Below, piece after piece: positions 1 through 64,000 of a stretch of DNA of 64,000 nt (its first letter is position 1; every line of letters starts with the position of its first letter). The stretch spans positions 1-64,000 of the forward strand of contig JAJDCU010000059.1 in assembly GCA_029260655.1 (NCBI GenBank), written 5' to 3'. Under the pieces are notes generated by a model. It was not told where the DNA came from, searched no databases, and was given only the letters and a program-made list of their open reading frames with translations. The stretch comes from Phycisphaeraceae bacterium (GTDB taxonomy: Bacteria; Planctomycetota; Phycisphaerae; Phycisphaerales; Phycisphaeraceae). Both the position numbers and the translations under genes were made by a program.

Positions 1-745
1 GGGCCGGCGTTTCTTCGGCGGGCTTGGCTTGAGGCTTGGGCTTGATCTTGGTCACCGTCGCGGTCACGCCTTTGCCACCGGGCGTGCTGGTCTCACGTCG
101 GCCGCCGCCGCGCTTGCCACCGGACCGGCCACCTTGCTTGCCGCCACCACGTTCGTTGGCCTGCGCCGCGGCGGGTGCCTGGTCGCTGGCCGCTTGGGGC
201 TTGGCCGTGGTCGCGGTGTAACGTTTGCCGATCGCGATCAACTCATCCACGACGGTGGACTCGATGCTCACGCCGCGGAAACCGGCGATCTGTTCCTTGG
301 TCCGCAGGCTAGTGAGCCCGTCGAGGACGGCCTTGGCCAGGTTCTTCTTGTTGGTTGAGCCGTAGGCCTTGGTCAGGCAATCCTGGACACCGGCCATCTC
401 CAGGACGGCGCGTGCGGTGCCCCCTGCGATGACCCCGGTACCCGGCGCCGCGGGCAGCAGCCGGATCATCGAGGCGTTGAACCGTCCCTCGATCGGGTGC
501 GGCAAGGTGCCGTCCTTCAACTCGACACGGACCAGGTTCTTGCGCGCGGCTTTCTGCGCCTTCTCGATAGCGACGGGGACGCCCCGGCCCTTGCCGTAGC
601 CGATCCCGACGCTGCCGCGCCGATCCCCGACAACGACCAGCGCGGCGAAGCTGAAGCGCCTGCCGCCCTTGACGACTGTCGCGGTACGGAAAATCCCGAC
701 CGTGGTCGATTCCAGTGCTTGTGTATCTTCGAGTAGTTCCGGCAT
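1..745 (-). CDS. rpsE: 30S ribosomal protein S5, 3' end outside window
   Basis: S5 of the small ribosomal subunit, near the decoding site. The ATG at 745-743 opens a frame that runs off base 1 with no stop, so at least 248 codons are present. Both S5 subdomains are recognisable, with GIGYGKGRG near residues 47-55 and a GTGVIAGG turn near residue 105. S5 is normally about 165-175 residues. After about residue 170 this one continues as an Ala/Gly/Lys/Arg-rich tail with runs such as GGGKQGG and GGKRGGG. The tail is seen directly; its role is unknown. The gene follows rplR by 56 bases in standard spc order. Confidence 0.96.
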   Translation of the reverse strand, partial: MPELLEDTQALESTTVGIFRTATVVKGGRRFSFAALVVVGDRRGSVGIGYGKGRGVPVAIEKAQKAARKNLVRVELKDGTLPHPIEGRFNASMIRLLPAAPGTGVIAGGTARAVLEMAGVQDCLTKAYGSTNKKNLAKAVLDGLTSLRTKEQIAGFRGVSIESTVVDELIAIGKRYTATTAKPQAASDQAPAAAQANERGGGKQGGRSGGKRGGGRRETSTPGGKGVTATVTKIKPKPQAKPAEETPA

Positions 746-801
746 GTTGTTCCTCTAAACACTTTCCCTCGGCATCTGGCCGACGGTGTGAGCCTGACTG
801 A

Positions 802-1152
802 TTACAGCCCCAAGCCCGCTTTCCTTGCAGCCTCCGCCAAGGCCTTGACTCGGCCGTGGTACCTGAATCCGTTGCGATCAAAAGCGACTTGGGCGATCCC
901 AACGCCCTTGGCCTTCTCCGCGATCTGCTTGCCGACCTCGACGGCGGCGGCGGTGTTCCCACCGTTGCCCGCCTTGATCGAGCTGGCCGATGCGAGCGTC
1001 CGCCCGTCCAGGTCGTCGACGATCTGGGCATAGATGTGGCTGAGACTGCGGTATACCGTCAGCCGGGGCCGCTGGGGCGTTCCCTGGACGCGCTTACGGA
1101 TGCCGGTCTTACGGCGTTGACGTCGCATGGTCTTGAGTTTGTTCTTTTCCAT
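802..1152 (-). CDS. rplR: 50S ribosomal protein L18
   Basis: L18 binds 5S rRNA in the central protuberance of the large subunit. The 116 residues match the normal family length. The basic N-terminus (about residues 3-25, [12 protein letters not shown]) is followed by the L18 core, with [16 protein letters not shown] near residues 28-43 and a family-like end ([13 protein letters not shown]). It lies 56 bases after rplF and 56 before rpsE on the transcript. No strong Shine-Dalgarno is visible, so translational coupling is likely (inference). Confidence 0.97.
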
Positions 1153-1208
1153 CGTGTTAACTCGCTGCTACGGCTGGTTTCAGCCGGGTGCATAGCTCTG
1201 GTCTGTGT

Positions 1209-1748
1209 TTATCCGCCGCTGGCAAACGCCTTGCCCTGCTTGCGGATGATGTGCTCGTCGGCATACTTGATCCCCCGGCCGTTGTAAGGCTCGGGCTTAC
1301 GGTGCGATCGGATCTCGGCGGCCACCTGCCCGACCAACTGCTTGTCCGGGCCGCTGATCTTGAGCTTGTTCTGCTGGATATCGACGGTGATGCCCGCGGG
1401 GACAGTTACGACCCGGGTGTCGGCGTACCCGACGTTCAGGTTGACCTTGTTGCCCTGGAGCTTGGCGGTCCAGCCCACGCCGTTGATCTCCAGGTGCTTT
1501 TCAAAGCCCTTGGTTACGCCGGTGATCATGTTGGCGATCAAAGAGCGGGTCAGCCCGTGCATGGCCTTGGCGTTGCGTGAGTCGTCCTTACGCTCGACGA
1601 TGACCAGGTCGCCCTCGACCTTGACGGTGACCTCGGGACGGTGGGTCATGCTCAGCCGGTTGCTGCCGGACTCAACGGTGACCTGAGCGCCGCTGACCGA
1701 CACCTTGGTGCCGGCGAGGGGGATGGGTGTTTTACCGATACGAGACAT
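1209..1748 (-). CDS. rplF: 50S ribosomal protein L6
   Basis: L6 lies near the factor-binding region of the large subunit. At 179 residues it has the expected length. It starts MSRIGKTPIPL and ends with the conserved KPEPYNGRGIKY block (about residues 152-163). Two copies of the L6 fold can be followed (about residues 1-80 and 85-170). An AAAGGA-like Shine-Dalgarno precedes the ATG at 1748. It sits between rpsH and rplR in normal order. Confidence 0.97.
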   Translation of the reverse strand: MSRIGKTPIPLAGTKVSVSGAQVTVESGSNRLSMTHRPEVTVKVEGDLVIVERKDDSRNAKAMHGLTRSLIANMITGVTKGFEKHLEINGVGWTAKLQGNKVNLNVGYADTRVVTVPAGITVDIQQNKLKISGPDKQLVGQVAAEIRSHRKPEPYNGRGIKYADEHIIRKQGKAFASGG

Positions 1749-1805
1749 CGTAAGAATCCTTTACCGCGTTAGGCGGTGTCGGGCCGGGGATGGGCCCGTC
1801 CTGTT

Positions 1806-2204
1806 TTACTCGACGGTACACAGCAACTCACCGCCGACATGCTTTAGCCGGGCCTGACGATCGGACATCACCCCGCCGGACGTGCTGACGATGGTGATCC
1901 CAAGGCCCCCCAGCGGTCGGGGCAGGCTATCGGCCCGGGTGTAGACCCGGCAGCCCGGCTTGCTCTCGCGCCTGAGGGTATGGATCAACTGCTCACCGTT
2001 TGGCCCGTAACGAAGGTCCACACGGAGGATGCCCTGTCGGCCGTCGTCGACCACGCTGAAGCTGGAGACATAGCCTTCGTCCTTGAGGACCTGGGCGATG
2101 CCGGCGCAGATCTTGCTGTTACGGCAGTCGACACGCTTGGCCTTGATCCGCGCGGCGTTGCGGACACGGGTGAGCATGTCGGCGATGGGGTCTGATAAAG
2201 ACAT
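1806..2204 (-). CDS. rpsH: 30S ribosomal protein S8
   Basis: S8 binds the central domain of 16S rRNA and in several bacteria is the translational repressor of the spc operon. At 132 residues it is normal length. It begins MSLSDPIADMLTRVRNA and has the C-terminal VSTSGGVMSDRQAR block. The ATG at 2204-2202 lies inside a heptad repeat unit (GCTAATG on the mRNA). The only Shine-Dalgarno-like sequence, AAGGG ten bases upstream, is also repeat sequence. Start choice is supported by family alignment. Confidence 0.97.
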   Translation of the reverse strand: MSLSDPIADMLTRVRNAARIKAKRVDCRNSKICAGIAQVLKDEGYVSSFSVVDDGRQGILRVDLRYGPNGEQLIHTLRRESKPGCRVYTRADSLPRPLGGLGITIVSTSGGVMSDRQARLKHVGGELLCTVE

Positions 2205-2293
2205 TAGCTGTTAGCCCTTAGCTGTGTGTTTTCCACGTTAGTTCAATCTCTTTCACCGCCGCCTGCTAATGGCTAATAGCCGGCGGCTGACAA
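2204..2293. repeat. Inverted heptad repeat before rpsH (copy A)
   Basis: Gap between rpsN and rpsH. The plus-strand left arm at 2204-2226 reads TTAGCTG-TTAGCCC-TTAGC; the right arm at 2265-2293 carries GCTAATG-GCTAATA-GCC. The arms are made of 7-base units and are roughly complementary across a spacer of about 40 bases. On the mRNA the arm next to rpsH supplies AAGGG and the ATG itself. This is the most degenerate of the five two-armed copies. Confidence 0.7.
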
Positions 2294-2298
2294 CTCTC

Positions 2299-2568
2299 CT
2301 ACCACGACGCCTTGCGCATCCCCGGGACCTTGCCTTCCAGAGCCAGTTCACGCAGCTTGATCCGCGAGATCCCGAACTTGCGGTAGACCGAGCGTGATCG
2401 CCCGGTCAGGGCACAGAGGTTGCGGTACCGCGTGGGGCTGGCGTTGCGTGGCAGCTTCTGGAGCGCGGCGTAGTCGCCCTCCTTCTTAAGCTTGTGACGC
2501 AGTTCGGCGTACTTGTCGATGGTCTTCTTGACCTTCGCCATCCGGATGCTGGTTGACTTCGATGCCAT
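2299..2568 (-). CDS. rpsN: 30S ribosomal protein S14, zinc-free type
   Basis: S14 of the small-subunit head. At 89 residues it is the long form that lacks the CxxC...CxxC zinc ribbon: where the zinc form has paired cysteines, this one reads [20 protein letters not shown]. It ends in the conserved [10 protein letters not shown]. It lies 41 bases after rplE on the transcript and 94 bases before rpsH. Confidence 0.97.
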
Positions 2569-2609
2569 GGTGTTGCCGTGTCCGTTTCGTGTGTGTGTGT
2601 GCTGACCGA

Positions 2610-3176
2610 TCAGCCGTCCTTCTCGGGCCTGACGAATGGGAAACCCATCTCGGTGAGCAGAGACCGGGTCATCTGGTCGTTGCTGTTCTTAAAAATCAGG
2701 TTGATGTTCATCCCGTGGGTGTACTGAACGCTGGTCATGTCGACCTCGGGGAAGATGCCCTGCTCGTTGATGCCGAACGAGTAATTGCCCCGCCCGTCAA
2801 GCTTGTCTTTGAGCCCGCGGAAGTCCTTGATCCTGGGGATGCCGACGGTGATCAGCCTGTCGAGGAACTCCCACATCCGGTCACTGCGGAGGGTCACCAT
2901 CGCCGCGACCTCATAGCCCGCACGGAGCTTGAAGTTGGCGACGGACTTCTTGGCCTTCTTGACGATCGGCTTCTGCCCGGAGATCAGTGACAGGTCCTGC
3001 AGCACCTGCTCACGTGCCTTGGGGTTGAGCTTGGTGCCCTCGAGCTCCTTACCCATGCCGACGTTCAGGACGATCTTGTCGAGCGTGGGCATCGCCATCG
3101 GGTTGGAGATGCCGAACTGCTCTTTGATCTTGCCGGTGATCTGTTTGTCGTATTGTTCTTTTAACCGCGGGGTCAT
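2610..3176 (-). CDS. rplE: 50S ribosomal protein L5
   Basis: L5 binds 5S rRNA and contacts P-site tRNA in the central protuberance. The 188 residues are slightly longer than the usual 178-180. Typical blocks are [14 protein letters not shown] (near residue 28), [14 protein letters not shown] and the [17 protein letters not shown] region (near residue 107). The mRNA just before the ATG is a heptad repeat arm, with AAAGG eight bases upstream of the start acting as a likely Shine-Dalgarno. Confidence 0.97.
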
Positions 3177-3179
3177 TTT

Positions 3180-3275
3180 CTTAGCCTTTAGCTGTTAGCC
3201 CTTAGCCGTTAGCCTTGTAATCTCGTTTCCGTCCTCTTACTAGCTAATAGCTAACGGCTAATAGCTAATGGCTGC
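3180..3275. repeat. Inverted heptad repeat before rplE (copy B)
   Basis: The clearest copy. The left arm at 3180-3214 holds five heptads of the type TTAGCCT/TTAGCTG/TTAGCCC/TTAGCCG. The right arm at 3240-3275 holds GCTAATA-GCTAACG-GCTAATA-GCTAATG. Spacer about 25 bases, AT-richer than its surroundings. The arms can fold into a long imperfect hairpin on the transcript. The mRNA arm adjoining rplE contains the AAAGG that is correctly spaced from its ATG. Confidence 0.85.
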
Positions 3276-3277
3276 TG

Positions 3278-3610
3278 TTATCTCGCCTTCTTCAGTGCCG
3301 GGCCTAATTGCTCGCCGGTGCTCGCGGCGACGCGGATCTTCGAGCCGTCGTCCTTGGTCACAAACCGCACGCGGGTCGGCTTGCCGTCGGCGATGGGCGA
3401 GACGTTGGAGATGTGGATGGGCATCTCCTTGTGGACGACCCCGCCCTGGGGGTTGCTCTGGTTGGGGCGGACGTGCCGGGTGCGGATATTCGCGCCCTCG
3501 ACCACGACCTGGTTATCCTCCGTCAGCACACGGAGGATCTTGCCCTGCCGGCCCTTGCTGGAGCCGGCGGTGACGATGACGGTGTCGCCTTTTCTTACGT
3601 GTCGTGCCAT
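3278..3610 (-). CDS. rplX: 50S ribosomal protein L24
   Basis: L24 is an assembly initiator near the exit tunnel. The 110 residues contain the KOW motif at the start (KGDTVIVTAGSSKGRQGKIL, about residues 7-26) and the NPQGGVVHKEMPIHISNV block near residues 53-70. Normal length. The start at 3610 lies eight bases downstream of an AAAGG that belongs to a heptad repeat arm at 3618-3650. Confidence 0.97.
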   Translation of the reverse strand: MARHVRKGDTVIVTAGSSKGRQGKILRVLTEDNQVVVEGANIRTRHVRPNQSNPQGGVVHKEMPIHISNVSPIADGKPTRVRFVTKDDGSKIRVAASTGEQLGPALKKAR

Positions 3611-3617
3611 TGATGAA

Positions 3618-3650
3618 GCCTTTAGCCGTTAGCTCTGAGCGGTTAGCAGC
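3618..3650. repeat. Half copy of the heptad repeat before rplX (copy C)
   Basis: Only the arm next to the start codon is present, in a 49-base gap between rplN and rplX. The plus strand reads CCTTTAGCCGTTAGCTC, then GGTTAGCAGC. No complementary arm is visible, so this copy could not form the long hairpin. It still supplies AAAGG eight bases before the rplX ATG. Confidence 0.65.
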
Positions 3651-3659
3651 AGAGCGGGG

Positions 3660-4046
3660 TCAGACCACCTCCGATGCGAGGGAGACGATCTTCATAAAAT
3701 TCTTCTCACGCAATTCTCTGGCGACGGCGCCGAAGATGCGCGTGCCCCTGGGGTTGCCCTCGTCGTCGATCAGCACCACCGCGCTGCGGTCGAACCGGAC
3801 GTAGCTGCCGTCCTTGCGGCGGATGGGGTTGCGTGTGCGTACGATCACGGCCTTGACGATGGTCCCGGTCTTCATGTCGCTGCCGGGCAGAGACTTCTTG
3901 ACCGAGCAGACCACCTTGTCGCCGACCCCCCCCGACTTACGGGTGTATTTACCCCGGCCGGTGGACCCACCCAGGACGCGGATCACATACGCGATCTTGG
4001 CGCCGGTGTTGTCCGCGACATCGACTCTTGATTCTGCCTGAAGCAT
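3660..4046 (-). CDS. rplN: 50S ribosomal protein L14
   Basis: L14 is part of the L14-L19 bridge to the small subunit. A longer frame opens at 4187, but the family N-terminus ([17 protein letters not shown]) begins at 4046, which gives 128 residues against the usual 122. Conserved blocks include [34 protein letters not shown] and [15 protein letters not shown]. The upstream in-frame codons overlap rpsQ and are rejected as coding. Confidence 0.96.
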
Positions 4047-4090
4047 GACGAATATCCTCACAGTACGCCCGGGGGGCGGCCCGACGCGTG

Positions 4091-4396
4091 TCAGGCGGTG
4101 GCTTCCTGTTTGTGTTCCAACGGTGCGGGGGCCTTCTCGACCACCTTGATTAAGCGCCAGCTCTTGGTCTTGCTGATCGGTCGGCACCCGGCGATCTCGA
4201 CCCGGTCGCCCTTGTGACCCTGGTTCTGCGGGTCGTGGACCTGGAACTTGGCTTGGCGGTGCAGGTACTTGCCGTACTTGCGGTGCTTCTGCTGGTAGTC
4301 CACCGCAACGGTGCAGGTCTTGTCGCGCTTATCGCTGACGACGACCCCGATCTTCTTGCCGGTCAGTTGACGCTCGGTGATTGCTTTTTCTGTCAT
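4091..4396 (-). CDS. rpsQ: 30S ribosomal protein S17
   Basis: S17 is an OB-fold protein binding the 5' domain of 16S rRNA. Its 101 residues include a core with [14 protein letters not shown] (about residues 18-31), then the [16 protein letters not shown] block and [18 protein letters not shown]. The C-terminal tail is somewhat longer than in E. coli. Its ATG overlaps the rpmC stop by four bases (4393-4396), so the two are translationally coupled. Confidence 0.97.
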
Positions 4397-4596
4397 TTCG
4401 AGGACTCCCGCAGTTGCCGGGCACGCTGCTCGGTGAGCAGCCGTGCGATGTCTCGGCGGAGGTTCCCAAGCTGCTTGGGGTTCTCCAGCTTCTCGGTCAC
4501 GGCCTGGGTCCGCAGCTCGTAGTGCTGCTTGCGGAGCCGGTCGACCTCGACCTTCAACTCGGCGTCTTTGAACTTGTGTGTTTCACTGGCTTTCAT
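4393..4596 (-). CDS. rpmC: 50S ribosomal protein L29
   Basis: L29 is a small two-helix protein next to the peptide exit tunnel. At 67 residues it is normal length, with the conserved RKQHYELRTQAVTEKLENP region (about residues 22-40) and RRDIARLLTEQRAR near the end. The stop overlaps the rpsQ start (ATGA). It lies 45 bases after rplP on the transcript. Confidence 0.96.
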   Translation of the reverse strand: MKASETHKFKDAELKVEVDRLRKQHYELRTQAVTEKLENPKQLGNLRRDIARLLTEQRARQLRESSK

Positions 4597-4641
4597 AACG
4601 GTCTCACGTCCCGCGGTCGCCGCGGGGTGGTCTGCGGTGTC

Positions 4642-5058
4642 TTAGGCGTGACGTTTCTCCACGAACCGGCACTTAAACGGCATCTTGTGCGAGACGCGGG
4701 CGAACGCCAGCCGGGCGACATCCCGTGGCACGCCGAGGATCTCGTAAACGACCGTGCCGGGCTTGACCCGGGCGACCCAGTACTCGGGTTCGGCCTTGCC
4801 CTTGCCCATGCGTGTTTCAAGGGGCTTCTTGCTGATCGGCTTGTCGGGGAAAACGCGGACGAACAACCGACCTTCACGGCTGACGTACTGACGCGCGGCG
4901 ATACGTCCGGCCTCGATCTGGCGTGCGGTCAGCCAGCCGCCTTCCAGGAACTGCAGGCCGTACTCCCCGAAGGCGACGAAGTTGCCTCGGTGGGCGTTGC
5001 CGCGCAGCTTCCCGCGCTGCTGCTTGCGGAACTTAACTCGTTTGGGCATCAAAGGCAT
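4642..5058 (-). CDS. rplP: 50S ribosomal protein L16
   Basis: L16 helps shape the A-site tRNA path and is essential late in 50S assembly. At 138 residues it has the typical length, with the family start [17 protein letters not shown] and the conserved [12 protein letters not shown]-like block (here [21 protein letters not shown]). The frame opens MPLMPKRV; the second Met (5049) would match the family equally well. It lies between rpsC and rpmC. Confidence 0.97.
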
Positions 5059-5111
5059 CGGTCTTTACTCCGGTCACGGCCGTCGGCCGTATCGCTGTCG
5101 CGTGTGCTTGC

Positions 5112-5816
5112 TTAGTGGCGTCCCCGTGCCCGCGGCCTGGCGCCGGCGGCCTTGGATTCGATCTCACCCTCGGCCAGTTCGCCGTAGGGGCCGTGGTAGA
5201 CCCAGACCTTCACGCCGATGATCCCGTAGGTTGTTTGGCTCTCGGTCAGGGCGTAGTCGATGTTGGCTTGGAGGGTCGCCAGCGGGATCGCACCCAGGCG
5301 TACATCCTCGGTGCGGCTCATCTCGTGCCCGCCGAGTCGGCCGGACAACTGGATCTTGCAGCCCTTGGCGCCGGCGCTCATCGCGGCCTCGGCCTTCATC
5401 TTCATCACCCTGCGGAAACCCGCACGCTTTTGCAATTGCTCGGCGATCGACTCGCCGACAAGCTTGGCATCCAGATCGGCGTTGTGGACCTCGATGCAGT
5501 TGATCGAAACATTACGCCCGGTCAGCCTTTGAAGCTCAGCCGTCAGGGCGTCGATCTCGGCACCCTTGGGCCCGATCACCAGACCCGGCCGTGCGGTCTT
5601 GACGATGATCTTCAGCTCTTCACGGGTCCGCTCGATGTGGATGTCGCTCACCGCGGCGTACGGGGCCTTACGGTTGAACCGGTAATCGCAGAACTTGCGG
5701 ATCTTCTGGTCCTCGACCAGAAGCTCGGCATAGAGCGCTTTGGGTGCGTACCACCGGCTCTTGTGCGCCTCGGTGATGCCGACGCGGAACCCAAATGGAT
5801 GAACTTTTTGTCCCAT
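5112..5816 (-). CDS. rpsC: 30S ribosomal protein S3
   Basis: S3 lines the mRNA entry tunnel. The 234 residues begin MGQKVHPFGFRVGIT. They contain a KH domain with the GPKG loop (LVIGPKGAEIDAL, near residues 79-91) and the C-terminal S3 domain with GCKIQLSGRLGG. The end is a short basic tail (RPRARGRH). It is 47 bases after rplV on the transcript. Confidence 0.97.
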   Translation of the reverse strand: MGQKVHPFGFRVGITEAHKSRWYAPKALYAELLVEDQKIRKFCDYRFNRKAPYAAVSDIHIERTREELKIIVKTARPGLVIGPKGAEIDALTAELQRLTGRNVSINCIEVHNADLDAKLVGESIAEQLQKRAGFRRVMKMKAEAAMSAGAKGCKIQLSGRLGGHEMSRTEDVRLGAIPLATLQANIDYALTESQTTYGIIGVKVWVYHGPYGELAEGEIESKAAGARPRARGRH

Positions 5817-5863
5817 GTTGAACCTTGTCTGGCTGTCGCCGGGGCCTTAGCCCCGGGCGGGTG

Positions 5864-6217
5864 TTAGCGTCCCTTGCTTGAGTCGTCGACGGTGACGGTG
5901 ATGTGGCTGGAGCGCTTCAGGATCGAATGCGCCCGGCCACGGTCTTTGGGCTGGAACCGCTTCATGGTCTGGCCCGAGTCGACCCGGGCTTCGGTGATAA
6001 TCATCGCCAGGGCCTCACGGTCGGAGAACCCTTCGATCTCCTGGGCGTTGGCCCGGGCGGCCTGGAGGCAGTTCTTCAGCAGCACGGCGGCACGTTTCTT
6101 GGAAAGCGTGAGGATATTGATCGCATCAAACACGCTCTTTCCCTGGATCATCTGCGCGACAGGCCGAGCCTTGGTCGGGCTGATGCGTGCGCTTCGGTGT
6201 ACGTTTGTGTAAGCCAT
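5864..6217 (-). CDS. rplV: 50S ribosomal protein L22
   Basis: L22 sends a beta-hairpin into the exit tunnel. The 117 residues show the family pattern: RISPTKARPVAQMIQGK near residues 11-27, NCLQAARANAQEIEG in the middle, and the hairpin and end block RFQPKDRGRAHSILKRSSHI. The start at 6217 has AAAGG ten bases upstream, supplied by a heptad repeat arm. Confidence 0.97.
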   Translation of the reverse strand: MAYTNVHRSARISPTKARPVAQMIQGKSVFDAINILTLSKKRAAVLLKNCLQAARANAQEIEGFSDREALAMIITEARVDSGQTMKRFQPKDRGRAHSILKRSSHITVTVDDSSKGR

Positions 6218-6222
6218 GGTTG

Positions 6223-6312
6223 GTTAGCCTTTAGCCGCTTGCTTTTAGCTCGTTGCCTCTGTGTCAGTCATTCCCTCTTGCTAATAGCCAAAAAGCTAAT
6301 AGCTGACGGCTC
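6223..6312. repeat. Inverted heptad repeat before rplV (copy D)
   Basis: Lies between rpsS and rplV. The left arm at 6223-6254 carries TTAGCCT-TTAGCCG and diverged units; the right arm at 6279-6312 carries GCTAATA-GCCAAAA-AGCTAATA-GCTGACG. The arms are complementary over most of their length with some mismatches, and the spacer is about 24 bases. The mRNA arm beside rplV holds AAAGG. Confidence 0.8.
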
Positions 6313-6316
6313 CTCT

Positions 6317-6604
6317 TTACCTGACCCCCGCCCGCTGGGCCTTGGTCCCTGTGGTGTGCGCCCTGAATAGCCGTGTGATGCTGAACTCGCCGAGCTTGTG
6401 CCCGACCATGTCTTCGGTGACGAACACGCTGTGAAACAGCTTGCCGTTGTGGACCATGAACGTATGCCCGACAAACTCGGGGACGATCGTGCAGGCCCGC
6501 GCCCAGGTCTTGATGGGCTCGCGCTTGTTCATCTGGTTAAGCTTCTCGACCTTGCGGTAGAGCTTGAGGTCGACGAAGGGGCCTTTTTTCAGTGATCGTG
6601 ACAT
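6317..6604 (-). CDS. rpsS: 30S ribosomal protein S19
   Basis: S19 lies in the head of the small subunit next to S13. The 95 residues are normal, starting [12 protein letters not shown], with [19 protein letters not shown] near residues 40-58 and [13 protein letters not shown] near residues 66-78. The start at 6604 has AAAGG nine bases upstream within a heptad repeat arm. Confidence 0.97.
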
Positions 6605-6606
6605 TC

Positions 6607-6707
6607 TTAGTAGCCTTTAGCTGTTAGCTCTTAGCCTTTAGCAATCTGCGTTCTCGTGCCTGTCCGTTTCTTATCTAGCTAATAGCAACGGCTAATAGCT
6701 AACGGCT
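6607..6707. repeat. Inverted heptad repeat before rpsS (copy E)
   Basis: Fills nearly the whole gap between rplB and rpsS. The left arm at 6607-6641 runs TTAGTAGCC-TTTAGCTG-TTAGCTC-TTAGCC; the right arm at 6676-6707 runs CTAGCTAATAGC-AACGGCTAATAGC-TAACGGCT. The spacer is about 34 bases of unrelated, T-rich sequence on the plus strand. The arms are largely complementary. Confidence 0.85.
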
Positions 6708-6708
6708 C

Positions 6709-7566
6709 TTATTTCAGTTTGACCTGTCCGTAACGCTTGGAGACCCGTCGCCGAATGATCCGCTTGTTGGAGGCCTTGCCTGGCTTGCGTGTCCGCCCGC
6801 CCTTGGCCGGGACACCGGTCGGGGACGCGGGGGTACGGTTGCCTTTGCTCCGCCCGTCGCCGCCGCCCATCGGGTGGTCGTGGTGGTTCTTGGCGACGCC
6901 GCGGACGTGGGGGCGCCGGCCCATGTGTCGTGCCCGCCCGGCCTTACCCAGGACCACGCGGTTGTGATCGGTGTTGCCGACCTGCCCGATCGTCGCCCGG
7001 CAATCGACCGAGACCCGGCGGATCTCGCCGGAGGGGAACACGAGCGTGGCCCAGGGGCCTTCTTTATTGGTCAGCCGGGCGTAGGTGCCTGCCGAGCGGC
7101 ACAGCTGCCCACCGCGGCCGGCCGTCAACTCGATGTTGTGGATGTTCAACCCGGTGGGGATCTTGCCCAACGGCATGCAGTTGCCCGGCGAAGGCTCGAT
7201 CTTCTCACGGCTGGAGAGCACGGTGTCGCCGTCCATCAGCTTCAACGGTGAGACGATGTAGCGGCGCTGCCCGTCGGTGTACTCCAGCAGCGCGATGTTG
7301 CACGAGCGGTTGGGGTCGTACTCGATCCCGATGACCTTGGCCGGCATATCGTCCTTGATGCGCTTGAAGTCGATCAGACGGTAGCGCTGCTTGGCGCCGC
7401 CGCCGCGGCTCTGAACGGTGATCTTGCCGTGGTGGTTACGACCGCCGTTCTTGGTCTTCTTACGCAGCAGCGACTTCTCGGGCCGGGTCTTGGTCACCTC
7501 GGAGTAGAGGTTGACCGAGGCGTTGCGCCGGCCGTTGGTTGTCTTCTTGTAGATTCGGATGGCCAT
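6709..7566 (-). CDS. rplB: 50S ribosomal protein L2
   Basis: L2 sits close to the peptidyl transferase centre and bridges the subunits. At 285 residues it is slightly longer than the usual 273-277. It has the OB fold, the SH3-like domain and the conserved C-terminal segment GRRPHVRGVAKNHHDHPMGG, which contains the functionally important histidine region. The start at 7566 is nine bases after AAAGG in a heptad repeat arm. Confidence 0.98.
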   Translation of the reverse strand: MAIRIYKKTTNGRRNASVNLYSEVTKTRPEKSLLRKKTKNGGRNHHGKITVQSRGGGAKQRYRLIDFKRIKDDMPAKVIGIEYDPNRSCNIALLEYTDGQRRYIVSPLKLMDGDTVLSSREKIEPSPGNCMPLGKIPTGLNIHNIELTAGRGGQLCRSAGTYARLTNKEGPWATLVFPSGEIRRVSVDCRATIGQVGNTDHNRVVLGKAGRARHMGRRPHVRGVAKNHHDHPMGGGDGRSKGNRTPASPTGVPAKGGRTRKPGKASNKRIIRRRVSKRYGQVKLK

Positions 7567-7572
7567 GGTTTT

Positions 7573-7671
7573 CAGCCTTTAGCTGTTAGCTTTAGCAGTT
7601 AGCCCGATGCTTACGTCGCCGTCATTCTTTCTTCTTCTGGCTAGTAGCTAAAAGCTAATAGCTAACGGCTC
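7573..7671. repeat. Inverted heptad repeat before rplB (copy F)
   Basis: Lies between rplW and rplB. The left arm at 7573-7603 runs CAGCCTTTAGCTG-TTAGCTTTAGCAG-TTAGCC; the right arm at 7639-7671 runs GGCTAGTAGC-TAAAAGCTAATAGC-TAACGGCT. Spacer about 35 bases. Like copies B, D and E, it ends a few bases before the start codon, and its near arm supplies the Shine-Dalgarno-like AAAGG. Confidence 0.85.
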
Positions 7672-7673
7672 CC

Positions 7674-7952
7674 TTAGAACAACTCGATCCTGTCATCACC
7701 TGTCAGCTGGACGGTGGCGCGTTTCCAGTTAGCGGTCTTGGCGGGCCCGAACTTGGTTCGGAAGTACTGGCCCTTGCGGATCTGCGTGCTGACCCTGGCG
7801 ACCTTGACGCCGTAGATCGACTCGATCGCGGCCTTGATCTGCGGCTTGCGGGCCCGCATATCGACCTCGAAGCTGTATCGGCCCCGCGCCTCGGTTTCCC
7901 AGGCGCTCTTCTCGGTGATCAGCGGCTTCTTGATGACGTTGGTGGGTTCCAT
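7674..7952 (-). CDS. rplW: 50S ribosomal protein L23
   Basis: L23 at the exit tunnel is the docking site for trigger factor and SRP. At 92 residues it is normal length. It shows NVIKKPLITEKSAW near the start, the FEVDMRARKPQIKAAIESIYGVKVARV block, and a basic loop. The ATG overlaps the rplD stop by one base (TAATG at 7952), so it is coupled to rplD. Confidence 0.97.
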   Translation of the reverse strand: MEPTNVIKKPLITEKSAWETEARGRYSFEVDMRARKPQIKAAIESIYGVKVARVSTQIRKGQYFRTKFGPAKTANWKRATVQLTGDDRIELF

Positions 7953-8614
7953 TACTTGGACGCCTCCTGTTTAGCCTTAGCCAGCTCATCGCTGGTCACC
8001 CGTCCCAGGTAGGCCTGGAAGGCGTCCTTGTCCACCAGCAGGTAGCGGTGGTTGAGCAGGTCGAACGCGTTGAGGCGGTCGATCTGGGTGACGCTGACGT
8101 GTTCGAGGTTCCGGGCCGAAACGGCTTCGTTCCCGGCTGTTGAGGGGAGGGCGACCAGGCAGGTGCGGTCGATCTTGAGCGAGCCAAGGAGGGTGCTGAA
8201 CGTCTTGGTGCTGGGTTTCTTGAAGTCGAGCTTGTCGACGAGCTTGATCTCGCCGTCGATGGCCTTGGCGAGTACGGCGTTGCGGTTGGCCAGGCTGCGC
8301 ATCTTGGCGGGCATGTCCTGGCGGAACGAGCGGGGCCGTTTGGCAAAGCCGTGCCCGCCGTGCCGCATGATGTTGGTGCCCGCCGGGCCGCGTCGTGCGT
8401 TGCCTGTGCCCTTTTGCTTGTAGAGCTTGCGGGTCGAGTAGGAGGTCTCGGCGCGGCTCTTGGTCTTGGCCGAGCCCTGCCGACGGTTGGCGTGGTAGCG
8501 GACGTACGCCTGCTTGAGCAGGGCGTGGCGGACCTCGCCGCCGAGCTGCTGCTCGTCGACCTGGATCGTGCCGATCTCTTTGCCGGCCTGATTATGGACT
8601 GTGATATCGATCAT
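7952..8614 (-). CDS. rplD: 50S ribosomal protein L4
   Basis: L4 reaches into the exit tunnel; in E. coli it also represses its own S10 operon. The 220 residues are slightly long. The tunnel-loop region KQKGTGNARRGPAGTN is clear near residues 70-85, with GHGFAKRPRSFRQDMPAKMR next. It lies after a 172-base gap from rplC, which carries a REP-like hairpin, and is coupled to rplW. Confidence 0.97.
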   Translation of the reverse strand: MIDITVHNQAGKEIGTIQVDEQQLGGEVRHALLKQAYVRYHANRRQGSAKTKSRAETSYSTRKLYKQKGTGNARRGPAGTNIMRHGGHGFAKRPRSFRQDMPAKMRSLANRNAVLAKAIDGEIKLVDKLDFKKPSTKTFSTLLGSLKIDRTCLVALPSTAGNEAVSARNLEHVSVTQIDRLNAFDLLNHRYLLVDKDAFQAYLGRVTSDELAKAKQEASK

Positions 8615-8753
8615 CTTAAGTCACCTACGGTCCCCGCAGGGGGATGCGTTTGTTTCGCCGCCGGGGCAGGGCCCACACATGGGCCCGATCGGGTCGCCCT
8701 TACGACTCGGCTGTTAAACCGAATTGTCTTGGCGAGGCAGTTTCCGTTTCCCC

Positions 8754-8772
8754 GCGAAGCCGCAAGCGGCTT
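8754..8772. repeat. REP-like 19-base hairpin repeat, copy 1
   Basis: GCGAAGCCGCAAGCGGCTT in the 172-base rplC-rplD gap. The same 19 bases occur in opposite orientation at 16554-16572. The sequence can form a short hairpin (GCCGC/GCGGC). The rest of the gap (8615-8753) shows no gene. Confidence 0.6.
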
Positions 8773-8786
8773 AACGAGAGACAGAC

Positions 8787-9467
8787 TTACTTCGCCTTGG
8801 CGTGCTTGGCCTTCCCTTTGTAGAGGCGACAAGCCTCACGGACCAGAACCAACCCCTTGTTGGCGCCGGGCACGGGGCCCTTGACCAGCAGGAGGTTCTT
8901 ATCTTTATCCACGCCCACAACCGCGAGGCTGCGGACCGTGACACGATCACCGCCCATCCGACCGGACATCCGGATGCCCTTCTTGGGCTTGCCGGTGCCC
9001 AGGTTCGACGACCGACCGCTGACCGAGCCGGGCGAGCGGTGCTTGCGCTCCACGCCGTGGGACGCTAGTTGGCCCTTAAAGCCGTGCCGCTTCATCACGC
9101 CGGCAAAACCCTTGCCCTTGCTGGTCCCGATCACATCGACGTACTTCACGTCGTCAAAAATCGAGAGGGTCAACGCCTGGCCAAGCTCATAGGACGCTGC
9201 CTCGCCATCGCCAAGGCGGACCTCCCGGTGCAGCCGCTTGGGGCTGATGCCCGCTTTGGCGTCATGACCGATCAGGGGCATGGTCGAGCTACGGCCCTTG
9301 ATGTCCTCGAAGGCGATCTGAACCGCCTCGTAGCCATCGACCTCGGCGGTCTTGAGCTGGCTTACAAAACACGGGCCGGCCTGGATGACCGTCACCGGGA
9401 CGTTCATCCCTTCACCGTCGTACAGCCGGGTCATCCCTATTTTTCTACCAATAATCGCTGCGGCCAT
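8787..9467 (-). CDS. rplC: 50S ribosomal protein L3
   Basis: L3 reaches toward the peptidyl transferase centre and is one of the two assembly initiators. The 226 residues begin [19 protein letters not shown] after the Met. They contain [21 protein letters not shown] (split here: residues ~105-125) and the [20 protein letters not shown]-type extension. A GGAGA Shine-Dalgarno precedes the ATG at 9467. Confidence 0.97.
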
Positions 9468-9613
9468 CGTCTAAGTCTCCGAGGGGGCACGTGTCTGTGC
9501 GGATCGTGGCTCTCGTTCGCCAGAGGATCACGCCCCTGTTTGAAGGTAGTCGTCTACCTGTTTCTATCTAACAAACAAGCGGGACTTGCCCGCTGTTGTG
9601 CGTGCCTCGTGGG

Positions 9614-9922
9614 CTACGCCTTGATCTTCACAAAAACACCGGCCGGCACGACCAGGCGGTTGAGTGCTTCAACCGTACGGGCGTTGGGCTCGATGATGTC
9701 GATGATCCTTTTATGCGTCCGGATCTCGAACTGCTCCCGGCTCTTTTTGTCGACGTGCGGGCTACGCAGCACGGTGTATCGCTCGATGCGGGTCGGCAGC
9801 GGGACGGGCCCGGCAACCTTGGCATTGGTCCGCTTGGCGTGATCGACGATCTCACGCGCCGAAGCGTCCAGCGCCTGGTGGTCGTAGGCCTCCATCCGAA
9901 TGCGAATCTTACCTGCTGTCAT
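9614..9922 (-). CDS. rpsJ: 30S ribosomal protein S10
   Basis: S10 is in the small-subunit head and, as NusE, also takes part in transcription antitermination. Family alignment puts the start at 9922 ([16 protein letters not shown]), giving 102 residues; an upstream Met at 9949 would add nine atypical residues. The conserved [19 protein letters not shown] block is present. It is the first gene of this operon: no tuf, fusA or rpsG precedes it here. The 146-base gap to rplC holds a small inverted repeat (AGCGGG/CCCGCT near 9580-9596). Confidence 0.97.
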
Positions 9923-9995
9923 CGACGGTAGCCTCTGCTCTGACGCCACTTACACACAACACCCGCCACGAACGCCGCAGCGGGATGAGCCCGGT

Positions 9996-10023
9996 AGTCT
10001 AACCACCGCTGGAGCCTTGTCAA
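9996..10023 (-). promoter_or_regulatory. Likely promoter of the S10-spc operon
   Basis: On the minus strand TTGACA (10023-10018) and TAGACT (10001-9996) are separated by 16 bases, a close match to a sigma-70 promoter. This predicts a leader of about 65-70 bases before rpsJ. The rest of the 306-base gap 9923-10228 shows no gene. Confidence 0.65.
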
Positions 10024-10228
10024 TTCCGGTGGTTCCGGGGAAAACCGGGCTGCGGTTCAATGACCAGGCATCGATATGAGCCACCCTGTTCAGGCTGGGT
10101 GTGGCGAGGCTGTTTCCCGCCGAGGACCGACTGGGCTAAGCGTCCAAAGCTTCCTCACCTGCATGAATAACTAGGGCAGATCGGAGAAATCCCCCTTGAT
10201 CGGGCTGTCGGCTCACTTTGCAGAGGCT

Positions 10229-10630
10229 TTAGAGGTCCCGGCAAGCCTCTTCCAGGACATCTTCGGCGACGAAAATCGGGACATCCTCAGCGACACCCAG
10301 GGCGATCGCGTCGCTTGGGCGGGAATCGATGTCGACCACCTCGTCCCCACGCCGGAGGTACAGCCGGGCGAAAAAAGTGCTCTTTTTCAGCTCGCAGATG
10401 AGGATTTTTTCCAGGTGCGCATCCAGGCCGACGATCACGCTGGCCAGCAGCTCGTGTGTCAGGGGCCTGGGGGGGCTCTGACCCATCAGCCGACGCTCGA
10501 TGGCGGCGGCCTCGTTGAGCCCGATCACGATCGGGAAAATCCGCTCGCCGTCGACCTCGCGCAACTCAACGATGTGCATGTCGTCGGTCTCACGGATCAG
10601 GATCCGCGATAGCTCCATACGCACTGGCAT
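10229..10630 (-). CDS. Bifunctional nuclease family (DUF151) protein
   Basis: 133 residues of the BFN/DUF151 family, which in some organisms has been reported to have DNase and RNase activity. Family features are the start VELREVDGERIFPIVIGLNEA (split near residues 22-42), an LTHELLASVIVGLDAHLEKI stretch near residue 58, and the DEVVDIDSRPSDAIALGV signature near residues 95-112. Soluble; no signal peptide. It is downstream of rsmB on the same strand, with 150 bases between. Substrate and role here are not shown by the sequence. Confidence 0.85.
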   Translation of the reverse strand: MPVRMELSRILIRETDDMHIVELREVDGERIFPIVIGLNEAAAIERRLMGQSPPRPLTHELLASVIVGLDAHLEKILICELKKSTFFARLYLRRGDEVVDIDSRPSDAIALGVAEDVPIFVAEDVLEEACRDL

Positions 10631-10780
10631 CTAGGTTGCTCCTGACCGACTCGACGCCGGCTGACCATATGACCGCACCACAGCATCATCATAGTCCCAT
10701 CCGCTATCCGTGTGGCACAGCAACCCTATTGTGACACCCCCGCCGGGTTCCGCAAGGGCCTATTGGAAGTCGTGTTAAGA

Positions 10781-12115
10781 TTATTTCGCTGTCCGAATCA
10801 GGCAGTGATAGCCGCCGTCCTGATAGGAGGTTCCCCGGCCGCAAGGCAGCTCCTGATGCTCGTGGATGATCGAACCACGGACCAACTCGGCGAGCCACCG
10901 GGCACAGGCCTGATTTTCCTCCGATTCGAGGCTGCACGTGCTGTACAGCACCACCCCGCCGGGCTTGACCCACTTGACCGTACGGCGTGCGATCTGTTTT
11001 TGAAGCTCAACAAGCGAATTCAGCGTCTTGGGACCGAAGCGGTACCGGGCCTCCGGCCTGCGTGCGAGCACGGCGGTGTTCGAGCAGGGCACATCCAGCA
11101 ACAACAGGTCGTACTTGGAGGTCGGGCTCGCGTCCGGGGGCATCACCGCCGTGTTAGGAAGATCGGCCACGGCCTGCACAAGCGAGGCCCGCCTGGGGTC
11201 ATCCACATCGGTCGCCGTGACTTGGGCCTGTGGGTGCAGCATCGCCAATTGACGTGTCTTGGTCCCGCGCCCGGCGCAGTAATCCATCACCGAGCCGAGG
11301 GTCAGCCCGGCGGTGCTCCGGACCGGCATCGCCGAAGCCGGGTCCTGAACTCGGCGGACCGGGTCGGCTTTGAGAAACGTCACCAGCCCCTGGTGATCGC
11401 CCCGCCAGACGACATACCCCCCCGTTTGGTGCGGACGCCAGTGCTCATGTTCCACCGACGTGTCGAACCCGTCCTCGACCGCCACCACCGTCGGCGGCAG
11501 CTCGATCCCGTGGAGGCAGCACGCGGTTGCTTGCTCAAGCCCATACGCTCCGATCCACCGCTTAATCAGGCTAGCGGGGTGGCTGGTCGCAACAGACAGG
11601 TGCTTGGCGGTCATGTCGGTCGGCGGGAGCAACGCCCCGCTTAGCCGGATAAGGCCCGCGCTCAGCGGCAACGCGTCGCGGCTGGGCGTCCAGGGCGTAT
11701 CCGGTTCCACGGCGACCGCCATCGCGGCAACCTTCCTCAAGACGGCGTTGACCAGGCCCGCCGCCCCCGGACGGATCAAACGCCTGGCCAGCTCGACCTG
11801 CTCGTTGACCACCGCATGGGCCGGGAGTCGGTCCATGAATACCAACTGCGCCGCGCCGCTTAACAGCACCGCCTGGAGGGTCGGCTCCATCTGGTTCAAG
11901 GGCTTGCTCAGCACGCGGTCCAAGAGATACGCAAGCGTGATCCAGCGTTGGAGCACCGTCCGCTGGATTGCTGTGGCCAGCCGAGCGTCGGCGGGACTGA
12001 GTCCGGCGGATTCGAGCGTGCTGGCGGGGAGGTCGGGGAAGCGCTGAGCCGCCTTGGCCAGAGACGAGATCACCGCCGAACGTGCACTGGTTTTGCCAAT
12101 TGGGTCAGATCGCAT
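10781..12115 (-). CDS. rsmB: 16S rRNA cytosine-C5 methyltransferase, RsmB-like
   Basis: SAM-dependent RNA m5C methyltransferase of the Fmu/Sun family (RsmB modifies C967 of 16S rRNA in E. coli). The N-terminal NusB-like helical domain covers about residues 1-150. The catalytic Rossmann domain follows, with the SAM-binding DYCAGRGTKTRQLA motif near residue 279. Two catalytic cysteine motifs are seen: DVPCSNT near residue 338 and YSTCSLESEEN near residue 393. Length (444) fits the family. It starts ten bases after the PAS-GAF-receiver gene, suggesting one transcript. Confidence 0.92.
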   Translation of the reverse strand: MRSDPIGKTSARSAVISSLAKAAQRFPDLPASTLESAGLSPADARLATAIQRTVLQRWITLAYLLDRVLSKPLNQMEPTLQAVLLSGAAQLVFMDRLPAHAVVNEQVELARRLIRPGAAGLVNAVLRKVAAMAVAVEPDTPWTPSRDALPLSAGLIRLSGALLPPTDMTAKHLSVATSHPASLIKRWIGAYGLEQATACCLHGIELPPTVVAVEDGFDTSVEHEHWRPHQTGGYVVWRGDHQGLVTFLKADPVRRVQDPASAMPVRSTAGLTLGSVMDYCAGRGTKTRQLAMLHPQAQVTATDVDDPRRASLVQAVADLPNTAVMPPDASPTSKYDLLLLDVPCSNTAVLARRPEARYRFGPKTLNSLVELQKQIARRTVKWVKPGGVVLYSTCSLESEENQACARWLAELVRGSIIHEHQELPCGRGTSYQDGGYHCLIRTAK

Positions 12116-12124
12116 GCCGATGGG

Positions 12125-13849
12125 TTAGGCCTTTTCCGACTCTGGAGAGGCCTGGGGCGCCGGGGGGGTCTGCTGGGGCTGGCCGCCGAGCGCCTTGCGC
12201 ACTTCTTCCATGAGCTGGTCGACCTTGAACGGCTTGAACATGACGCTGGAGAGCCCGTCCTGGCTGGCGCGAACGATCGAGTGGTGCGGGTCGTACCCGA
12301 AGCCTGTCATCAGGATGACAGGCAGGTCCTCGCGCTGGCGGTGGGCCGCGGCGAAGATTTCATAGCCGTTGCGGTAAGGCATCTTGATGTCGGAGATGAC
12401 CAGGTCAAACGGGTCCTGCTCGAGGAGGGTACAGCTCTCGTAGCCGTCCTTGCACATCTCCACGACGCAGCCGGCCTTGCTGAGGATATCGCCGATGGTC
12501 TTTCGGATGTTCGGCTCATCGTCAGCGATCAGGACGCGCTTGCCTTTCAGCAGTGGATCGACCGGAACGTCGTCGTGCTCCTTGGCGCCAAGGACGACGT
12601 TGGGCCCGGCGGCGACGTGGCGGATCGACTCGCGGACCGTCTCGATGTGATCGACGATCCGATTAAGCCGGCCACGCATCGTGTCGTCGCCGATGTACTC
12701 CTCCATCAACGTCCGGGCCTCGGTGACGATGTCGCTTAACGGCTGGGCCATCTCCTGCACGACGCTGTCGGTGATCTGCCCGCTGGTGGTGCAGCGTTCG
12801 ACAACCAGCAGGTCCAGGATGTTCAGCGCCATCCCGACGTATCGGCCGAAGATCTCGGCGAACTGGCGGTCGTCTTCGTTGAACGCCCCGACCGAATCCG
12901 ATTCGATGTTGTAGATCCCCACGACCTTGTCGAACAGCTTCAGCGGGACCGTCAGCGAGCTCTTGCAGTGCTGCAGACCTAGGACGTAACGCGGGTCTTT
13001 TTCGGTGTCGTGGCAGATGTAGCTGCGCCCGGTCGCCGCGACATACCCGGAGATACCGTTGCCCTCGGGCTGGGCGTACAGGTCGATCTCCAGAGCCTCG
13101 GACGGCAGGCCCTGTGCGATAACCACCTCCAGCTTGTTGGAACGCTTATTCAGCAACCGGACGGCGAAGTGGTCGAACCGCATCAGGTTCTTGGAGTACT
13201 TGATGATCTTGTCCTGAAGCAGGCGCAGCCGCTCGGGCGGTGAAAGTTTGGCGACCGCGTCGGACTCGATGCGTGAGAGCTCCCGGCCGGCGGCGTCGAT
13301 CGCGTCGATCTTGCCCTGGAGCCGGCGTCCGCTGGTCGCGTCCCACACTACCGCCACCACCTGCCCGACTTCGCCTTCGTCGCTGACCACCGGCGAACAG
13401 ATCAGTTCGTAGTAGTTGCCCTGTGCCTGGAACGTAAACTTCTTGCTGCGGGGGCGGGAGACGTCGGTGATCGGACCGGTTTGGGTGGAGAAGATCGACA
13501 TCGCCTGGGTGCAGACCTTGCGGACGTGCTCGGTGACCTCGGGGGCGAAAGCCCGCATCTGCCGGTTCGACCAGGTCGCCCGTCCGTCGGGGTCGACGAT
13601 GCAGACCCCTTCGCCGATCGTGTTCAGCACCAGGCTGGATTTCTCCCCGACCAGGGCTCGCTCCAGGGGCAGGAAATCGCCGACGTCGGCGAACACCGCG
13701 TGGTAGCTGTGGGTCCGCAGCGCAGACATCGCTTCATCCATCTTCTCAAAGACGTCGACGTGAAACGACTTGGCCAACTCAGGGGCGACCGGGAAGTCCC
13801 GGGTTACCTTGCCGGCCAAGATCAGGATTCGAGGGCGGGTATCGTCCAT
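12125..13849 (-). CDS. PAS-GAF-receiver protein without kinase ATPase domain
   Basis: 574 residues. About residues 8-65 resemble a degenerate receiver. A PAS domain follows (about 72-185, IGEGVCIVDPDGRATWSN). Then comes a GAF domain (about 215-345, with YAQPEGNGISGYVAATGR) and a helical segment (350-410). The C-terminus is a full receiver (about 428-550) with ADDEPN, phospho-acceptor VISDIKMP, LMTGF and the conserved Lys in FKPFK. No HATPase motifs (N, G1, G2 boxes) are visible. It therefore looks like a sensory response-regulator protein that needs a partner kinase (inference). It precedes rsmB by nine bases. Confidence 0.85.
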   Translation of the reverse strand: MDDTRPRILILAGKVTRDFPVAPELAKSFHVDVFEKMDEAMSALRTHSYHAVFADVGDFLPLERALVGEKSSLVLNTIGEGVCIVDPDGRATWSNRQMRAFAPEVTEHVRKVCTQAMSIFSTQTGPITDVSRPRSKKFTFQAQGNYYELICSPVVSDEGEVGQVVAVVWDATSGRRLQGKIDAIDAAGRELSRIESDAVAKLSPPERLRLLQDKIIKYSKNLMRFDHFAVRLLNKRSNKLEVVIAQGLPSEALEIDLYAQPEGNGISGYVAATGRSYICHDTEKDPRYVLGLQHCKSSLTVPLKLFDKVVGIYNIESDSVGAFNEDDRQFAEIFGRYVGMALNILDLLVVERCTTSGQITDSVVQEMAQPLSDIVTEARTLMEEYIGDDTMRGRLNRIVDHIETVRESIRHVAAGPNVVLGAKEHDDVPVDPLLKGKRVLIADDEPNIRKTIGDILSKAGCVVEMCKDGYESCTLLEQDPFDLVISDIKMPYRNGYEIFAAAHRQREDLPVILMTGFGYDPHHSIVRASQDGLSSVMFKPFKVDQLMEEVRKALGGQPQQTPPAPQASPESEKA

Positions 13850-13972
13850 AAAAAAACACCGTCACGGCGGGGGGACTCGGGCTTGCGCCAACTAAGTATC
13901 GAGCCACCCCGCTACGGCGCATGAGTTTACCGCATCCTCCGGGTCAATCCTAGGCCGTCCGGCTGGCCGGTT

Positions 13973-15025
13973 CTACGATCGTCGGGTGACCACGGCGTCA
14001 GCCATATCCAACATAAACGCCCTGACGGGGGTATCGGGGAGGTGTTTGACCGCATGAGCCTTGGCCTGATCGATCAGCCCAAGTGCCCTATCCCTGGCGT
14101 AATCAAGGCAGTTACCGGCCTCGAGCAGTTGGACGATCCGCCGGGCCCCCTGAGCGGCGGCTTCGTCCGATAACGAGGGATCAGCCTGGTCCGACAGCAA
14201 CCTTCTAAGCTCCTGCCGCCCGCCGTCATCCAAAGCCGCCAACGCGTGGATCAACGGCAGGGTCAGCTTGCCCTTGGCCAGGTCCTGCCCCAGTGTCTTA
14301 CCCACCGTCGCTTGATCGCCGGTCAGGTCCAGCACATCGTCGACGACCTGGAAGGCGATCCCCAGCGTCTGCCCGTAACCGTACATCGCCTGGGCCACGG
14401 GTTCCTCACAGCCGTCAAGCTCCGCCGCAATCCTGCAGCACGCGCCGCAGAGGCTTGCGGTCTTGCGGGTAATGATCTGGAAGTAGGTCTGCTCATCCAG
14501 GTCAAGGTTGTGGCGGTTGGCAAGCTGGAGCAGCTCGCCCTCACAGACGGTGTTGGTCGCGTGGGCGACGATCCGGCTGATGTCGGTTCGGCTCAGCGAT
14601 GAGCACAGGTGGTAGGCGTGGCTGATCAGGTAATCGCCGAGCATCACCGCCGCTTCGTTACCGCGGAGGTGGTTGATCGTTGCGCCCCGCCGACGCATCC
14701 GGGCCTCGTCGAGGATGTCGTCGTGGACGAGGGTGGCCATGTGGACCATCTCGACGACGGCCGCGGCGACCAGGTAACCCTGTTCGGTCTGTTCGGGCTT
14801 GGCCCCACTGATCTGAGCGTGAGCCGGGGGTCGAACCGCCATCGACGTCACCAGCACGAGCATCGGCCGCAGCATCTTCCCGTGGTACCGCTGGGCGTGG
14901 GTGACCAGCTCGTTGACACAGGGCAGGTCGCTTTCCAGCTCTCGGGCGAACAGCCGGCGGACCTGCTCCAGGTCACCGTCAAGCCGCTGGCGGATCGCGC
15001 TGTCCTGGGGTGCGAGTACGGGCAT
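13973..15025 (-). CDS. Polyprenyl diphosphate synthase (trans-isoprenyl)
   Basis: Elongates isoprenoid diphosphates by condensation with IPP, for quinone side chains or lipid carriers. The 350-residue product starts at the ATG at 15025 (MPVLAPQDSAIRQRL). The frame is open upstream to 15628, but that part overlaps the divergent kinase gene and lacks family similarity. Both aspartate-rich motifs are present: HDDILDEARMRR (first, near residue 97) and VDDVLDLTGD (second). The RPMLV stretch near residue 53 is the KxxRP-like substrate site. It probably makes a medium or long chain (inference). Confidence 0.93.
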   Translation of the reverse strand: MPVLAPQDSAIRQRLDGDLEQVRRLFARELESDLPCVNELVTHAQRYHGKMLRPMLVLVTSMAVRPPAHAQISGAKPEQTEQGYLVAAAVVEMVHMATLVHDDILDEARMRRRGATINHLRGNEAAVMLGDYLISHAYHLCSSLSRTDISRIVAHATNTVCEGELLQLANRHNLDLDEQTYFQIITRKTASLCGACCRIAAELDGCEEPVAQAMYGYGQTLGIAFQVVDDVLDLTGDQATVGKTLGQDLAKGKLTLPLIHALAALDDGGRQELRRLLSDQADPSLSDEAAAQGARRIVQLLEAGNCLDYARDRALGLIDQAKAHAVKHLPDTPVRAFMLDMADAVVTRRS

Positions 15026-15146
15026 CCGGGCTGTCCTGGAGGATACGGGTCTTGATCTACAGTGATTGTAACGGCCCAGCGGCGGGTTTGCTCGCGGGTC
15101 GGGGCCGCGTCCGCCGCCGGCTGGCGTCTCACCGCTACGTTTTTGC

Positions 15147-15184
15147 TTGACAGGGTTTGCGCGCAAATCTACTGTCGGTATAGT
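15147..15184 (+). promoter_or_regulatory. Kinase-gene promoter with internal palindrome
   Basis: TTGACA (15147-15152) and TACTGT (15170-15175) are 17 bases apart. An alternative pair is TTGCGC (15157-15162) with TATAGT (15179-15184), 16 apart. Between the boxes lies a perfect 12-base palindrome TTTGCGCGCAAA (15156-15167), which could be an operator. The element faces the kinase gene at 15254. Confidence 0.5.
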
Positions 15185-15253
15185 AATGTAGAGGATCCCC
15201 GCGAACGCGGCCGGTTCGGGTTTGACTTCACCCCGCCAAGACGCCTGTGAACG

Positions 15254-16513
15254 ATGCCTGAAAATAACCAACCCAGCTCGGATACGCTGCTTGGAAAACT
15301 CGTGGTCGAGCGGGGCTTGGCCACCCACGATGACATCAACCTGTGCCTGCGCAAGCAGAACGATATCTCTCTGGAGTCCAGCGCCGCCGGGGACAGCGAC
15401 GCGCCAAATCAGCGCAGCCTCGCGCAGGTGCTGGTCGAGGAAGGGATCGTCACCCAGAAGCAGATCGAACGCCTGCGACCGGAGGTCGAGGAACAAAGTA
15501 ACAAGCGACAGATCCCCGGCTACCAGATCCTCGAACGTCTGGGCGCCGGCGCGATGGCGACGGTCTACAAGGCCCGGCAATTGAGCCTGGACCGGATGGT
15601 CGCGGTCAAGGTCCTGCCCCGCAAGCACACGAACAACAAGGACTTCGTCTCACGCTTCTACGCCGAGGGCAAGGCCGCCGCCAAGCTCAACCACCCCAAC
15701 ATCGTCGGCGCCCTGGATGTGTTCCCCGCCGGGGACACCCACTGCTTTGTGATGGAATACGTCGAGGGCCGAAGCGTCTACGAAGACATCTCCGAGAAGG
15801 GACCTTACGAAGAAGCCGATGCCCTGAAGCTGGTTATCGACGTCGCCCGCGCACTGGAGCACGCCCACAAGGCCGGTTTCATCCACCGCGATGTCAAGCC
15901 CAAGAACATCATGCTGACCACCGACGACACCGCGAAGCTGGCGGACATGGGTCTGGCGCGTGCCGTCAGCGACCGCGAAGCCGCCGAGGCGGAGGCCGGC
16001 AAGGCTTTCGGCACGCCCTACTACATCTCCCCGGAGCAGATCAAGGGCGAGATGGACGTCGACAAGCGCGCCGACATCTACAGCCTCGGATGCACGCTCT
16101 ATCACATGGTCACCGGCCGCGTCCCCTTCGATGGGCCCAACCCCTCGGCCGTGATGCGTAAGCACCTGACCACCGAACTGACCCCCGTCGACCACATCAA
16201 CCCCCGGCTAACCCGCGGGCTGGCGGAGATCATCGAGGTCTGCATGGCCAAGAACCGCCGGCAGCGCTACGGCTCGGCGGGTGACCTGCTTCAGGACCTT
16301 GAGGCCGTAGCCAAGGGCGAGCCACCCCCGATGGCGCGCAAGAAGTTCGATCTGAACCAGCTCTCAGCCCTGGACCAGAGCTCCGGGCCCATGGAGATCG
16401 TCTCCCTGCCCCAGCCCGAGCCGCTGGTCGAGTCACCACTATTCTGGATCGCCGTCATCGGCTGGCTGCTGACAGTGATCCTGATCGTGGTCCTGCTGCT
16501 TGTCGGATTCTAA
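15254..16513 (+). CDS. Membrane-anchored serine/threonine protein kinase
   Basis: 419 residues. The N-terminus carries two short repeats resembling the GspE N-terminal module (LGKLVVERGLATHDDINLCL near residue 15 and LAQVLVEEGIVTQKQIERL near 57). The Hanks-type kinase domain covers about residues 85-350: P-loop LGAGAMATVYKA, VAVKVL lysine, catalytic HRDVKPKNIML and metal-binding DMG (LADMGLAR) where DFG is usual, then GTPYYISPEQ. A single C-terminal membrane segment lies at about 396-417. The kinase is thus probably cytoplasmic with a C-terminal anchor and no extracellular sensor domain. No Shine-Dalgarno is obvious at the chosen ATG. Confidence 0.92.
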   Translation: MPENNQPSSDTLLGKLVVERGLATHDDINLCLRKQNDISLESSAAGDSDAPNQRSLAQVLVEEGIVTQKQIERLRPEVEEQSNKRQIPGYQILERLGAGAMATVYKARQLSLDRMVAVKVLPRKHTNNKDFVSRFYAEGKAAAKLNHPNIVGALDVFPAGDTHCFVMEYVEGRSVYEDISEKGPYEEADALKLVIDVARALEHAHKAGFIHRDVKPKNIMLTTDDTAKLADMGLARAVSDREAAEAEAGKAFGTPYYISPEQIKGEMDVDKRADIYSLGCTLYHMVTGRVPFDGPNPSAVMRKHLTTELTPVDHINPRLTRGLAEIIEVCMAKNRRQRYGSAGDLLQDLEAVAKGEPPPMARKKFDLNQLSALDQSSGPMEIVSLPQPEPLVESPLFWIAVIGWLLTVILIVVLLLVGF

Positions 16514-16553
16514 AGTAGGGCACTACTAATAAAAACGAACTTCAGTCGCGAAA

Positions 16554-16572
16554 AAGCCGCTTGCGGCTTCGC
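16554..16572. repeat. REP-like 19-base hairpin repeat, copy 2
   Basis: AAGCCGCTTGCGGCTTCGC, the exact reverse complement of the 19-mer at 8754-8772. It lies 40 bases after the kinase stop. On the minus strand the hairpin is followed by a short T run. The rest of the 262-base gap before the thioredoxin gene has an imperfect inverted repeat (GGGTAT/ATACCC near 16600-16625) and no gene. Confidence 0.6.
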
Positions 16573-16775
16573 AAGGCCTGCCCGACACCCTGCCGATGGG
16601 TATTTATTGAGGTGCCCATACCCCTCGCAATAGCGGTTGCAGGTGATCTCACCGCGCATGCCCTGCCCGATAACTGGCCGAGAAATGGAACATTTCTGAT
16701 CCGCCAGGCGTTTAATCAGCGTGGCACATCGGACGATATCAACAGACAAGGGACCACAAGAAGGCCATCGCTTTC

Positions 16776-17342
16776 ATGAGTCAGACAGATCATCCTAAGC
16801 CTGCGGGCAATCAAGGCCGTCCTGCCAACCACGGCAAGCCGTGGCTGTTCGCGTTGCTCGTCGGGGCCCTGTTCGCCGGCGTGCTTTTCGCCAGCCAGGT
16901 CAGGCGGTCCCAGCATGGCGAAGACCTCGTCCCCTGGCGGTCGTCATTCAGCCAGGCGGTCGCCGAAGCCGACGAAGCGGGCAAGCCCGTGTTCGTTATG
17001 TTCACCGCAGACTGGTGCGGGCCCTGCGACCAGATGAAAGCCTGGGTCTACTCCGATCAGGACATCGCAGACACCCTTGATGCGGACTTCGTCCCGGTCA
17101 TGGTCGACCTCTCGTACGAGGGGCTGCCCGACCAGGAGATCGCTTTGCGCTACGGCGTCCAGGGCCTGCCGACCTTGATCGCCTTGGCCCCCAACGGCGA
17201 TCCGATCCGCGCATCGGCGGGATATCTGAGCAAGCGGGAGCTGCGTTCCTGGTTACAATCAGCCACGCGGCGGTTTACCCGTCATCCCCAGGCGTCGTCC
17301 AACCCGCTGACCGCTAACGCCGAGGTTGATCCCTCGAACTGA
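16776..17342 (+). CDS. Membrane-anchored thioredoxin-like protein
   Basis: 188 residues. One membrane segment near residues 23-40 follows a short cytoplasmic N-terminus, so the thioredoxin fold (about 50-165) should face the periplasm. The redox motif is WCGPC (Cys81, Cys84) with the cis-Pro loop in GLPTLIAL near residue 130. It likely reduces or oxidises exported thiols; the partner is unknown. It ends 42 bases before the transaldolase gene on the same strand. The ATG used gives a complete signal-anchor. Confidence 0.88.
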   Translation: MSQTDHPKPAGNQGRPANHGKPWLFALLVGALFAGVLFASQVRRSQHGEDLVPWRSSFSQAVAEADEAGKPVFVMFTADWCGPCDQMKAWVYSDQDIADTLDADFVPVMVDLSYEGLPDQEIALRYGVQGLPTLIALAPNGDPIRASAGYLSKRELRSWLQSATRRFTRHPQASSNPLTANAEVDPSN

Positions 17343-17384
17343 CACTCGGTCGCGTCTACTGAGAACCAGACCCATCGGAAAGGA

Positions 17385-18446
17385 ATGATGATGACATCCC
17401 CGCTAACCTCACTGATCGAATCGGGCACCAAGCTCTGGCTGGATTCGATCGACCCGGATCTGACCATTAAGAACCGCCAACTCGGCGCGACCGGGGCGAC
17501 CTCCAACCCCATCATCGTCACGGACCTGATCAAGACCGGTCGTTTCGACGACAAGCTCGCCGAGCTCTTCGCCGCGGGCCACGACGACGACGAAGTCGCC
17601 TGGCTCACCACCGACCACCTGGTCCGCCAGGCCCAGGATATCTTCCTGCCCGTATGGGAGCAGACCCGGGGCAACGACGGATACGTCAGCTTCGAAGTGG
17701 ACCCGCTGCTGGAAGACACCGAGTTGGGCCCGCCGCACGAACAGCGGGTCGCCCGCTACATCGAGCTGGGCAAGAAGTGGGCCGCCGGGCACAAGAACCG
17801 GATGATCAAAGTCCCCGCCACCGCCGCCGGGCTCGATGCCGTCGAGGAGTTGGCCGCCGCGGGGATCACGCTCAACGTCACCCTGATCTTCTCCAAGCGT
17901 CAGTACGAAAAAGCGCGCGAGGCCGTCTGGCGCGGCGCTCAACGACGCAAGGAAGGCTTGGACGGCTTCAAGAGCGTCTACAGCATCTTCGTCTCACGTG
18001 TCGACGTCTACACCGAAAAACGCGTCCCCAGCCTCTCCGATGAAGCGCAGGGTCTCGTCGGGATCGTCAACGTCAAACACCTGTGGCAGGCCAACCAGCT
18101 GTTCTGGAAGGACAAGGGACTCAAGCTCCAGCAGGAGATCATCTTCGCGTCCACCGGCACGAAGAAACCCGAGGACCCGGCGGACAAGTATGTCTCGGCA
18201 CTGGCCGGCAGCGACATCCAGACCAACCCGCCGGCGACCAACGACGCCGTCCAGCTCATGGGCAAGAGCTACACCCGCGCCGTCGATCAGATGCCCCCAG
18301 CCGAGGTCGTCGCCGAGATTGAGGCCAAGGTCGACCAGGAAGCCCTTGAGACCACCCTGATGGAGGAAGGCACCGCCAAGTTCGCCGACCCCCACAAGGC
18401 TCTGCTGGGGCTGATCCGTTCCAAACGCCAGGCCCTCGCCGCCTGA
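17385..18446 (+). CDS. tal: Transaldolase-like enzyme
   Basis: Transfers a dihydroxyacetone unit between sugar phosphates in the non-oxidative pentose phosphate pathway. 353 residues in the TIM-barrel transaldolase family: [10 protein letters not shown] and [13 protein letters not shown] at the start, the Schiff-base lysine in [14 protein letters not shown] (near residue 140), [18 protein letters not shown] next, then [13 protein letters not shown] strong Shine-Dalgarno (GGAAAGG) precedes the ATG at 17385. It is followed by an intrinsic terminator. Exact subfamily is not settled by eye. Confidence 0.92.
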
Positions 18447-18480
18447 GCCGGCATCAGCAACAATAAGCTCAACCCCCTAA

Positions 18481-18507
18481 AACCCCGCGAACCAGGCGGG
18501 GTTTTTT
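18481..18507 (+). terminator. Intrinsic terminator after transaldolase
   Basis: Perfect 8-bp stem AACCCCGC/GCGGGGTT with a 7-base loop, followed by a T run, 34 bases after the stop codon. Confidence 0.9.
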
Positions 18508-18744
18508 AACGCCCATATCCAGGCCAATAATCGCCCTGCCTTTCCTCTTAGCGCGGCAGATTGGGCAAACCTGCTTGATCCTGTGGCCGGGCTGCTGCGG
18601 TGCATCGGCTTGACCTTGCCGCTTGTGGCGTCGATACTTGGGGGCTTAGACAGGCACCAAAGAGGACGCGCTGATCCAGGCCCGCAAACGGCTGGCTTTA
18701 GGCGGCGTCAGACCCCGGTCCCCCGGCCCCGGAGATGCTGAAGT

Positions 18745-19842
18745 ATGAAAACGACCCCGATGGTTCGGTTGCTGCTGGTCTTGATGTTGCTCGTGACCGC
18801 GGGCTGCGGGAGTTGGTCGTCGCGGCGCTCGGGGCGCTCCGGGCTCTTGATCGAGCCGGCCGATGCGGCCCGGATCGGCTACGCCGTGAGCTGGTCGACC
18901 GACCTGGGGATCTCACGAAAAAGTGAACTTGCCTCGGTCACGCTCCTGGGCGATATCCTGTTGACGGTGGAGACGCCCAGCAACCTGGTCTCGGCCGTGT
19001 CGGTGCGTGACGGGAAGGTCCTGTGGCGCCGGATCGTCGGAGCCAGTACCGAGAGCGTCTACCCCCCGGTGCGCAACGGCGAACGGGTCTACCTCAACAA
19101 CGACACGACAATATTCACCCTCGGCGCCTCACACGGCGACCTGATCGTCTCGTCCAGCCTCGCCCGGGTGGTCCAGACCGGGCCGGCGTTGCTTGGGCAC
19201 TACGCGATCTTCGGCGGGTCGGACGGCACGGTCTTCGCGCATGACGTCGACGCCGGGTACGAGAAGTGGTCCTACCAATTGAGCGGTGGGATCGTTGCCC
19301 CCCCCGTCGCCTCGCAGCAGAGCGTGTTTGTCGCAGACAGCAAGGGGATCTACGCGATGCTCCGAGCCGCTGACGGCGAGCTGCTTTTCCGTGGCAGGAC
19401 CTTCGGCCCCGTGACCGCAACACCGGCATCGACGCGCGGCGGCGTGTATCTCGCCTCTCACGACCAATCCCTTTATGCCCTGGACCGGCGGACCGGACGT
19501 GACCGGTGGGTCTACCGCACAGCCAAGCCATTGACCGATGAGCCGACCGCGATCGGCCAGTCTGTGTACCTGCCCCTGCTCGGCAGCGGTTTGGTCGCGC
19601 TAAGCAGCAACGACGGCCAAGAGCTTTGGCGCAGCGACTTGGCGGCGACCCCTATCACCGCCGGCGGCGGCGAGCTGCTGCTTCATTACAACGGTGGGCT
19701 GCGGCTGGTTCACGAGAAGACCGGACGCGTGCTGAACGACGCCGAGACAATGCGGCTGAAAGCAGCACTCCCCGGGCCCGACGACAGTGTCCTGATCGTC
19801 TCGCCGGGCGGGCGTATCCACCGGCTGAACCCCAAGCGTTAA
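18745..19842 (+). CDS. PQQ-like beta-propeller lipoprotein
   Basis: 365 residues. A lipoprotein signal peptide ends in the lipobox VTAGC (Cys21), so the protein should be membrane-anchored outside the cytoplasm. The rest is built of outer-membrane BamB/PQQ-type repeats, each containing a pattern like V.DGKVLWRR, D.GYEKWSY, DRRTGRDRWVY or NDGQELWRS at roughly 40-residue steps. No catalytic residues are evident, so a scaffold or assembly role is likely. It may be BamB-like, but no other Bam gene is nearby. Confidence 0.88.
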   Translation: MKTTPMVRLLLVLMLLVTAGCGSWSSRRSGRSGLLIEPADAARIGYAVSWSTDLGISRKSELASVTLLGDILLTVETPSNLVSAVSVRDGKVLWRRIVGASTESVYPPVRNGERVYLNNDTTIFTLGASHGDLIVSSSLARVVQTGPALLGHYAIFGGSDGTVFAHDVDAGYEKWSYQLSGGIVAPPVASQQSVFVADSKGIYAMLRAADGELLFRGRTFGPVTATPASTRGGVYLASHDQSLYALDRRTGRDRWVYRTAKPLTDEPTAIGQSVYLPLLGSGLVALSSNDGQELWRSDLAATPITAGGGELLLHYNGGLRLVHEKTGRVLNDAETMRLKAALPGPDDSVLIVSPGGRIHRLNPKR

Positions 19843-19912
19843 CACACGCCCCGTAAACCGCTGGCGCTGCTTGCCATGACAGTGATCGTCAACCCACCCA
19901 CACCCGAGCCCT

Positions 19913-20512
19913 ATGTCCAACCTTGTTCAGATTAAAACAGCCCTGATCTCCGTCAGTGACAAGACCGACCTGATCCCGTTTGCGCGCAAACTCATCGGAC
20001 ACGGCGCAACAATCGTATCGACAGGCGGGACGGCGCAGGCCCTGACCGAGGCGGACATCAAGGTCACCCCGATCGATCAACTCACCGGGTTCCCCGAGAT
20101 GATGGGCGGACGCGTCAAGACCCTGCACCCCAAGGTCCACGGCGGGCTTTTGGCGCTGCGTGACAAACCCGACCACGCCCAGGCCATGACCGACCACGGG
20201 ATCACCGCGATCGACCTGGTCTGCGTCAACCTCTACCCGTTCGAGAAGACCGTCGCCCAGCCCGACGTCACCGACGACCAGGCGATCGAGCAGATCGACA
20301 TCGGCGGGCCCTCGATGATCCGAAGCGCCGCCAAGAACCACCGCTACGTCACCTGCGTGACCGACCCCAAGCAGTACGACCAGGTCGGCAACGACATCGA
20401 CTTGAACGATGGCTGCACAGGGTTCGTCCTGCGACGACGGCTGGCGACCGCGGCATTTGAGCGCACCAGTACGTACGACCAGGCCATCACCGCGTGGATG
20501 GCGAACCGGTAG
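19913..20512 (+). CDS. IMP cyclohydrolase domain protein (PurH N-terminal half)
   Basis: Last step of IMP synthesis: ring closure of FAICAR. The 199 residues match only the MGS-like IMP cyclohydrolase half of PurH, with ALISVSDKTDLIPFAR near residue 10, STGGTAQAL near 36, GGRVKTLHPKVHGGLL near residue 65 and DIGGPSMIRSAAKNHRYV near 138. The AICAR formyltransferase half (about 330 residues in bifunctional PurH) is absent. The sequence after the stop is only 58 bases before the next gene, and no frameshifted continuation is seen. It appears to be a naturally split enzyme. Confidence 0.92.
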   Translation: MSNLVQIKTALISVSDKTDLIPFARKLIGHGATIVSTGGTAQALTEADIKVTPIDQLTGFPEMMGGRVKTLHPKVHGGLLALRDKPDHAQAMTDHGITAIDLVCVNLYPFEKTVAQPDVTDDQAIEQIDIGGPSMIRSAAKNHRYVTCVTDPKQYDQVGNDIDLNDGCTGFVLRRRLATAAFERTSTYDQAITAWMANR

Positions 20513-20570
20513 GCCTCGCCCGCCCAGCTTTGGTTTGAGGCACCTCTAATACGCATCCCGATTAATCCTC

Positions 20571-21602
20571 GTGCGGCCTCAAAGATCGCCCGGCAAGGAG
20601 AAGCCTATCAGCCCCGCACGCCCCGACATACGCATCGCCCGGGTTTGGGGTCTTTGCGCTCTGATGCTGCTGCACGGCGCGTGCGCCCCGCGGGGCGCCG
20701 GAGCCGGGCGGTCGGCCGGTCAACACACCGCCGCCTCGGCGTTCTCCGTCACACGGCCCGAACAACTGCCCAAGGCCCTGAAGGTCAAGCTGCATCAGCA
20801 CGGCGGTTACCTCCTGGCTCGGGTGCGGATCGACGGGCAGGACGCAGGGATGTTCATGTTCGACACCGGTAGCAGCCTCAACGTCATCTCAACCGGCGTC
20901 GCCGGGCGACTGGGTCTGCCGACGGCGGGGACAAGCCAGGCGACCGGTGTGGGGGGGACACAGCCCTTTACGTTCAGGACGGTGCGGAGCCTGGAGTACG
21001 GCGGGCTGGGCCTGGTCGGGGACAAACTCGCGGCCATCAGCCTCCACCAGATGAGCCAGGCGCTGGGAACCAGCATCTCGGGGCTGATCGGGGCACGTGC
21101 GCTTGGCGGGCTGCCGTTCACGATCGACTACACCGACTCGACCCTGACGGTCTATCGGCGTGACATGTTCACCCCTCCGCCGGGCGTTTCGGTCTACCCC
21201 GCGCGCTTCGACTTCGGGGTGCCGATGGTCGCCGCCGAGATCGGAAACGGCCACAAGGTCTGGCTGATCCTCGACAGCGGCGCGGACAACGAGCTGACTC
21301 TGCCGCTGCGCTGCCTGGAAGACTGGCCCGAGCTCGTCGCCGTGCCGGGTACCGGGCCGGGCCACAGCGCGGGGATCGGCGGGACGGTCGCCAGCACCAA
21401 GACCTGGCTGGGGTCGCTGGACATCTTTGGGCTGAACCTGCGCAACACCCCGGTCAATTTCGAAAAGCCCCCCGCCGTGTTCGCACGCCAGCCAAGGCCG
21501 ATCGGCCGGATCGGCGGCGCGCTGCTGAAAAACTTCCGGCTCACCATCGACCCCAGGCGTGGCCTGATCTGGGCGCAGTGGCTGCCGGGCGAAAGCCCAT
21601 AG
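20571..21602 (+). CDS. Exported pepsin/retropepsin-like aspartyl protease
   Basis: 343 residues from a GTG start. A hydrophobic segment ends in a possible lipobox LHGAC (Cys38). Two aspartic-protease halves follow, each with the D-T/S-G signature: FDTGSS at Asp98 and LDSGAD at Asp235, both preceded by hydrophobic strands. A single-chain two-motif arrangement suggests an active protease (inference). No substrate is suggested by context. The start is uncertain; the first in-frame ATG is downstream, inside the signal. Confidence 0.82.
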   Translation: MRPQRSPGKEKPISPARPDIRIARVWGLCALMLLHGACAPRGAGAGRSAGQHTAASAFSVTRPEQLPKALKVKLHQHGGYLLARVRIDGQDAGMFMFDTGSSLNVISTGVAGRLGLPTAGTSQATGVGGTQPFTFRTVRSLEYGGLGLVGDKLAAISLHQMSQALGTSISGLIGARALGGLPFTIDYTDSTLTVYRRDMFTPPPGVSVYPARFDFGVPMVAAEIGNGHKVWLILDSGADNELTLPLRCLEDWPELVAVPGTGPGHSAGIGGTVASTKTWLGSLDIFGLNLRNTPVNFEKPPAVFARQPRPIGRIGGALLKNFRLTIDPRRGLIWAQWLPGESP

Positions 21603-21677
21603 CCAGCGTCCGGTAACCCTAAGCCCGATACAACCCACCGCCCCCGGTAGCCGATACCGATACCGGCGGGCCAGCAT

Positions 21678-22109
21678 TTGCTTGGCCGCCCGGCGATGTC
21701 TATGTCCCACGAGCGTTTTGAAAAACTCGAGGTCTGGGTCCGCTCGATCGAGATGGTCGATTCGGTGTACCGGGTCACCCGCCGATTCCCCGCCGACGAG
21801 AAGTCCGGCCTGGCCGCCACCTTGCGCCGCACCGCCACCGCGATCCCCGCCAAGATCGCCGACGCCGACGGCCACGAAGACACGGCCAAAACATGTCAGG
21901 CTTTCACCGCCGTTAGGGGCCCGGTCCGCGAGATGCAGACCTACGCCGTCATCGCCCGAAGGCTGGGTTTCCTCTCGTATTTCAAGTACACCGCCCTGCG
22001 CCGGCGGCTGCGCAAGATCGACCGCCTGCTCGACGCCGAGGTCGAGCTGCTGACCCCCCAGCCGCCAAAGCGCAAGCCCGCCGAGCCCGCCCTCCGGCGC
22101 GCGGCGTAA
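21678..22109 (+). CDS. Four-helix-bundle protein (23S IVS-protein family)
   Basis: 143 residues. Family pattern of the S23/IVP four-helix-bundle proteins: FEKLEVWVRSIEMVDSVYRV, then TRRFPADEKSGLAATLRRTATAIPAKIADA near residues 34-65. The members were first seen in intervening sequences of 23S rRNA genes but often stand alone, as here; no rRNA gene is nearby. The final 20 residues are Pro/Arg/Lys-rich. The true start may be the Met at residue 7 or 9 (21696/21702). Function unknown. Confidence 0.8.
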   Translation: MLGRPAMSMSHERFEKLEVWVRSIEMVDSVYRVTRRFPADEKSGLAATLRRTATAIPAKIADADGHEDTAKTCQAFTAVRGPVREMQTYAVIARRLGFLSYFKYTALRRRLRKIDRLLDAEVELLTPQPPKRKPAEPALRRAA

Positions 22110-22161
22110 AACCGCATACCCCCACGCGCCCGGCGCGTGTGAATCTTGAGTTTAGAAAACC

Positions 22162-23736
22162 TTAGGCCAGGTCCCGTCGGCGCGACCGCCTGCGGCCAAG
22201 TGGGAATAGGCCGGCGAGCGACATCAACATCAGGCTGGCCGGTTCGGGGACCACCGCCACGACCACCTGCGCGGGCTGGCTTGCAGGGGCAAACGCGCTG
22301 GATTTGATCAAAACTAAGTCGGGTGGGAATGGTAGGGTGACCATCTGTGGGACCGTCACCGACCTCTCATAGAAAATCTCGGTCTCGCCGTTGGCAAGCC
22401 GCGTCGTCCAGACGATGTTTTCGCCGCTGACCTGAGGGGCCAGGTCGTCCACATTGTTGTCGGTCACCTGCCGGAGGATCCCGCGAAGGATGTCGTAGGT
22501 GAATATCTCCAGGTCCCAATCTTCTTCGAGCGCGGCGCTCGTATCCAGCATCTGCCAGACGAGCGTCGTGTCATCGATCTGCAGGCCCGCGATGCCCCGG
22601 CCGTCGGTGACCAGCAGGTCGATCTGGGTATCCAGATCAAACAAGCGCAGTTCCGTCAGTTCGGGGGGGGGCGGCCTAAACGGGTGAACCTGAGGAATGG
22701 GTATTGAGAAAGGGTTTTGGAACGACCGGTTATAAGCCACGTACTGATCCGAGAGGACGGATTCGAAGTCTCGGTGGTACCCAAGCGACGGGTCGTCCCC
22801 GACAGTGATCGTCGTGTCTGAAACGATGTCGTACACCCTCACCCGGCTCTCGAACGGTGACTTACTCAGGTCGACGACCCCGAATCTCCTCACAAGACTT
22901 GAAGATGATTGAGCCTGCGAGGTGACGTACTTCACATACCGCCCGTCGAGCTCGATGTTGACCGGGGCGTCGGTGGCGAGGGTCCGGGTTTCGCCGGTGC
23001 GGATGTGGTGCAGGATCAGCTCGTCCTGTGCGGTCGTCGTCCACGCGGCCCAGGGCCCGCCGAACGCGACGGAGGTGGCGTTAGGGGTATCGGTCAGGCG
23101 GGTGATCCGTTTGTTTCGCCCGTTGAGCCGGAAGACGTCGAACCCCGGCGCGAGGCCAAAGCCGGTGCTGCCGCGAGGTATTTTCTTGCTTAGCCACACC
23201 ATGCCATGGAATGAGTTTTCGGCCACCTGGACCGATGTTTCGAAGCGTTTGTTATCGGTGATCTGGAGACTGCCCGCAAAAATCTCGCGTCTGCGGTTGT
23301 CACGGTTGCGGATCCTTAAGGCGGGTACACTCGGCATCTGCGTCGTCAAGTCGACGATACTGCCAAACGGACCCAGCAACGAGGGGGTCGAGCTGATCCA
23401 CAGACCCGCCGACTGTAGTTTGTCGTCCAACTTGTTCCTCGTCCGTCGGGCCCGGGTACCCGTATCGATATTGAACGAGAACACCTCGGTGTCGCCCTGA
23501 TCACCGCCAAAGCGCTCCCAGTAGATCGTGCCCCAAATGGAGATAAAGGGCCTGGCATCCCTGACCTTGTTCTTCGTCAGCCGGCGGACCTGCCGGACTG
23601 TTTGCACGTGGACCGGGCCCGTCGTGCCTCCGATTGGGATTGGCACGACAGCCCCCAATACCCCATCGCAGATCAGGGTGAAAGCGAAAGCCGCTGCGAC
23701 GACCGGCGTGCACGATCGGTAAGTCCGTGAAGGCAT
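22162..23736 (-). CDS. PEP-CTERM exported beta-propeller protein
   Basis: 524 residues. An N-terminal signal peptide (about residues 1-29, VVAAAFAFTLICDGVLGA) starts it. The middle (about 90-460) has repeating blade-like motifs resembling TolB propellers, for example ENIVWTTRLANGETEIF and TLVWQMLD. The C-terminus is a PEP-CTERM sorting signal: VPEPAS, a hydrophobic stretch (LMLMSLAGLFPLG) and an Arg cluster. Exosortase normally processes such tails; its gene is not in this window. Ligand unknown. Confidence 0.88.
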   Translation of the reverse strand: MPSRTYRSCTPVVAAAFAFTLICDGVLGAVVPIPIGGTTGPVHVQTVRQVRRLTKNKVRDARPFISIWGTIYWERFGGDQGDTEVFSFNIDTGTRARRTRNKLDDKLQSAGLWISSTPSLLGPFGSIVDLTTQMPSVPALRIRNRDNRRREIFAGSLQITDNKRFETSVQVAENSFHGMVWLSKKIPRGSTGFGLAPGFDVFRLNGRNKRITRLTDTPNATSVAFGGPWAAWTTTAQDELILHHIRTGETRTLATDAPVNIELDGRYVKYVTSQAQSSSSLVRRFGVVDLSKSPFESRVRVYDIVSDTTITVGDDPSLGYHRDFESVLSDQYVAYNRSFQNPFSIPIPQVHPFRPPPPELTELRLFDLDTQIDLLVTDGRGIAGLQIDDTTLVWQMLDTSAALEEDWDLEIFTYDILRGILRQVTDNNVDDLAPQVSGENIVWTTRLANGETEIFYERSVTVPQMVTLPFPPDLVLIKSSAFAPASQPAQVVVAVVPEPASLMLMSLAGLFPLGRRRSRRRDLA

Positions 23737-23874
23737 GGCTATGACCCCAAAAAAGGCACTGAAGATGAAGCAATCCTAACCCGGCAAGGAGCCAAATGCA
23801 ATAGATCAGATAATAAATAGCGTATATTTCCGTGCTTGTGGGCCCCGTGGGATCGGCGATACGATGCAATCGTT

Positions 23875-24951
23875 ATGAAAGACAGTATCCAAACAGACAT
23901 CTTGATCGTCGGCGCCGGGCCAATCGGGTTGGAATTGGCAGCGGTGCTCAAGCGGATGGGGGTGAGTTACGAGCAGGTGGACGCCGGGCAGGTCGGGCAG
24001 ACGATCAGTTGGTATCCCCGGCAGGTCAAGTTCTTTTCGAGCCCGGAGCGGATCGCCATCGCCGGGGTCCCGCTGACAACGCCCGACCAGGACAAGGCGA
24101 CGCGCGAGCAGTACCTGGCGTATCTACGTGGGATCGTGCAGCAGTTCGGTCTGATGGTGCGGACCTACGAGCGCGTGACGCAGATCAATAAGGATGGCGA
24201 AAGGTTCGCCGTCCACACACAAAAGGACGGTGAGGAGCGGGCGTATCAAGCTCGGCATGTGGTGATGGCGATCGGGGACATGCATCGGCCGAACAAGCTG
24301 AATATCCCCGGCGAAGACCTCGAGCACGTCAGCCACTACTTCGACGAGCCGCACCGGTACTTCGGCCAGAGGCTGCTGATCGTCGGCGGGCGCAACTCCG
24401 CGGTCGAGACCGCGATCCGCTGCTCACGGGCCGGCGCTCATGTGACGCTTGCCTACCGAAGGGCGCGTTTTGATGACAGCTCGATCAAGTACTGGCTGCT
24501 GCCCGAGATCGAGGCGTTAATCAAATCCGGGCAGATCACCTACCTGCCTAACACCACGCCGATATCCCTCACAAACACCCTCGCCCGGTTGGCCCCGACG
24601 GATGAAGATGGCGAGCCCGACCCTTCCGGCGGCGAGGCGATCGACCAGCCCGCCGATTTTGTCCTGCTGCTGACCGGGTACCAGATGGACACCTCGCTGC
24701 TGGAAGACGCGGGGGTCGAACTGGTCGGCGAGAACCGTGGCCCCAAACTCGACACTGATTCGATGATGACCAACGTCCCCGGGCTCTACGTGGCAGGCAC
24801 CGCCGCAGCGGGCACACAGAAAAACTTCCGGCTGTTCATCGAGAACTGCCACCCGCACGTCACCCGGATCGTCAAGTCGATCACAGGCCAGGAGCCCCCG
24901 CCGGGTCTGGTCAACGACGCGGCGAAGACCTACGACCTGCCGGAGAGTTGA
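23875..24951 (+). CDS. FAD-dependent NAD(P)-disulfide-type reductase, YpdA-like
   Basis: 358 residues from the ATG at 23875; an upstream Met is not supported. An FAD-binding GAGPIGLELAAVL motif lies at residues 12-24. A second dinucleotide site, LLIVGGRNSAVETAIR, lies near residue 160, and the GTAAAGTQKNFRLFIENC end block is typical of the YpdA group. YpdA is a bacillithiol-disulfide reductase in Firmicutes; whether this organism makes bacillithiol cannot be read here. No CxxC redox pair is present, as in YpdA. Confidence 0.85.
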   Translation: MKDSIQTDILIVGAGPIGLELAAVLKRMGVSYEQVDAGQVGQTISWYPRQVKFFSSPERIAIAGVPLTTPDQDKATREQYLAYLRGIVQQFGLMVRTYERVTQINKDGERFAVHTQKDGEERAYQARHVVMAIGDMHRPNKLNIPGEDLEHVSHYFDEPHRYFGQRLLIVGGRNSAVETAIRCSRAGAHVTLAYRRARFDDSSIKYWLLPEIEALIKSGQITYLPNTTPISLTNTLARLAPTDEDGEPDPSGGEAIDQPADFVLLLTGYQMDTSLLEDAGVELVGENRGPKLDTDSMMTNVPGLYVAGTAAAGTQKNFRLFIENCHPHVTRIVKSITGQEPPPGLVNDAAKTYDLPES

Positions 24952-25167
24952 CCGGCTCGATGGAAACAGGAACCAGGAAAAACCACGGCGGCGCCGACAC
25001 ACAGAGCAAGCGAGTGAAACAGGAATGATCGCGGAAGAACACTGATGGGATGCGCTTCAAGTAGCTCCCCCGATCTTCTTATCTCCGTTCATCCCTGTGA
25101 GATCTCTTTGTCTTCTCCGTGATTCTGTGTCTCTGTGCGCTGCGTGTTTCGTTCTGACGGCCCGTCA

Positions 25168-26001
25168 TCACACGTCGCGCATGTCGTACAGCACCGGGAA
25201 CGCGAGTCGGTACGCCCGCAGCGCATCGAGGTCCATGTCTGCGTGGAGCACCGCCGCCTGATCGCCGGCTTGTGTAATGACCTTGCCTTGCGGGTCGATC
25301 ACCACGCTCAAGCCCGGGTAACTGTGGTTGGGATCCCGTCCAAACCGGTTGACGCCGACGACATAGGCCTGATTTTCGATCGCCCGCGCCGCGAGTAGCG
25401 CCGACCAGTGCTCCGCACGGGAGCTGGGCCAGTTGGCGATCACCACCAGCACCTGGGCCCCCAGCCGCACGGCCTCTCGGAAACGCTCGGGGAAACGCAG
25501 GTCGTAGCAGATCAACGGTGCGATCGTGAAACCCCCGTGCTCGAACGTGACAACCGAGTCACCGGCCCGGTAACGCTTGTCCTCCCCGGCGAAAGTGAAC
25601 GGGTGCATCTTGGTGTAGTTAACCAGACAAGCCCCGTCCGGGCCGAAAGCGACCGCGCGGTTTCTACCCATGTCGTCGGCGTCCCGCGTGACCACACCGC
25701 CCAACACCACGCTGTGGTATCTACGGGCAACTTCGGCAAGCACTTCGAGGCTTGATCCATCAGCGCCCCCCGGTTTGCCCGGTAGGGGATCACCTGAGTG
25801 GCCTAAGTGTTTTCCCCTAGACGTCTGTCCGCTGTCGCATATCGCCTGCACATCCATGCTGAAACCGCTGGCGAACATTTCCGGCAACACGATCAGTGAA
25901 CCGGCGGGGATCGCCTGACTTTCAAGCAAAGACTGAATATATAGGTGGTTGGCGTAGCGGTCCTCCCACGCGATATCGATCTGACAGGCCACGATGTGCA
26001 T
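25168..26001 (-). CDS. Carbon-nitrogen hydrolase (nitrilase family)
   Basis: 277 residues. The nitrilase triad is complete: Glu41 (LPEMFASGF), Lys131 (YTKMHPF) and Cys165 (ICYDLRFPE). The pattern is closest to omega-amidase/YafV-type members that act on alpha-keto acid amides (inference). An unusual loop of about 25 residues (near 58-82, rich in Gly/Pro) follows the first catalytic block. Soluble, no signal. It is convergent with the YpdA-like gene; the 216-base gap between them holds a repeat-like tract. Confidence 0.9.
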   Translation of the reverse strand: MHIVACQIDIAWEDRYANHLYIQSLLESQAIPAGSLIVLPEMFASGFSMDVQAICDSGQTSRGKHLGHSGDPLPGKPGGADGSSLEVLAEVARRYHSVVLGGVVTRDADDMGRNRAVAFGPDGACLVNYTKMHPFTFAGEDKRYRAGDSVVTFEHGGFTIAPLICYDLRFPERFREAVRLGAQVLVVIANWPSSRAEHWSALLAARAIENQAYVVGVNRFGRDPNHSYPGLSVVIDPQGKVITQAGDQAAVLHADMDLDALRAYRLAFPVLYDMRDV

Positions 26002-26039
26002 GCATGAAGGATAGCACGTCCGACTAAGCCAGGCCCGAT

Positions 26040-26419
26040 GAAGCGCAATTAGCGGTGTAAAAACGGTTTCTGTGGATCGTAGTAGCCGATGCTGACCTGT
26101 CAGCGCGATAGCAGAGTACAGCCGAAATAATGCGAACTTACCGACGGAGTGAAAAAGAAATAACCGACTGGATATGCCTAATGAGGTGTCGCACGGAGAC
26201 TTGGATGCCGCCGCGCAAATCGGACAACTTCATGCCGATGTAATTAATTAATATGGACTAGCTTGTTATCCGATACAAAACGTGCACCGCATCGGACACG
26301 GTATTTTTATTTGCTCCATGCGGCGCAAAGAAACCAGGATGTACTGCCCGTCTCGCTGGGGGGTCAGTGGCGGGTATGAACCGGGCGCTGTTTAACTCAA
26401 ACAGTGCCCGGTTTTTTTG
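26040..26419 (+). ncRNA. Possible non-coding RNA ending in a strong terminator
   Basis: Between the nitrilase start and a strong plus-strand terminator, about 380 bases carry no convincing gene on either strand. The region is AT-richer than its flanks. Just before the terminator lies a second inverted repeat (TGCCCG near 26346 with CGGGTA near 26371, plus CTG/CAG inside). A terminator with no upstream coding gene on this strand suggests a transcript ends here. No match to SRP, 6S, tmRNA or RNase P signatures was seen. The 5' end is unknown. Confidence 0.3.
26382..26419 (+). terminator. Strong intrinsic terminator, plus strand
   Basis: Stem CCGGGCGCTGTTT with AAACAGTGCCCGG (13 bp with one G-T pair), 5-base loop, then seven T residues. 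It overlaps the 3' end of the small ORF 26397-26585 on the other strand. Confidence 0.85.
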
Positions 26420-26585
26420 CTTGGGTTAATCCTGCATCAGCCACACGGCGCTGCGTCCGGCTAGTAGCGTCGACCGCCTGCCTCCTTTTCTTGCACCCGA
26501 CGGTGCACACACAAGAAATAATCAGGGTGCCTATCAGCAGGAGCCTGGACGACAGGCCTCGCCGCTCGCAGAAGGCACGGGCCAA
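26397..26585 (-). CDS. Possible small lipoprotein
   Basis: 62 residues. After a charged N-terminus, a hydrophobic run (LLLIGTLIISCVCTVGC) ends in a lipobox-like TVGC, followed by KKRRQ. If real, a processed lipopeptide of about 30 residues would result. The reading frame ends inside the plus-strand terminator hairpin. Start choice is uncertain and no family is recognised; treat as tentative. Confidence 0.35.
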   Translation of the reverse strand: MARAFCERRGLSSRLLLIGTLIISCVCTVGCKKRRQAVDATSRTQRRVADAGLTQAKKPGTV

Positions 26586-26674
26586 AGAAGGCCCGGCTGA
26601 ACCCGGATGGGCTCATCTCGTTGCGCGTTCATGGCAGAACGCTTGATCATATTATCGGCGAGGCGTTAGCGCAT

Positions 26675-26706
26675 GAAAAAACCCTGCCGGGGAATCCCGA
26701 CAGGGT
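26675..26706 (-). terminator. Intrinsic terminator after the RRM gene
   Basis: On the minus strand, ACCCTG-CGGG/CCCG-CAGGGT with one mismatch and a four-base loop, followed by T residues; 38 bases after the stop of the RRM gene. Confidence 0.75.
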
Positions 26707-26743
26707 GTGATTCACAAACGGTGAGGCTCTTAAAGCCTATGGA

Positions 26744-27076
26744 TCACCAACGGTCGCCGCCGCCGCCGCCACCGCCGCCGCCGTAGCCGCCACGGCCACC
26801 ACCACCACCACCGCCGCCGCCACGGGGACGGTCGGCCTTGGGACGGGCTTCGTTGACGGTCAGGGTCCGGCCCTCGATCTCGGTGCCGTTGAGTGCTTCA
26901 ATCGCCGCATTGGCTTCGCTGTCTTCGGGCATGGTAATGAACCCGAAGCCGCGCGAACGCCCTGTCTCACGGTCGGTCACGACCGCCGCCTCCTGGACGT
27001 TGCCATAGTTGGTGAACAGGTCTTCCAACGCCTGCTGAGTCGTACGGAAGCTGAGGTTGCCTACATAAATCTTCAT
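26744..27076 (-). CDS. Glycine-rich RRM RNA-binding protein
   Basis: 110 residues from the ATG at 27076, chosen because a GGAGA Shine-Dalgarno lies just upstream and the RRM begins there (MKIYVGNLSF). RNP2 (IYVGNLSF) and RNP1 (RGFGFITM) are intact within an RRM of about 80 residues. The tail is nearly all glycine with a few Arg and Tyr. Such RRM-Gly proteins are often cold-induced in bacteria; a long leader and a strong promoter are consistent with regulated expression (inference). Confidence 0.93.
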   Translation of the reverse strand: MKIYVGNLSFRTTQQALEDLFTNYGNVQEAAVVTDRETGRSRGFGFITMPEDSEANAAIEALNGTEIEGRTLTVNEARPKADRPRGGGGGGGGGRGGYGGGGGGGGGDRW

Positions 27077-27181
27077 CGAATCGGTCTCCAAGCGGTGAGG
27101 CTCACGGGCTTGGAGGCCGGAGTGGGCGTCACGAGTCTAAGGAACGCCGCGCGACAGCCGCGCAGCTCATGTACACTTGCC

Positions 27182-27211
27182 TATTCTAACCCACATACCC
27201 ATAAAATTGCA
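27182..27211 (-). promoter_or_regulatory. Promoter of the RRM gene
   Basis: Minus-strand TTGCAA (27211-27206) and TAGAAT (27187-27182), 18 bases apart. The predicted leader is about 100 bases and includes a short hairpin (GCGCG/CGCGC near 27148-27162). Confidence 0.6.
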
Positions 27212-27606
27212 AGTACCGCCTCCCCGCCCCCCCCAGCCGGACCCGGCCAGATCCCGGCACGCGGGTCCCGAATCCTCGACCCAAGTTCGGTCTAAGCCCC
27301 CTCGGCGAGCGCCCAGTCCTTTTTTGAGGGGTTGCAGGCAGGATGACGGCCATTTGCTTTGCCTTAGCCCGGCATAGCACATGATAATTGTTACCCATCC
27401 TGTTTCATCCTCGGACGCAGCTCATATTGCAACCACTGTGTAGCCCAGCATTTCCGTGAGGGGCTGCATGCGAAGTCTATCTGTGATCCATATAAATCCC
27501 CACCTTCACCCGTGCTGCTTCTACTGACGGACACCCAACCGGGTTGGCCCGGTTCCGGGACCAGGGGGCTACGGAAGCATAAGAAGAATCTGTGTAAGCT
27601 ACCGCC
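27212..27606. other. Non-coding gap before pyrC
   Basis: About 395 bases between the RRM promoter and dihydroorotase. C-rich at first (27212-27250), then mixed. No gene, clear terminator or known riboswitch was recognised. Several short ORFs across it lack family similarity and Shine-Dalgarno sites. Confidence 0.6.
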
Positions 27607-28986
27607 ATGTCACGCCTAACCATCATCAACGGCCGGGTCATCGACCCGGGCAGCGGCCTGGACGAGCAGACAGACCTTGTGCTGGAAGGCGGTAAGGTCG
27701 CGTCTCTGGGGAAGGTCTCCAAGCCGGATGACGCCGGGGAGAACCGGGTGTTGGACGCCTCGGGGTGCATCGTCTGTCCGGGCCTGATCGATGTGCACGT
27801 GCATCTGCGTGAGCCGGGACAGGAAGAAAAAGAAACAATCGCGACGGGCGCGGCAGCGGCGGTGGCCGGGGGGTTCACCAGCGTCTGCTGCATGCCCAAC
27901 ACGTCCCCCGCCCTGGACGACGATGCGCGGATCGAGTTCGTGTATCGACAAGCACAGCGCGCGGGGCTGGCCAATGTGTATCCCATCGGCGCGATCACCC
28001 GGGGCCGAGGGGGCAAGGAACTGGCCGAGATCGCGTTGATGGCCGCCAGCGGCGCGGTGGGGTTTTCGGATGACGGCGTCGGCGTCGCGTCGGCGGGGAT
28101 GATGGCCAAGGCGCTCACCTACATCGCGATGACCGGGAAGGTGCTGATGCAGCACTGCGAGGACCCCGAGCTTGGCGGGGGCGTGATGAACGCAGGCGCG
28201 CTGGCGACACGGCTTGGACTCGCCGGCTGGCCGAGGGTGGCCGAGGAGTTGATGATCCAGCGGGACGTCCTGCTCAACCGCGCGCAGGGGTCCAAGGCTC
28301 GCTACCACGCCCAGCACCTATCAAGCGGCGGCAGCGTCGAACTCTTACGCAAGGCTCGCAGCGATCAGGCCGGGCGGGCCACGATCACCGCCGAGGTGTC
28401 GCCGCACCACCTGCTGCTGACAGAAGAAAGCTGTGCGACCTACGACTCGAACTACAAGATGAACCCCCCGCTGCGGACTCGGCGCGACATCGACGAACTG
28501 ATCGACGGCGTCAAGGACGGGACGATCACCGTGCTGGCGACCGACCACGCGCCGCACACGGCCGAGGACAAACAGGTCGAGTTCGCCGCCGCCGCGTACG
28601 GCATCATCGGGCTCGAGTGCGCCCTGCCGCTCTACAAAAAGGCCCTGATCGACTCCGGCGCGATCGATTGGCCCAGGCTGATCGAGATGATGACCGTCAA
28701 CGGCGCGGACCTGTGCAACCTCACCAGCAAGGGCCGGCTGTCCGTCGGCTCGGATGCGGATGTCACCGTGATCGACCCGGATCACACCTGGACGATCGAC
28801 AGTAACCAGTTCGCCTCACGTAGCCGTAACTGCCCGTTTGACGGCTGGAGCGTCACCGGGCGTGCGATCACGACCATCGTCGGGGGCGAGGTCAAACTGG
28901 CGCTGGACCCCGGGCGCGTCAGGGGCGGCAGTGGTGCAAACGTTGCAGATTCTGCACAGGCACTGTTGCAGCCCGCAGCGGTGTGA
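27607..28986 (+). CDS. pyrC: Dihydroorotase
   Basis: Converts carbamoyl-aspartate to dihydroorotate in pyrimidine synthesis. 459 residues, class I type. The zinc ligands HVHLRE near residue 64 and a later DHAPH (near 316) are present, with the GFTSVCCMPNTSP block near residue 92, the SPHHLLL histidines, and the CPFDGWSVTGRAITTIVGG end typical of the amidohydrolase family. The carboxylated-lysine position could not be fixed by eye. A 25-residue tail follows the family's usual end. A structured cloverleaf element begins four bases after the stop. Confidence 0.95.
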   Translation: MSRLTIINGRVIDPGSGLDEQTDLVLEGGKVASLGKVSKPDDAGENRVLDASGCIVCPGLIDVHVHLREPGQEEKETIATGAAAAVAGGFTSVCCMPNTSPALDDDARIEFVYRQAQRAGLANVYPIGAITRGRGGKELAEIALMAASGAVGFSDDGVGVASAGMMAKALTYIAMTGKVLMQHCEDPELGGGVMNAGALATRLGLAGWPRVAEELMIQRDVLLNRAQGSKARYHAQHLSSGGSVELLRKARSDQAGRATITAEVSPHHLLLTEESCATYDSNYKMNPPLRTRRDIDELIDGVKDGTITVLATDHAPHTAEDKQVEFAAAAYGIIGLECALPLYKKALIDSGAIDWPRLIEMMTVNGADLCNLTSKGRLSVGSDADVTVIDPDHTWTIDSNQFASRSRNCPFDGWSVTGRAITTIVGGEVKLALDPGRVRGGSGANVADSAQALLQPAAV

Positions 28987-28989
28987 ACC

Positions 28990-29064
28990 GTTTAGCGGGC
29001 GATCACAGATCGCCGTGTCTTGGCACGGTGTGCCAACGCGCGGATCTACGATCCGCCGCTAAAC
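28990..29064. repeat. 75-base cloverleaf-shaped palindromic element
   Basis: Closing stem GTTTAGCG/CGCTAAAC (28990-28997 with 29057-29064, 8 bp). Inside are three perfect hairpins: GGCGATC-aca-GATCGCC (28998-29014), TTGGCA-cggtg-TGCCAA (29020-29036) and GCGGATC-tac-GATCCGC (29040-29056). It lies between the convergent ends of pyrC and the zinc-ribbon gene. It lacks tRNA sequence features and a T run. It may act as a bidirectional terminator or be a mobile element. Confidence 0.8.
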
Positions 29065-29065
29065 A

Positions 29066-29485
29066 TCATTCAGATTCCACTGGATGCCTGGCCATTAATT
29101 CCTCACCACACTCAGGGCATTTGCCTGTGATGTTACCGGTCAGGTTGTAACCACACTCATAACATATATTAGGATCCACCCACCACGGCAAGCTCTTGAT
29201 AACCCAGAGGCTGATCACTGCTACCAGCAGTGAACTTGAGATGGTCCAAGCAAGTGCCACGGCATGGATAGTGTAACTTGACGGCCCGACAGTCGTAAAT
29301 GGAAACGGCGCGTTCGTCGAATAAACCTCTAGCCAAACAAAAATACCGAACCTACCGTAGTTATCTATCCGCCCATTGAGTCCGACTGTCATAGTCCCCG
29401 AAGGGTACAGCCATAGCACTAGCCATATGATGGTCGCCATCGACCAGACCAGAAGCCTCTGACGGGACCTTCTTAACGAATACAT
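29066..29485 (-). CDS. Small membrane protein with C-terminal zinc ribbon
   Basis: 139 residues. Two hydrophobic segments (about 14-30 and 70-95) precede a C-terminal four-cysteine ribbon: CYECGYNLTGN...KCPECG near residues 108-127. This ribbon is also found in the gene at 33401-33859 and is common in planctomycete small membrane proteins (from memory). It is AT-richer than its neighbours. Function unknown. The stop lies just after the cloverleaf element. Confidence 0.75.
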   Translation of the reverse strand: MYSLRRSRQRLLVWSMATIIWLVLWLYPSGTMTVGLNGRIDNYGRFGIFVWLEVYSTNAPFPFTTVGPSSYTIHAVALAWTISSSLLVAVISLWVIKSLPWWVDPNICYECGYNLTGNITGKCPECGEELMARHPVESE

Positions 29486-29515
29486 AATGAAGCCTCATGG
29501 TACATTCAAATATAA

Positions 29516-30706
29516 CTACTTTGCCGCTTCGCCCTCGATCAAAACCTCCCCGATAAACGTCGCGACTTCTCGGCGGATGGGGCCGGCCTGGCCTTCGGAG
29601 CCGTTGGGGTGGCAGCGGCTGGTCAATAGGACATAGAAGAGGTTGTTTGTCGGGTCGATCCAGTAGGCGGTGCCGGTCCAGCCGGTGTGGCCGAAGGAGT
29701 TTTCGGGGTCGAAGATCGCGCCGCGTGCGGATTTTTCGCTGGTGTGTGTGCTGAATCCGTAGGTCCGCCAGCCGTTGTCATCGCCGGGCAGGTCTCGGGG
29801 GGTGGTCATGGTCTTGACGGCTTGTTCTGACAGGACGCGGACGCCGTCGAGTTCGCCTTTGTTCAGCATCATCCGGCAGTAGCGGGCGAGGTCGTCGACG
29901 GTGGAGAACAACCCGGCATGACCGGCGACGCCGCCGAGCGCATAGGCGCGGGGGTCGTGGACTTCTGCAAGCCGCCACTTCTCGTCGATGAACTCGGTCG
30001 GGGCGCAGCGTTCGGCCAACGCGCCGGTGGGCTTGAAGGTTGTCTCGTTCATCCCAAGCGGCTCAAAGAGTTCTTCCCGTGCAAACACATCGACCGTGCG
30101 TCCGTCGACCGCCTCGACCAGCTCGCCCAGCACGATGAACCCGACATCCGTGTACTTGTAGACCGTGCCCGGCTCCCAGCGGGTGGGCAGCGCGTGGATA
30201 CGGTCGATCATCTCGCTGCGTGTGCCGACGTAGTCCTTCATCGAGTTGTCGGGGGTCAGCCCGCCGCGGTGCAGCAGGAGCTCTTCGACGGTGATGTCCT
30301 GCTTGCCGTGTTGCCCGAAGGCGGGGATGTGTTTAGCGATCTTATCGTCAAGGCGGAGTTGGCCGCGTTCGATCAGGAGCATAACACTGGTGGCGGTCGC
30401 GGTCGGTTTGGTCAATGATGCCATGTCGAAGACGGTGTCGGGGGTCATGGCGATCGTGTCGGGCTTGACCGCCCGGTGGCCGTAGGCTTTTCGGTAGAAG
30501 ACGCCGTCGGCGTTGCCCACCACGAGCACGGCCCCGGGGACTTCGCCTCGGTCGATCGCAGCCTGGACGACGGCATCGACCCCCCCCAGCCCCGTCGGGT
30601 CCGGCCCCAGTTCAACGGGGTCGACTTCGCTGATAGAACAACCCAGGGCCAGCCCCATGATGGACACGAAAAGCAGTCGGGTGATCTTGATCATGCGGCC
30701 GATCAT
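29516..30706 (-). CDS. Serine hydrolase, beta-lactamase/penicillin-binding class C type (lipoprotein)
   Basis: 396 residues. A signal peptide ends in lipobox LALGC (Cys23). The serine-hydrolase fold shows SLTK (Ser97, Lys100), a YTD tyrosine motif (YKYTDVG near residue 181) and an HTG third motif (FGHTGWTG near residue 339). Members include esterases, D-amino-acid peptidases and beta-lactamases; the substrate cannot be told from motifs. It faces away from the flippase-like gene with a 168-base gap. Confidence 0.9.
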   Translation of the reverse strand: MIGRMIKITRLLFVSIMGLALGCSISEVDPVELGPDPTGLGGVDAVVQAAIDRGEVPGAVLVVGNADGVFYRKAYGHRAVKPDTIAMTPDTVFDMASLTKPTATATSVMLLIERGQLRLDDKIAKHIPAFGQHGKQDITVEELLLHRGGLTPDNSMKDYVGTRSEMIDRIHALPTRWEPGTVYKYTDVGFIVLGELVEAVDGRTVDVFAREELFEPLGMNETTFKPTGALAERCAPTEFIDEKWRLAEVHDPRAYALGGVAGHAGLFSTVDDLARYCRMMLNKGELDGVRVLSEQAVKTMTTPRDLPGDDNGWRTYGFSTHTSEKSARGAIFDPENSFGHTGWTGTAYWIDPTNNLFYVLLTSRCHPNGSEGQAGPIRREVATFIGEVLIEGEAAK

Positions 30707-30874
30707 AGCCGGGTTTGCCGGAGCCCTTCAAACCCCGGGGCTTACAACCTCTACCGACTAAAGTTTCCGCTCGGGTGATAAAGTTGCTCGATTTGCGGGG
30801 CGAGTAGGAAGTGACCGATACAGTCAGGCAGACGTGCTTTCTGTGGCTGCCCGCCCCAAACGGACCTTAACCCG

Positions 30875-31921
30875 GTGACAGACGCGACCCAAACCCATAA
30901 GCCCCGCCGCTGGCCGATGACCCTGCTGCGCGTCGTGGTCAGCCTCGGGCTGCTGGCGTTCGTGCTGCACCGCATCGGGCTGGGCGACACCCTGGATCTG
31001 CTGCGCGCCGCAGACCCCTGGATGGTGCTCGCGGTCTTCTTCTTCATGCTCCTGATCAACCTCCACGCCACCTACAAGTGGCACATCCTCCTGCGCCACA
31101 CCACCGCGAGCGTGCGGTACTGGCCATTGCTTCGGATCCGGTACATCAGCGGGTTCGTCGGCATGTTCCTGCCCGGCGCGGTCGGGATCGAGATGGTCAG
31201 GATGTACGGCCTGGCACGGCACACGTCCGACCTGGCGGCGTCGTTCACCTCGATCCTCATGGACCGTATCCTCGGGCTGACCGGGCTGGCGCTGATGATC
31301 CTGGCGGGGGTGATGCTCGAAACACGCGGAACAGACCTGGGTGTCCCGGGCGCGCAGTACTGGGCCGGCGGTTTGCTCGCGCTGATCCTCGCGGGGTGGC
31401 TGGCGATCATGAACCGGTCGTTCCGTCGGCTCACCGACTGGGCGCTGTCACCTAACTGGCTCTCGTTCGTGCGGAGTAAACAAAACAAAGTCTACGCCAG
31501 CCTCGATGCCTACCGCGGCAGACCCGGCCTGCTGGCCTGGGGCATGGTCCAGTCCGTGATCTTCAACACCCTCCGCGTGTTGGTGACCTACTGCGGCGCC
31601 ATGGCGGTGGGGGTCGAAGCGCCTTTGACCGCCTACATCATCGTCGTCCCGCTGGTCATCTTCGCGATCATGGTCCCCGTCTCCCTCGCGGGCTGGGGCG
31701 TGCGGGAGGCGATGTACCTGGCGATGTTCAAGATGTACGGCGCCGACAGCGACGCGGTGCTGGCGATGTCACTGCTGTTGGGGGTCATCGGCACGCTTTC
31801 GTCACTGCCGGGCGCCTGGTTCTGCATCCGAGGCTACGGCAAGGCCGTCCGCGCAACACACGTCAAAGAAAAGATCGGTAAACAATCCCCCACCCCGCCG
31901 AACGCGCCCCCGACCATCTAA
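30875..31921 (+). CDS. Lysylphosphatidylglycerol-synthase-type/flippase-like membrane protein
   Basis: 348 residues with about seven or eight membrane segments. The family shows RYISGFVGMFLPGAVGIEMVRMYGLAR (split near residues 86-112) and FTSILMDRILGLTGLALM. The later VPVSLAGWGVREAMYLAMFKMYG is the conserved C-terminal block. The C-terminal synthase domain of MprF is absent, so it resembles AglD/UPF0104-type proteins linked to lipid or glycan transfer (inference). No Shine-Dalgarno is obvious. Confidence 0.85.
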   Translation: MTDATQTHKPRRWPMTLLRVVVSLGLLAFVLHRIGLGDTLDLLRAADPWMVLAVFFFMLLINLHATYKWHILLRHTTASVRYWPLLRIRYISGFVGMFLPGAVGIEMVRMYGLARHTSDLAASFTSILMDRILGLTGLALMILAGVMLETRGTDLGVPGAQYWAGGLLALILAGWLAIMNRSFRRLTDWALSPNWLSFVRSKQNKVYASLDAYRGRPGLLAWGMVQSVIFNTLRVLVTYCGAMAVGVEAPLTAYIIVVPLVIFAIMVPVSLAGWGVREAMYLAMFKMYGADSDAVLAMSLLLGVIGTLSSLPGAWFCIRGYGKAVRATHVKEKIGKQSPTPPNAPPTI

Positions 31922-31930
31922 TTTAATTGC

Positions 31931-32659
31931 TCAGACTCGAAGCGCCGCCAACGCCTTCTTCTGCTCGCGGATCAGCTTCCGGACCCCCTTCCCCGCAAGG
32001 TCCAATAGCGCATCGAGCTCGTCCCGGCTGAACGTCCCCTTCTCACCGGTCCCCTGCACCTCGATGAAGTCGCCCTTGTGATTCATCGCGACGTTCATGT
32101 CAACCTCGGCCCGCACATCCAAGGGGTAATCAAGGTCCAGCGTCGCCTTACCGTCGATCACACCCACGCTCACCGCCGCCACCGGCCCGATCAGTGGGTC
32201 CTTCTTGATCAGCCCCTGCTTCCGCGCCACGGCGATCGCCTGAGCCAGCGCGACCCACGCCCCGGTGATCGACGCCGTCCGCGTCCCGCCGTCTGCAAAC
32301 ACCACATCGCAGTCGCACGTGATCGCCAGTCCTGGCATCTTCTCAAGGTCCACCGCCGCACGCAGCACACGCCCGATCAGACGCTGGATCTCCGTCCCCC
32401 GCGAGTCCGGCCCACGCCGCTTACGGTCCGGCGTCGACCCCGGCATCATGTTGTACTCCGCCGTCACCCACCCGCTGACGTAGTTCCCCTCATCATCTTT
32501 CGGCAGCCACTTCGGCGGGCTGGCACTGATGCTCGCCGTACAAAGCACCTTGGTCTTGCCCATCTCAATCATCACCGACCCCGCCGCCGCCGTCCGGTAG
32601 CGCTTGATCGTCGTGGGCCTAAGTTCGGTACGTTTTCGTGTCTTGGGTTTGGCTGGCAT
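31931..32659 (-). CDS. rph: Ribonuclease PH
   Basis: Phosphorolytic 3'-5' exonuclease that trims tRNA 3' ends. 242 residues from the ATG at 32659 (MPAKPKTRKR), where family similarity begins; a longer frame to 32764 crosses a REP element. Core blocks are GKTKVLCTASIS, the RxxxRGPDSRGTEIQRLIGR phosphate site near residue 90, TCDCDVVFADGGTRTASITGA, and the DLDYPLDVRAEVDMNVAMN block. It ends ten bases after the plus-strand flippase-like gene (convergent). Confidence 0.95.
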   Translation of the reverse strand: MPAKPKTRKRTELRPTTIKRYRTAAAGSVMIEMGKTKVLCTASISASPPKWLPKDDEGNYVSGWVTAEYNMMPGSTPDRKRRGPDSRGTEIQRLIGRVLRAAVDLEKMPGLAITCDCDVVFADGGTRTASITGAWVALAQAIAVARKQGLIKKDPLIGPVAAVSVGVIDGKATLDLDYPLDVRAEVDMNVAMNHKGDFIEVQGTGEKGTFSRDELDALLDLAGKGVRKLIREQKKALAALRV

Positions 32660-32714
32660 GGGGAGGTGGTAACAGGATCGGCGTATCACCGCAAACGCAA
32701 CACGCATAACATCC

Positions 32715-32747
32715 GAACCCCGGGCGAAGCCGGGGGCTGATGGACCC
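32715..32747 (+). repeat. REP palindrome L1 near RAYT
   Basis: GAACCCCGGGCGAAGCCGGGG-type 33-base element with a CCCCGGGC/GCCGGGGG stem, then CTGATGGACCC. Same orientation as R1. Confidence 0.75.
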
Positions 32748-32769
32748 CAGCGCAACGAACACAAAGTCT

Positions 32770-32801
32770 ACCCGCAGCCCCCGGCTTTGCCGGGGGTTTC
32801 G
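32770..32801 (-). repeat. REP palindrome L2 near RAYT
   Basis: Inverted relative to L1; the plus strand reads GCAGCCCCCGGCTTTGCCGG and ends GGGTTTCG. It lies 28 bases after the 3' side of the RAYT gene region. Confidence 0.75.
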
Positions 32802-32829
32802 CACGACATCAACGAACCATATGAGGCCA

Positions 32830-33324
32830 TCACACCACCCGCTTCCCATCCACCATCCGACACCCCTTGTGTCGCGCGATGTATTCACGCGCTACACACA
32901 ATTCCTCATCATCGCGCAGACACCGATGACAATACCCGTCAGTCCATATCCGCCCGCGCTCGATCATCTGCCGCATACGTGTCTTGAAACGTCCCACCAT
33001 GTCTGGCACCGGGTCGTACCCGTGGTCGACGATCCAATGCAGGTGCCACGACTCGATGCTCAGGTCCGTCAACACGTACCCGAACTCGTCCGCCGCCGCG
33101 CGGAGCGCGTGATCCAACACGATGATCTGCGGCCGAGTGAAATACACCGGGTTGTCCGCCAACAACGCCCGCGCATGATCCAACCGTTTCGGATCACCCG
33201 GCAGGATCGTGCTGTCCTTCACATACCCACGCAGATCGCCCGGCAACCATGTGCCGTATGAAGTCGTAGTGACTATGGTGGCCTGGACACGGCGGGCGGT
33301 GTTGGGAGTGGCGTGTTGATTCAT
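32830..33324 (-). CDS. REP-associated tyrosine transposase (RAYT)
   Basis: Y1-type HUH endonuclease of the IS200/IS605-related RAYT group, domesticated enzymes thought to cut and move REP palindromes. 164 residues: TSYGTWLPGDLRGYV near residues 21-35, the HUH motif WHLHWIV (His94, His96), GYCHRCLRDDEEL near 130, and the candidate catalytic Tyr148 in AREYIARHKG. No terminal repeats of its own are visible. Two REP palindromes flank each side (32715-32801 and 33352-33461), which supports the assignment. Function is inferred from family. Confidence 0.88.
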   Translation of the reverse strand: MNQHATPNTARRVQATIVTTTSYGTWLPGDLRGYVKDSTILPGDPKRLDHARALLADNPVYFTRPQIIVLDHALRAAADEFGYVLTDLSIESWHLHWIVDHGYDPVPDMVGRFKTRMRQMIERGRIWTDGYCHRCLRDDEELCVAREYIARHKGCRMVDGKRVV

Positions 33325-33351
33325 GGCAGTTAGGTTGCCATATTACCAAAC

Positions 33352-33384
33352 GAACCCCCGGCAGAGCCGGGGGCTGAGGGACCC
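33352..33384 (+). repeat. REP palindrome R1 near RAYT
   Basis: GAACCCCCGGCAGAGCCGGG-type element with a perfect CCCCCGGC/GCCGGGGG stem, then CTGAGGGACCC. It lies just upstream of the RAYT start codon. Confidence 0.8.
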
Positions 33385-33400
33385 AAGCGCTCCGTACCCA

Positions 33401-33859
33401 TCATGATTTCCTCTCGTCTACACCTCTACCCTTAGCCCCCGGCTCCGCCGGGGGATTCTTCGGAATGTACTGGAGCTTCCCACACTCTGGGCACTTATTC
33501 GACGAGCGATTTCCACGTAGATCATACCCACACCTGATGCAGAAGCCCCGCTGCGTGTCGGGTGTTTTTGGACGAGTCCAGAGTGTAGGTGCTCTTGGAC
33601 GAGTCCAGAGCCTATTGGCAATTACAATATGAACGGCAATAACCAATCCAGCTACCAACAGCGCGAGTATCGTAACCACCGGCATCATGGAGTCGTTAAG
33701 TCCCAGAACACTTAAGACGATCGAGCCAATCATGGTGAAGATTAGAAACGCAAAGGCAGCGGCCAATAGCCCCCCAAGAATGGTGCCTACCCACAGAGAA
33801 AAGGACTTCCGCCGAGATTCCATAGAAGAAACTCTTCCAGAAACCTGTTTAATTGTCAA
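33401..33859 (-). CDS. Small membrane protein with zinc ribbon and REP-encoded tail
   Basis: 152 residues, or 140 from the alternative Met at 33823. Two hydrophobic segments (about 25-50 and 58-85) are followed by a CxxCGYDLRGN...KCPECG ribbon near residues 108-125, like the gene at 29066-29485. Residues 133-144 (NPPAEPGAKGRG region) are encoded by REP R2 (33430-33461). The tail after the ribbon thus seems to have been acquired with the REP (inference). AT-richer than its neighbours. Function unknown. Confidence 0.65.
   Translation of the reverse strand: MTIKQVSGRVSSMESRRKSFSLWVGTILGGLLAAAFAFLIFTMIGSIVLSVLGLNDSMMPVVTILALLVAGLVIAVHIVIANRLWTRPRAPTLWTRPKTPDTQRGFCIRCGYDLRGNRSSNKCPECGKLQYIPKNPPAEPGAKGRGVDERKS
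33430..33461 (-). repeat. REP palindrome R2, inside a gene end
   Basis: Inverted relative to R1; the plus strand reads TTAGCCCCCGGCTCCGCCGG, ending GGGATTCTTC. It encodes the C-terminal residues of the zinc-ribbon protein. Confidence 0.75.
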
Positions 33860-33881
33860 CGCGAGCCGTCACGGCGCACTT

Positions 33882-35471
33882 TTACCCTGCCGCCGACTCG
33901 ACCATCTCGGGCAGTGCGTTGCGCAGTGCGTTTAGGATGGTGTCTTTGCCGATGCCGCGCCAGGCGTGTTGGTGGCCGCCGCCTTTTTCACGCAGGCGGT
34001 CGAAGGTGAGCGCGATCTGCTGGAGGCGGGCGCTGTCGGGTGGGGTGGATTCCCAGATGCGGATGGATTCGTGGGGGGTGGGTGTCATGTCTTCGCCGTC
34101 GTAGGCGAGTACCTCGAACATTTTTTCGCCGGGTCGGATGCCGGTGATGGCGATGGGCATGCCCTTGTCCGGCTCCAGGCCGTGCTGGGCGATGAAGCGT
34201 TTGGCCAGTTGCATGATGTTCACGGGCTTACCCATGTCCAGGAGGAACACCTCGCCGCCCTTTGCGTAAGCCCCGGCCTGCAAGACAAGTCCCGCGGCCT
34301 CGGGGATGGTCATGAAGTAGCGCGTCATGTCCGGGTGGGTGACGGTGACGGGCCCGCCCTGGGCGATCTGCTTGGACCAGATCGGCAATACGCTGCAGGC
34401 CGAGCCCAGGACATTGCCGAAGCGGACCATCGAGTAGGTGGTCGGGCTGAGCTTGTTCTCGTGCTGGATGTAGAGCTCGGCCAGCCGCTTGCTCGCGCCC
34501 ATGACGGACGAGGGGTTGACGGCCTTATCGGTCGAGATCATCACGAACCGCCGGACCCCGCAGGTATGGGCGGCGTCGGCGATAGAGCGGGTGCCGTAGA
34601 AGTTGTTCTCAATGGCCGCGGAGGGGTGGTCCTCCATCATGGGGACGTGCTTGTGCGCCGCGGCGTGGAAGATGACGTCCGGCTGATGGCGGTCGACCAG
34701 GTCGAGCGTGCGCGGGGCGTTGGTGACATCGTGCAGCTCGGTGTGGCGCGGCTGATCAGGGAAGGCTCGTGCGATCTCCCGGTCGATCTGAAAAAGCGCG
34801 TTCTCGGCCCGCTCGACCAGGATAAGCCTGGCGGGGCTGTATCGGCAGACGACCTGGGCGAGCTGCGAGCCGATCGACCCGCCGGCGCCGGTGATCAGGA
34901 CGGTCTTGTCGGCGATGGTCGCCTGGATCGGCTGCTCGTCCAGCGGCCGGGGCGTGCGGTCGATCAGACGGGCCAGATCGATTTGCGGGCCTATGGCCAG
35001 GCGGTGATCGGTGGTCGGGGTATCTGAGCCGGCATGATCGCCCGGGGCCGACGAAGGCGGGGTCAGCCCCGCCAACTGGTCCGACAAGGTGGGCATGAAG
35101 CGCCAGGGCACGGCCATCTGGGTCAGGGCCTGGGTGGCAACCTCTGTCCGCTTGGCCATCGACATCGGCAGACTCACCAGCGCCTGGTCGATCTTCTTGG
35201 ATTCACAAACCTTGGCTAGCTGATCGAACCCGCCGAGCACCGGGCAGGGAATCGCTTGGCTGGGGTGCGCGGGGTCCAATAGTACACAGCCGATCACACG
35301 TGGCGCAGGGTCCAATACGGCGAGGCTGTGACAGAGTTGGTAAACGCTCAGGGAGGTCCCGACCAGGACCACGCTCGGCGGGGAGGTATCGCCACCGCCT
35401 TGGAGATTGATCGTGACCGGCGCGATATGGCTGACTCGGGGCATAAACCCTGTTATCGGCTGGATCAACAC
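33882..35471 (-). CDS. Nucleotide-sugar 4,6-dehydratase, CapD/FlaA1-like
   Basis: 529 residues. The N-terminal half (about 30-135) resembles a CoA-binding/Rossmann module; the four membrane segments typical of large PglF/WbpM proteins are missing. The C-terminal SDR domain has GAGGSIGS (near residue 199), FHAAAHKHVPMMEDHPSAA, and MISTDKAVNPSSVMGASKR. In the last motif Met stands where most SDRs have catalytic Tyr, as in the CapD group. It likely makes 4-keto-6-deoxy UDP-sugars for surface glycans. No glycosyltransferase is adjacent. Confidence 0.9.
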   Translation of the reverse strand: MLIQPITGFMPRVSHIAPVTINLQGGGDTSPPSVVLVGTSLSVYQLCHSLAVLDPAPRVIGCVLLDPAHPSQAIPCPVLGGFDQLAKVCESKKIDQALVSLPMSMAKRTEVATQALTQMAVPWRFMPTLSDQLAGLTPPSSAPGDHAGSDTPTTDHRLAIGPQIDLARLIDRTPRPLDEQPIQATIADKTVLITGAGGSIGSQLAQVVCRYSPARLILVERAENALFQIDREIARAFPDQPRHTELHDVTNAPRTLDLVDRHQPDVIFHAAAHKHVPMMEDHPSAAIENNFYGTRSIADAAHTCGVRRFVMISTDKAVNPSSVMGASKRLAELYIQHENKLSPTTYSMVRFGNVLGSACSVLPIWSKQIAQGGPVTVTHPDMTRYFMTIPEAAGLVLQAGAYAKGGEVFLLDMGKPVNIMQLAKRFIAQHGLEPDKGMPIAITGIRPGEKMFEVLAYDGEDMTPTPHESIRIWESTPPDSARLQQIALTFDRLREKGGGHQHAWRGIGKDTILNALRNALPEMVESAAG

Positions 35472-35590
35472 CGACGCTTCAGCAATCCAACGACACCCCG
35501 AACTGACCGACCGGGTGACCTAAACCGAGCCCCGTTTCAGACCGATGACTCCCGTACGCAGACACAACCAAAAAGCAACCGGAGGCCACG

Positions 35591-35971
35591 ATGTCCGACC
35601 CCGCAGATCACGCCGACGAAGCCAGAACCAACCCACGGCTAAGGCTCCCGGCGATGTACACCCTGCTTCGGGTCAGGCCCGTCGGTCACCAACGCTACCG
35701 ATGGACCGGGCACATCTACGACATCAGCGAAAGCGGCATGCGGTTCGAGTTAGACACCCCCCTCCCCGCCGGCTCAGAGGTCGAGGTCCGAGGCATGCTC
35801 CCGGGCAGCCAGCAGGTGACCTTCCACGCCTCCGGCAAAATCGTCCGCCTGCACGACCCCGAGGAAGTCGGCCCGACACGCATGGGCATGACCTTCACCA
35901 GGTTCAACCACGATATCGACCGCAAGCGATTGAACATCTATCTCAACGAAGCCGCCCGACGCGCGGCGTAG
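35591..35971 (+). CDS. PilZ-domain protein
   Basis: 126 residues. A single PilZ domain covers nearly the whole chain, with the RxxxR-type motif (NPRLRLP near residue 14) and DxSxxG (DISESG near residue 44), the residues that bind cyclic di-GMP. GGAGG precedes the ATG closely. No output domain is present, so it may act as a small adaptor. No cyclic di-GMP enzyme is in the window. Confidence 0.87.
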   Translation: MSDPADHADEARTNPRLRLPAMYTLLRVRPVGHQRYRWTGHIYDISESGMRFELDTPLPAGSEVEVRGMLPGSQQVTFHASGKIVRLHDPEEVGPTRMGMTFTRFNHDIDRKRLNIYLNEAARRAA

Positions 35972-36032
35972 CACCAGGCTACCCCCCCCCTGCAAGCCCG
36001 ATAGACCAAACCATTGACAGCCCCAACCAAGG

Positions 36033-36058
36033 AAGCCCCGTCAAGTATGGCGGGGCTT
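36033..36058. terminator. Possible bidirectional terminator
   Basis: Perfect 8-bp stem AAGCCCCG/CGGGGCTT with a ten-base loop between the convergent PilZ and TatD genes. No long T run follows on either strand. Confidence 0.5.
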
Positions 36059-36085
36059 GTTCGTGTCCGGGCATCGAAGCACGAT

Positions 36086-36862
36086 CTACTTCAACCCGAA
36101 AAACCGCTGAGCGTTCGAGTCGACCGTGGCTGTGAACTCGGACAATCCCATACCGCGCCGTTTGGCGAGGAACTTCGCGACGTGGACGACGTACTTCGGC
36201 TCGTTGGGCCTGACCTTGCGGTGCGGCTCGGGGGCGAGGTACGGGGAATCCGTTTCGATCATCAGACGGTCCAGTGGGACGCGGTCGCTGGCTTCGGCGA
36301 TGGCCTTGGCGTTCTTAAAAGTGATGATCCCGGTGAAGCTGACCATGGCCCCGATGGCGAGGATGGCCTCGACCTCGTCGGGGGTGCCGGTGAAGCAGTG
36401 GAAGACGAATCGCTCGCCGGGCAAACCGGAGTCGGCGATCATGGCGAGGGTGTCGTCGGTTGCTTCGCGGTTGTGGATGATGATCGGGAGGCTTGAGAGC
36501 TCGTTGGCCAGTTCAAGCTGCGCGGCGAAGGCGGCGCGTTGCTGAGCTATCGGGGGGTCGGGGTAGTGGCGGTCCAGGCCCATCTCGCCAAGCGCGACCA
36601 CCTTCGTCTCGGTCAGCAATTCACGCAAAGCCTCGGTCAGCAGCGTCGGGCTGGTCCATTCGCCGGCGTAGTGCGGGTGCAGGCCGGCGGTGGCGTAGAT
36701 ATTGTCGTAGCGCCGTGTCAGGGCCACCGCCTTTCGCGCATCGGCGGGGGTCGTGCCGACGGTGATCATCCGATCAACCCCGGCGGCGACCGCATTGGCG
36801 ATCACGTCATCAACCCGCTCATGCAGGCCGTCGTAGGTCAGGTGGCAATGGGTGTCGATCAT
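36086..36862 (-). CDS. TatD-family metal-dependent hydrolase
   Basis: 258 residues in the TatD DNase group. Metal-binding HCH at the start (DTHCHL), the GEMGLDRHY block near residue 92, IIIHNREA, FHCFTG, and IETDSPYLAPEPHR near residue 206. These are the expected ligands in order. TatD proteins are reported to be DNases; the actual role here is unproved. It starts 32 bases downstream of the YyaL-like gene end on the same strand. Confidence 0.92.
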   Translation of the reverse strand: MIDTHCHLTYDGLHERVDDVIANAVAAGVDRMITVGTTPADARKAVALTRRYDNIYATAGLHPHYAGEWTSPTLLTEALRELLTETKVVALGEMGLDRHYPDPPIAQQRAAFAAQLELANELSSLPIIIHNREATDDTLAMIADSGLPGERFVFHCFTGTPDEVEAILAIGAMVSFTGIITFKNAKAIAEASDRVPLDRLMIETDSPYLAPEPHRKVRPNEPKYVVHVAKFLAKRRGMGLSEFTATVDSNAQRFFGLK

Positions 36863-36893
36863 GCCGGGATGATAACGCCAATGGTGCTCGGCG

Positions 36894-39341
36894 TTACTCT
36901 CCAGCGATCAACGGCAGGCGGATGCGCTGTGGGGGCAGGCAGGCCGTTTCGGTGCAGGCCTGGTATTGGAGGATCAAGACTGCATCGTCCGGCAGTGCCG
37001 CGCCTTCAGACATGCGTTTGAGCGTCGCTTCGAACCGGACCGTGCCGTGGAACACCGAGAGGGGTTGGTCGGCGTATTGGAATGTCATCATCGCGGGCTC
37101 GGGGTACTTCACCGCAAGCTCGTAGCCGTCAGCGTCCGTCAAAGTCAGCGTCGTGGGTATCAGCCACTGCATGCTCGGGGTGTTGGAGTTGATGTGGAAG
37201 GCCGGGTCGATATCGAGCGTGACGGTGACAGCGGCCTCGCCGTTAACAAACCGGATCGTCTCGGGCTCGACAGAGGCGCTGACCGGCTTGGGGGTCGTGG
37301 CGGTGGCTGGCGCGTCGGCGGGTTTGTCCGCAAAACGCGATGGGTCGAGCTCGAGTGCCCGCAGCAGCGCGCCCTGCATCTGCACCATCCCCGCGCCGCT
37401 TCGGTCAAGCGCCTCGGCGAAGCTGCGGAGGTCACGCTCCGCCTGATCGAACCACTTGGATTCACCCGTCAGCTCGTAGAGGTCCAACAGGTTGTGGATC
37501 ATCCGGCCGTTGGCGCTGGGGATCGCGCCGTCAAACGCCCCGCGGACGCGGACGAACAGGTCGGGTTGATCGGCGAGCGTGTCGTAGTAGCCGCCTTGCT
37601 CGGCGGAGAACCGCTCGGTGGCGGTCCGCATATAGCCCTGCGCAAGCTCCAGCCAGCGAGGCTCGTCGGGCTGGGCCCGGTGCAGCGCAATCAGGCCGTG
37701 GACGAACCAGGCGTAGTCCTCGAGGAACCCCGGGATCTTCACCTCACCACCGCGCATCGTGCGATAGAGCCCGCCGTCGTCGGTGGTCATGCGCGAAACG
37801 ATGGCGTCGGCGGCGCGTACCGCGGCGTCGGTGTAGCCCGGCTCCTTAAGCATGCGCCCTGCGTCGGCGAGCGCCGCGATCATCATCCCGTTCCAGCCCG
37901 TCAACACCTTGTCGTCGGTGGACGGCTGGTCACGGCTATCGCGGACGGCCTTGAGCGCCTCGTTGATCTGTCCTCGCTTTTCAAACAGCACACCCATGTC
38001 CCCACCGGCCGCACCGGTTAGCGAGGCAAGGGGGTTGGGCAGATACAACACGTTGGCGGGGTCGGCCTGGTCGTGGTGCGGATCTTGGAAGTTGGTCCCA
38101 AGGTCAAGCCCGTACATCTTCAAAGCCAGGCCCGCCAAGTCGCTATCGCCCACCGCCTTGCGGACCTGCGCCTCGGTCCAGATATAGCTGCCGCCCTCCC
38201 GCGCATTCACCTCGGCGTCCTGCGCCGACCAGAACGCCCCGATCGGGTCGGTCATCTCGCGCAGCACATAACCGCAGGTCTCGCGGATCACCCGCTCATA
38301 CAGCGGCGCGTTGGCGTCGTTGGGCTTGTGTTGCAACACCTGCGCGTAAAGCTCGACGAGTTGGGCGTTGTCGTACAGCATCTTCTCAAAGTGCGGCACC
38401 AGCCAACGCTCGTCGGTCGAGTACCGGTGGAACCCCCCGCCGATCTGGTCGTACATCCCGCCGCGCGCCATCTGCTCGAGCGTGTGCCCGATCACCCACC
38501 AAAGCGCATCGTCGGGGTTGTTCTGATAGACACGTAAGAGGAACGCCAGGAAAGACGGCTGGGGAAACTTCGGCGCGCCGCCGAAGCCGCCGTGCTCTCG
38601 GTCGTACATACTCAATAATTGATCGGTCGCCCCCTGCACCATTGACGGGTCGACCGGGCCGGGCTCACCCTGTCGGACAAGTGACTTGCGGACGGCCTCG
38701 GCGAGCTGGTCCCCCTGCTGGATAACTTCCTCTCGCTTGTCGACCCATGCGCCGGACAGGCCCTGAAGCACCTGCGGAAAGCCGGGTCTGCCGTGCGCAG
38801 GTTCGGGGGGGATGTAGGTGCCTGCCCAGAAGGGCTTGAGCCCGGGGTCGTCTTCCCCGGCTGCGCCCGGCGGGGTCAGGAACACGCTCATCGGCCAGCC
38901 GCCGGATTGGGTCATCAACTGCGTCGCCGTCATGTAGATCTCGTCGACGTCCGGCCGCTCTTCGCGGTCGACCTTGATGCACACAAATAGCTCGTTCATC
39001 TGCGCCGCAATCTTCGGGTCCTCGAAGACCTGACGCTCCATCACGTGGCACCAGTAGCAGGTCGAGTATCCGACGCTCAGGAAGATCGGGACGCCGCGCC
39101 TGCGCGCTTCGTCGAAGGCTTCCTGCCCCCAGGGGCGCCAGTCGACGGGGTTGTGCGCGTGCTGAAGGAGGTACGGGCTGGTCTGATCCGCCAGGTGGTT
39201 GGTATATCGCCAACTCCCGTCCTCGTTGACCAGTTCATCCGCGTGGGGGTGGGCGTCTTGAGCGGCAGTGCTTGTCATGGTTAACCATCCCGCCGCCAAT
39301 AGCAGCAACGCCAGCACGCCGATTTGGACCCTCAGCCGCAT
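36894..39341 (-). CDS. YyaL-type thioredoxin/six-hairpin protein fused to a DsbD-alpha-like domain
   Basis: 815 residues from the ATG at 39341, which follows the ArsM-like stop by one base; the frame is open 42 bases further up, overlapping that gene. A signal peptide (about 1-27) suggests export. The DUF255 thioredoxin part shows [18 protein letters not shown] and CYWCHVM (Cys95, Cys98). A six-hairpin-like domain follows to about residue 650. The last 120 residues resemble the DsbD alpha domain, with a Cys pair in [11 protein letters not shown]. The two redox pairs in one chain suggest thiol exchange outside the cytoplasm (inference). Confidence 0.83.
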
Positions 39342-39342
39342 C

Positions 39343-40596
39343 TTAACAGCAGCCCTGGGGCGAACAGCAGTCACCGCCATCATCCGCGCCGACGTTCGCC
39401 CGGTATGCCACGCCCTTGGTCTGGCGTGGGTCGCGGACGGCGTTCACGTGGCAGTCATAAGGCTTGGCCTGGTCGATCGGCACTTCATTCATGGGCTCGA
39501 CCCCGGCGAACTGCCCGGCATACGGACCATTTGGATCGGTTAATAGCTTGAAGGTCTTGTCACAGACCGCCATCCGCTGGCCGCGGAAATAGGTGTGCCC
39601 GTCGTCGTCGACCACGTGCTTCCAAGGCCCAAGGTAAACCGCCGCCTGATTCCGATCCATGCACGGGCCCTGTTTGCCCTTGTATGCACACAACGTCATC
39701 GAACGGAACTCGACGCCGTCGATCGTCTGCCAGGGCTGCTCTTCGCGTTTGAGGATCTCGATGCCGTGGAACCCGGCCCGCTCGAACATCTGGGGGAACT
39801 CCGTCTCGCCGAACGCCCCGGAGATGCAGCCGCTCCACATATCCGGATCATCAAGGATCGCCTGGGTCGGCTGTTCGTCACAGACGATGTCGGAGATCAC
39901 CGCACGACCGCCTCGCTTGAGCACCCGGAAGATCTCGTCGAACAGCTTCTTCTTCTCGGCCGGGGCGACCAGGTTCAACACGCAGTTAGAAACGACCACG
40001 TCGACCGAGTTGTCGGGGATCAGCGTCTCCTCACGGCGCAGGCGCTCGCACTCGGCCTCGAACGCAGAAAGGCTCTGCACATCCGTCACCGGGAATTGCC
40101 GAAGCCAGGCCTCCGCCATATCGAGGTTCAGCGCCAGGTCCTGGATCTTGCCCTTGAGGAAGCGGACATTGTCCTGGCCGATCTTCTGCGCCATCTCGTC
40201 CTGGTACTGCCTGGCTAGCCCGAGCATCTCGTCGTTGACATCCACGCCGATCACACGCCCGGTGGGGCCGACCTTCTGCGAGAGGATGTAGCAAATCTTC
40301 CCGCCGCCGGAGCCCAGATCCAGAACGGTCTCGCCCTCGCCGACGTGCTCGGACGGGTCGCCGCAGCCGTAGTCGCGCTCGAGGATCTCCTTGGGGAGGA
40401 TCTTCAGGAACGAGGCGTCGTAGCTGGTCGGGCAGCACAGCGCCGCCTCGCGCTGGTTAGCCCCTGCGCCGTAGCGGTCCTTGACCACCTGCTCGACGTT
40501 AAACCCGACCCGGGCCGCGACCGCGGCGCTGCCGCTCTTGCCGTTGCTCTGGCCGTTACCATTATTGCTGCCGTTGTTGTTGTCCGATCCGCTCAT
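39343..40596 (-). CDS. ArsM-like SAM methyltransferase (arsenite type)
   Basis: 417 residues from the ATG at 40596, set by an AAGGA site. The first 25 residues are Ser/Asn/Gly-rich. The SAM site is [16 protein letters not shown] near residue 91. Cysteines expected for arsenite binding are present: CCPTSYD (54-55), SNCVLNL (205) and SGCISGAF (257). The end is CCSPQGCC, another metalloid-type cluster. ArsM methylates As(III); this is the likeliest but unproved function. It overlaps or abuts the YyaL-like gene, so they are probably one transcript. Confidence 0.82.
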
Positions 40597-40688
40597 ACTG
40601 ATTGAATCCTTAGGATGCACCGTTTGGTGGGCCTGGGAGGTGCTGCATATGCCCATCCCGCCCGTGGGAATCATACCCCGCCTAGTCT

Positions 40689-41816
40689 CTACCCGCCCAT
40701 GACCCGCCAGGCCAGGCCCGCCAGCACCGCTGCAACCGGGAGGGTCGTAATCCAGGCCAGGAGGATCTTACTGATCGTCGACCAATGCCCCCGGCGGTTG
40801 ACCAGGCCGATCCCAAACAGGCTGCCGCAACTGACGTGGGTCGTGCTCACCGGCATGCCCAGCTTCGAAGCGAAGATGACCAGCCCGGCGGTCACGAAGT
40901 TAGCGGTGAAGGCCTGCCCGTCGTTCATCTCGGTGATCTCGTAGCTCATCGTGCGTGCGACGCGCTTGACCGCCAGGACCCCGCCCAACGCGATCCCCAG
41001 CCCCGTCGCCACCAGCGCCGTCGCCGGCCCCATCCCGGCCGACCCGCCAACCACACCCGCCGCGATCATCAGCGCCGCGATCTTGGGCGTATCGTTTAGT
41101 CCGCGACCAAAACTAAGCGCCCCGGCGCTGAGCATGTGCGCCACATCCAGGGTCCGCTGGGCATCGACGCCGGCAAACCGCCCGGCGTAGCGCTGCTTGC
41201 AGTTGTCCGTATCGTCGGCCGTAAGCGTCACGCCGGTCGACTGGACCATCATCGCCCCGTCCGCGGTCACCGATACCGGGTGGTAAGCGCTGCCCACGCA
41301 CAGGCAGGTCTGGTGCGTCACGCCCAGCCGCCTGCGCGCGGTCCGGAAGATCATATACGCCCCCGCCGCCAGGCTCACCGCGATCAACGGCGAGACCAAC
41401 AGAGGGATAAAGAACTTGCCCGCCGCGGCGGCCCAGTTCAAGGCGTTGGCCGAGATACCGATCCCGACGATCGACCCGACCATCGCGTGGGTCGTGGAGA
41501 TGGGCATGCCGATGATGGTCGCCAGCAGCACGGTCAGCGCGGCGCCGACCCCGACGCTCGCGGCGAAAGCGGCGCTTCCGACCAGCGAGGCATCGACGAT
41601 CCCCTTGCCCCCGAAACGGCTGGCCAACTCTGTCGCCAAAACGACCGCCGCGACCGAGCCGAGGAAGGTCGTCACCGCCGCGAAGCTGACCGCCCGGTTA
41701 AGCCCCATCAGCCTGCCGCCGATCAGTGTCGCGACCCCCTTGGCGTTGTCGTTGGCGCCGTTGGCGAACGCCAGCAGGCAAGCCACCAACGCCACGATTA
41801 TCATCATCAAGCCCAT
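40689..41816 (-). CDS. pit: Inorganic phosphate transporter, PiT family
   Basis: 375 residues with about ten membrane segments. The two PiT signatures are seen: FANGANDNAKGVATLIGG near residue 17 and SFGRGLNDTPKIAAL near residue 227, each followed by a hydrophobic segment. PiT proteins use proton or sodium symport for phosphate and can also import arsenate, which is notable given the ArsM-like gene 92 bases downstream. Whether they share a transcript is not shown. Confidence 0.92.
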   Translation of the reverse strand: MGLMMIIVALVACLLAFANGANDNAKGVATLIGGRLMGLNRAVSFAAVTTFLGSVAAVVLATELASRFGGKGIVDASLVGSAAFAASVGVGAALTVLLATIIGMPISTTHAMVGSIVGIGISANALNWAAAAGKFFIPLLVSPLIAVSLAAGAYMIFRTARRRLGVTHQTCLCVGSAYHPVSVTADGAMMVQSTGVTLTADDTDNCKQRYAGRFAGVDAQRTLDVAHMLSAGALSFGRGLNDTPKIAALMIAAGVVGGSAGMGPATALVATGLGIALGGVLAVKRVARTMSYEITEMNDGQAFTANFVTAGLVIFASKLGMPVSTTHVSCGSLFGIGLVNRRGHWSTISKILLAWITTLPVAAVLAGLAWRVMGG

Positions 41817-41960
41817 TTAACGGTTTCCCTATGCACCCGGAAGGCCGACGCCGTACCTTGGCGTCAAATGATTACCCACCTAGCCCTTACGGTGAGTAAC
41901 CCCTGCACAGGTCCGAATATTCCACCGCGATGCCCGGCCCGCCGGGGCCGACAGGCGCAT

Positions 41961-41993
41961 AAAAAAGGTGTGCGGCCAATCCGGCGGCACACC
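41961..41993 (-). terminator. Intrinsic terminator after the 80-residue gene
   Basis: Minus-strand stem GGTGTGC/GCACACC plus GCC/GGC with one mismatch, then a run of six T residues; 35 bases after the stop of the gene at 42029. Confidence 0.8.
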
Positions 41994-42028
41994 CTATCGT
42001 GGTTCGTTAACCGTGGTCAAAACAGCGA

Positions 42029-42271
42029 TCAGGCGCAATTCTTATTCAGCTCGGACTGGGCCCGGACGCCCTTGCGCAGGGATTCAAGCAGCCCGTGAAC
42101 ACTGGTGACCGACGCCTCAAACTTCCCGCCCGCGGCGTTGTCCCGCATCCTCTTGGCCTTGGCGACCATGTCGTCGAGCTTCGGCCGGATCGCCTCGCGG
42201 TCCCGGGTCAAGGCCGAACGCATCGTCTCCAATTCGATCAACAGCTCGTCAACATCCCTCTGTTCAATCAT
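42029..42271 (-). CDS. Small helical protein of unknown function
   Basis: 80 residues from the ATG at 42271, chosen because GGAGAT lies eight bases upstream; the frame extends to 42433 but the added part has no Shine-Dalgarno and looks non-coding. Nearly all residues predict as helix with heptad-like Leu/Met spacing (VDELLIELETMRSAL), suggesting a short coiled coil. No family recognised. It ends with an intrinsic terminator. Confidence 0.65.
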   Translation of the reverse strand: MIEQRDVDELLIELETMRSALTRDREAIRPKLDDMVAKAKRMRDNAAGGKFEASVTSVHGLLESLRKGVRAQSELNKNCA

Positions 42272-42649
42272 GGCGGCTATCTCCGTAGTTACGGGCTTGG
42301 ACGGGCGCGCCGGGTCGGCGTGCGGTGAATCCGTAGGATCGACCAACACCCCGCCGGCAAGCCAGGATCGCTCGGGGGCGCGATAAAACACCGCCGTTAT
42401 CGGCCGGGCCGGGGCGATCGACGCATGGACCACATCGCCGTCGTCACAACCGCTACACCCGGCACCACCTGATCAAACCGCGTAACCGTTACAAACCGTA
42501 CAGACCAATCCGCGCAGGTCGCGGGCTCTGCCCCAAGGGCTTGCGGACCGGGCGGACATATCGTCCAGTTAAGTTATTCGGACCGATGCCGACCTCGTGG
42601 AGATAAGACCCAGGCAGACCGGGCCTTAGACCACCGGGGAAAACCAGCA
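42272..42649. other. Non-coding gap of 378 bases
   Basis: Between two small divergent genes. No promoter, RNA gene or repeat was firmly recognised. A long minus-strand extension of the 80-residue gene crosses the left part and is judged not coding. Confidence 0.5.
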
Positions 42650-42898
42650 ATGGTGAATGACCGCGACATCCTCGCCCTTCGGTTACGCCTGGAGCGCGCC
42701 CGTGAACGTCTATTGGCCGGGCGGCTCGGCGAAGCAGCTGCGTGGCGGCTGCTGAGAAGGACCCATCGACTGATGGACCGCGCCGCGGGAAGCGTCTACC
42801 TTCCGACCCTCCAGGTCATCTACTCCCTGGTCCAAGCCCTGTGGGTCAACACCCGTCAGCAGGAGCAGCTTCGGCAGATCAAGGCCGAACTGGACTGA
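42650..42898 (+). CDS. Small hypothetical protein
   Basis: 82 residues, Arg/Leu/Ala-rich and probably helical. The N-terminal 45 residues are strongly basic (RLRLERARERLLAGRL), followed by a more hydrophobic helix (TLQVIYSLVQALW). No convincing Shine-Dalgarno and no family recognised. Composition fits the host, but coding status is uncertain. Confidence 0.4.
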   Translation: MVNDRDILALRLRLERARERLLAGRLGEAAAWRLLRRTHRLMDRAAGSVYLPTLQVIYSLVQALWVNTRQQEQLRQIKAELD

Positions 42899-42951
42899 TA
42901 CTCACCAATTGCCTGCCTTGTGTTGCCTATTCGCCGCCAAGCGGCCGACGG

Positions 42952-43821
42952 TCAGCGTTTTTCCGCATCGCCCAGACTGTTCCAGAAGCCATTGTCGGCA
43001 AACCCGTCGGAATCGGAGTCGTCGATCTCGACCCGGGTCATGTTGGTGCTGTGCCCGTCGGCGAAGACGAAGCCGGCTTGGCCGTTGTTGCGCTCCGCGG
43101 GTGCCGAACGTAGCGTGTACTTGAAGTCGGGATCGTATCGGCCGGTGTTCTCATCGCCGCCACCGGCGTAGTACGAGCCCTTGCCGCTGCCGCGCGCCGA
43201 GCCCAACGGCGGGTCCAGCACATAGGCCGCCTCGCCGGGCTTGAGCGCCGAGCCGGTTGTGTCGCCAATAACCACGGTATCCGAAGGCGTGACCAGGTCT
43301 ATGTCCCTTGCGTTGAACAAAACCGAAGCGCGGGCGTTGCCCAGGTACTGGAAGTTGTATCCGTAGCCGCCGTGCACAGCCGGGTCGTCCGAGATCACCG
43401 GCCTGGGGACGCCGCCGCCCTGACGCAGCGCGGCCTCGGCGTCGGTCAGGCTGACCTCGTGCCAGAACACCTTGACCAGTTCGGTGATCTCGCGCTCGTC
43501 CAGGTTCGGGCTGCGGTACACCTCGACGTTGTTGAGGTAAGGGAAGACATAGTCGGCCCACCGGGGCTTGACGCCGGCGATCTTCGGAATGGACGAGGAA
43601 TGGATCGGGTAAAATCCCTTTCGGTCGGTGTTGTAGGCGGCCAACCCGATACCGACCTGCCTGAGGTTGCTGACGCTCTGGATCGCCATCGCCGACCGTC
43701 GTGCGGCGCCCAGCGCCGGCATGAGGATCCCAACCAGCAGCGCAATGATCGAGATCACCACCAATAGCTCGATCAGGGTAAAACCTCGATGTTGACCTGC
43801 ACGGGTGTGAGCATCTGACAT
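42952..43821 (-). CDS. Prepilin-like protein with H-x-D-G-type C-terminus
   Basis: 289 residues from the ATG at 43821 (GGAGG just upstream). Type IV prepilin N-terminus: basic leader, then GFTLIELLVVISIIALLVGILMPALGAA, with cleavage after Gly and the conserved Glu at +5. The globular region ends in AGFVFADGHSTNM, resembling the H-x-D-G ends of planctomycete DUF1559-like pseudopilins. Large numbers of these are known in planctomycetes; their structural role is poorly understood. A promoter and Fur-like palindrome lie upstream. Confidence 0.88.
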   Translation of the reverse strand: MSDAHTRAGQHRGFTLIELLVVISIIALLVGILMPALGAARRSAMAIQSVSNLRQVGIGLAAYNTDRKGFYPIHSSSIPKIAGVKPRWADYVFPYLNNVEVYRSPNLDEREITELVKVFWHEVSLTDAEAALRQGGGVPRPVISDDPAVHGGYGYNFQYLGNARASVLFNARDIDLVTPSDTVVIGDTTGSALKPGEAAYVLDPPLGSARGSGKGSYYAGGGDENTGRYDPDFKYTLRSAPAERNNGQAGFVFADGHSTNMTRVEIDDSDSDGFADNGFWNSLGDAEKR

Positions 43822-43867
43822 GGCCAAACCTCCTAAATGAGTACGAGTCTCAGAATCATCGGGTATA

Positions 43868-43896
43868 AGCATAGCAGGCCGTGAGAGCCCGTGCAA
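43868..43896 (-). promoter_or_regulatory. Promoter of the pseudopilin gene
   Basis: Minus-strand TTGCAC (43896-43891) and TATGCT (43873-43868) are 17 bases apart, about 40 bases upstream of the start codon. Confidence 0.6.
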
Positions 43897-43902
43897 GTTT
43901 AT

Positions 43903-43917
43903 TGAGAATCAATCTCA
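43903..43917. promoter_or_regulatory. Fur-like palindrome
   Basis: TGAGAATCAATCTCA, matching 12 of 15 positions of the Fur half-site pattern TGATAATCATTATCA. It lies six bases upstream of the -35 box of the pseudopilin promoter. Confidence 0.4.
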
Positions 43918-44000
43918 TCATAGGTCGTCTAGGATAGCAGGCCTGAGCCCGGATGCGGCCTGGCAGGCTCTCCCAAACCGCTCAATCTGCTGTAATTACT

Positions 44001-44028
44001 TTGATAGGCGTTGGATACAGGCTATTAT
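44001..44028 (+). promoter_or_regulatory. Promoter of bioD, very short leader
   Basis: TTGATA (44001-44006) and TATTAT (44023-44028), 16 bases apart. The expected transcript start is about 44035, only some eight bases before the ATG at 44043, so the mRNA may be nearly leaderless. Confidence 0.5.
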
Positions 44029-44042
44029 CACGACAGGTAAAA

Positions 44043-44858
44043 ATGAGTCCAACCCCTGCCATACACTCCGAGCCGTCCAAACCGGGCCTGTTCATCACGG
44101 GGACGGACACCGGCGTAGGCAAAACGGTCGTGACCTGTGCGATCGCTGCGGCCCTGCGCAAACAGTTGCCGGGGGTGTCACTGGGTGTATGCAAGCCGTT
44201 TGCGACCGGCTGCCGGCGCGACCGTGAGGGTTTGGTGAACCCTGACGCAGAGGCGTTGGCTCACTTCGCCGATTGCCGTCAGCCCCTGGAAGTGATCAAC
44301 CCCATCCGGTTCACCGCCCCACTTGCACCGGCCGTCGCCGCAAAGCAAAGCGACAGCCCGATCGACTTCGAGGCGCTGGGTCGGAGCCTGGCGCTGCTTA
44401 ACCGTGAATCGGACGCCCTGCTGATCGAGGGGATCGGTGGGCTGATGGTTCCGCTTGATCCCCGTGATCCGAAATACACCGTGCTGAACCTGATCGCTGA
44501 GCTGGGTTACCCGGCCGTGATCGTCACCCGCGCCGGATTAGGCACGCTCAACCACACCGCGATGACGGCGCGGCTTTTGAAACAAGCCGGCTGCCAATGC
44601 GCGGGCCTGGTCATCAACGGCTACGACGCCGACGCCGCCAATACCGACGACCCTTCCGTCGCCAGCAACCGCGTCTGGTTGGAACGCACCACCGGTCTTA
44701 AAGCCCTGGCGGTCGTCCCGCGCGTCGACCCCATCGGCGCGGAACCGCAGCACGGCCGGCTCGATCCCGGGATCCTCGAAGCCGTCGAACTCGCCTACTG
44801 GCCCGACATCCTTACCCCGCCACGCCGCACGGGGGTACCTCACCAAAGGCGCATCTGA
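44043..44858 (+). CDS. bioD: Dethiobiotin synthetase
   Basis: ATP-dependent ring closure of 7,8-diaminopelargonate in biotin synthesis. 271 residues from the ATG at 44043; earlier in-frame codons overlap the predicted promoter. P-loop-like GTDTGVGKTVVTCAIA near residue 17, CKPFATGC near residue 51, and IEGIGGLMVPLD near residue 129 match the family. No other bio gene is next to it, so this looks like a scattered biotin pathway. Confidence 0.92.
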   Translation: MSPTPAIHSEPSKPGLFITGTDTGVGKTVVTCAIAAALRKQLPGVSLGVCKPFATGCRRDREGLVNPDAEALAHFADCRQPLEVINPIRFTAPLAPAVAAKQSDSPIDFEALGRSLALLNRESDALLIEGIGGLMVPLDPRDPKYTVLNLIAELGYPAVIVTRAGLGTLNHTAMTARLLKQAGCQCAGLVINGYDADAANTDDPSVASNRVWLERTTGLKALAVVPRVDPIGAEPQHGRLDPGILEAVELAYWPDILTPPRRTGVPHQRRI

Positions 44859-45506
44859 TACCCATCCCGATCGATCCCGTGCGCTCACCCAAAGAGCCAT
44901 GTCTGCGTTCGTCGAACGTGAGCATCGCTGATGCGGGGGGCTATTGGGGATGCGATGTACGTCGACGAAGACGGATTCGATCGCGCAGCGCAGCGCCGGC
45001 ACACAAAATGTGCGCAAAAAAAAGGCGGCCGGGGCGACGAATCGCGCCCGGTCACCACGGAGGGGAGAAAGCTTAGTCGTGACACCTGCAACTTCGCGCG
45101 AACTACTGCACGGGGTTGCGAGTGTCCCAATTTCTAAGTCACACGGCCAGGGAAGTCCGTGCGATAAACGCTGCCGCCGCTTGAGTTCCCCTCCTAAGCG
45201 ACAGCGATGCAGTCTTACGGCGTGCACAACCATCGAATCCAATTAAGGACTCGTCGGCATCAGCCAAGATGGCGGCGGTATCTCCTCCTCCGTCACCCCT
45301 CCGTTAGACTGCTCTTATAATATATCTCTCGATGCCCCCCCACGCAAGCGTTTCAAGCTTTATTTTCCGGTTTTTTTTACTTATCTACCTACCCCGTTAA
45401 GACGTGATACCCCCCCCATCGCATACAGGCTTCCCAGATTACCAGCCTGTCTCGGGCATGACGGCCCGGGTCTGCTGACGACCCCCAAAAACCACAACGC
45501 TTGCGG
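44859..45506. other. Non-coding region of about 650 bases
   Basis: No credible protein gene was found between bioD and the L,D-transpeptidase. Notable points: a minus-strand hairpin-like stretch followed by eight T residues (about 45009-45030); a minus-strand promoter-like pair TTGCGT/TATATT 17 bases apart (near 45317-45346); and low-complexity C and T runs at 45335-45415. Together these could mark a minus-strand RNA of about 300 bases. A 234-residue frame on the minus strand overlaps bioD and resembles nothing. Confidence 0.4.
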
Positions 45507-46763
45507 TCACCATGAGATCTCAACGGTGCTGTGGCCGCCGGCAAGCATGTCGAACACCCATTTGATGTCCTGGTCGCGGAGTCGGATGCAGCCCATCGAG
45601 GCCTGTCTGCCGATCGATTGCGGGTCGATCGTGCCGTGGATCCCGTACCCGGTGTAGGCCTCGGTGGCGGGCTCGTTGCCTTTGAGCGCAAGCCAGTACT
45701 CGCCGATCGGGTTCCCGGGGTCGTCCTTGCGGTAGTACTTCCCGGTGCGGGGGTTGCGCCAGTCTGGGTTATTGACTTTCCTGCCGGACTGAACGATGAA
45801 CGCACCGGTTGGGGTCGAGTCGGCTTCCCCCAGTCCCACGGGATAGCTGCAGATATACAGCGGCTGGCCGTCGTCGCCGTTGAGGTACAGGTCCATGCGG
45901 AAGTCGCTCTTGCTGATCCGGGCGTGGAACGGGCCCTTGATGACCTTGATCGGCTTGCCGGCACGAAGTTGGGTGGCGGGCGTGTTGTTGATCCGCTCGA
46001 TGAACTGGTAGGGGATCTGGTATTTGGGCGCGATCCTGGAAAGGTAATCGCCTGAATGGACCATGTAGGACTCGGCGGCCGGGTCGCCAGGGATGACCTC
46101 GGCGGAGAAGACGAGCTGCTTGTTGATGCTGGTCAAAGTGTCCCGGACGGTCTGGGCGTCCAGGGGTGAGAGTCGGCCGTCACCGGCGAACAGCAAGGCG
46201 CTGAGTTCGCGTCGGCCCTGGACCAGCCTGCCTTCACGGATCATGGCCATCCCGCGCGCCAGTTGCGAGCCGGCCTCGGCGGAGCTCGACGCGGATGGCA
46301 GCGCGGTCCTCCGGGCGCGGGGGGTCGAAACGGATGCCTGTGAAGCGCCGCGGGGTTGCGGCGGATCGCTGGCCCCGGCGGCCTGCCCGGCCGGGCCTGG
46401 CTTGTCGGCATCCGACACCGCGCCGCTGGGCTGTAACCGGCTTGGCGGGGGCATCTGGTCGGTGCGCGTCGGGCGATCGGTCGAAAGACCGTCGACCCCG
46501 GCTTGAGTAACCGTGCCCGGAGCGTCGGCCGCGGAGGCCACCGCAGACTGGGTAGCCCCACCGCTGGCATCGGTGTCTTCGGCGCTGTCAGACCAGACGA
46601 AGTAGTACATCGAGAACGCGGCGACCAGGAAGACGGCGACCCAGCGCCACTTGCGGGTCCGCCGGGGCTTGGAAACCATGTACATGCTCGACATCCCCAC
46701 TCGGGGCGTTTGAGATCTAAGCACCATAATCCGGGCCTTCCTCGCCGGGCGTCGACCTGTCAC
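45507..46763 (-). CDS. Membrane-anchored LysM L,D-transpeptidase
   Basis: 418 residues by the longest frame; starts at 46727 or 46691 are also possible. One membrane segment (about 42-59) is followed by a long Ala/Pro/Ser-rich linker. Then a LysM-like motif (YMVHSGDYLSRIAPKYQIP near residue 231) and a YkuD catalytic domain (about 285-418) with HGT and SMGCIRL, which contains the catalytic Cys. It forms 3-3 cross-links or tethers in peptidoglycan. It starts 22 bases after rarA on the transcript. Confidence 0.9.
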   Translation of the reverse strand: MTGRRPARKARIMVLRSQTPRVGMSSMYMVSKPRRTRKWRWVAVFLVAAFSMYYFVWSDSAEDTDASGGATQSAVASAADAPGTVTQAGVDGLSTDRPTRTDQMPPPSRLQPSGAVSDADKPGPAGQAAGASDPPQPRGASQASVSTPRARRTALPSASSSAEAGSQLARGMAMIREGRLVQGRRELSALLFAGDGRLSPLDAQTVRDTLTSINKQLVFSAEVIPGDPAAESYMVHSGDYLSRIAPKYQIPYQFIERINNTPATQLRAGKPIKVIKGPFHARISKSDFRMDLYLNGDDGQPLYICSYPVGLGEADSTPTGAFIVQSGRKVNNPDWRNPRTGKYYRKDDPGNPIGEYWLALKGNEPATEAYTGYGIHGTIDPQSIGRQASMGCIRLRDQDIKWVFDMLAGGHSTVEISW

Positions 46764-46784
46764 GGCCGATCACCCCGACGTATC

Positions 46785-48341
46785 CTAAGGTTCTATTTCC
46801 CCTGTCTTTTTCGGCACGATTGGGCTTGGCTCGCCACCACCGGCGGTCACCGCATCCGCGGACATCACCGCCTGAGCCTGGAACGGCGGATTGACCTTCG
46901 TCGGCCCGTCCTGTCGCCTGCTCATGCGCGGCGAAGACCGCTGGCTGTCGATCCATTGAAGATACCGGCGGATCGCCTTCTCGTGGCCCCGGTCGGTCGG
47001 TTCGTAAAACGTCTTGTCCACTCCCAGGTAGTCCTGGTCGACGAAGCCGGTCTCACTTAGGTGGGCGTATTGGTATCCCTGGCCGTGGCCCAGTTGCTTG
47101 GCCCCGGCGTAATGACCGTCGCGCAGGCTTTTCGGCACCGGGACCGTGCGGTTGCCCCGGACGTCCGACATCGCCGAGCCGATCGCGGTGGTGCAGGCGT
47201 TGCTCTTAGGCGCGGTCGCCATATAGATCACCGCCTGGCTGAGCACGAGCTGGCACTCGGGCAGGCCGATGCGGTGGGTCAGGTCGTAGGCGGCGGCGGC
47301 GATCTGGATCGCCTGAGGGTCGGCGTTGCCGATGTCTTCACTGGCCAGGATCGCGATGCGCCGGGCGATGAACATCGGGTCTTCCCCGGCGTGGAGCATC
47401 TTCGCCAGCCAATACACCGCCGCGTCGGGGTCGCTGCCGCGCATCGACTTGATCAAAGCCGAGGCGGCGTCGTAGTGCCCGTCGCCCGTGCCGTCGTAGA
47501 CCGGGGCCTTTTGCTGGATGGATTGCTCGGCAGCATCGAGGGTGATGTGGATGGGGAGTTGAGGTTTGGGAGAATCGACATGATCCATCCCGTAGCCCCC
47601 GGCTTTGCCGGGGGATCGGTCACCCGTTGCGTAATCTCCCGGTGAAGCCGGGGGCTGTGGGGTGGAAGACAGGACCGCGATCTCCAGAGCGGTCAGGGCG
47701 CGTCGGGCGTCCCCGTCACAGGCGGTCGCCCAGTGAGCAACGGCGTCCTGGTCGATCGTGATGTTCAGCTTGCCGTAACCGTTTTCCTCGTCGTCTTTCG
47801 CCCGGTGGATCAGATCCGCGATCGCGGATTGGTCAAGCGGCTGAAATTGGAAGACCTGCGAGCGGCTGACCAGCGGCGAGTTGATCGCAAAAAACGGGTT
47901 CTCCGTCGTCGCCCCGATCAGCGTGATCACCCCGCGCTCGACATCGCCGAGCAACACGTCCTGTTGAGCCCGATTGAAGCGGTGTATCTCGTCCAGGAAG
48001 AAGATCGAACGCCGACCGTCGTTTTCCAGGCGCTTGCGGGCGCGGTGCAAGACCTCGCGGACATCCTTGACCCCGATGGCGGCGGCATTGGCGCGGTCGA
48101 AGTGGCGCTTGGTGTAGGAGGCGATCAACTCGGCGAGGGTGGTCTTCCCGGTGCCCGGTGGGCCGTAGAAGATGACGCTGGTCAGCCGGTCGGCGCGGAG
48201 CATCCGGCGCAGCAGCTTGCCCTCACCCAGGAAATGGTCTTGGCCGACAAACGCCTGAAGCGACCGGGGGCGCATCCGCACGGCCAGAGGTTGTGCCGCT
48301 CGTAAGTGAGCTTGCCGGGACCCGTCCCATAAGTCAGACAT
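46785..48341 (-). CDS. rarA: Replication-associated AAA+ ATPase RarA, with REP-encoded insert
   Basis: 518 residues from the ATG at 48341 (MSDLWDGSRQAHL). Walker A is YGPPGTGKTTLAE near residue 58, Walker B FLDEIHRFNRAQQD near residue 113; sensor motifs GATTENPFFA and ACDGDARRAL follow. RarA acts at stalled forks. Residues 226-251 are encoded by two REP palindromes (47591-47664) inserted in frame between the AAA+ lid and the C-terminal cap. The family regions resume at DPDAAVYWLAKML and NADPQAIQIAAAAYD. The last 50 residues form an atypical tail. Confidence 0.92.
   Translation of the reverse strand: MSDLWDGSRQAHLRAAQPLAVRMRPRSLQAFVGQDHFLGEGKLLRRMLRADRLTSVIFYGPPGTGKTTLAELIASYTKRHFDRANAAAIGVKDVREVLHRARKRLENDGRRSIFFLDEIHRFNRAQQDVLLGDVERGVITLIGATTENPFFAINSPLVSRSQVFQFQPLDQSAIADLIHRAKDDEENGYGKLNITIDQDAVAHWATACDGDARRALTALEIAVLSSTPQPPASPGDYATGDRSPGKAGGYGMDHVDSPKPQLPIHITLDAAEQSIQQKAPVYDGTGDGHYDAASALIKSMRGSDPDAAVYWLAKMLHAGEDPMFIARRIAILASEDIGNADPQAIQIAAAAYDLTHRIGLPECQLVLSQAVIYMATAPKSNACTTAIGSAMSDVRGNRTVPVPKSLRDGHYAGAKQLGHGQGYQYAHLSETGFVDQDYLGVDKTFYEPTDRGHEKAIRRYLQWIDSQRSSPRMSRRQDGPTKVNPPFQAQAVMSADAVTAGGGEPSPIVPKKTGEIEP
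47591..47664. repeat. Pair of inverted REP palindromes inside rarA
   Basis: Copy one at 47591-47624 has GCCCCCGGCTTTGCCGGGGG; copy two, inverted, at 47631-47664 has CTCCCGGTGAAGCCGGGGG. Both match the RAYT-flanking REPs. The pair stays open in the rarA frame. Confidence 0.8.
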
Positions 48342-48628
48342 CCAAGCATGATAGCAACGCCGATGATCCCGGCGGGACAAGCCGGTAGTAATACAGGCTT
48401 ATCCGCTGGGAAACATGAACTTAGATCGTGTCCGCTTCGACCTTATGGGATAAGTTAATCTTTTGCAGGACAACATTTATGCGCCGTTCCCCAAGCGTAT
48501 CGCTTAAGACCGGGGCAAGCCATGTCGATGCTGTGATCAAGTCGCGTGCATGCCTGGTCCGGGCAGCGCATGCTTGTCAATCGAGGTCAGGGCGACACTG
48601 AACCCTACGAGTCCAAGGAAGTCACATC

Positions 48629-50410
48629 ATGATCCAGGCATTCAAATCGTTAGGCTTAGGCACACGGATCATCGGCATCACGCTGATCGTCTTGGTCAGT
48701 GTGGTCGCGGTCAACTACGTCATCTTCGTCCTGAAGTACCGCGAATCGGCGGAGCAGGCGATGGCCGAGAAGGCCGCCGCGTTCACCGCGGTCGCCGACG
48801 AAACCAAGAACCACGTCGACAGGCTCAACAACAGCGGCGCGTTCGCCCTGGAAAGCCTGTTGGCGGACCTTAAGACGACCCTGGATTCGGGCAAACCGTA
48901 CACCGAAGCCAAGATCTTCGGCACGATCCCGGTCGTCGCCGGATGGACCGCCGCCCTCAACGCCGCCGAAAAGGAAAACATCGACTTTAGGATCACCTCC
49001 TTTGACGCCCGCAACAAGGAAAACGAACCCGCGCCCGGGTCGTTTGAGGAGAAGCTGCTGAGCAAGCTGACCGACCAGGTCAACGCCGGCGGCCAGGGGT
49101 TCGCCTACGCCACCAACCACGAAACCAACAGCCTGCACTACATGCGGGCGATCACGCTCTCCGAGGGCTGCCTGCTGTGCCACGGCGACCCGGCCGACAG
49201 CCTCTCCGGGGACGGCAACGACCCCGTCGGATTCACGATGGAGAACTGGAAGCCCGGGTTCATGCACGGGTCCTACCACGTCGTCATGCCGTTGGCTCCG
49301 GTCGACACGCAGGTCGCGGGGTTCATCACCAACGGCCTGATCTGGACGGTGCCGATCATCCTGGCGGCCACCGGGCTGTTCATCTTCATCCTTCGGATTA
49401 TGTTCGGCAAGCCGATCAACAACCTGATCGAGCGGGTCAGGGACATCGCCCAAGGCGAAGGCGATCTGACCCAGCGGATCGATGTCAAGAGCAAGGACGA
49501 GATCGGCCAACTCGGCGGTTACGTCAACCAATTCATCAAGAAGATCCACGACGTGATCAGTGAGGTCTCCGGGGCGACCCGCGAGGTCGCCAGCGCCGCG
49601 ACCGAGATCGCCTCGTCCAGCGAGGAGATGGCCCAGGGGATGGGTGAGCAAAACCAGCAGGTGACGCAGATCAGCGCCGCGATCGAAGAGATGTCCGCCA
49701 GTGTGGTCGAGGTCGCACGCAAGAGCGCCGAGGCGGCGAACAGCGCCCAGGAATCGGGCAAGCTCGCTTCCGAAGGCGGACAGGTCGTCACCGAAACGAT
49801 CACGGGGATGAGCGCGATCAGCGATGCGGTCACCGCCAGCGCCGCCAGCGTGTCCGAGTTGGGCAAGCGTGGCGAGCAGATCGGTCAGATCATCGAGGTC
49901 ATCAACGACATCGCCGACCAGACGAACCTGTTGGCGCTCAATGCCGCGATCGAAGCGGCCCGCGCCGGCGAACACGGCCGCGGCTTCGCGGTCGTCGCCG
50001 ATGAAGTCCGTAAGCTCGCCGACCGAACGACGAAGGCAACCGAGGAGATCGCCGAGTCGATCACAGCGATCCAGACAGAGACCGATCAGGCGGTTCAGCG
50101 GATGAACGCCGGGACCGAGCAGGTCCAGGTCGGCGTCGAGAAGGCGACCCAGGCCGGCCAGAGCCTCGAGCAGATCGTGGCCGGCGCCAACGAGGTAGCG
50201 AGCATGATCCAGTCGATCGCCGCCGCCGCCGAAGAGCAGTCCGCCGCCAGCGAAGAGGTCAGCCGCGGCGTCCAGTCCGTCAGTGCGGTAACTAACCAGA
50301 GCGCCGAGGGCGTCAACCAAGCCGCCACCGCGGCGGTGCAGCTCTCGGAGAAGGCCGAGCAACTGCTGAGGCTTGTCGGGACATTCAAGGTGGATCAGTC
50401 AGGCGGATAA
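48629..50410 (+). CDS. Methyl-accepting chemotaxis protein with c-type heme sensor
   Basis: 593 residues. Membrane segments near 13-35 and 236-258 bracket a periplasmic DUF3365/Tll0287-like domain that contains a c-heme site CLLCH (Cys181, Cys184, His185). A HAMP domain (about 260-313) and a full signalling rod follow, with the conserved tip [21 protein letters not shown] near residue 430. It probably senses redox state or a heme ligand such as oxygen or NO (inference). No che genes are adjacent. AAGGA precedes the ATG. Confidence 0.93.
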
Positions 50411-50458
50411 GTCACCAGACACGGGCTGCTAAGCCCGGGTTAAACGTAAAACACCTAC

Positions 50459-50485
50459 GGACCCCGTGGCTTGGCCGCGGGGTCC
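50459..50485 (+). terminator. Terminator-like hairpin after the chemoreceptor
   Basis: Perfect stem GGACCCCG/CGGGGTCC with an 11-base loop, followed by ATTGATTTT. It is 48 bases after the stop. Confidence 0.6.
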
Positions 50486-50595
50486 ATTGATTTTGGCCCT
50501 CGCCGGCAGATACGCCTGCACACACGCTCCAGACTCATCGACTCCACGTTCGACGGGCACGTGCCCGGTTGGCCGTTCGGGGATACACTGGTGCG

Positions 50596-51267
50596 ATGCC
50601 AAGCCTCCCGGTCATGCTGGATATCCAAGGAAAACGCTGCGTGATCGTCGGCGGCGGGCAGGTCGCACTGCGCCGCGCACAAGCTCTGATCGACGCCGGC
50701 GCACACGTCACCGTGATCGCGCCTGAGCCTGATGCCAAGCTGGCGTTACTGGCGGTCGAACTGCATTCACGCCCGTACCGCCAAGGCGACCTGGACGGCG
50801 CATCGCTGGTGGTCATCGCCAGCGACGACCCGCAGGTCAATCAGTCGGCCGCACGTGACGCACACAAGGCCGGGGCACTGGTCAACCGCGCCGACGATCC
50901 ACCGGCAGGCGACTTCACGGTCCCGGCGCACGCCCACCACGGGCTTGTCACCCTGGCGGTCCACACCGGGGGGGTCTCGGCCGGGGCCGCGGCGGCGATC
51001 CGGCGGGAGCTGTCCGAGGCGTTGGACCACGACTGGCCAAGGTTGATCAAAGCCGCGGGTGGCTTCCGGTCGATCATTCAAAAGCGCTACACCAATCCGG
51101 ATCAAAGACGCAGCCGGCTGCTGCAACTGACCGACGCACACGCTATGGCTATCCTTAAAGAAAAGGGCGAACCGGCGCTGCTCGACTTCTTCCGGGGTTT
51201 GGTCGAGCCCACGCCCGACGCGGCCTCTCCCCAGCCGTCGCCGGGCCCCGCTGACATGCCCGGCTAG
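50596..51267 (+). CDS. Precorrin-2 dehydrogenase/siroheme synthase N-terminal domain
   Basis: 223 residues from the ATG at 50596. NAD-binding VIVGGGQVALRRAQAL near residue 14; DDPQVNQSAARDA and LVNRADDPPAGDFTVPA match the Met8p/CysG N-terminal group, which makes sirohydrochlorin (and, in some, inserts iron). The uroporphyrinogen methyltransferase half of CysG is absent. The C-terminal tail is Pro/Ser-rich. It leads a tetrapyrrole cluster: the CcsA/HemX-like gene follows after 33 bases. Confidence 0.9.
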   Translation: MPSLPVMLDIQGKRCVIVGGGQVALRRAQALIDAGAHVTVIAPEPDAKLALLAVELHSRPYRQGDLDGASLVVIASDDPQVNQSAARDAHKAGALVNRADDPPAGDFTVPAHAHHGLVTLAVHTGGVSAGAAAAIRRELSEALDHDWPRLIKAAGGFRSIIQKRYTNPDQRRSRLLQLTDAHAMAILKEKGEPALLDFFRGLVEPTPDAASPQPSPGPADMPG

Positions 51268-51300
51268 TCTGAGGATACGATACACCCGCCCCAGCAGGAA

Positions 51301-52236
51301 ATGACCTTGGCCAATCCGATCACCACCCTGACACTGATCGCCCTGACCGCCCTGTCGATCCTCACGACCATAGGTGCGTTGTGGCGGCTGCGCCGCTCAG
51401 ACGGGCAGTCCGTCGCCACCGGCTGGCACCGGATGATCGTGGCCGTGACCGCGCTGACGACCCTTGGGCTGTTCACCCAGCGCTGGTGGGCCGGCGGGAA
51501 TTGGCAGCCGGTAACCGCGCACATGGACGGGCTGCTGTTGATGGCCTGCCTGTTGGCTTGCGCTATTCTCTTCATCCAGACCCGCCCGAGGTTGATGGGG
51601 CTGTCTGCCTTTGCGCTGCCGGTGCTCACCTTCGTCCTGGGCTGGGGGATCTGCGCTTCGGCGTGGACATACCACCCGTTTGATCTGCGCGACCTGCACC
51701 CGGTTTGGCGCGGCGTGCATCTGGCCGGGGTCTACTTGGGGACCGCAAGCTGTGGGATCGCTGCGATAGCCGGGGGGATGTACCTCTACATCCAGGCACG
51801 GCTGAAGCATAAAAGCCGCCTCGACGGGCTGGGCCGGCTGGCGAGCCTCGAAACGCTGGAATACATGATCGTCCGCACCGCCACGCTGGGGTTTGTGCTC
51901 CTGACCCTGGGTTTGGTCAGCGGCGTCATCGTGGTCAGCGAGGACATCCACCACCTCGGCAACGGCTGGTGGTACGAGCCGAAGATCCTCCTGGCGGTGC
52001 TTGCATGGCTGGTCTATGCGCTGTTGATGAATGTCCGCTACGCCAGCAGCTTCCGTGGCCGACGAGCCGCCTGGCTGAGCATCATCGGGCTGGCGCTTTT
52101 GCTGGCGACGTATGGGGTCGTCATCAGCTTCCCATCGAGGAACTCGTCTGCGGACACCCCGGAGGCAGACTTAAAGCCGTTCGATGAAGTCGCCGCGGCG
52201 GCGGAGATTGTTTACTTCGGTGTGGAGAGCCGCTGA
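51301..52236 (+). CDS. CcsA/HemX-like cytochrome c assembly membrane protein
   Basis: 311 residues with about eight membrane segments. Family features are a tryptophan-rich turn (WTYHPFDL near residue 124) and two conserved histidines in the C-terminal half (VSEDIHHLGNGWWYEPK near residue 209). CcsA moves heme for cytochrome c maturation; HemX relatives next to hemA influence HemA level in Bacillus. The position directly before hemA, with a one-base overlap, favours HemX or CcsA-like roles equally. Confidence 0.83.
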   Translation: MTLANPITTLTLIALTALSILTTIGALWRLRRSDGQSVATGWHRMIVAVTALTTLGLFTQRWWAGGNWQPVTAHMDGLLLMACLLACAILFIQTRPRLMGLSAFALPVLTFVLGWGICASAWTYHPFDLRDLHPVWRGVHLAGVYLGTASCGIAAIAGGMYLYIQARLKHKSRLDGLGRLASLETLEYMIVRTATLGFVLLTLGLVSGVIVVSEDIHHLGNGWWYEPKILLAVLAWLVYALLMNVRYASSFRGRRAAWLSIIGLALLLATYGVVISFPSRNSSADTPEADLKPFDEVAAAAEIVYFGVESR

Positions 52237-53618
52237 TGCGTGTGCTCTTTGTCGGGATCAATCACCGCACGGCACCGGTCGAGCTGCGAGAAAAGCTGGC
52301 GATGGGTGACGACACCCAGCCGCACCTTGAGGCCTTCCGTCAGCAATTCCCCGGTGCAGAATGCGTGATCGTCTCGACCTGCAACCGCGTGGAGTTGTAC
52401 GTCGCCCGGCCGATCCACGACCAGCCCAAGGCCGACGACCTGCATCGGTTTCTCGCTGACCGCTTCGGCGTCCCGGTCGGCGAGGTCGCCTCGGCGTCGA
52501 TCCATCGTGAGCAGGACCAGGCCTTGTCCCATCTGTTTCGGGTCTGCTGCGGTCTGGACTCGATGGTGCTGGGCGAACCACAGGTGCTCGGTCAGGTCAA
52601 GCGCGCTTACGCATCGGCTACCGCCGCGGGTGTTGCCGGGCCCGTGCTGCACAAGATCTTTCAGCAGGCGATCGCCACCGCCAAGCAGGCGCGCACCGCC
52701 ACGGGGATCGACGCCGGGCGAGTCTCGGTCGGGTCGGTCGCCGCGGACCTGGCGCGTCAGGTCTTCGCCGACTTCTCGGGCAAGGCGGTGCTGGGGATCG
52801 GCGCAGGCGAGGTCGCCAAACTCACGCTGCGACACATGCTCGACCTTGAGCCCAAGCACCTGTGGCTGGTCAACCGCACCGCACAACGCGCCGCGGACCT
52901 GGCGCAGCGCTTGGGCCTGGCTCACCCCCGAGGCGGCGGACGGCCGTGGGACCAGCTCGACGAGTTGCTCACCCAGGCCGACATCGTCGTCACCAGCACC
53001 GCCTCAACACAGCCGATCCTCACGCCCGACCGATTCAAACCGATCCTCCGGCGCAGGCGGTACCGGCCGCTGTTCGTGATCGACCTGGCTGTCCCCCGAG
53101 ACGCCGACCCCGCGATCGGGTCGATGACCAACCTCTATCTATACAACATCGACGACCTGCAATCCGTGGTCGCCCAGAGCCTGGGCCAGCGCAGCGACCA
53201 GGCGCAGGCTTGCGAACATTACATCAGCCAAGCCGTCGCCGCGTGCCTCAACCAGATCACCCACCAGGACCTGGGCCATTTGATCCGCAAGCTGCGCACC
53301 AAGCTCCACGACATCGGTCAGGCCGAGCAGAAGCGAACGCTCAAGAAGCTCGCATCCACCCACGACCCCGAAGCGCTGGACGACGCCCTTGGCGAGCACA
53401 CGCAGCGGCTGATCAACAAGATCCTGCACCTGCCCCTAAGCCAGTTGGACCAGCGCAACGGCGATGCGCCGCTTGGGTTTTACGCCGCAGCGCTAAGGCG
53501 GCTGTTCGACCTGGACGACGAAGCTCCTGCCGAGCCAGACGCCCCAGGCGATACACCCAACCGTGCGGCATCCCTGCCAACACCCGATCCCGCTACCCGG
53601 TCCCACGGCGACCCATAA
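52236..53618 (+). CDS. hemA: Glutamyl-tRNA reductase
   Basis: NADPH-dependent reduction of Glu-tRNA(Glu), first step of C5-pathway tetrapyrrole synthesis. 460 residues. VGINHRTAPVELREKLA at the start, catalytic Cys49 in VSTCNRVELY, LDSMVLGEPQVLGQVKRAY near residue 108, and a Rossmann domain (about 165-310). The start overlaps the CcsA-like stop by one base. A 40-residue Pro/Ala-rich C-terminal tail is longer than usual. The cluster context fits heme and siroheme supply. Confidence 0.95.
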   Translation: MRVLFVGINHRTAPVELREKLAMGDDTQPHLEAFRQQFPGAECVIVSTCNRVELYVARPIHDQPKADDLHRFLADRFGVPVGEVASASIHREQDQALSHLFRVCCGLDSMVLGEPQVLGQVKRAYASATAAGVAGPVLHKIFQQAIATAKQARTATGIDAGRVSVGSVAADLARQVFADFSGKAVLGIGAGEVAKLTLRHMLDLEPKHLWLVNRTAQRAADLAQRLGLAHPRGGGRPWDQLDELLTQADIVVTSTASTQPILTPDRFKPILRRRRYRPLFVIDLAVPRDADPAIGSMTNLYLYNIDDLQSVVAQSLGQRSDQAQACEHYISQAVAACLNQITHQDLGHLIRKLRTKLHDIGQAEQKRTLKKLASTHDPEALDDALGEHTQRLINKILHLPLSQLDQRNGDAPLGFYAAALRRLFDLDDEAPAEPDAPGDTPNRAASLPTPDPATRSHGDP

Positions 53619-53627
53619 GCCGGGCCG

Positions 53628-55769
53628 GTGTACACTCACCCCGTGAATCAACCCAGCGATCCAAAGCGACCGTCCGCGATGCTCGCCCTGGCTGTCAGCG
53701 CCGCGCCGCTGCTGGCGTGTGTCTGGCTGATCACGCAGAACGGCCGGGCGGCTACTCGGCCCGAGGCGTTTACCTCGGTGCTGGCCATCGCCGCGGGGTC
53801 GCTGCCGGTGCTCGGAGCGCTATGGCTTAGCGCGGCGGGGTACGGCTTTGCGCTCCGCGCCCTCCTGCTTCGTGGCGTCCGGCCAGGCGTCATCGCACAG
53901 ACAGGCGTGGGGATGACGGTGTTGCTTTTGTTGAACTGGCTACTCGCCATGGCCGGTTGGCTCAACCCGATCACCGTCTGGGTGTTATGCGGCATCGGCA
54001 TCGTAAGCCTGCTGATTCACCTCGTACGCGGGATGCTGCACTCGCTGTGCAGCCTGCCCGATCGGTGCTGTGTGCGTACCCCGTTCAGCACCTTGCTGCT
54101 CGTGCCGGGGCTGGCGCTGCTGGTGGTTGCGGCGTGCTGCCCGCCGGGGACGCTGTGGTCGGTCGAGGCGTTTGGGTACGACGTCACCAGCTACCACCTG
54201 CAACTGCCGCGCGAATGGATCGACGCCGGGCGGATGGCCGGGCTCGAGCACAACGTCTACAGCTACCTGCCGAGCCTGATCGAGGCCGGGTACATGACGA
54301 TCGGCCTGATGCGCGGGTCGGTGCTCGACGGGGTCTACACCTGCCAACTGTTCCACGTCACGCTGGCGCTGCTGGCGGCGGCGGCTATCGGCAAGACGGT
54401 CGCTGCGCGGGCAACACCTCCTGCGGGCATCGGCGCGGCGGCGGTGTTCCTGGCGGTCCCCTGGGTGACGGTGACCGGCTCGCTTGCCTACAACGAGATG
54501 GGTGTGCTGGCGTTCGGTGCGGTGGCGATGATGATCGCGTTCGATGAAGTCGGCTCGACGCACAAGGGTGCGGCGGCCGTGGGCATGCTCGTCGGCGCAG
54601 CGACATTGGCCAAACTCACCGCCGGGGTCATGATCGCGCTGCCGGTCGGGCTTATGCTGCTATGCCGATTAAATCGACGGGCCGACACACAGATCAAGGG
54701 CGGCCGAATGCTCGGCGTGCAACTCGCCGCCGTCGCAGCGCTGGCGGGGACACTGACGCTGGCGCCCTACCTAGTCCGAAACAGCACGTGGGCCGGTAAT
54801 CCCGTCTTTCCCTTCGCCACAGAGCGGTTGGGGACGGGCCATTGGGATGGCGAGCTGGTCGAGCGATGGGACACCGCCCACGGCCTGTCGCCCAAGCAGG
54901 AGGGCAGGCTCGACGCGCTGGGCAGGCAGTGGCTATTGAATACCGGCTACGGCGCGATCGGCGGGCAACCTACACCGCGCGAAACCGCCAACATGGCGCG
55001 CTTCTCGCTGGAAGGCGGCGTCCCACCTTTGTGGATCGTGGTTGCGATCGCGACGGTGCTGTTGCTGAATCACCCAGGCACGCGCCGGGCCGGCGGAGCG
55101 CTTTCGCTGATGATCGCCGTGCAGGTGGTGTTCTGGCTATTGGCCACACACATGCAAAGCCGGTTCCTGATCCCAACCATCCTGCCCGCCTGCCTGATCG
55201 CGGGATTGGGATACGACCGGCTGCGCGCCTTGACACAAACCAAAGCCCCCACCGTCGCGCCGCTGGTCGGCTGCGCTCTAGTCGCCACCTTGGCGCTGAC
55301 CAGCTACACGACCCTGCTCACACAGACCCACCGATCCTCTTACGACTCAGGCACAGGCAACCTCTTATTCGACCCCATATCGTCGGCGATCAACACACCC
55401 CCGCCCTACGAGAACCACCCGATCAACCGTTTACCAAAAGACAGCAAGACACTGCTGGTCGCGGACAACTCCGGGCTGCTGTATCTGAGCCGGCCGATTG
55501 TTTATGCCACAGCGTTCGACGCTGACCCCTTGGGTGAGATGATCCGCAACAGCAAAGACGACCCGGCGGCAGTCAACGACTCCCTCCGTGAGGCGGGGAT
55601 CACACACGTCTGGGTCCACTGGTCCGAACTGGACCGCCTGCACAATACCTACGGCCACGACCGCGACGTCACTGAAACCACGCTCTCCCGCCTGATCGCC
55701 ACCGGCTGGGAACCCGTTGAAAACGCCGGCCGATCCGCCACGCTGTACGCCTTGCCGGCGCAGCAATAG
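53628..55769 (+). CDS. Multi-pass membrane protein, GT-C glycosyltransferase-like
   Basis: 713 residues from a GTG at 53628 (a second GTG at 53643 is possible). About 12 membrane segments and a C-terminal soluble region (about 600-713). In the first half, FGYDVTSYHLQLPREWIDAG (split near residues 178-197) resembles the D-x-x-Y/H loop of dolichol-phosphate mannosyltransferase-type GT-C enzymes. It starts nine bases after hemA but has no clear tetrapyrrole link. The donor and acceptor are unknown. Confidence 0.7.
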   Translation: MYTHPVNQPSDPKRPSAMLALAVSAAPLLACVWLITQNGRAATRPEAFTSVLAIAAGSLPVLGALWLSAAGYGFALRALLLRGVRPGVIAQTGVGMTVLLLLNWLLAMAGWLNPITVWVLCGIGIVSLLIHLVRGMLHSLCSLPDRCCVRTPFSTLLLVPGLALLVVAACCPPGTLWSVEAFGYDVTSYHLQLPREWIDAGRMAGLEHNVYSYLPSLIEAGYMTIGLMRGSVLDGVYTCQLFHVTLALLAAAAIGKTVAARATPPAGIGAAAVFLAVPWVTVTGSLAYNEMGVLAFGAVAMMIAFDEVGSTHKGAAAVGMLVGAATLAKLTAGVMIALPVGLMLLCRLNRRADTQIKGGRMLGVQLAAVAALAGTLTLAPYLVRNSTWAGNPVFPFATERLGTGHWDGELVERWDTAHGLSPKQEGRLDALGRQWLLNTGYGAIGGQPTPRETANMARFSLEGGVPPLWIVVAIATVLLLNHPGTRRAGGALSLMIAVQVVFWLLATHMQSRFLIPTILPACLIAGLGYDRLRALTQTKAPTVAPLVGCALVATLALTSYTTLLTQTHRSSYDSGTGNLLFDPISSAINTPPPYENHPINRLPKDSKTLLVADNSGLLYLSRPIVYATAFDADPLGEMIRNSKDDPAAVNDSLREAGITHVWVHWSELDRLHNTYGHDRDVTETTLSRLIATGWEPVENAGRSATLYALPAQQ

Positions 55770-55815
55770 GGTTCAGGAGTTGCAGAAAATCGGGCACGGC
55801 CGTGAGTGTGAAGGG

Positions 55816-57894
55816 TCAGCGCCGCGAGGATGACTGTGCTGCATCGGCGGTGGATGTGGGGACGTCGGGCAGATCCGTGCCCCGCATGATCCGCCACCAC
55901 GCCAGGGCCTGCACCGCCGCGTGGCGACGCAGCAGGTCATCGCGATTCGGCAGCGGCGACGGCAGCGCCCGCCCGGGGATCGGCTTGATCACCTGTTGGC
56001 GATCGGTGTCCATGATGAAGTTCGGCCCGATCACATAGGCACGGCTAAACCCCAGCGGATCCTGCCTCGGCGCGAGCATGTCCCGCCCGATCGCGTGGTA
56101 TTCAAAGCCCCGCGGCGCAGCAAGTTCAATCAGCGTCGGGCAGATGTCCAGGTGCGAACCGACGATTGCCTCGGGGCGCTGTACGCCGTCAAGCACGCGC
56201 GGCCCGTACAGCATCATCGGCACCGAGGAGCGCTCGTACAGCGTCGGGCGCGCCGCGATGAAACGCCGCGACCAGTGATCGCCCGTGGCCGCGATGATCG
56301 GATCCGTGAACTTGCCGGTCACCTGCCTGGCGAACCGGCCGATACACTGATCGGAGTACCACAGATGGCCCAATTCGGGCAGGCTGATATTCGTGCCGGC
56401 GAACTTCTTGCTCAGCGATGCCGGCATCTCGCGCAACGGGAACCCTTTCCCGTAGACATCGATGTCGTACGGTGGATGAAACGTCGTTGTCAGGATGACG
56501 TTGAAGCTGGGGCGGTCATCGTCGAGCGTTTTGACGGCGTAGTCGAGGACGTCCTCATCGTCGACGCCCCATTCATTGGTTTGGACCCAGGACCCCATGT
56601 CGGCGCCGCTGTAGACGTGATCGAAGCCCTGGTCGGTGCAGAAGTCACCGATGCGTTGCCACGAGGGGTAGCCGGAGTAGAACACGTTGGTTTCGTAGCC
56701 GAGGCGTTTGAAGATCGAGGCGATCGAGGAGGCGTAAGGCTTGCGGGCCGAGGCCTGGTAGTTGGTCATCACGCCGGGATCGGCCAGCCCGGTGATGATC
56801 GGCGCGAAGCTGACCATCGTGCCGGTGGAAGCCGGCAGAAACGCCCGCACGAGGACGCCATCGCGGCCAAGCTGCTTGATGTTTTCGCTCAAACCCAGTG
56901 ACCCGTACTGCTCAAGGGTCGGCCAGGCGTCGTAACTTTCCATCACCAGCAGAAAGATGTGTCGCGGCGGCGTGCCCTTGGGGCCGGCGGCGATGTGACG
57001 CAGGGCGTCGTCTATTGTGTGAATCGTTCGGTCGTCACCGGCGATGAGCCGGGCGGCGGCGCGGATGTCGCCGTCGGGCAGATACACGTCTAGCCCCGAA
57101 GCCGACGACAGGTGCAGGTAGTTCTTGATCGCGTAGCGCAGCGCAGTGTAAGGATTGACCACGGTTCGGTTGAGGAAGGTGTCGCGTGTGACGGCGGCGT
57201 CCTTCTCCTGCATGGGGCGATTAGTGACCGACCCGCGCACAGCGCAGACGTAGCAGGCGACAAGCAGCACGAGTGTGAAAATACGTGCGGCCTGCGCCTG
57301 GGTGATGCGTTCGAGCAGCCCGGGCTCGGTGACGCGCCGCATGACCCATCGGCCGGCGCCGTAGACGAGCGTCACCGCTATGACGCTCAGCCCGAGCACG
57401 CCCCACAGGATCGGGTACTGCTTCCATGCCGTCTGGACCACGGCGCCGAAATCGTCGAAGACCACCCCGAGGATCCAGTGGTTGAACTGGTCGTGGTACT
57501 CGCCGAAGTACGCGATGTCGATCACACCAATGATCAATGTGGCGATTAGAAACAGCGAGAGCGTCGCCCAGCGCACACGCCGAGCCGTGCGGGTGGCGTC
57601 GACGAACAGACATGCCAGGCTCAACACCAGCGTCGGCGCGATTGCCAGGGCGGTGATACGCAGGTCGAAACGTACCCCGTTGAGCATGGCCAGCAGCAGG
57701 TCCCCGCCGCCGCTGTCCGGCGACATCTGGTCGTAAAAGACGCCGATGAGGATTGCGCGGAACACCGTCAGGGCCGCCAGGCACATCGCCGCCAGTTTGA
57801 GATCCTGGGCGATCTGCTCGACGAAGCGCGGCCAGTGATCGACCTTGCCGAGCACCGGCTCGGCGTCATTGTGTAAGATACCCGCCTCTGACAT
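55816..57894 (-). CDS. LTA-synthase-like membrane sulfatase/phosphotransferase
   Basis: 692 residues from the ATG at 57894. Five predicted membrane segments precede an extracytoplasmic sulfatase-type domain (about 300-670). Metal and nucleophile motifs are VMESYDAWP, LPASTGTMVSFAPIITGL (Ser/Thr nucleophile) and ATGDHWSRR. The arrangement matches LtaS and its relatives (OpgB, MdoB), which transfer glycerol- or ethanolamine-phosphate. In a Gram-negative-type cell, periplasmic glucan or surface-sugar decoration is more plausible than teichoic acid (inference). Confidence 0.87.
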   Translation of the reverse strand: MSEAGILHNDAEPVLGKVDHWPRFVEQIAQDLKLAAMCLAALTVFRAILIGVFYDQMSPDSGGGDLLLAMLNGVRFDLRITALAIAPTLVLSLACLFVDATRTARRVRWATLSLFLIATLIIGVIDIAYFGEYHDQFNHWILGVVFDDFGAVVQTAWKQYPILWGVLGLSVIAVTLVYGAGRWVMRRVTEPGLLERITQAQAARIFTLVLLVACYVCAVRGSVTNRPMQEKDAAVTRDTFLNRTVVNPYTALRYAIKNYLHLSSASGLDVYLPDGDIRAAARLIAGDDRTIHTIDDALRHIAAGPKGTPPRHIFLLVMESYDAWPTLEQYGSLGLSENIKQLGRDGVLVRAFLPASTGTMVSFAPIITGLADPGVMTNYQASARKPYASSIASIFKRLGYETNVFYSGYPSWQRIGDFCTDQGFDHVYSGADMGSWVQTNEWGVDDEDVLDYAVKTLDDDRPSFNVILTTTFHPPYDIDVYGKGFPLREMPASLSKKFAGTNISLPELGHLWYSDQCIGRFARQVTGKFTDPIIAATGDHWSRRFIAARPTLYERSSVPMMLYGPRVLDGVQRPEAIVGSHLDICPTLIELAAPRGFEYHAIGRDMLAPRQDPLGFSRAYVIGPNFIMDTDRQQVIKPIPGRALPSPLPNRDDLLRRHAAVQALAWWRIMRGTDLPDVPTSTADAAQSSSRR

Positions 57895-57955
57895 CAAGGC
57901 AGTGTAACCGGCGTCGAGGGTCACATGAAAAAAACCGGGCCTATAAAAATAATTC

Positions 57956-57984
57956 TTGACTCTTACCGCCTTGGCGTCGATAAT
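57956..57984 (+). promoter_or_regulatory. Strong promoter of a small RNA-like unit
   Basis: TTGACT (57956-57961) and GATAAT (57979-57984) with 17 bases between. No protein gene of normal size follows on this strand before the terminator at 58126. Confidence 0.7.
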
Positions 57985-57990
57985 ATAGAC

Positions 57991-58126
57991 GGATAGACAC
58001 AAGAAAGGAGGCCCCCAGCCGCGTGATCACACATCTCGAAAATTAAAACGCCGAGTGAGGCGCAATATCTGATTCAGATACCCCGTTATTTTCTTTTTTT
58101 ATCATCAATTCTCACTCGGCTTTTTT
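57991..58126 (+). ncRNA. Candidate small RNA (about 135 bases)
   Basis: Starts at a good sigma-70-type promoter and ends at a hairpin GCCGAGTGAG (58050-58059) with CTCACTCGGC (58111-58120) and six T residues. The large hairpin loop holds an internal T run. A Shine-Dalgarno-like AAAGGAGG (58004-58011) precedes a seven-codon ORF GTG...TAA (58023-58046), so it could also encode a leader peptide. No known RNA family was matched by eye. Confidence 0.55.
58111..58126 (+). terminator. 3' arm and T run of the small-RNA terminator
   Basis: CTCACTCGGC followed by TTTTTT pairs with GCCGAGTGAG at 58050-58059 (10 bp), giving a hairpin with a 51-base loop. Confidence 0.7.
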
Positions 58127-58295
58127 ATGCGCGGATGGAGCCGGATGAAGATCGTAAAGATGAATGAGTCATCCAAAGTTGATGCAAATGAGAAGACTTT
58201 AGCGAGTCTCACACGACTTAATCTGTGACATCTGCGAAATCTTCGGATACTTCCGGCTTCGCCGTTTTCGCGCCTTCGTGGTGACTCAGCCGCCG

Positions 58296-58820
58296 TTACA
58301 GAAACTTCGCCACGATAAACCGTGCCGCCTCGTCGGGGTTGGTGTGGGTGACGTTGAAGACGTGATCGGCTACCTCGCGGTAGACCGGGTCGCGTTCGGC
58401 CAGAACCTGCTTGATCTCATCCAGGCCCCCGCCTGCGTCGGTAAGGTTGGGGCGCGAGGCGGCGGTGGCGGCGTCGGCGTGGATGCGGCGCTCCAGTTCT
58501 TCGGGGTCGCACGCCAAGTAGATTCGGATGGCTTCGGGTGCGTCCTTGACGGCCTTTCGGGTGTCGGGGTGCATCAGGGCGCCGCCGCCCAGGGCGATGA
58601 CGTGGTTTTCTCGCTTGACTAGCTCCACGGTGGCCATGGCCTCGGCCTCACGGAAAGCCGGCTCGCCGTCGATTTCCCAGATGTCGGCGATGGAACGGTC
58701 GTCAAACACCTTGCGGACTGCCTGGTCGCCGTCGACGAAGTCTTTCCAGAGCTGGGCGGCGAGTTTCCGGCCGAGGGTGGTCTTGCCGCAGCCACGGTAG
58801 CCAAAGAGGATCAGATTCAT
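58296..58820 (-). CDS. aroK: Shikimate kinase
   Basis: Phosphorylates shikimate at the 3-OH in aromatic amino acid synthesis. 174 residues from the ATG at 58820; upstream codons to 58931 are His/Pro-rich and overlap the divergent gene. P-loop GYRGCGKTTLGRK at residue 7, FREAEAMATVEL (shikimate site region), and ALGGGALMHPDTRK near residue 80. Normal length. The 169-base gap to the small RNA has no other gene. Confidence 0.95.
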   Translation of the reverse strand: MNLILFGYRGCGKTTLGRKLAAQLWKDFVDGDQAVRKVFDDRSIADIWEIDGEPAFREAEAMATVELVKRENHVIALGGGALMHPDTRKAVKDAPEAIRIYLACDPEELERRIHADAATAASRPNLTDAGGGLDEIKQVLAERDPVYREVADHVFNVTHTNPDEAARFIVAKFL

Positions 58821-58906
58821 GGCGGGATTGTAGCGGGGAGCTCGGGGCTTGGGGATTTGGGGTTGGGGGAGGAAGTGTTGCTGCGGGTGGGTATGATGTG
58901 TGTGCG

Positions 58907-59278
58907 ATGGCGAAGGACCCCTATCAATCACACCTGAATGGTCTGCGTGAGCGGCGCAACCGGAAGGATCCGGATTTATCGCTTGGGTTTATGCGCCGCC
59001 AGTTCCAGCAGGAGGTGCAAAAGCCGTACGAGCAGTTGGGCGAACTGTCGACGATATGGGTCGAGCTTGTGCCGACCGAGTTGGCGGAGCACACACGGCT
59101 GGAGGGTTTAAGCCGGGGGGTGCTTCGGGTGTCTGTCGACTCCAGCGGTCGGCTGTACGAGCTGGACCGCCTGCTGCGCGGGGGGGTGTTTGACGAGCTT
59201 GTCAGCCGGCACCGGGGCAAGGCGCTAAGGCGGGTGGAATTGAAAATGAAGCCGATCGATTCTGGTAGCAGAAGCTAA
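58907..59278 (+). CDS. DUF721/DciA-like protein
   Basis: 123 residues from the ATG at 58907. The C-terminal two-thirds match the DUF721 core: LSTIWVELVPTELAEHTRL, then GVLRVSVDSSGRLYELDRL near residue 65. DciA is the helicase loader for DnaB in many bacteria; DUF721 members include it. The short N-terminus is basic. The stop lies inside a heptad-repeat-like tract (59267-59292). Confidence 0.8.
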   Translation: MAKDPYQSHLNGLRERRNRKDPDLSLGFMRRQFQQEVQKPYEQLGELSTIWVELVPTELAEHTRLEGLSRGVLRVSVDSSGRLYELDRLLRGGVFDELVSRHRGKALRRVELKMKPIDSGSRS

Positions 59279-59292
59279 TAGCTAACCGCTTG
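59267..59292. repeat. Orphan heptad repeat arm
   Basis: AGAAGCTAATAGCTAACCGC-type sequence with GCTAATA-GCTAACC units, the same as the ribosomal-operon copies, but without an opposing arm. It overlaps the end of the DciA-like gene and abuts the SLC13 gene end. Confidence 0.65.
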
Positions 59293-59294
59293 CC

Positions 59295-61100
59295 TTAGAA
59301 CGGCCAAAACCAGGGCGCGAGCGCCACGGTGACCGCCATAACGATCAGGTTCAGCGGCAAACCGACGCGGACGTAGTCGGTGAACTTGTACCCGCCGGCG
59401 GAATAGACCATGAGGTTGGTCTGGTAGGCGGTGGGCGTGGCGAAGCTGGCGGCGCTGGTGGTCATGAGCATCATGGCGAAGGGCATGAAGCTCAACCCCT
59501 GAGTCATCGCCGCGGCCTTGGCGACCGGGAACAGCAGGCCGACGGTCCCGATCGGCCCGATCAGCGAGGTCAGCGCCATCCCGATCAGGTACAGCGCCAG
59601 GAGCACCGCGCGGGGGCCAAAGCCCTGGAACACCTGCACGATCGATTCGGCGACGGACTGGGCGGCGTGGGTGGATTCCAAGGTCGCCCCCACGCCCAGC
59701 GCAGCGCCCATGGTCAACAGCACCCGCCAGTTGATGCTCTGGCGCGCTTCACCTGACGAACAGCAGCCGGTGACGACCATCAGCCCGCCTGCCAGCAGCG
59801 CGGCGTTGACCAGCCGCATCGGCGTGAGCATCACCGCAGCGACCATCGCAATCAGCAGCAGCAGCGCCACCCAGGCACGGTCGTGGCGGATCGGCTTGGA
59901 CCCCTCGATGGTCGAGACAAGGAAGAAGTCACGGCTGTTGCGCTGGGCCTCAACGAAGCGCGGGTGGGTCTCAAGCAGCAGGGTGTCGCCGGCCTTGAGG
60001 ACGATGTCGCCGATCTTCTGCTGGCCCAGGTGCTCGCCGCCACGGTGGACCGCGATCACCGCGGCGCTGTAGACCGTGCGGAACCTGCCCTCACGGATGG
60101 TCTTGCCGACGATCGGGCAGTTATCGCTGACGACGGCCTCGACCAGCCGGCGGTCCGGGCGGGGGTCGCCGAGCTTGAACACCTGTTTGGTCGCAGGCGC
60201 CAGACCGCGTGTCCGCTGAAGGTCGACCACCGAATCGACGATGCCCGCGAAGATCAGCCGGTCGCCTTCGTGAAGCACCTGCTGAGGCCCGACGGCGGCG
60301 ATCCGCTCGCCCTGCCGCTCGACCTCGATGAGGTACGCCCCGGGCAGCGAACGCAGGCCCGCTTCCTCGATGGTCTTGCCGTGGATCGGGCTCTTAGGCT
60401 CGACGATCATCTCGACGGTGTATTGCCGGGCGTCGCTGTCGGCCTCGACCGGGGTCCTGCGGTCCGGCAGCAGCCGCGGCGCAACGGTCAATAGATAGAT
60501 CAGCCCCAGCACGAGGCTGGGGACCCCGATCGCTGAGATCGTGAACATCCCGATGTGGATATCCGTCAGTTGGCCGGCCTTCTGGGCCTGGATGACCTGA
60601 CCGTCGACGAAGACGTTAGTCGCTGTGCCGATCAGTGTGCAGGACCCGCCGAGGATCGCGGCGTAGCTCAAGGGGATAAACAGCTTGGACGGCGCCAGCC
60701 CGATCTTCTTGCACCAGTCGTTCACGACGGGCATGAACATCGCGACGATCGGGGTGTTGTTCAGGAAGGCGCTGAGCCCGGCGACCGGGAGGGTCAGCCT
60801 CATCAGCGCACCGGTGACCGACCCGGGCCTGCCCAGCAGCGGCTGGGTCACCATCCCCATCGCGCCGGTCTGGCTCAGGCCCTCGGCGACGACGAAAAGC
60901 ACCGCGATCGTGATCACCGCCTCGTTGCCAAAACCCGCCACCGCCTGGGCCGGTGAGGGAAACATCGGCGAGAACAGCCCCATCGTCATCAGCAGCGCCA
61001 GCCCCGCCAGCAACACCGTGTCCGGGCCCGCCAGGCCGCGCACCAGCGTCACGGCGATCAGCAGCACCGTACCCAGCGTGAACCATGCTTCCCACGTCAT
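59295..61100 (-). CDS. SLC13/DASS-family permease with RCK_C (TrkA-C) domains
   Basis: 601 residues with about eleven membrane segments. Signature loops FLNNTPIVAMFMPVV near residue 112 and LGGSCTLIGTATNVF near residue 150 match the DASS transporter helices. Two TrkA-C-like domains occupy about 210-390 in the middle. Members carry dicarboxylates, sulfate or sodium; the domain organisation resembles sulfate or anion permeases (inference). The stop abuts the DciA-like gene on the other strand. Confidence 0.88.
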   Translation of the reverse strand: MTWEAWFTLGTVLLIAVTLVRGLAGPDTVLLAGLALLMTMGLFSPMFPSPAQAVAGFGNEAVITIAVLFVVAEGLSQTGAMGMVTQPLLGRPGSVTGALMRLTLPVAGLSAFLNNTPIVAMFMPVVNDWCKKIGLAPSKLFIPLSYAAILGGSCTLIGTATNVFVDGQVIQAQKAGQLTDIHIGMFTISAIGVPSLVLGLIYLLTVAPRLLPDRRTPVEADSDARQYTVEMIVEPKSPIHGKTIEEAGLRSLPGAYLIEVERQGERIAAVGPQQVLHEGDRLIFAGIVDSVVDLQRTRGLAPATKQVFKLGDPRPDRRLVEAVVSDNCPIVGKTIREGRFRTVYSAAVIAVHRGGEHLGQQKIGDIVLKAGDTLLLETHPRFVEAQRNSRDFFLVSTIEGSKPIRHDRAWVALLLLIAMVAAVMLTPMRLVNAALLAGGLMVVTGCCSSGEARQSINWRVLLTMGAALGVGATLESTHAAQSVAESIVQVFQGFGPRAVLLALYLIGMALTSLIGPIGTVGLLFPVAKAAAMTQGLSFMPFAMMLMTTSAASFATPTAYQTNLMVYSAGGYKFTDYVRVGLPLNLIVMAVTVALAPWFWPF

Positions 61101-61384
61101 ATCGCCAGCCCTATCAACCCGGGTATCAGCCTAAAGACCTGTGGACGAAGACCGCAGTCTAGCGAACGCGGATGCCCCGGCCAAGCCTTGATGCCGACCG
61201 GGCCGCGCCCGTCAACCCGCCGGCCAAGTGTCGCCGGTCCGATAGGCGTCGCCGACCCCCCCGGCACCGTCCGCCTGAGCGTTATATCCCGCACCAAACG
61301 CGCAGCATGATTAAGTAGCGCCACCTTCACACCGATAGGCGTGAGGACAGCCCATCTTCGGTCTGTCTGATAAGGATGTTGTAG

Positions 61385-62050
61385 ATGCGAGGCGGAACAC
61401 CAATCCACACCGACGCCCATGCCGCTGCCGCGGGTGTACCTGCGGTGTCGCTGCGTTCGCCCGGCCGAGGATTCGAGGCCTGCAAACGGGTGTTCGATGT
61501 CTTTGCCGCGTGTGTGGGGTTGGTGGGTCTGCTGCCTGTGATGATCTTCTGCGCGGCGTGGATCAAGATGGTAGACGGCGGCCCGGTGCTGTACCGCCAG
61601 TGGCGGGTCGGTCGAGAGGGATGGCTTTTCAATATCTACAAGTTCCGGACGATGAGCCTGGACGCCGAATGTGACGGCGTGAGGTTCGCGTCGTCCGCCG
61701 ACCCGCGCGTGCTTACGGGCTGCAAATGGATCCGTAAGTGCCACGCCGACGAGCTGCCGCAGTTGGTCAACATCCTGCTGGGTCAGATGAGCCTGGTGGG
61801 CCCCAGGCCCGAGAGGCCGGAGGTCTTCGAACAGTTGCGCGGCGACCTGCCGGGGATCGAGCGCCGGCTGGCGGCTTCACCCGGGCTGACCGGGTTGGCA
61901 CAGGTCCGCAACGGCTACAGCAACGACCTGCCGGGGATGAGACGCAAACTGGCGTACGACCTGCGTTACCTGCGCAGCCGGAGCCTGACCCGAGATATGA
62001 CACTGATCCTTGAGACGATCCCGAGGGTCTGGGACCCCACGGCGTGTTAA
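61385..62050 (+). CDS. Undecaprenyl-phosphate sugar transferase (WcaJ-type)
   Basis: 221 residues. One membrane segment near residues 37-60 is followed by the bacterial sugar transferase domain: YRQWRVGREGWLFNIYKFRTM near residue 73, then DELPQLVNILLGQMSLVGPRPERPE near residue 122. It transfers the first sugar-1-phosphate to undecaprenyl phosphate. The extra membrane domain of full WcaJ is missing. It overlaps or abuts the exporter gene, marking the start of an exopolysaccharide operon. Confidence 0.92.
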   Translation: MRGGTPIHTDAHAAAAGVPAVSLRSPGRGFEACKRVFDVFAACVGLVGLLPVMIFCAAWIKMVDGGPVLYRQWRVGREGWLFNIYKFRTMSLDAECDGVRFASSADPRVLTGCKWIRKCHADELPQLVNILLGQMSLVGPRPERPEVFEQLRGDLPGIERRLAASPGLTGLAQVRNGYSNDLPGMRRKLAYDLRYLRSRSLTRDMTLILETIPRVWDPTAC

Positions 62051-62082
62051 CGCCAGGGCCCGATGACGCGAGGAGGTTGCCG

Positions 62083-62853
62083 ATGCATCGACGCATGGCT
62101 AAAAATCATGGCTTGATCCTGACACCGCTGGTCGCGGTCTGTCTGCTGCTGCTGACCGGCTGCGGCAAGACCTACACCGATTACAGCGCGTTCATCGCCG
62201 AGCCGCGACCGGTCGTCACCGCAACCGACTACCGTATGGCCCCCCCCGATACCCTCCAGATCTACTCCAAGCGGGTCCGCGAGATCCACGGGCACAGGGA
62301 AACGATCAGCCCCGACGGCAAGATCACACTGCCGCTGCTGGGCCGGATCTTCGTCGCCGGCAGGACCACCGAAGAAGTCACGGCAGAACTCGAATTGTTG
62401 GCACAGGAATATTACGAAGACGCCGACGTCAGCGTCCGCGTCATCGGCTACGCCAGTAAGAAGATCTTTGTCTTCGGCGAGGTCGGGCGCCCCGGGCCCT
62501 ACGCCTACGACGGGGCGAACACGATCCTGGAAACCCTCTCACGGGCACAGCCGTCGCGCCTGGCGGACCCGTCCAAGATCGTCCTGCTTCGGCCCAGCGC
62601 CGATGGCGAGCTGGTCCGGCGGATGACCGTGGACCTGGACAAGATGGTCAAGGAAGGCGACACCCTGCTTAACGCCGTCATGGAAGAAGGCGACATCATC
62701 TACGTCCCGCCGACCACGTTGGCGGCGGTGGCCCTGGGTTTCCAGCAACTGCTACTGCCGTTCCAACCGATCGCCAGCACGATCGCCGGGCCGGCCGACA
62801 TCCAGACCGAGTCGCAGGGCTACTCCAGCTACGGGGTAAACGAGCGGGACTAA
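62083..62853 (+). CDS. Wza-like polysaccharide export lipoprotein
   Basis: 256 residues from the ATG at 62083, set by AGGAGG at 62071-62076. Lipoprotein signal with lipobox LLTGC (Cys about 27). The Poly_export domain (TLQIYSKRVREIHGHRETISPDGKITLPLLGRI, split near 60-95) is followed by an SLBB-like domain. Forms the outer-membrane export channel in Wza systems. It follows the sugar transferase by 32 bases and precedes a Wzz-like gene by 39 bases. Confidence 0.9.
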   Translation: MHRRMAKNHGLILTPLVAVCLLLLTGCGKTYTDYSAFIAEPRPVVTATDYRMAPPDTLQIYSKRVREIHGHRETISPDGKITLPLLGRIFVAGRTTEEVTAELELLAQEYYEDADVSVRVIGYASKKIFVFGEVGRPGPYAYDGANTILETLSRAQPSRLADPSKIVLLRPSADGELVRRMTVDLDKMVKEGDTLLNAVMEEGDIIYVPPTTLAAVALGFQQLLLPFQPIASTIAGPADIQTESQGYSSYGVNERD

Positions 62854-62892
62854 CCGGGCATCGTAGCACCGAAACGACTTGAGCTAAGTAAC

Positions 62893-64000
62893 ATGAGTGA
62901 AAAGAACGCCCAACAAAACGCCGTCCTCGAACTGTGGGAGCTACTTCTGCGGTACCGCTGGCGGTTTGTATTGCCTGCGTTCGCGGTGATGCTTGGCGTG
63001 CTGAGCATGAGCATGCTCCTGCCCCGCAAGTACAAGTCTGAGGCGATGTTCGAGCGTCGGACCGACATGGTCCTGACCGAGATGACCGCCAAAGGCGCGA
63101 CGGGGAACTTCCAGGACCCACGTAGCTCGCTGGTCGAGGAGATCGCCGGACACCGCGCGGCCGATGAGTTGCTCAGGCAGATCCAGCCCCGGCTGCATGC
63201 CCGTGGCATGCTGACCACCGAGTTGGACCGGCAGGTCCTGCGCAGCAAGCTCGTGCGCAACACGATCGTCCACTGGGACATCGCCAGCGGCGCACTGGAC
63301 CGCGTCCGAATCGAGTTCGTCAGCTCCGACCCGGAGGTCGCCAAGCTGGTCGTCAACGGGCTGGTCGAGAACTACATCAAGCGGAGCCAGGACGCGATGG
63401 AGCATCGGCTCCTCGAGTCCGCCAATTTTTTCAGGCGGGAAGTTGACAGCAACCGCAAGGACATCGACAGCCTGGAAACCAAGCTCCTGGAGTTCGAGAT
63501 CAACAACGGCGATCTGCTTCCCGAAAGTGCCAACGGCGTTCAGGAGCGCCTGGGGACCCGTGAGACCGAGCTTCAGGACATCATCGCCCAGCGCGACGCC
63601 GCCGAGGTCCGCGCCCAGAGCCTCAGTAAAGTCATCGCCCAGACCCCGGCGACCATCCCCGAAAAGATCACCGCCCCCAACCCCGAGCTGACCCGGCTGA
63701 ACCACAAGCTGCGCGAACTCAACGATCAGATGACCCAGTACGCCGACGTGCTGAAGATGAAAGACAAGCACCCGGACATGATCACACTGCGCAGCCGGAT
63801 CACCGAGCTTCGGACCGTGGTCGACCAGACCGACAAGACGATCGTCATGCAGGAGCGTCACCAGGTCAACCCCAAGCTCGCCGAGTTGGAGTTGCAACTG
63901 ACACGGACCCAGGCCGATCAGGAGGCGATGACACGCCAGATCGAGGTGGTCAACGGCCAGGTCAAGCAGATGGCGGCGAAAACCGACAGCATGTTCCCCG
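62893..64000 (+). CDS. Wzz/Wzc-type chain-length or export protein, 3' end outside window
   Basis: At least 369 codons from the ATG at 62893. A membrane segment (about residues 26-47, FVLPAFAVMLGVLSMSMLLP) is followed by the Wzz periplasmic region. This contains a long coiled coil (about 170-369) with repeated Gln/Glu/Lys, typical of polysaccharide co-polymerase proteins. A C-terminal kinase (as in Wzc) or second membrane segment would lie beyond base 64000. The frame is open to the window end. Confidence 0.85.
   Translation, partial: MSEKNAQQNAVLELWELLLRYRWRFVLPAFAVMLGVLSMSMLLPRKYKSEAMFERRTDMVLTEMTAKGATGNFQDPRSSLVEEIAGHRAADELLRQIQPRLHARGMLTTELDRQVLRSKLVRNTIVHWDIASGALDRVRIEFVSSDPEVAKLVVNGLVENYIKRSQDAMEHRLLESANFFRREVDSNRKDIDSLETKLLEFEINNGDLLPESANGVQERLGTRETELQDIIAQRDAAEVRAQSLSKVIAQTPATIPEKITAPNPELTRLNHKLRELNDQMTQYADVLKMKDKHPDMITLRSRITELRTVVDQTDKTIVMQERHQVNPKLAELELQLTRTQADQEAMTRQIEVVNGQVKQMAAKTDSMFP

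Follow-up and report, generated by a model that had tools for sequence, protein, structure and literature searches.

The window, that is, the whole 64,000-nucleotide stretch of DNA analysed here, opens with a minus-strand S10-spc operon of ribosomal protein genes. Six genes of this operon are preceded by arrays of a GCTAANN heptamer with AAAGG or AAGGG 8–10 nt 5' of the ATG, and the distances given in the original prediction are exact (rplE 8, rplX 8, rplV 10, rpsS 9, rplB 9 and rpsH, which carries AAGGG, 10), as is its reading of the ordinary Shine-Dalgarno (SD) sequence of rplC as GGAGA, which lies 9–10 nt 5' of the ATG. In five of the six gaps, an arm of TTAGCNN heptamers lies 3' of the preceding stop codon. 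TTAGCNNTTAGC has 21 matches within the window against 0.01 expected, and the chance that each of the six genes would carry a correctly spaced AAAGG or AAGGG is ~3 × 10⁻¹², a rough estimate from composition alone.

The element at 3177–3275 fills the gap between rplX (CDS 3278–3610) and rplE (CDS 2610–3176); like all features below, it is read on the minus strand. It comprises a post-stop (5') TTAGCNN arm after the rplX stop (3241..3271), a purine-rich loop (3217..3240) and the rplE pre-start (3') arm GCTAACGGCTAAGGGCTAACAGCTAAAGGCTAA (3181..3216), whose AAAGG ends 8 nt before the ATG. The two arms pair with 6 bp and one mismatch per heptamer, giving a fold of four stacked units with a stability 8 SD beyond dinucleotide shuffles. 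Direct reading bears out the predicted duplex of GCUAAAGGCUAA with UUAGCUAUUAGC, in which 11 of 12 positions pair, one of them as G-U, and one is mismatched.

Both arms are found, as predicted, in four of the five remaining copies. The rplV pre-start arm (6224..6250; SD AAAGG, 10 nt to the ATG; CDS 5864–6217) faces a degenerate rpsS post-stop arm (6282..6312), the rpsS pre-start arm (6611..6645; SD AAAGG, 9 nt; CDS 6317–6604) faces the rplB post-stop arm (6676..6707), and the rplB pre-start arm (7574..7605; SD AAAGG, 9 nt; CDS 6709–7566) faces the rplW post-stop arm (7640..7670). Before rpsH (arm 2204..2222; SD AAGGG, 10 nt; CDS 1806–2204), the rpsN post-stop arm (2260..2285) lies within its own GC-rich hairpin and leaves the rpsH SD unpaired with it. 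The rplX copy consists of the 3' arm alone (3619..3649; SD AAAGG), the opposite arm being absent here and in all five congeneric species. One further array lies outside the operon in a convergent gap (59274..59285), with TTAGC in the sense orientation 3' of the minus-strand gene's stop.

Two of these gaps hold other elements in related genomes. In the rplW-rplB gap of two sister loci (L066, L064), unrelated GC-rich hairpins of the CGGCCAAGATGGTCGGG type, one of them in tandem, replace the heptamer element of the window. In the rpsN-rpsH gap, a GAGATTGAATAAGAGTGAAATTCACAG-like block before rpsH is conserved genus-wide (L062, L064, L065, L066), which makes it a candidate for a control element separate from the arms.

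Across the genome from which the window comes (3.5 Mb in 83 contigs), TTAGCNNTTAGC has 99 matches against 3 for the reversed control, and the triple pattern has 24 + 21 matches against 0. These fall into 42 separate array sites, of which 6 are in the S10-spc operon (0.07 expected for that length) and 36 elsewhere, in flagellar, secretion and tRNA neighbourhoods. Genes behind these other sites encode a flagellar rod protein, FliF, FliH, type II secretion F, SecE, S7, Obg and a metallo-beta-lactamase fold protein. The array is thus a genome-wide family and not an r-protein-specific device. Its units are tandem with a 7-nt period in intergenic DNA, where lag-7 matches are enriched, as expected of a heptamer class. 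The triple pattern occurs in all five congeneric genomes searched and sporadically in other genera of the family; a MAG labelled ‘Phycisphaera sp.’ (L092) shares ~70% DNA identity with the array loci of two congeneric species, a match that fixes the position of the lineage. Another dispersed palindrome, CCGCTTGCGGCTTAGCG, adjoins some arrays (L045, L046).

The arrays are strictly oriented with respect to genes, as counted with simple gene calls on stretches of this genome and of sister species. Array sites fall in 99 co-directional, 8 convergent and 3 divergent gaps, against 166, 18 and 33 control gaps, so that divergent gaps are avoided (3/110 vs 33/217; Fisher p = 3 × 10⁻⁴). In the direction of the mRNA, TTAGC arrays start at a median of 11 nt past the stop, and the median distance from the end of a GCTAA array to the start is 14 nt; gaps with two arms show TTAGC followed by GCTAA in 20 of 20 cases. 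Single arms obey the same rule, with 42 TTAGC and 6 GCTAA arrays near stops and 2 and 14, respectively, near starts (p = 8 × 10⁻⁸), although p-values from pooled counts, here and below, overstate independence, as the five or six species are related and some sites are orthologous. At several sites the array itself supplies the TAG stop of the upstream gene (distances to the stop of −4, −11 and −18).

That the repeat arm supplies the SD, as originally predicted, is upheld by its distribution: AAGG is strongly enriched, and solely in the start-proximal unit. With spacer AG or GG, it is found in the last pre-start unit of 24 of 32 arrays, compared with 49 of 337 other units (OR 17.6, p = 1 × 10⁻¹²), and an SD is present in 35 of 43 gaps with a GCTAA array against 46 of 111 control gaps (p = 1 × 10⁻⁵), gene starts being computational, from our own simple gene caller and homology. 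The recurrent pre-start form is GCTAACAGCTAAAGGCT-N6 to 8-ATG. In orthologous r-protein gaps of six species, AAGG stands at 8–10 nt in all 25 gaps with a repeat arm, and it outlasts the heptamer: sister species have CAGGTAAGGC before rpsH and AGAAGGCT before rplX, with AAGG kept and the heptamer decayed. In two species without the element, rplE uses AGGA as its SD.

AAAGG matches the anti-SD of the family, CCUCCUUU. The anti-SD CCTCCTTT was found in two genomes of the family, and because the family 16S ends in CCTCCTTTCT, AAAGG pairs fully; both complementarity to the 16S 3' tail and the 5–10 nt spacing expected of an SD are thus present, with the tail taken from relatives (the genome's own 16S is absent from the assembly). 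We infer that ribosomes use the arm-borne SD.

We consider it likely that the arrays form a genus-wide family of polar intercistronic heptamer arrays in which the start-proximal array is the translation-initiation region of the downstream gene. Computation establishes the SD enrichment, the position, the polarity and the conservation at orthologous sites. In this reading, the mRNA carries (TTAGCYN)n after stop codons and (NRGCTAA)n before start codons, and the last complete pre-start unit is held to GCTAAAGG(CT), putting AAAGG 8–10 nt before the ATG, where it would pair with the 16S tail. Arrays turn over in steps of complete 7-nt units and through drift of their spacers, the TTAGC/GCTAA core being kept. 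Where both arms are present an intercistronic hairpin could form, but not as a conserved or tuned gate over the SD; its role, if any, might be that of a general intercistronic stem-loop.

Orthologous sites show what is kept and what turns over. Outside the operon, 22 orthologous groups mostly hold an array at the same place and of the same kind (post-stop, pre-start or both), while the spacers, the flanks and the number of units vary. The loop between rpsN and rpsH persists in a species that lacks the 5' arm, which indicates that arms come and go around resident sequence, and at the rplB gap sister species carry an unrelated hairpin. In one group (group 21, involving G004), the TTAGC array of one species corresponds to a CAAGCCT array at the orthologous site of another. 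Derivation of single arms by decay of palindromes was rejected, since GCTAA-like remnants occur in only 7 of 45 TTAGC-only gaps (control 4/111) and the kinds of site are conserved.

Among the alternatives, a mobile or self-spreading palindrome of REP or MITE type that landed in the operon gaps, with an incidental SD role, would account for a dispersed, intergenic and palindromic repeat that avoids divergent promoters as REPs do. Y1 transposases are present in the genus; in another genome (G019; L322, L332), long CGATTGC arrays in both orientations lie on either side of a conserved core, much as in a mobile palindrome whose ends are made of heptamers; and the TTAGC palindrome itself occurs in at least 113 stretches from many phyla, which rules out a genus-specific origin of the palindrome. 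Yet the loops differ from site to site and match the local gap sequence, even in orthologues without arms such as rpsN-rpsH, single arms are conserved as single arms, and AAGG is strongly selected at starts. This genome has Y1_Tnp genes on three contigs (C16, C43 and C51), none of which carries an array, and Y1 transposases also occur in genera without arrays; for want of any physical link between arrays and Y1_Tnp genes, a RAYT origin was discarded. A mobile origin is accordingly unlikely.

The palindrome was never found inside a long ORF in the 113 loci, 18 of which, at contig or locus ends, could not be placed. It occurs in 3 of 392 genomes of a Planctomycetota sample. Viral contigs hold 40 palindrome stretches, whereas the controls give 13 (reversed), 15 (6-nt) and 10 (8-nt), so that period 7 is favoured, though other motifs occur too; two IMG/VR contigs (3300021255_003533 and 3300028833_000521; L202, L211, L227) bear many TTAGC palindromes each.

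Another alternative is translational coupling, in which the hairpin would tie the post-stop region to the SD until a ribosome that ends translation of the upstream gene opens the hairpin base and releases the SD. The geometry fits, with 5' arms beginning ~10 nt past stops and SDs in the outermost 3' unit. Pairing of the SD with post-stop sequence also exceeds controls (0.25 vs 0.08, p = 0.03), and when the 15 nt that follow the stop are masked in silico, the SD becomes free at rplE, rpsS and four other sites. The mean gain on masking is, however, no larger than in controls (p = 0.66), most sites have one arm alone and stay so, and arm covariation is nil; coupling is an unlikely explanation.

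Binding of the repeats by a trans-acting RNA-binding protein, by analogy with the proposal for TAACTGA repeats in Beggiatoaceae (PMC4679880), would suit a core that is kept across orthologous sites while spacers are free, a fixed 7-nt spacing and the polar position at stops and starts. The motif nevertheless differs between genera (G011), and even at one orthologous site (group 21, above), so that a motif-specific reader would need to change with it; we regard such a protein as a rather unlikely explanation. Ribosomes might instead stall at a stem that lies ≤15 nt from the stop, lowering the output of the upstream gene. The median onset of 11 nt past the stop is in keeping with this, as is the precedent of E. 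coli REPs, which affect translation when ≤15 nt from stops (Liang 2015, as summarised in PMC12306157). Most post-stop arrays lack a partner arm and fold no better than controls (z −0.9 vs −0.7), however, and stalling by analogy with REPs appears very unlikely.

The original prediction proposed further that the opposite arm could hide the SD and so gate several r-proteins together; in such a model, a regulator (S8, L4 or another) or temperature would open the hairpin and switch the genes jointly. Two-armed gaps do fold well below shuffled sequence (mean z −3.7 vs −0.7 for controls). Thermodynamic folding of short segments, on which all accessibility values here rest, gives the rplB, rpsS and rplE SDs of this genome probabilities of 0.66–0.73 of pairing with the 5' half of the gap, and the rpsS SD of a sister species (G004) one of 0.80; the clustering of 6 of the 42 sites in the S10-spc operon also speaks for gating. 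Against it, rplX lacks the 5' arm in all six species, several other start-proximal arrays have no opposite arm, and GCTAA-only sites stay GCTAA-only among orthologues (groups 4, 14 and 18). In none of the six species does the rpsH SD pair with the 5' half of its gap, that of rplV hardly does so, and the strong pairing at rplE and rpsS in some species is not kept in most orthologues, two sister species missing the rplE element altogether.

Cognate arms pair no better than arms of other sites (residual +0.4 kcal/mol, p = 0.68, n = 24), which argues that the hairpin is not maintained at each site, and arm SDs are no more hidden than ordinary ones, being in fact a little more accessible (mean unpaired probability 0.61 vs 0.50). 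The same module stands before flagellar and secretion genes, no Rfam leader family matched in window positions 1–12000, and structure is not conserved across orthologous operons, as it would be in an autoregulatory r-protein leader. Orthologues, arm complementarity, SD accessibility and ribosome masking all fail to support the gating hairpin, which is the least probable reading of all. As two-armed gaps are strongly folded and three of the six r-protein SDs (rplE, rpsS and rplB) are predicted to be mostly paired in this genome, pairing may still have a species-specific effect on translation.

The preferred reading, a polar array whose last unit is the SD, has a counterpart with another motif. 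In genus g7 (G011), arrays of GCTTGAG stand after stops and those of CTCAAGC before starts, the S10-spc region included, and before two S10-spc genes the last units read CTCAAGG (L067:8076-8117 and 9472-9507), which sets AAGG 8–10 nt 5' of the ATG. Within the window's own genus, SD-less starts behind TTAGC arrays carry C-rich CCCAGAC heptamers, with a lag-7 signal of 55.6 per thousand against ~4 at other lags, and CCCAGAC/CCCTAGA is a second 7-nt family of the genus. More tentatively, this layout could be family-wide, with polar heptamer arrays of genus-varying motif (TTAGCNN/GCTAANN, GCTTGAG/CTCAAGC, CCCAGAC), one sense past stops and the complementary one ahead of starts, a last unit adjusted to the SD and a common 7-nt mechanism that generates and maintains them; if so, the mechanism would be either a transcription-tied replication or repair process or a reader of 7-nt spaced RNA.

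Two further observations concern related sequences. C-rich heptamers (CCCAGAC, CCCTAGA) stand before SD-less starts behind TTAGC arrays, both in this genome (L035, L056, L060) and at sister loci (L273, L277). In other genera, the rplB-rpsS gap of L067 and the rplW-rplB gap of L075 hold GC-rich palindromes that end in TTAGC/GCTAA, with AAAGGG between palindrome and start.

In E. coli, S8 controls the spc operon, and the rplE element is similar in being a structure close to the rplE start in an r-protein operon; it differs in that two congeneric species have no such element at rplE and that unrelated genes are preceded by it as well. With REP, BIME and REPIN elements, as described in PMC3733652 and PMC12306157, the arrays share dispersed intergenic palindromes, placement within 15 nt of stops and rarity in divergent gaps. 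Unlike them, they have neither a conserved palindrome core nor a GTAG tag, grow unit by unit and are conserved as single arms; in place of a conserved 20–40 bp palindrome with a tag, loops differ and the heptamer core alone is common to sites.

Heptamer repeats are described as over-represented in bacteria, little studied and of unexplained role in PMC4692102, whose GGGAATC/GGGGATT heptamers of Xanthomonas and Nostoc are G-rich and in part inverted (Rehm 2015). Like these and the cyanobacterial STRRs, the present arrays are intergenic, with a conserved core, variable positions and some inverted repeats; they differ from GGGAATC/GGGGATT, which is G-rich and quadruplex-forming, with no SD role described there. 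Searches of the open-access literature returned no description of the TTAGC/GCTAA motif, the exact repeat giving only chance primer-like matches, and none of a heptamer array in which a unit serves as the SD. The core TTAGC/GCTAA with a free spacer matches none of the named subfamilies TAACTGA, GGGAATC and STRR.

Also among the closest parallels are the TAACTGA heptamers of Beggiatoaceae, which precede starts, in r-protein operons too, mostly without an SD (MacGregor 2015, PMC4679880). The two families are alike as 7-base intergenic direct repeats, mostly right before starts, r-protein operons included, and patchy across phyla. TAACTGA arrays, however, replace the SD and have no SD character, whereas in TTAGC/GCTAA the last unit is the SD; and where TAACTGA shows one inverted repeat, TTAGC/GCTAA has polar, often palindromic arms with free spacers. 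Strong comparative evidence here ties one repeat unit to a definite task, that of serving as SD for the gene that follows. The strict stop/start polarity, seen again with a different motif in a second genus, opens the long-standing question of heptamer array function to direct tests.
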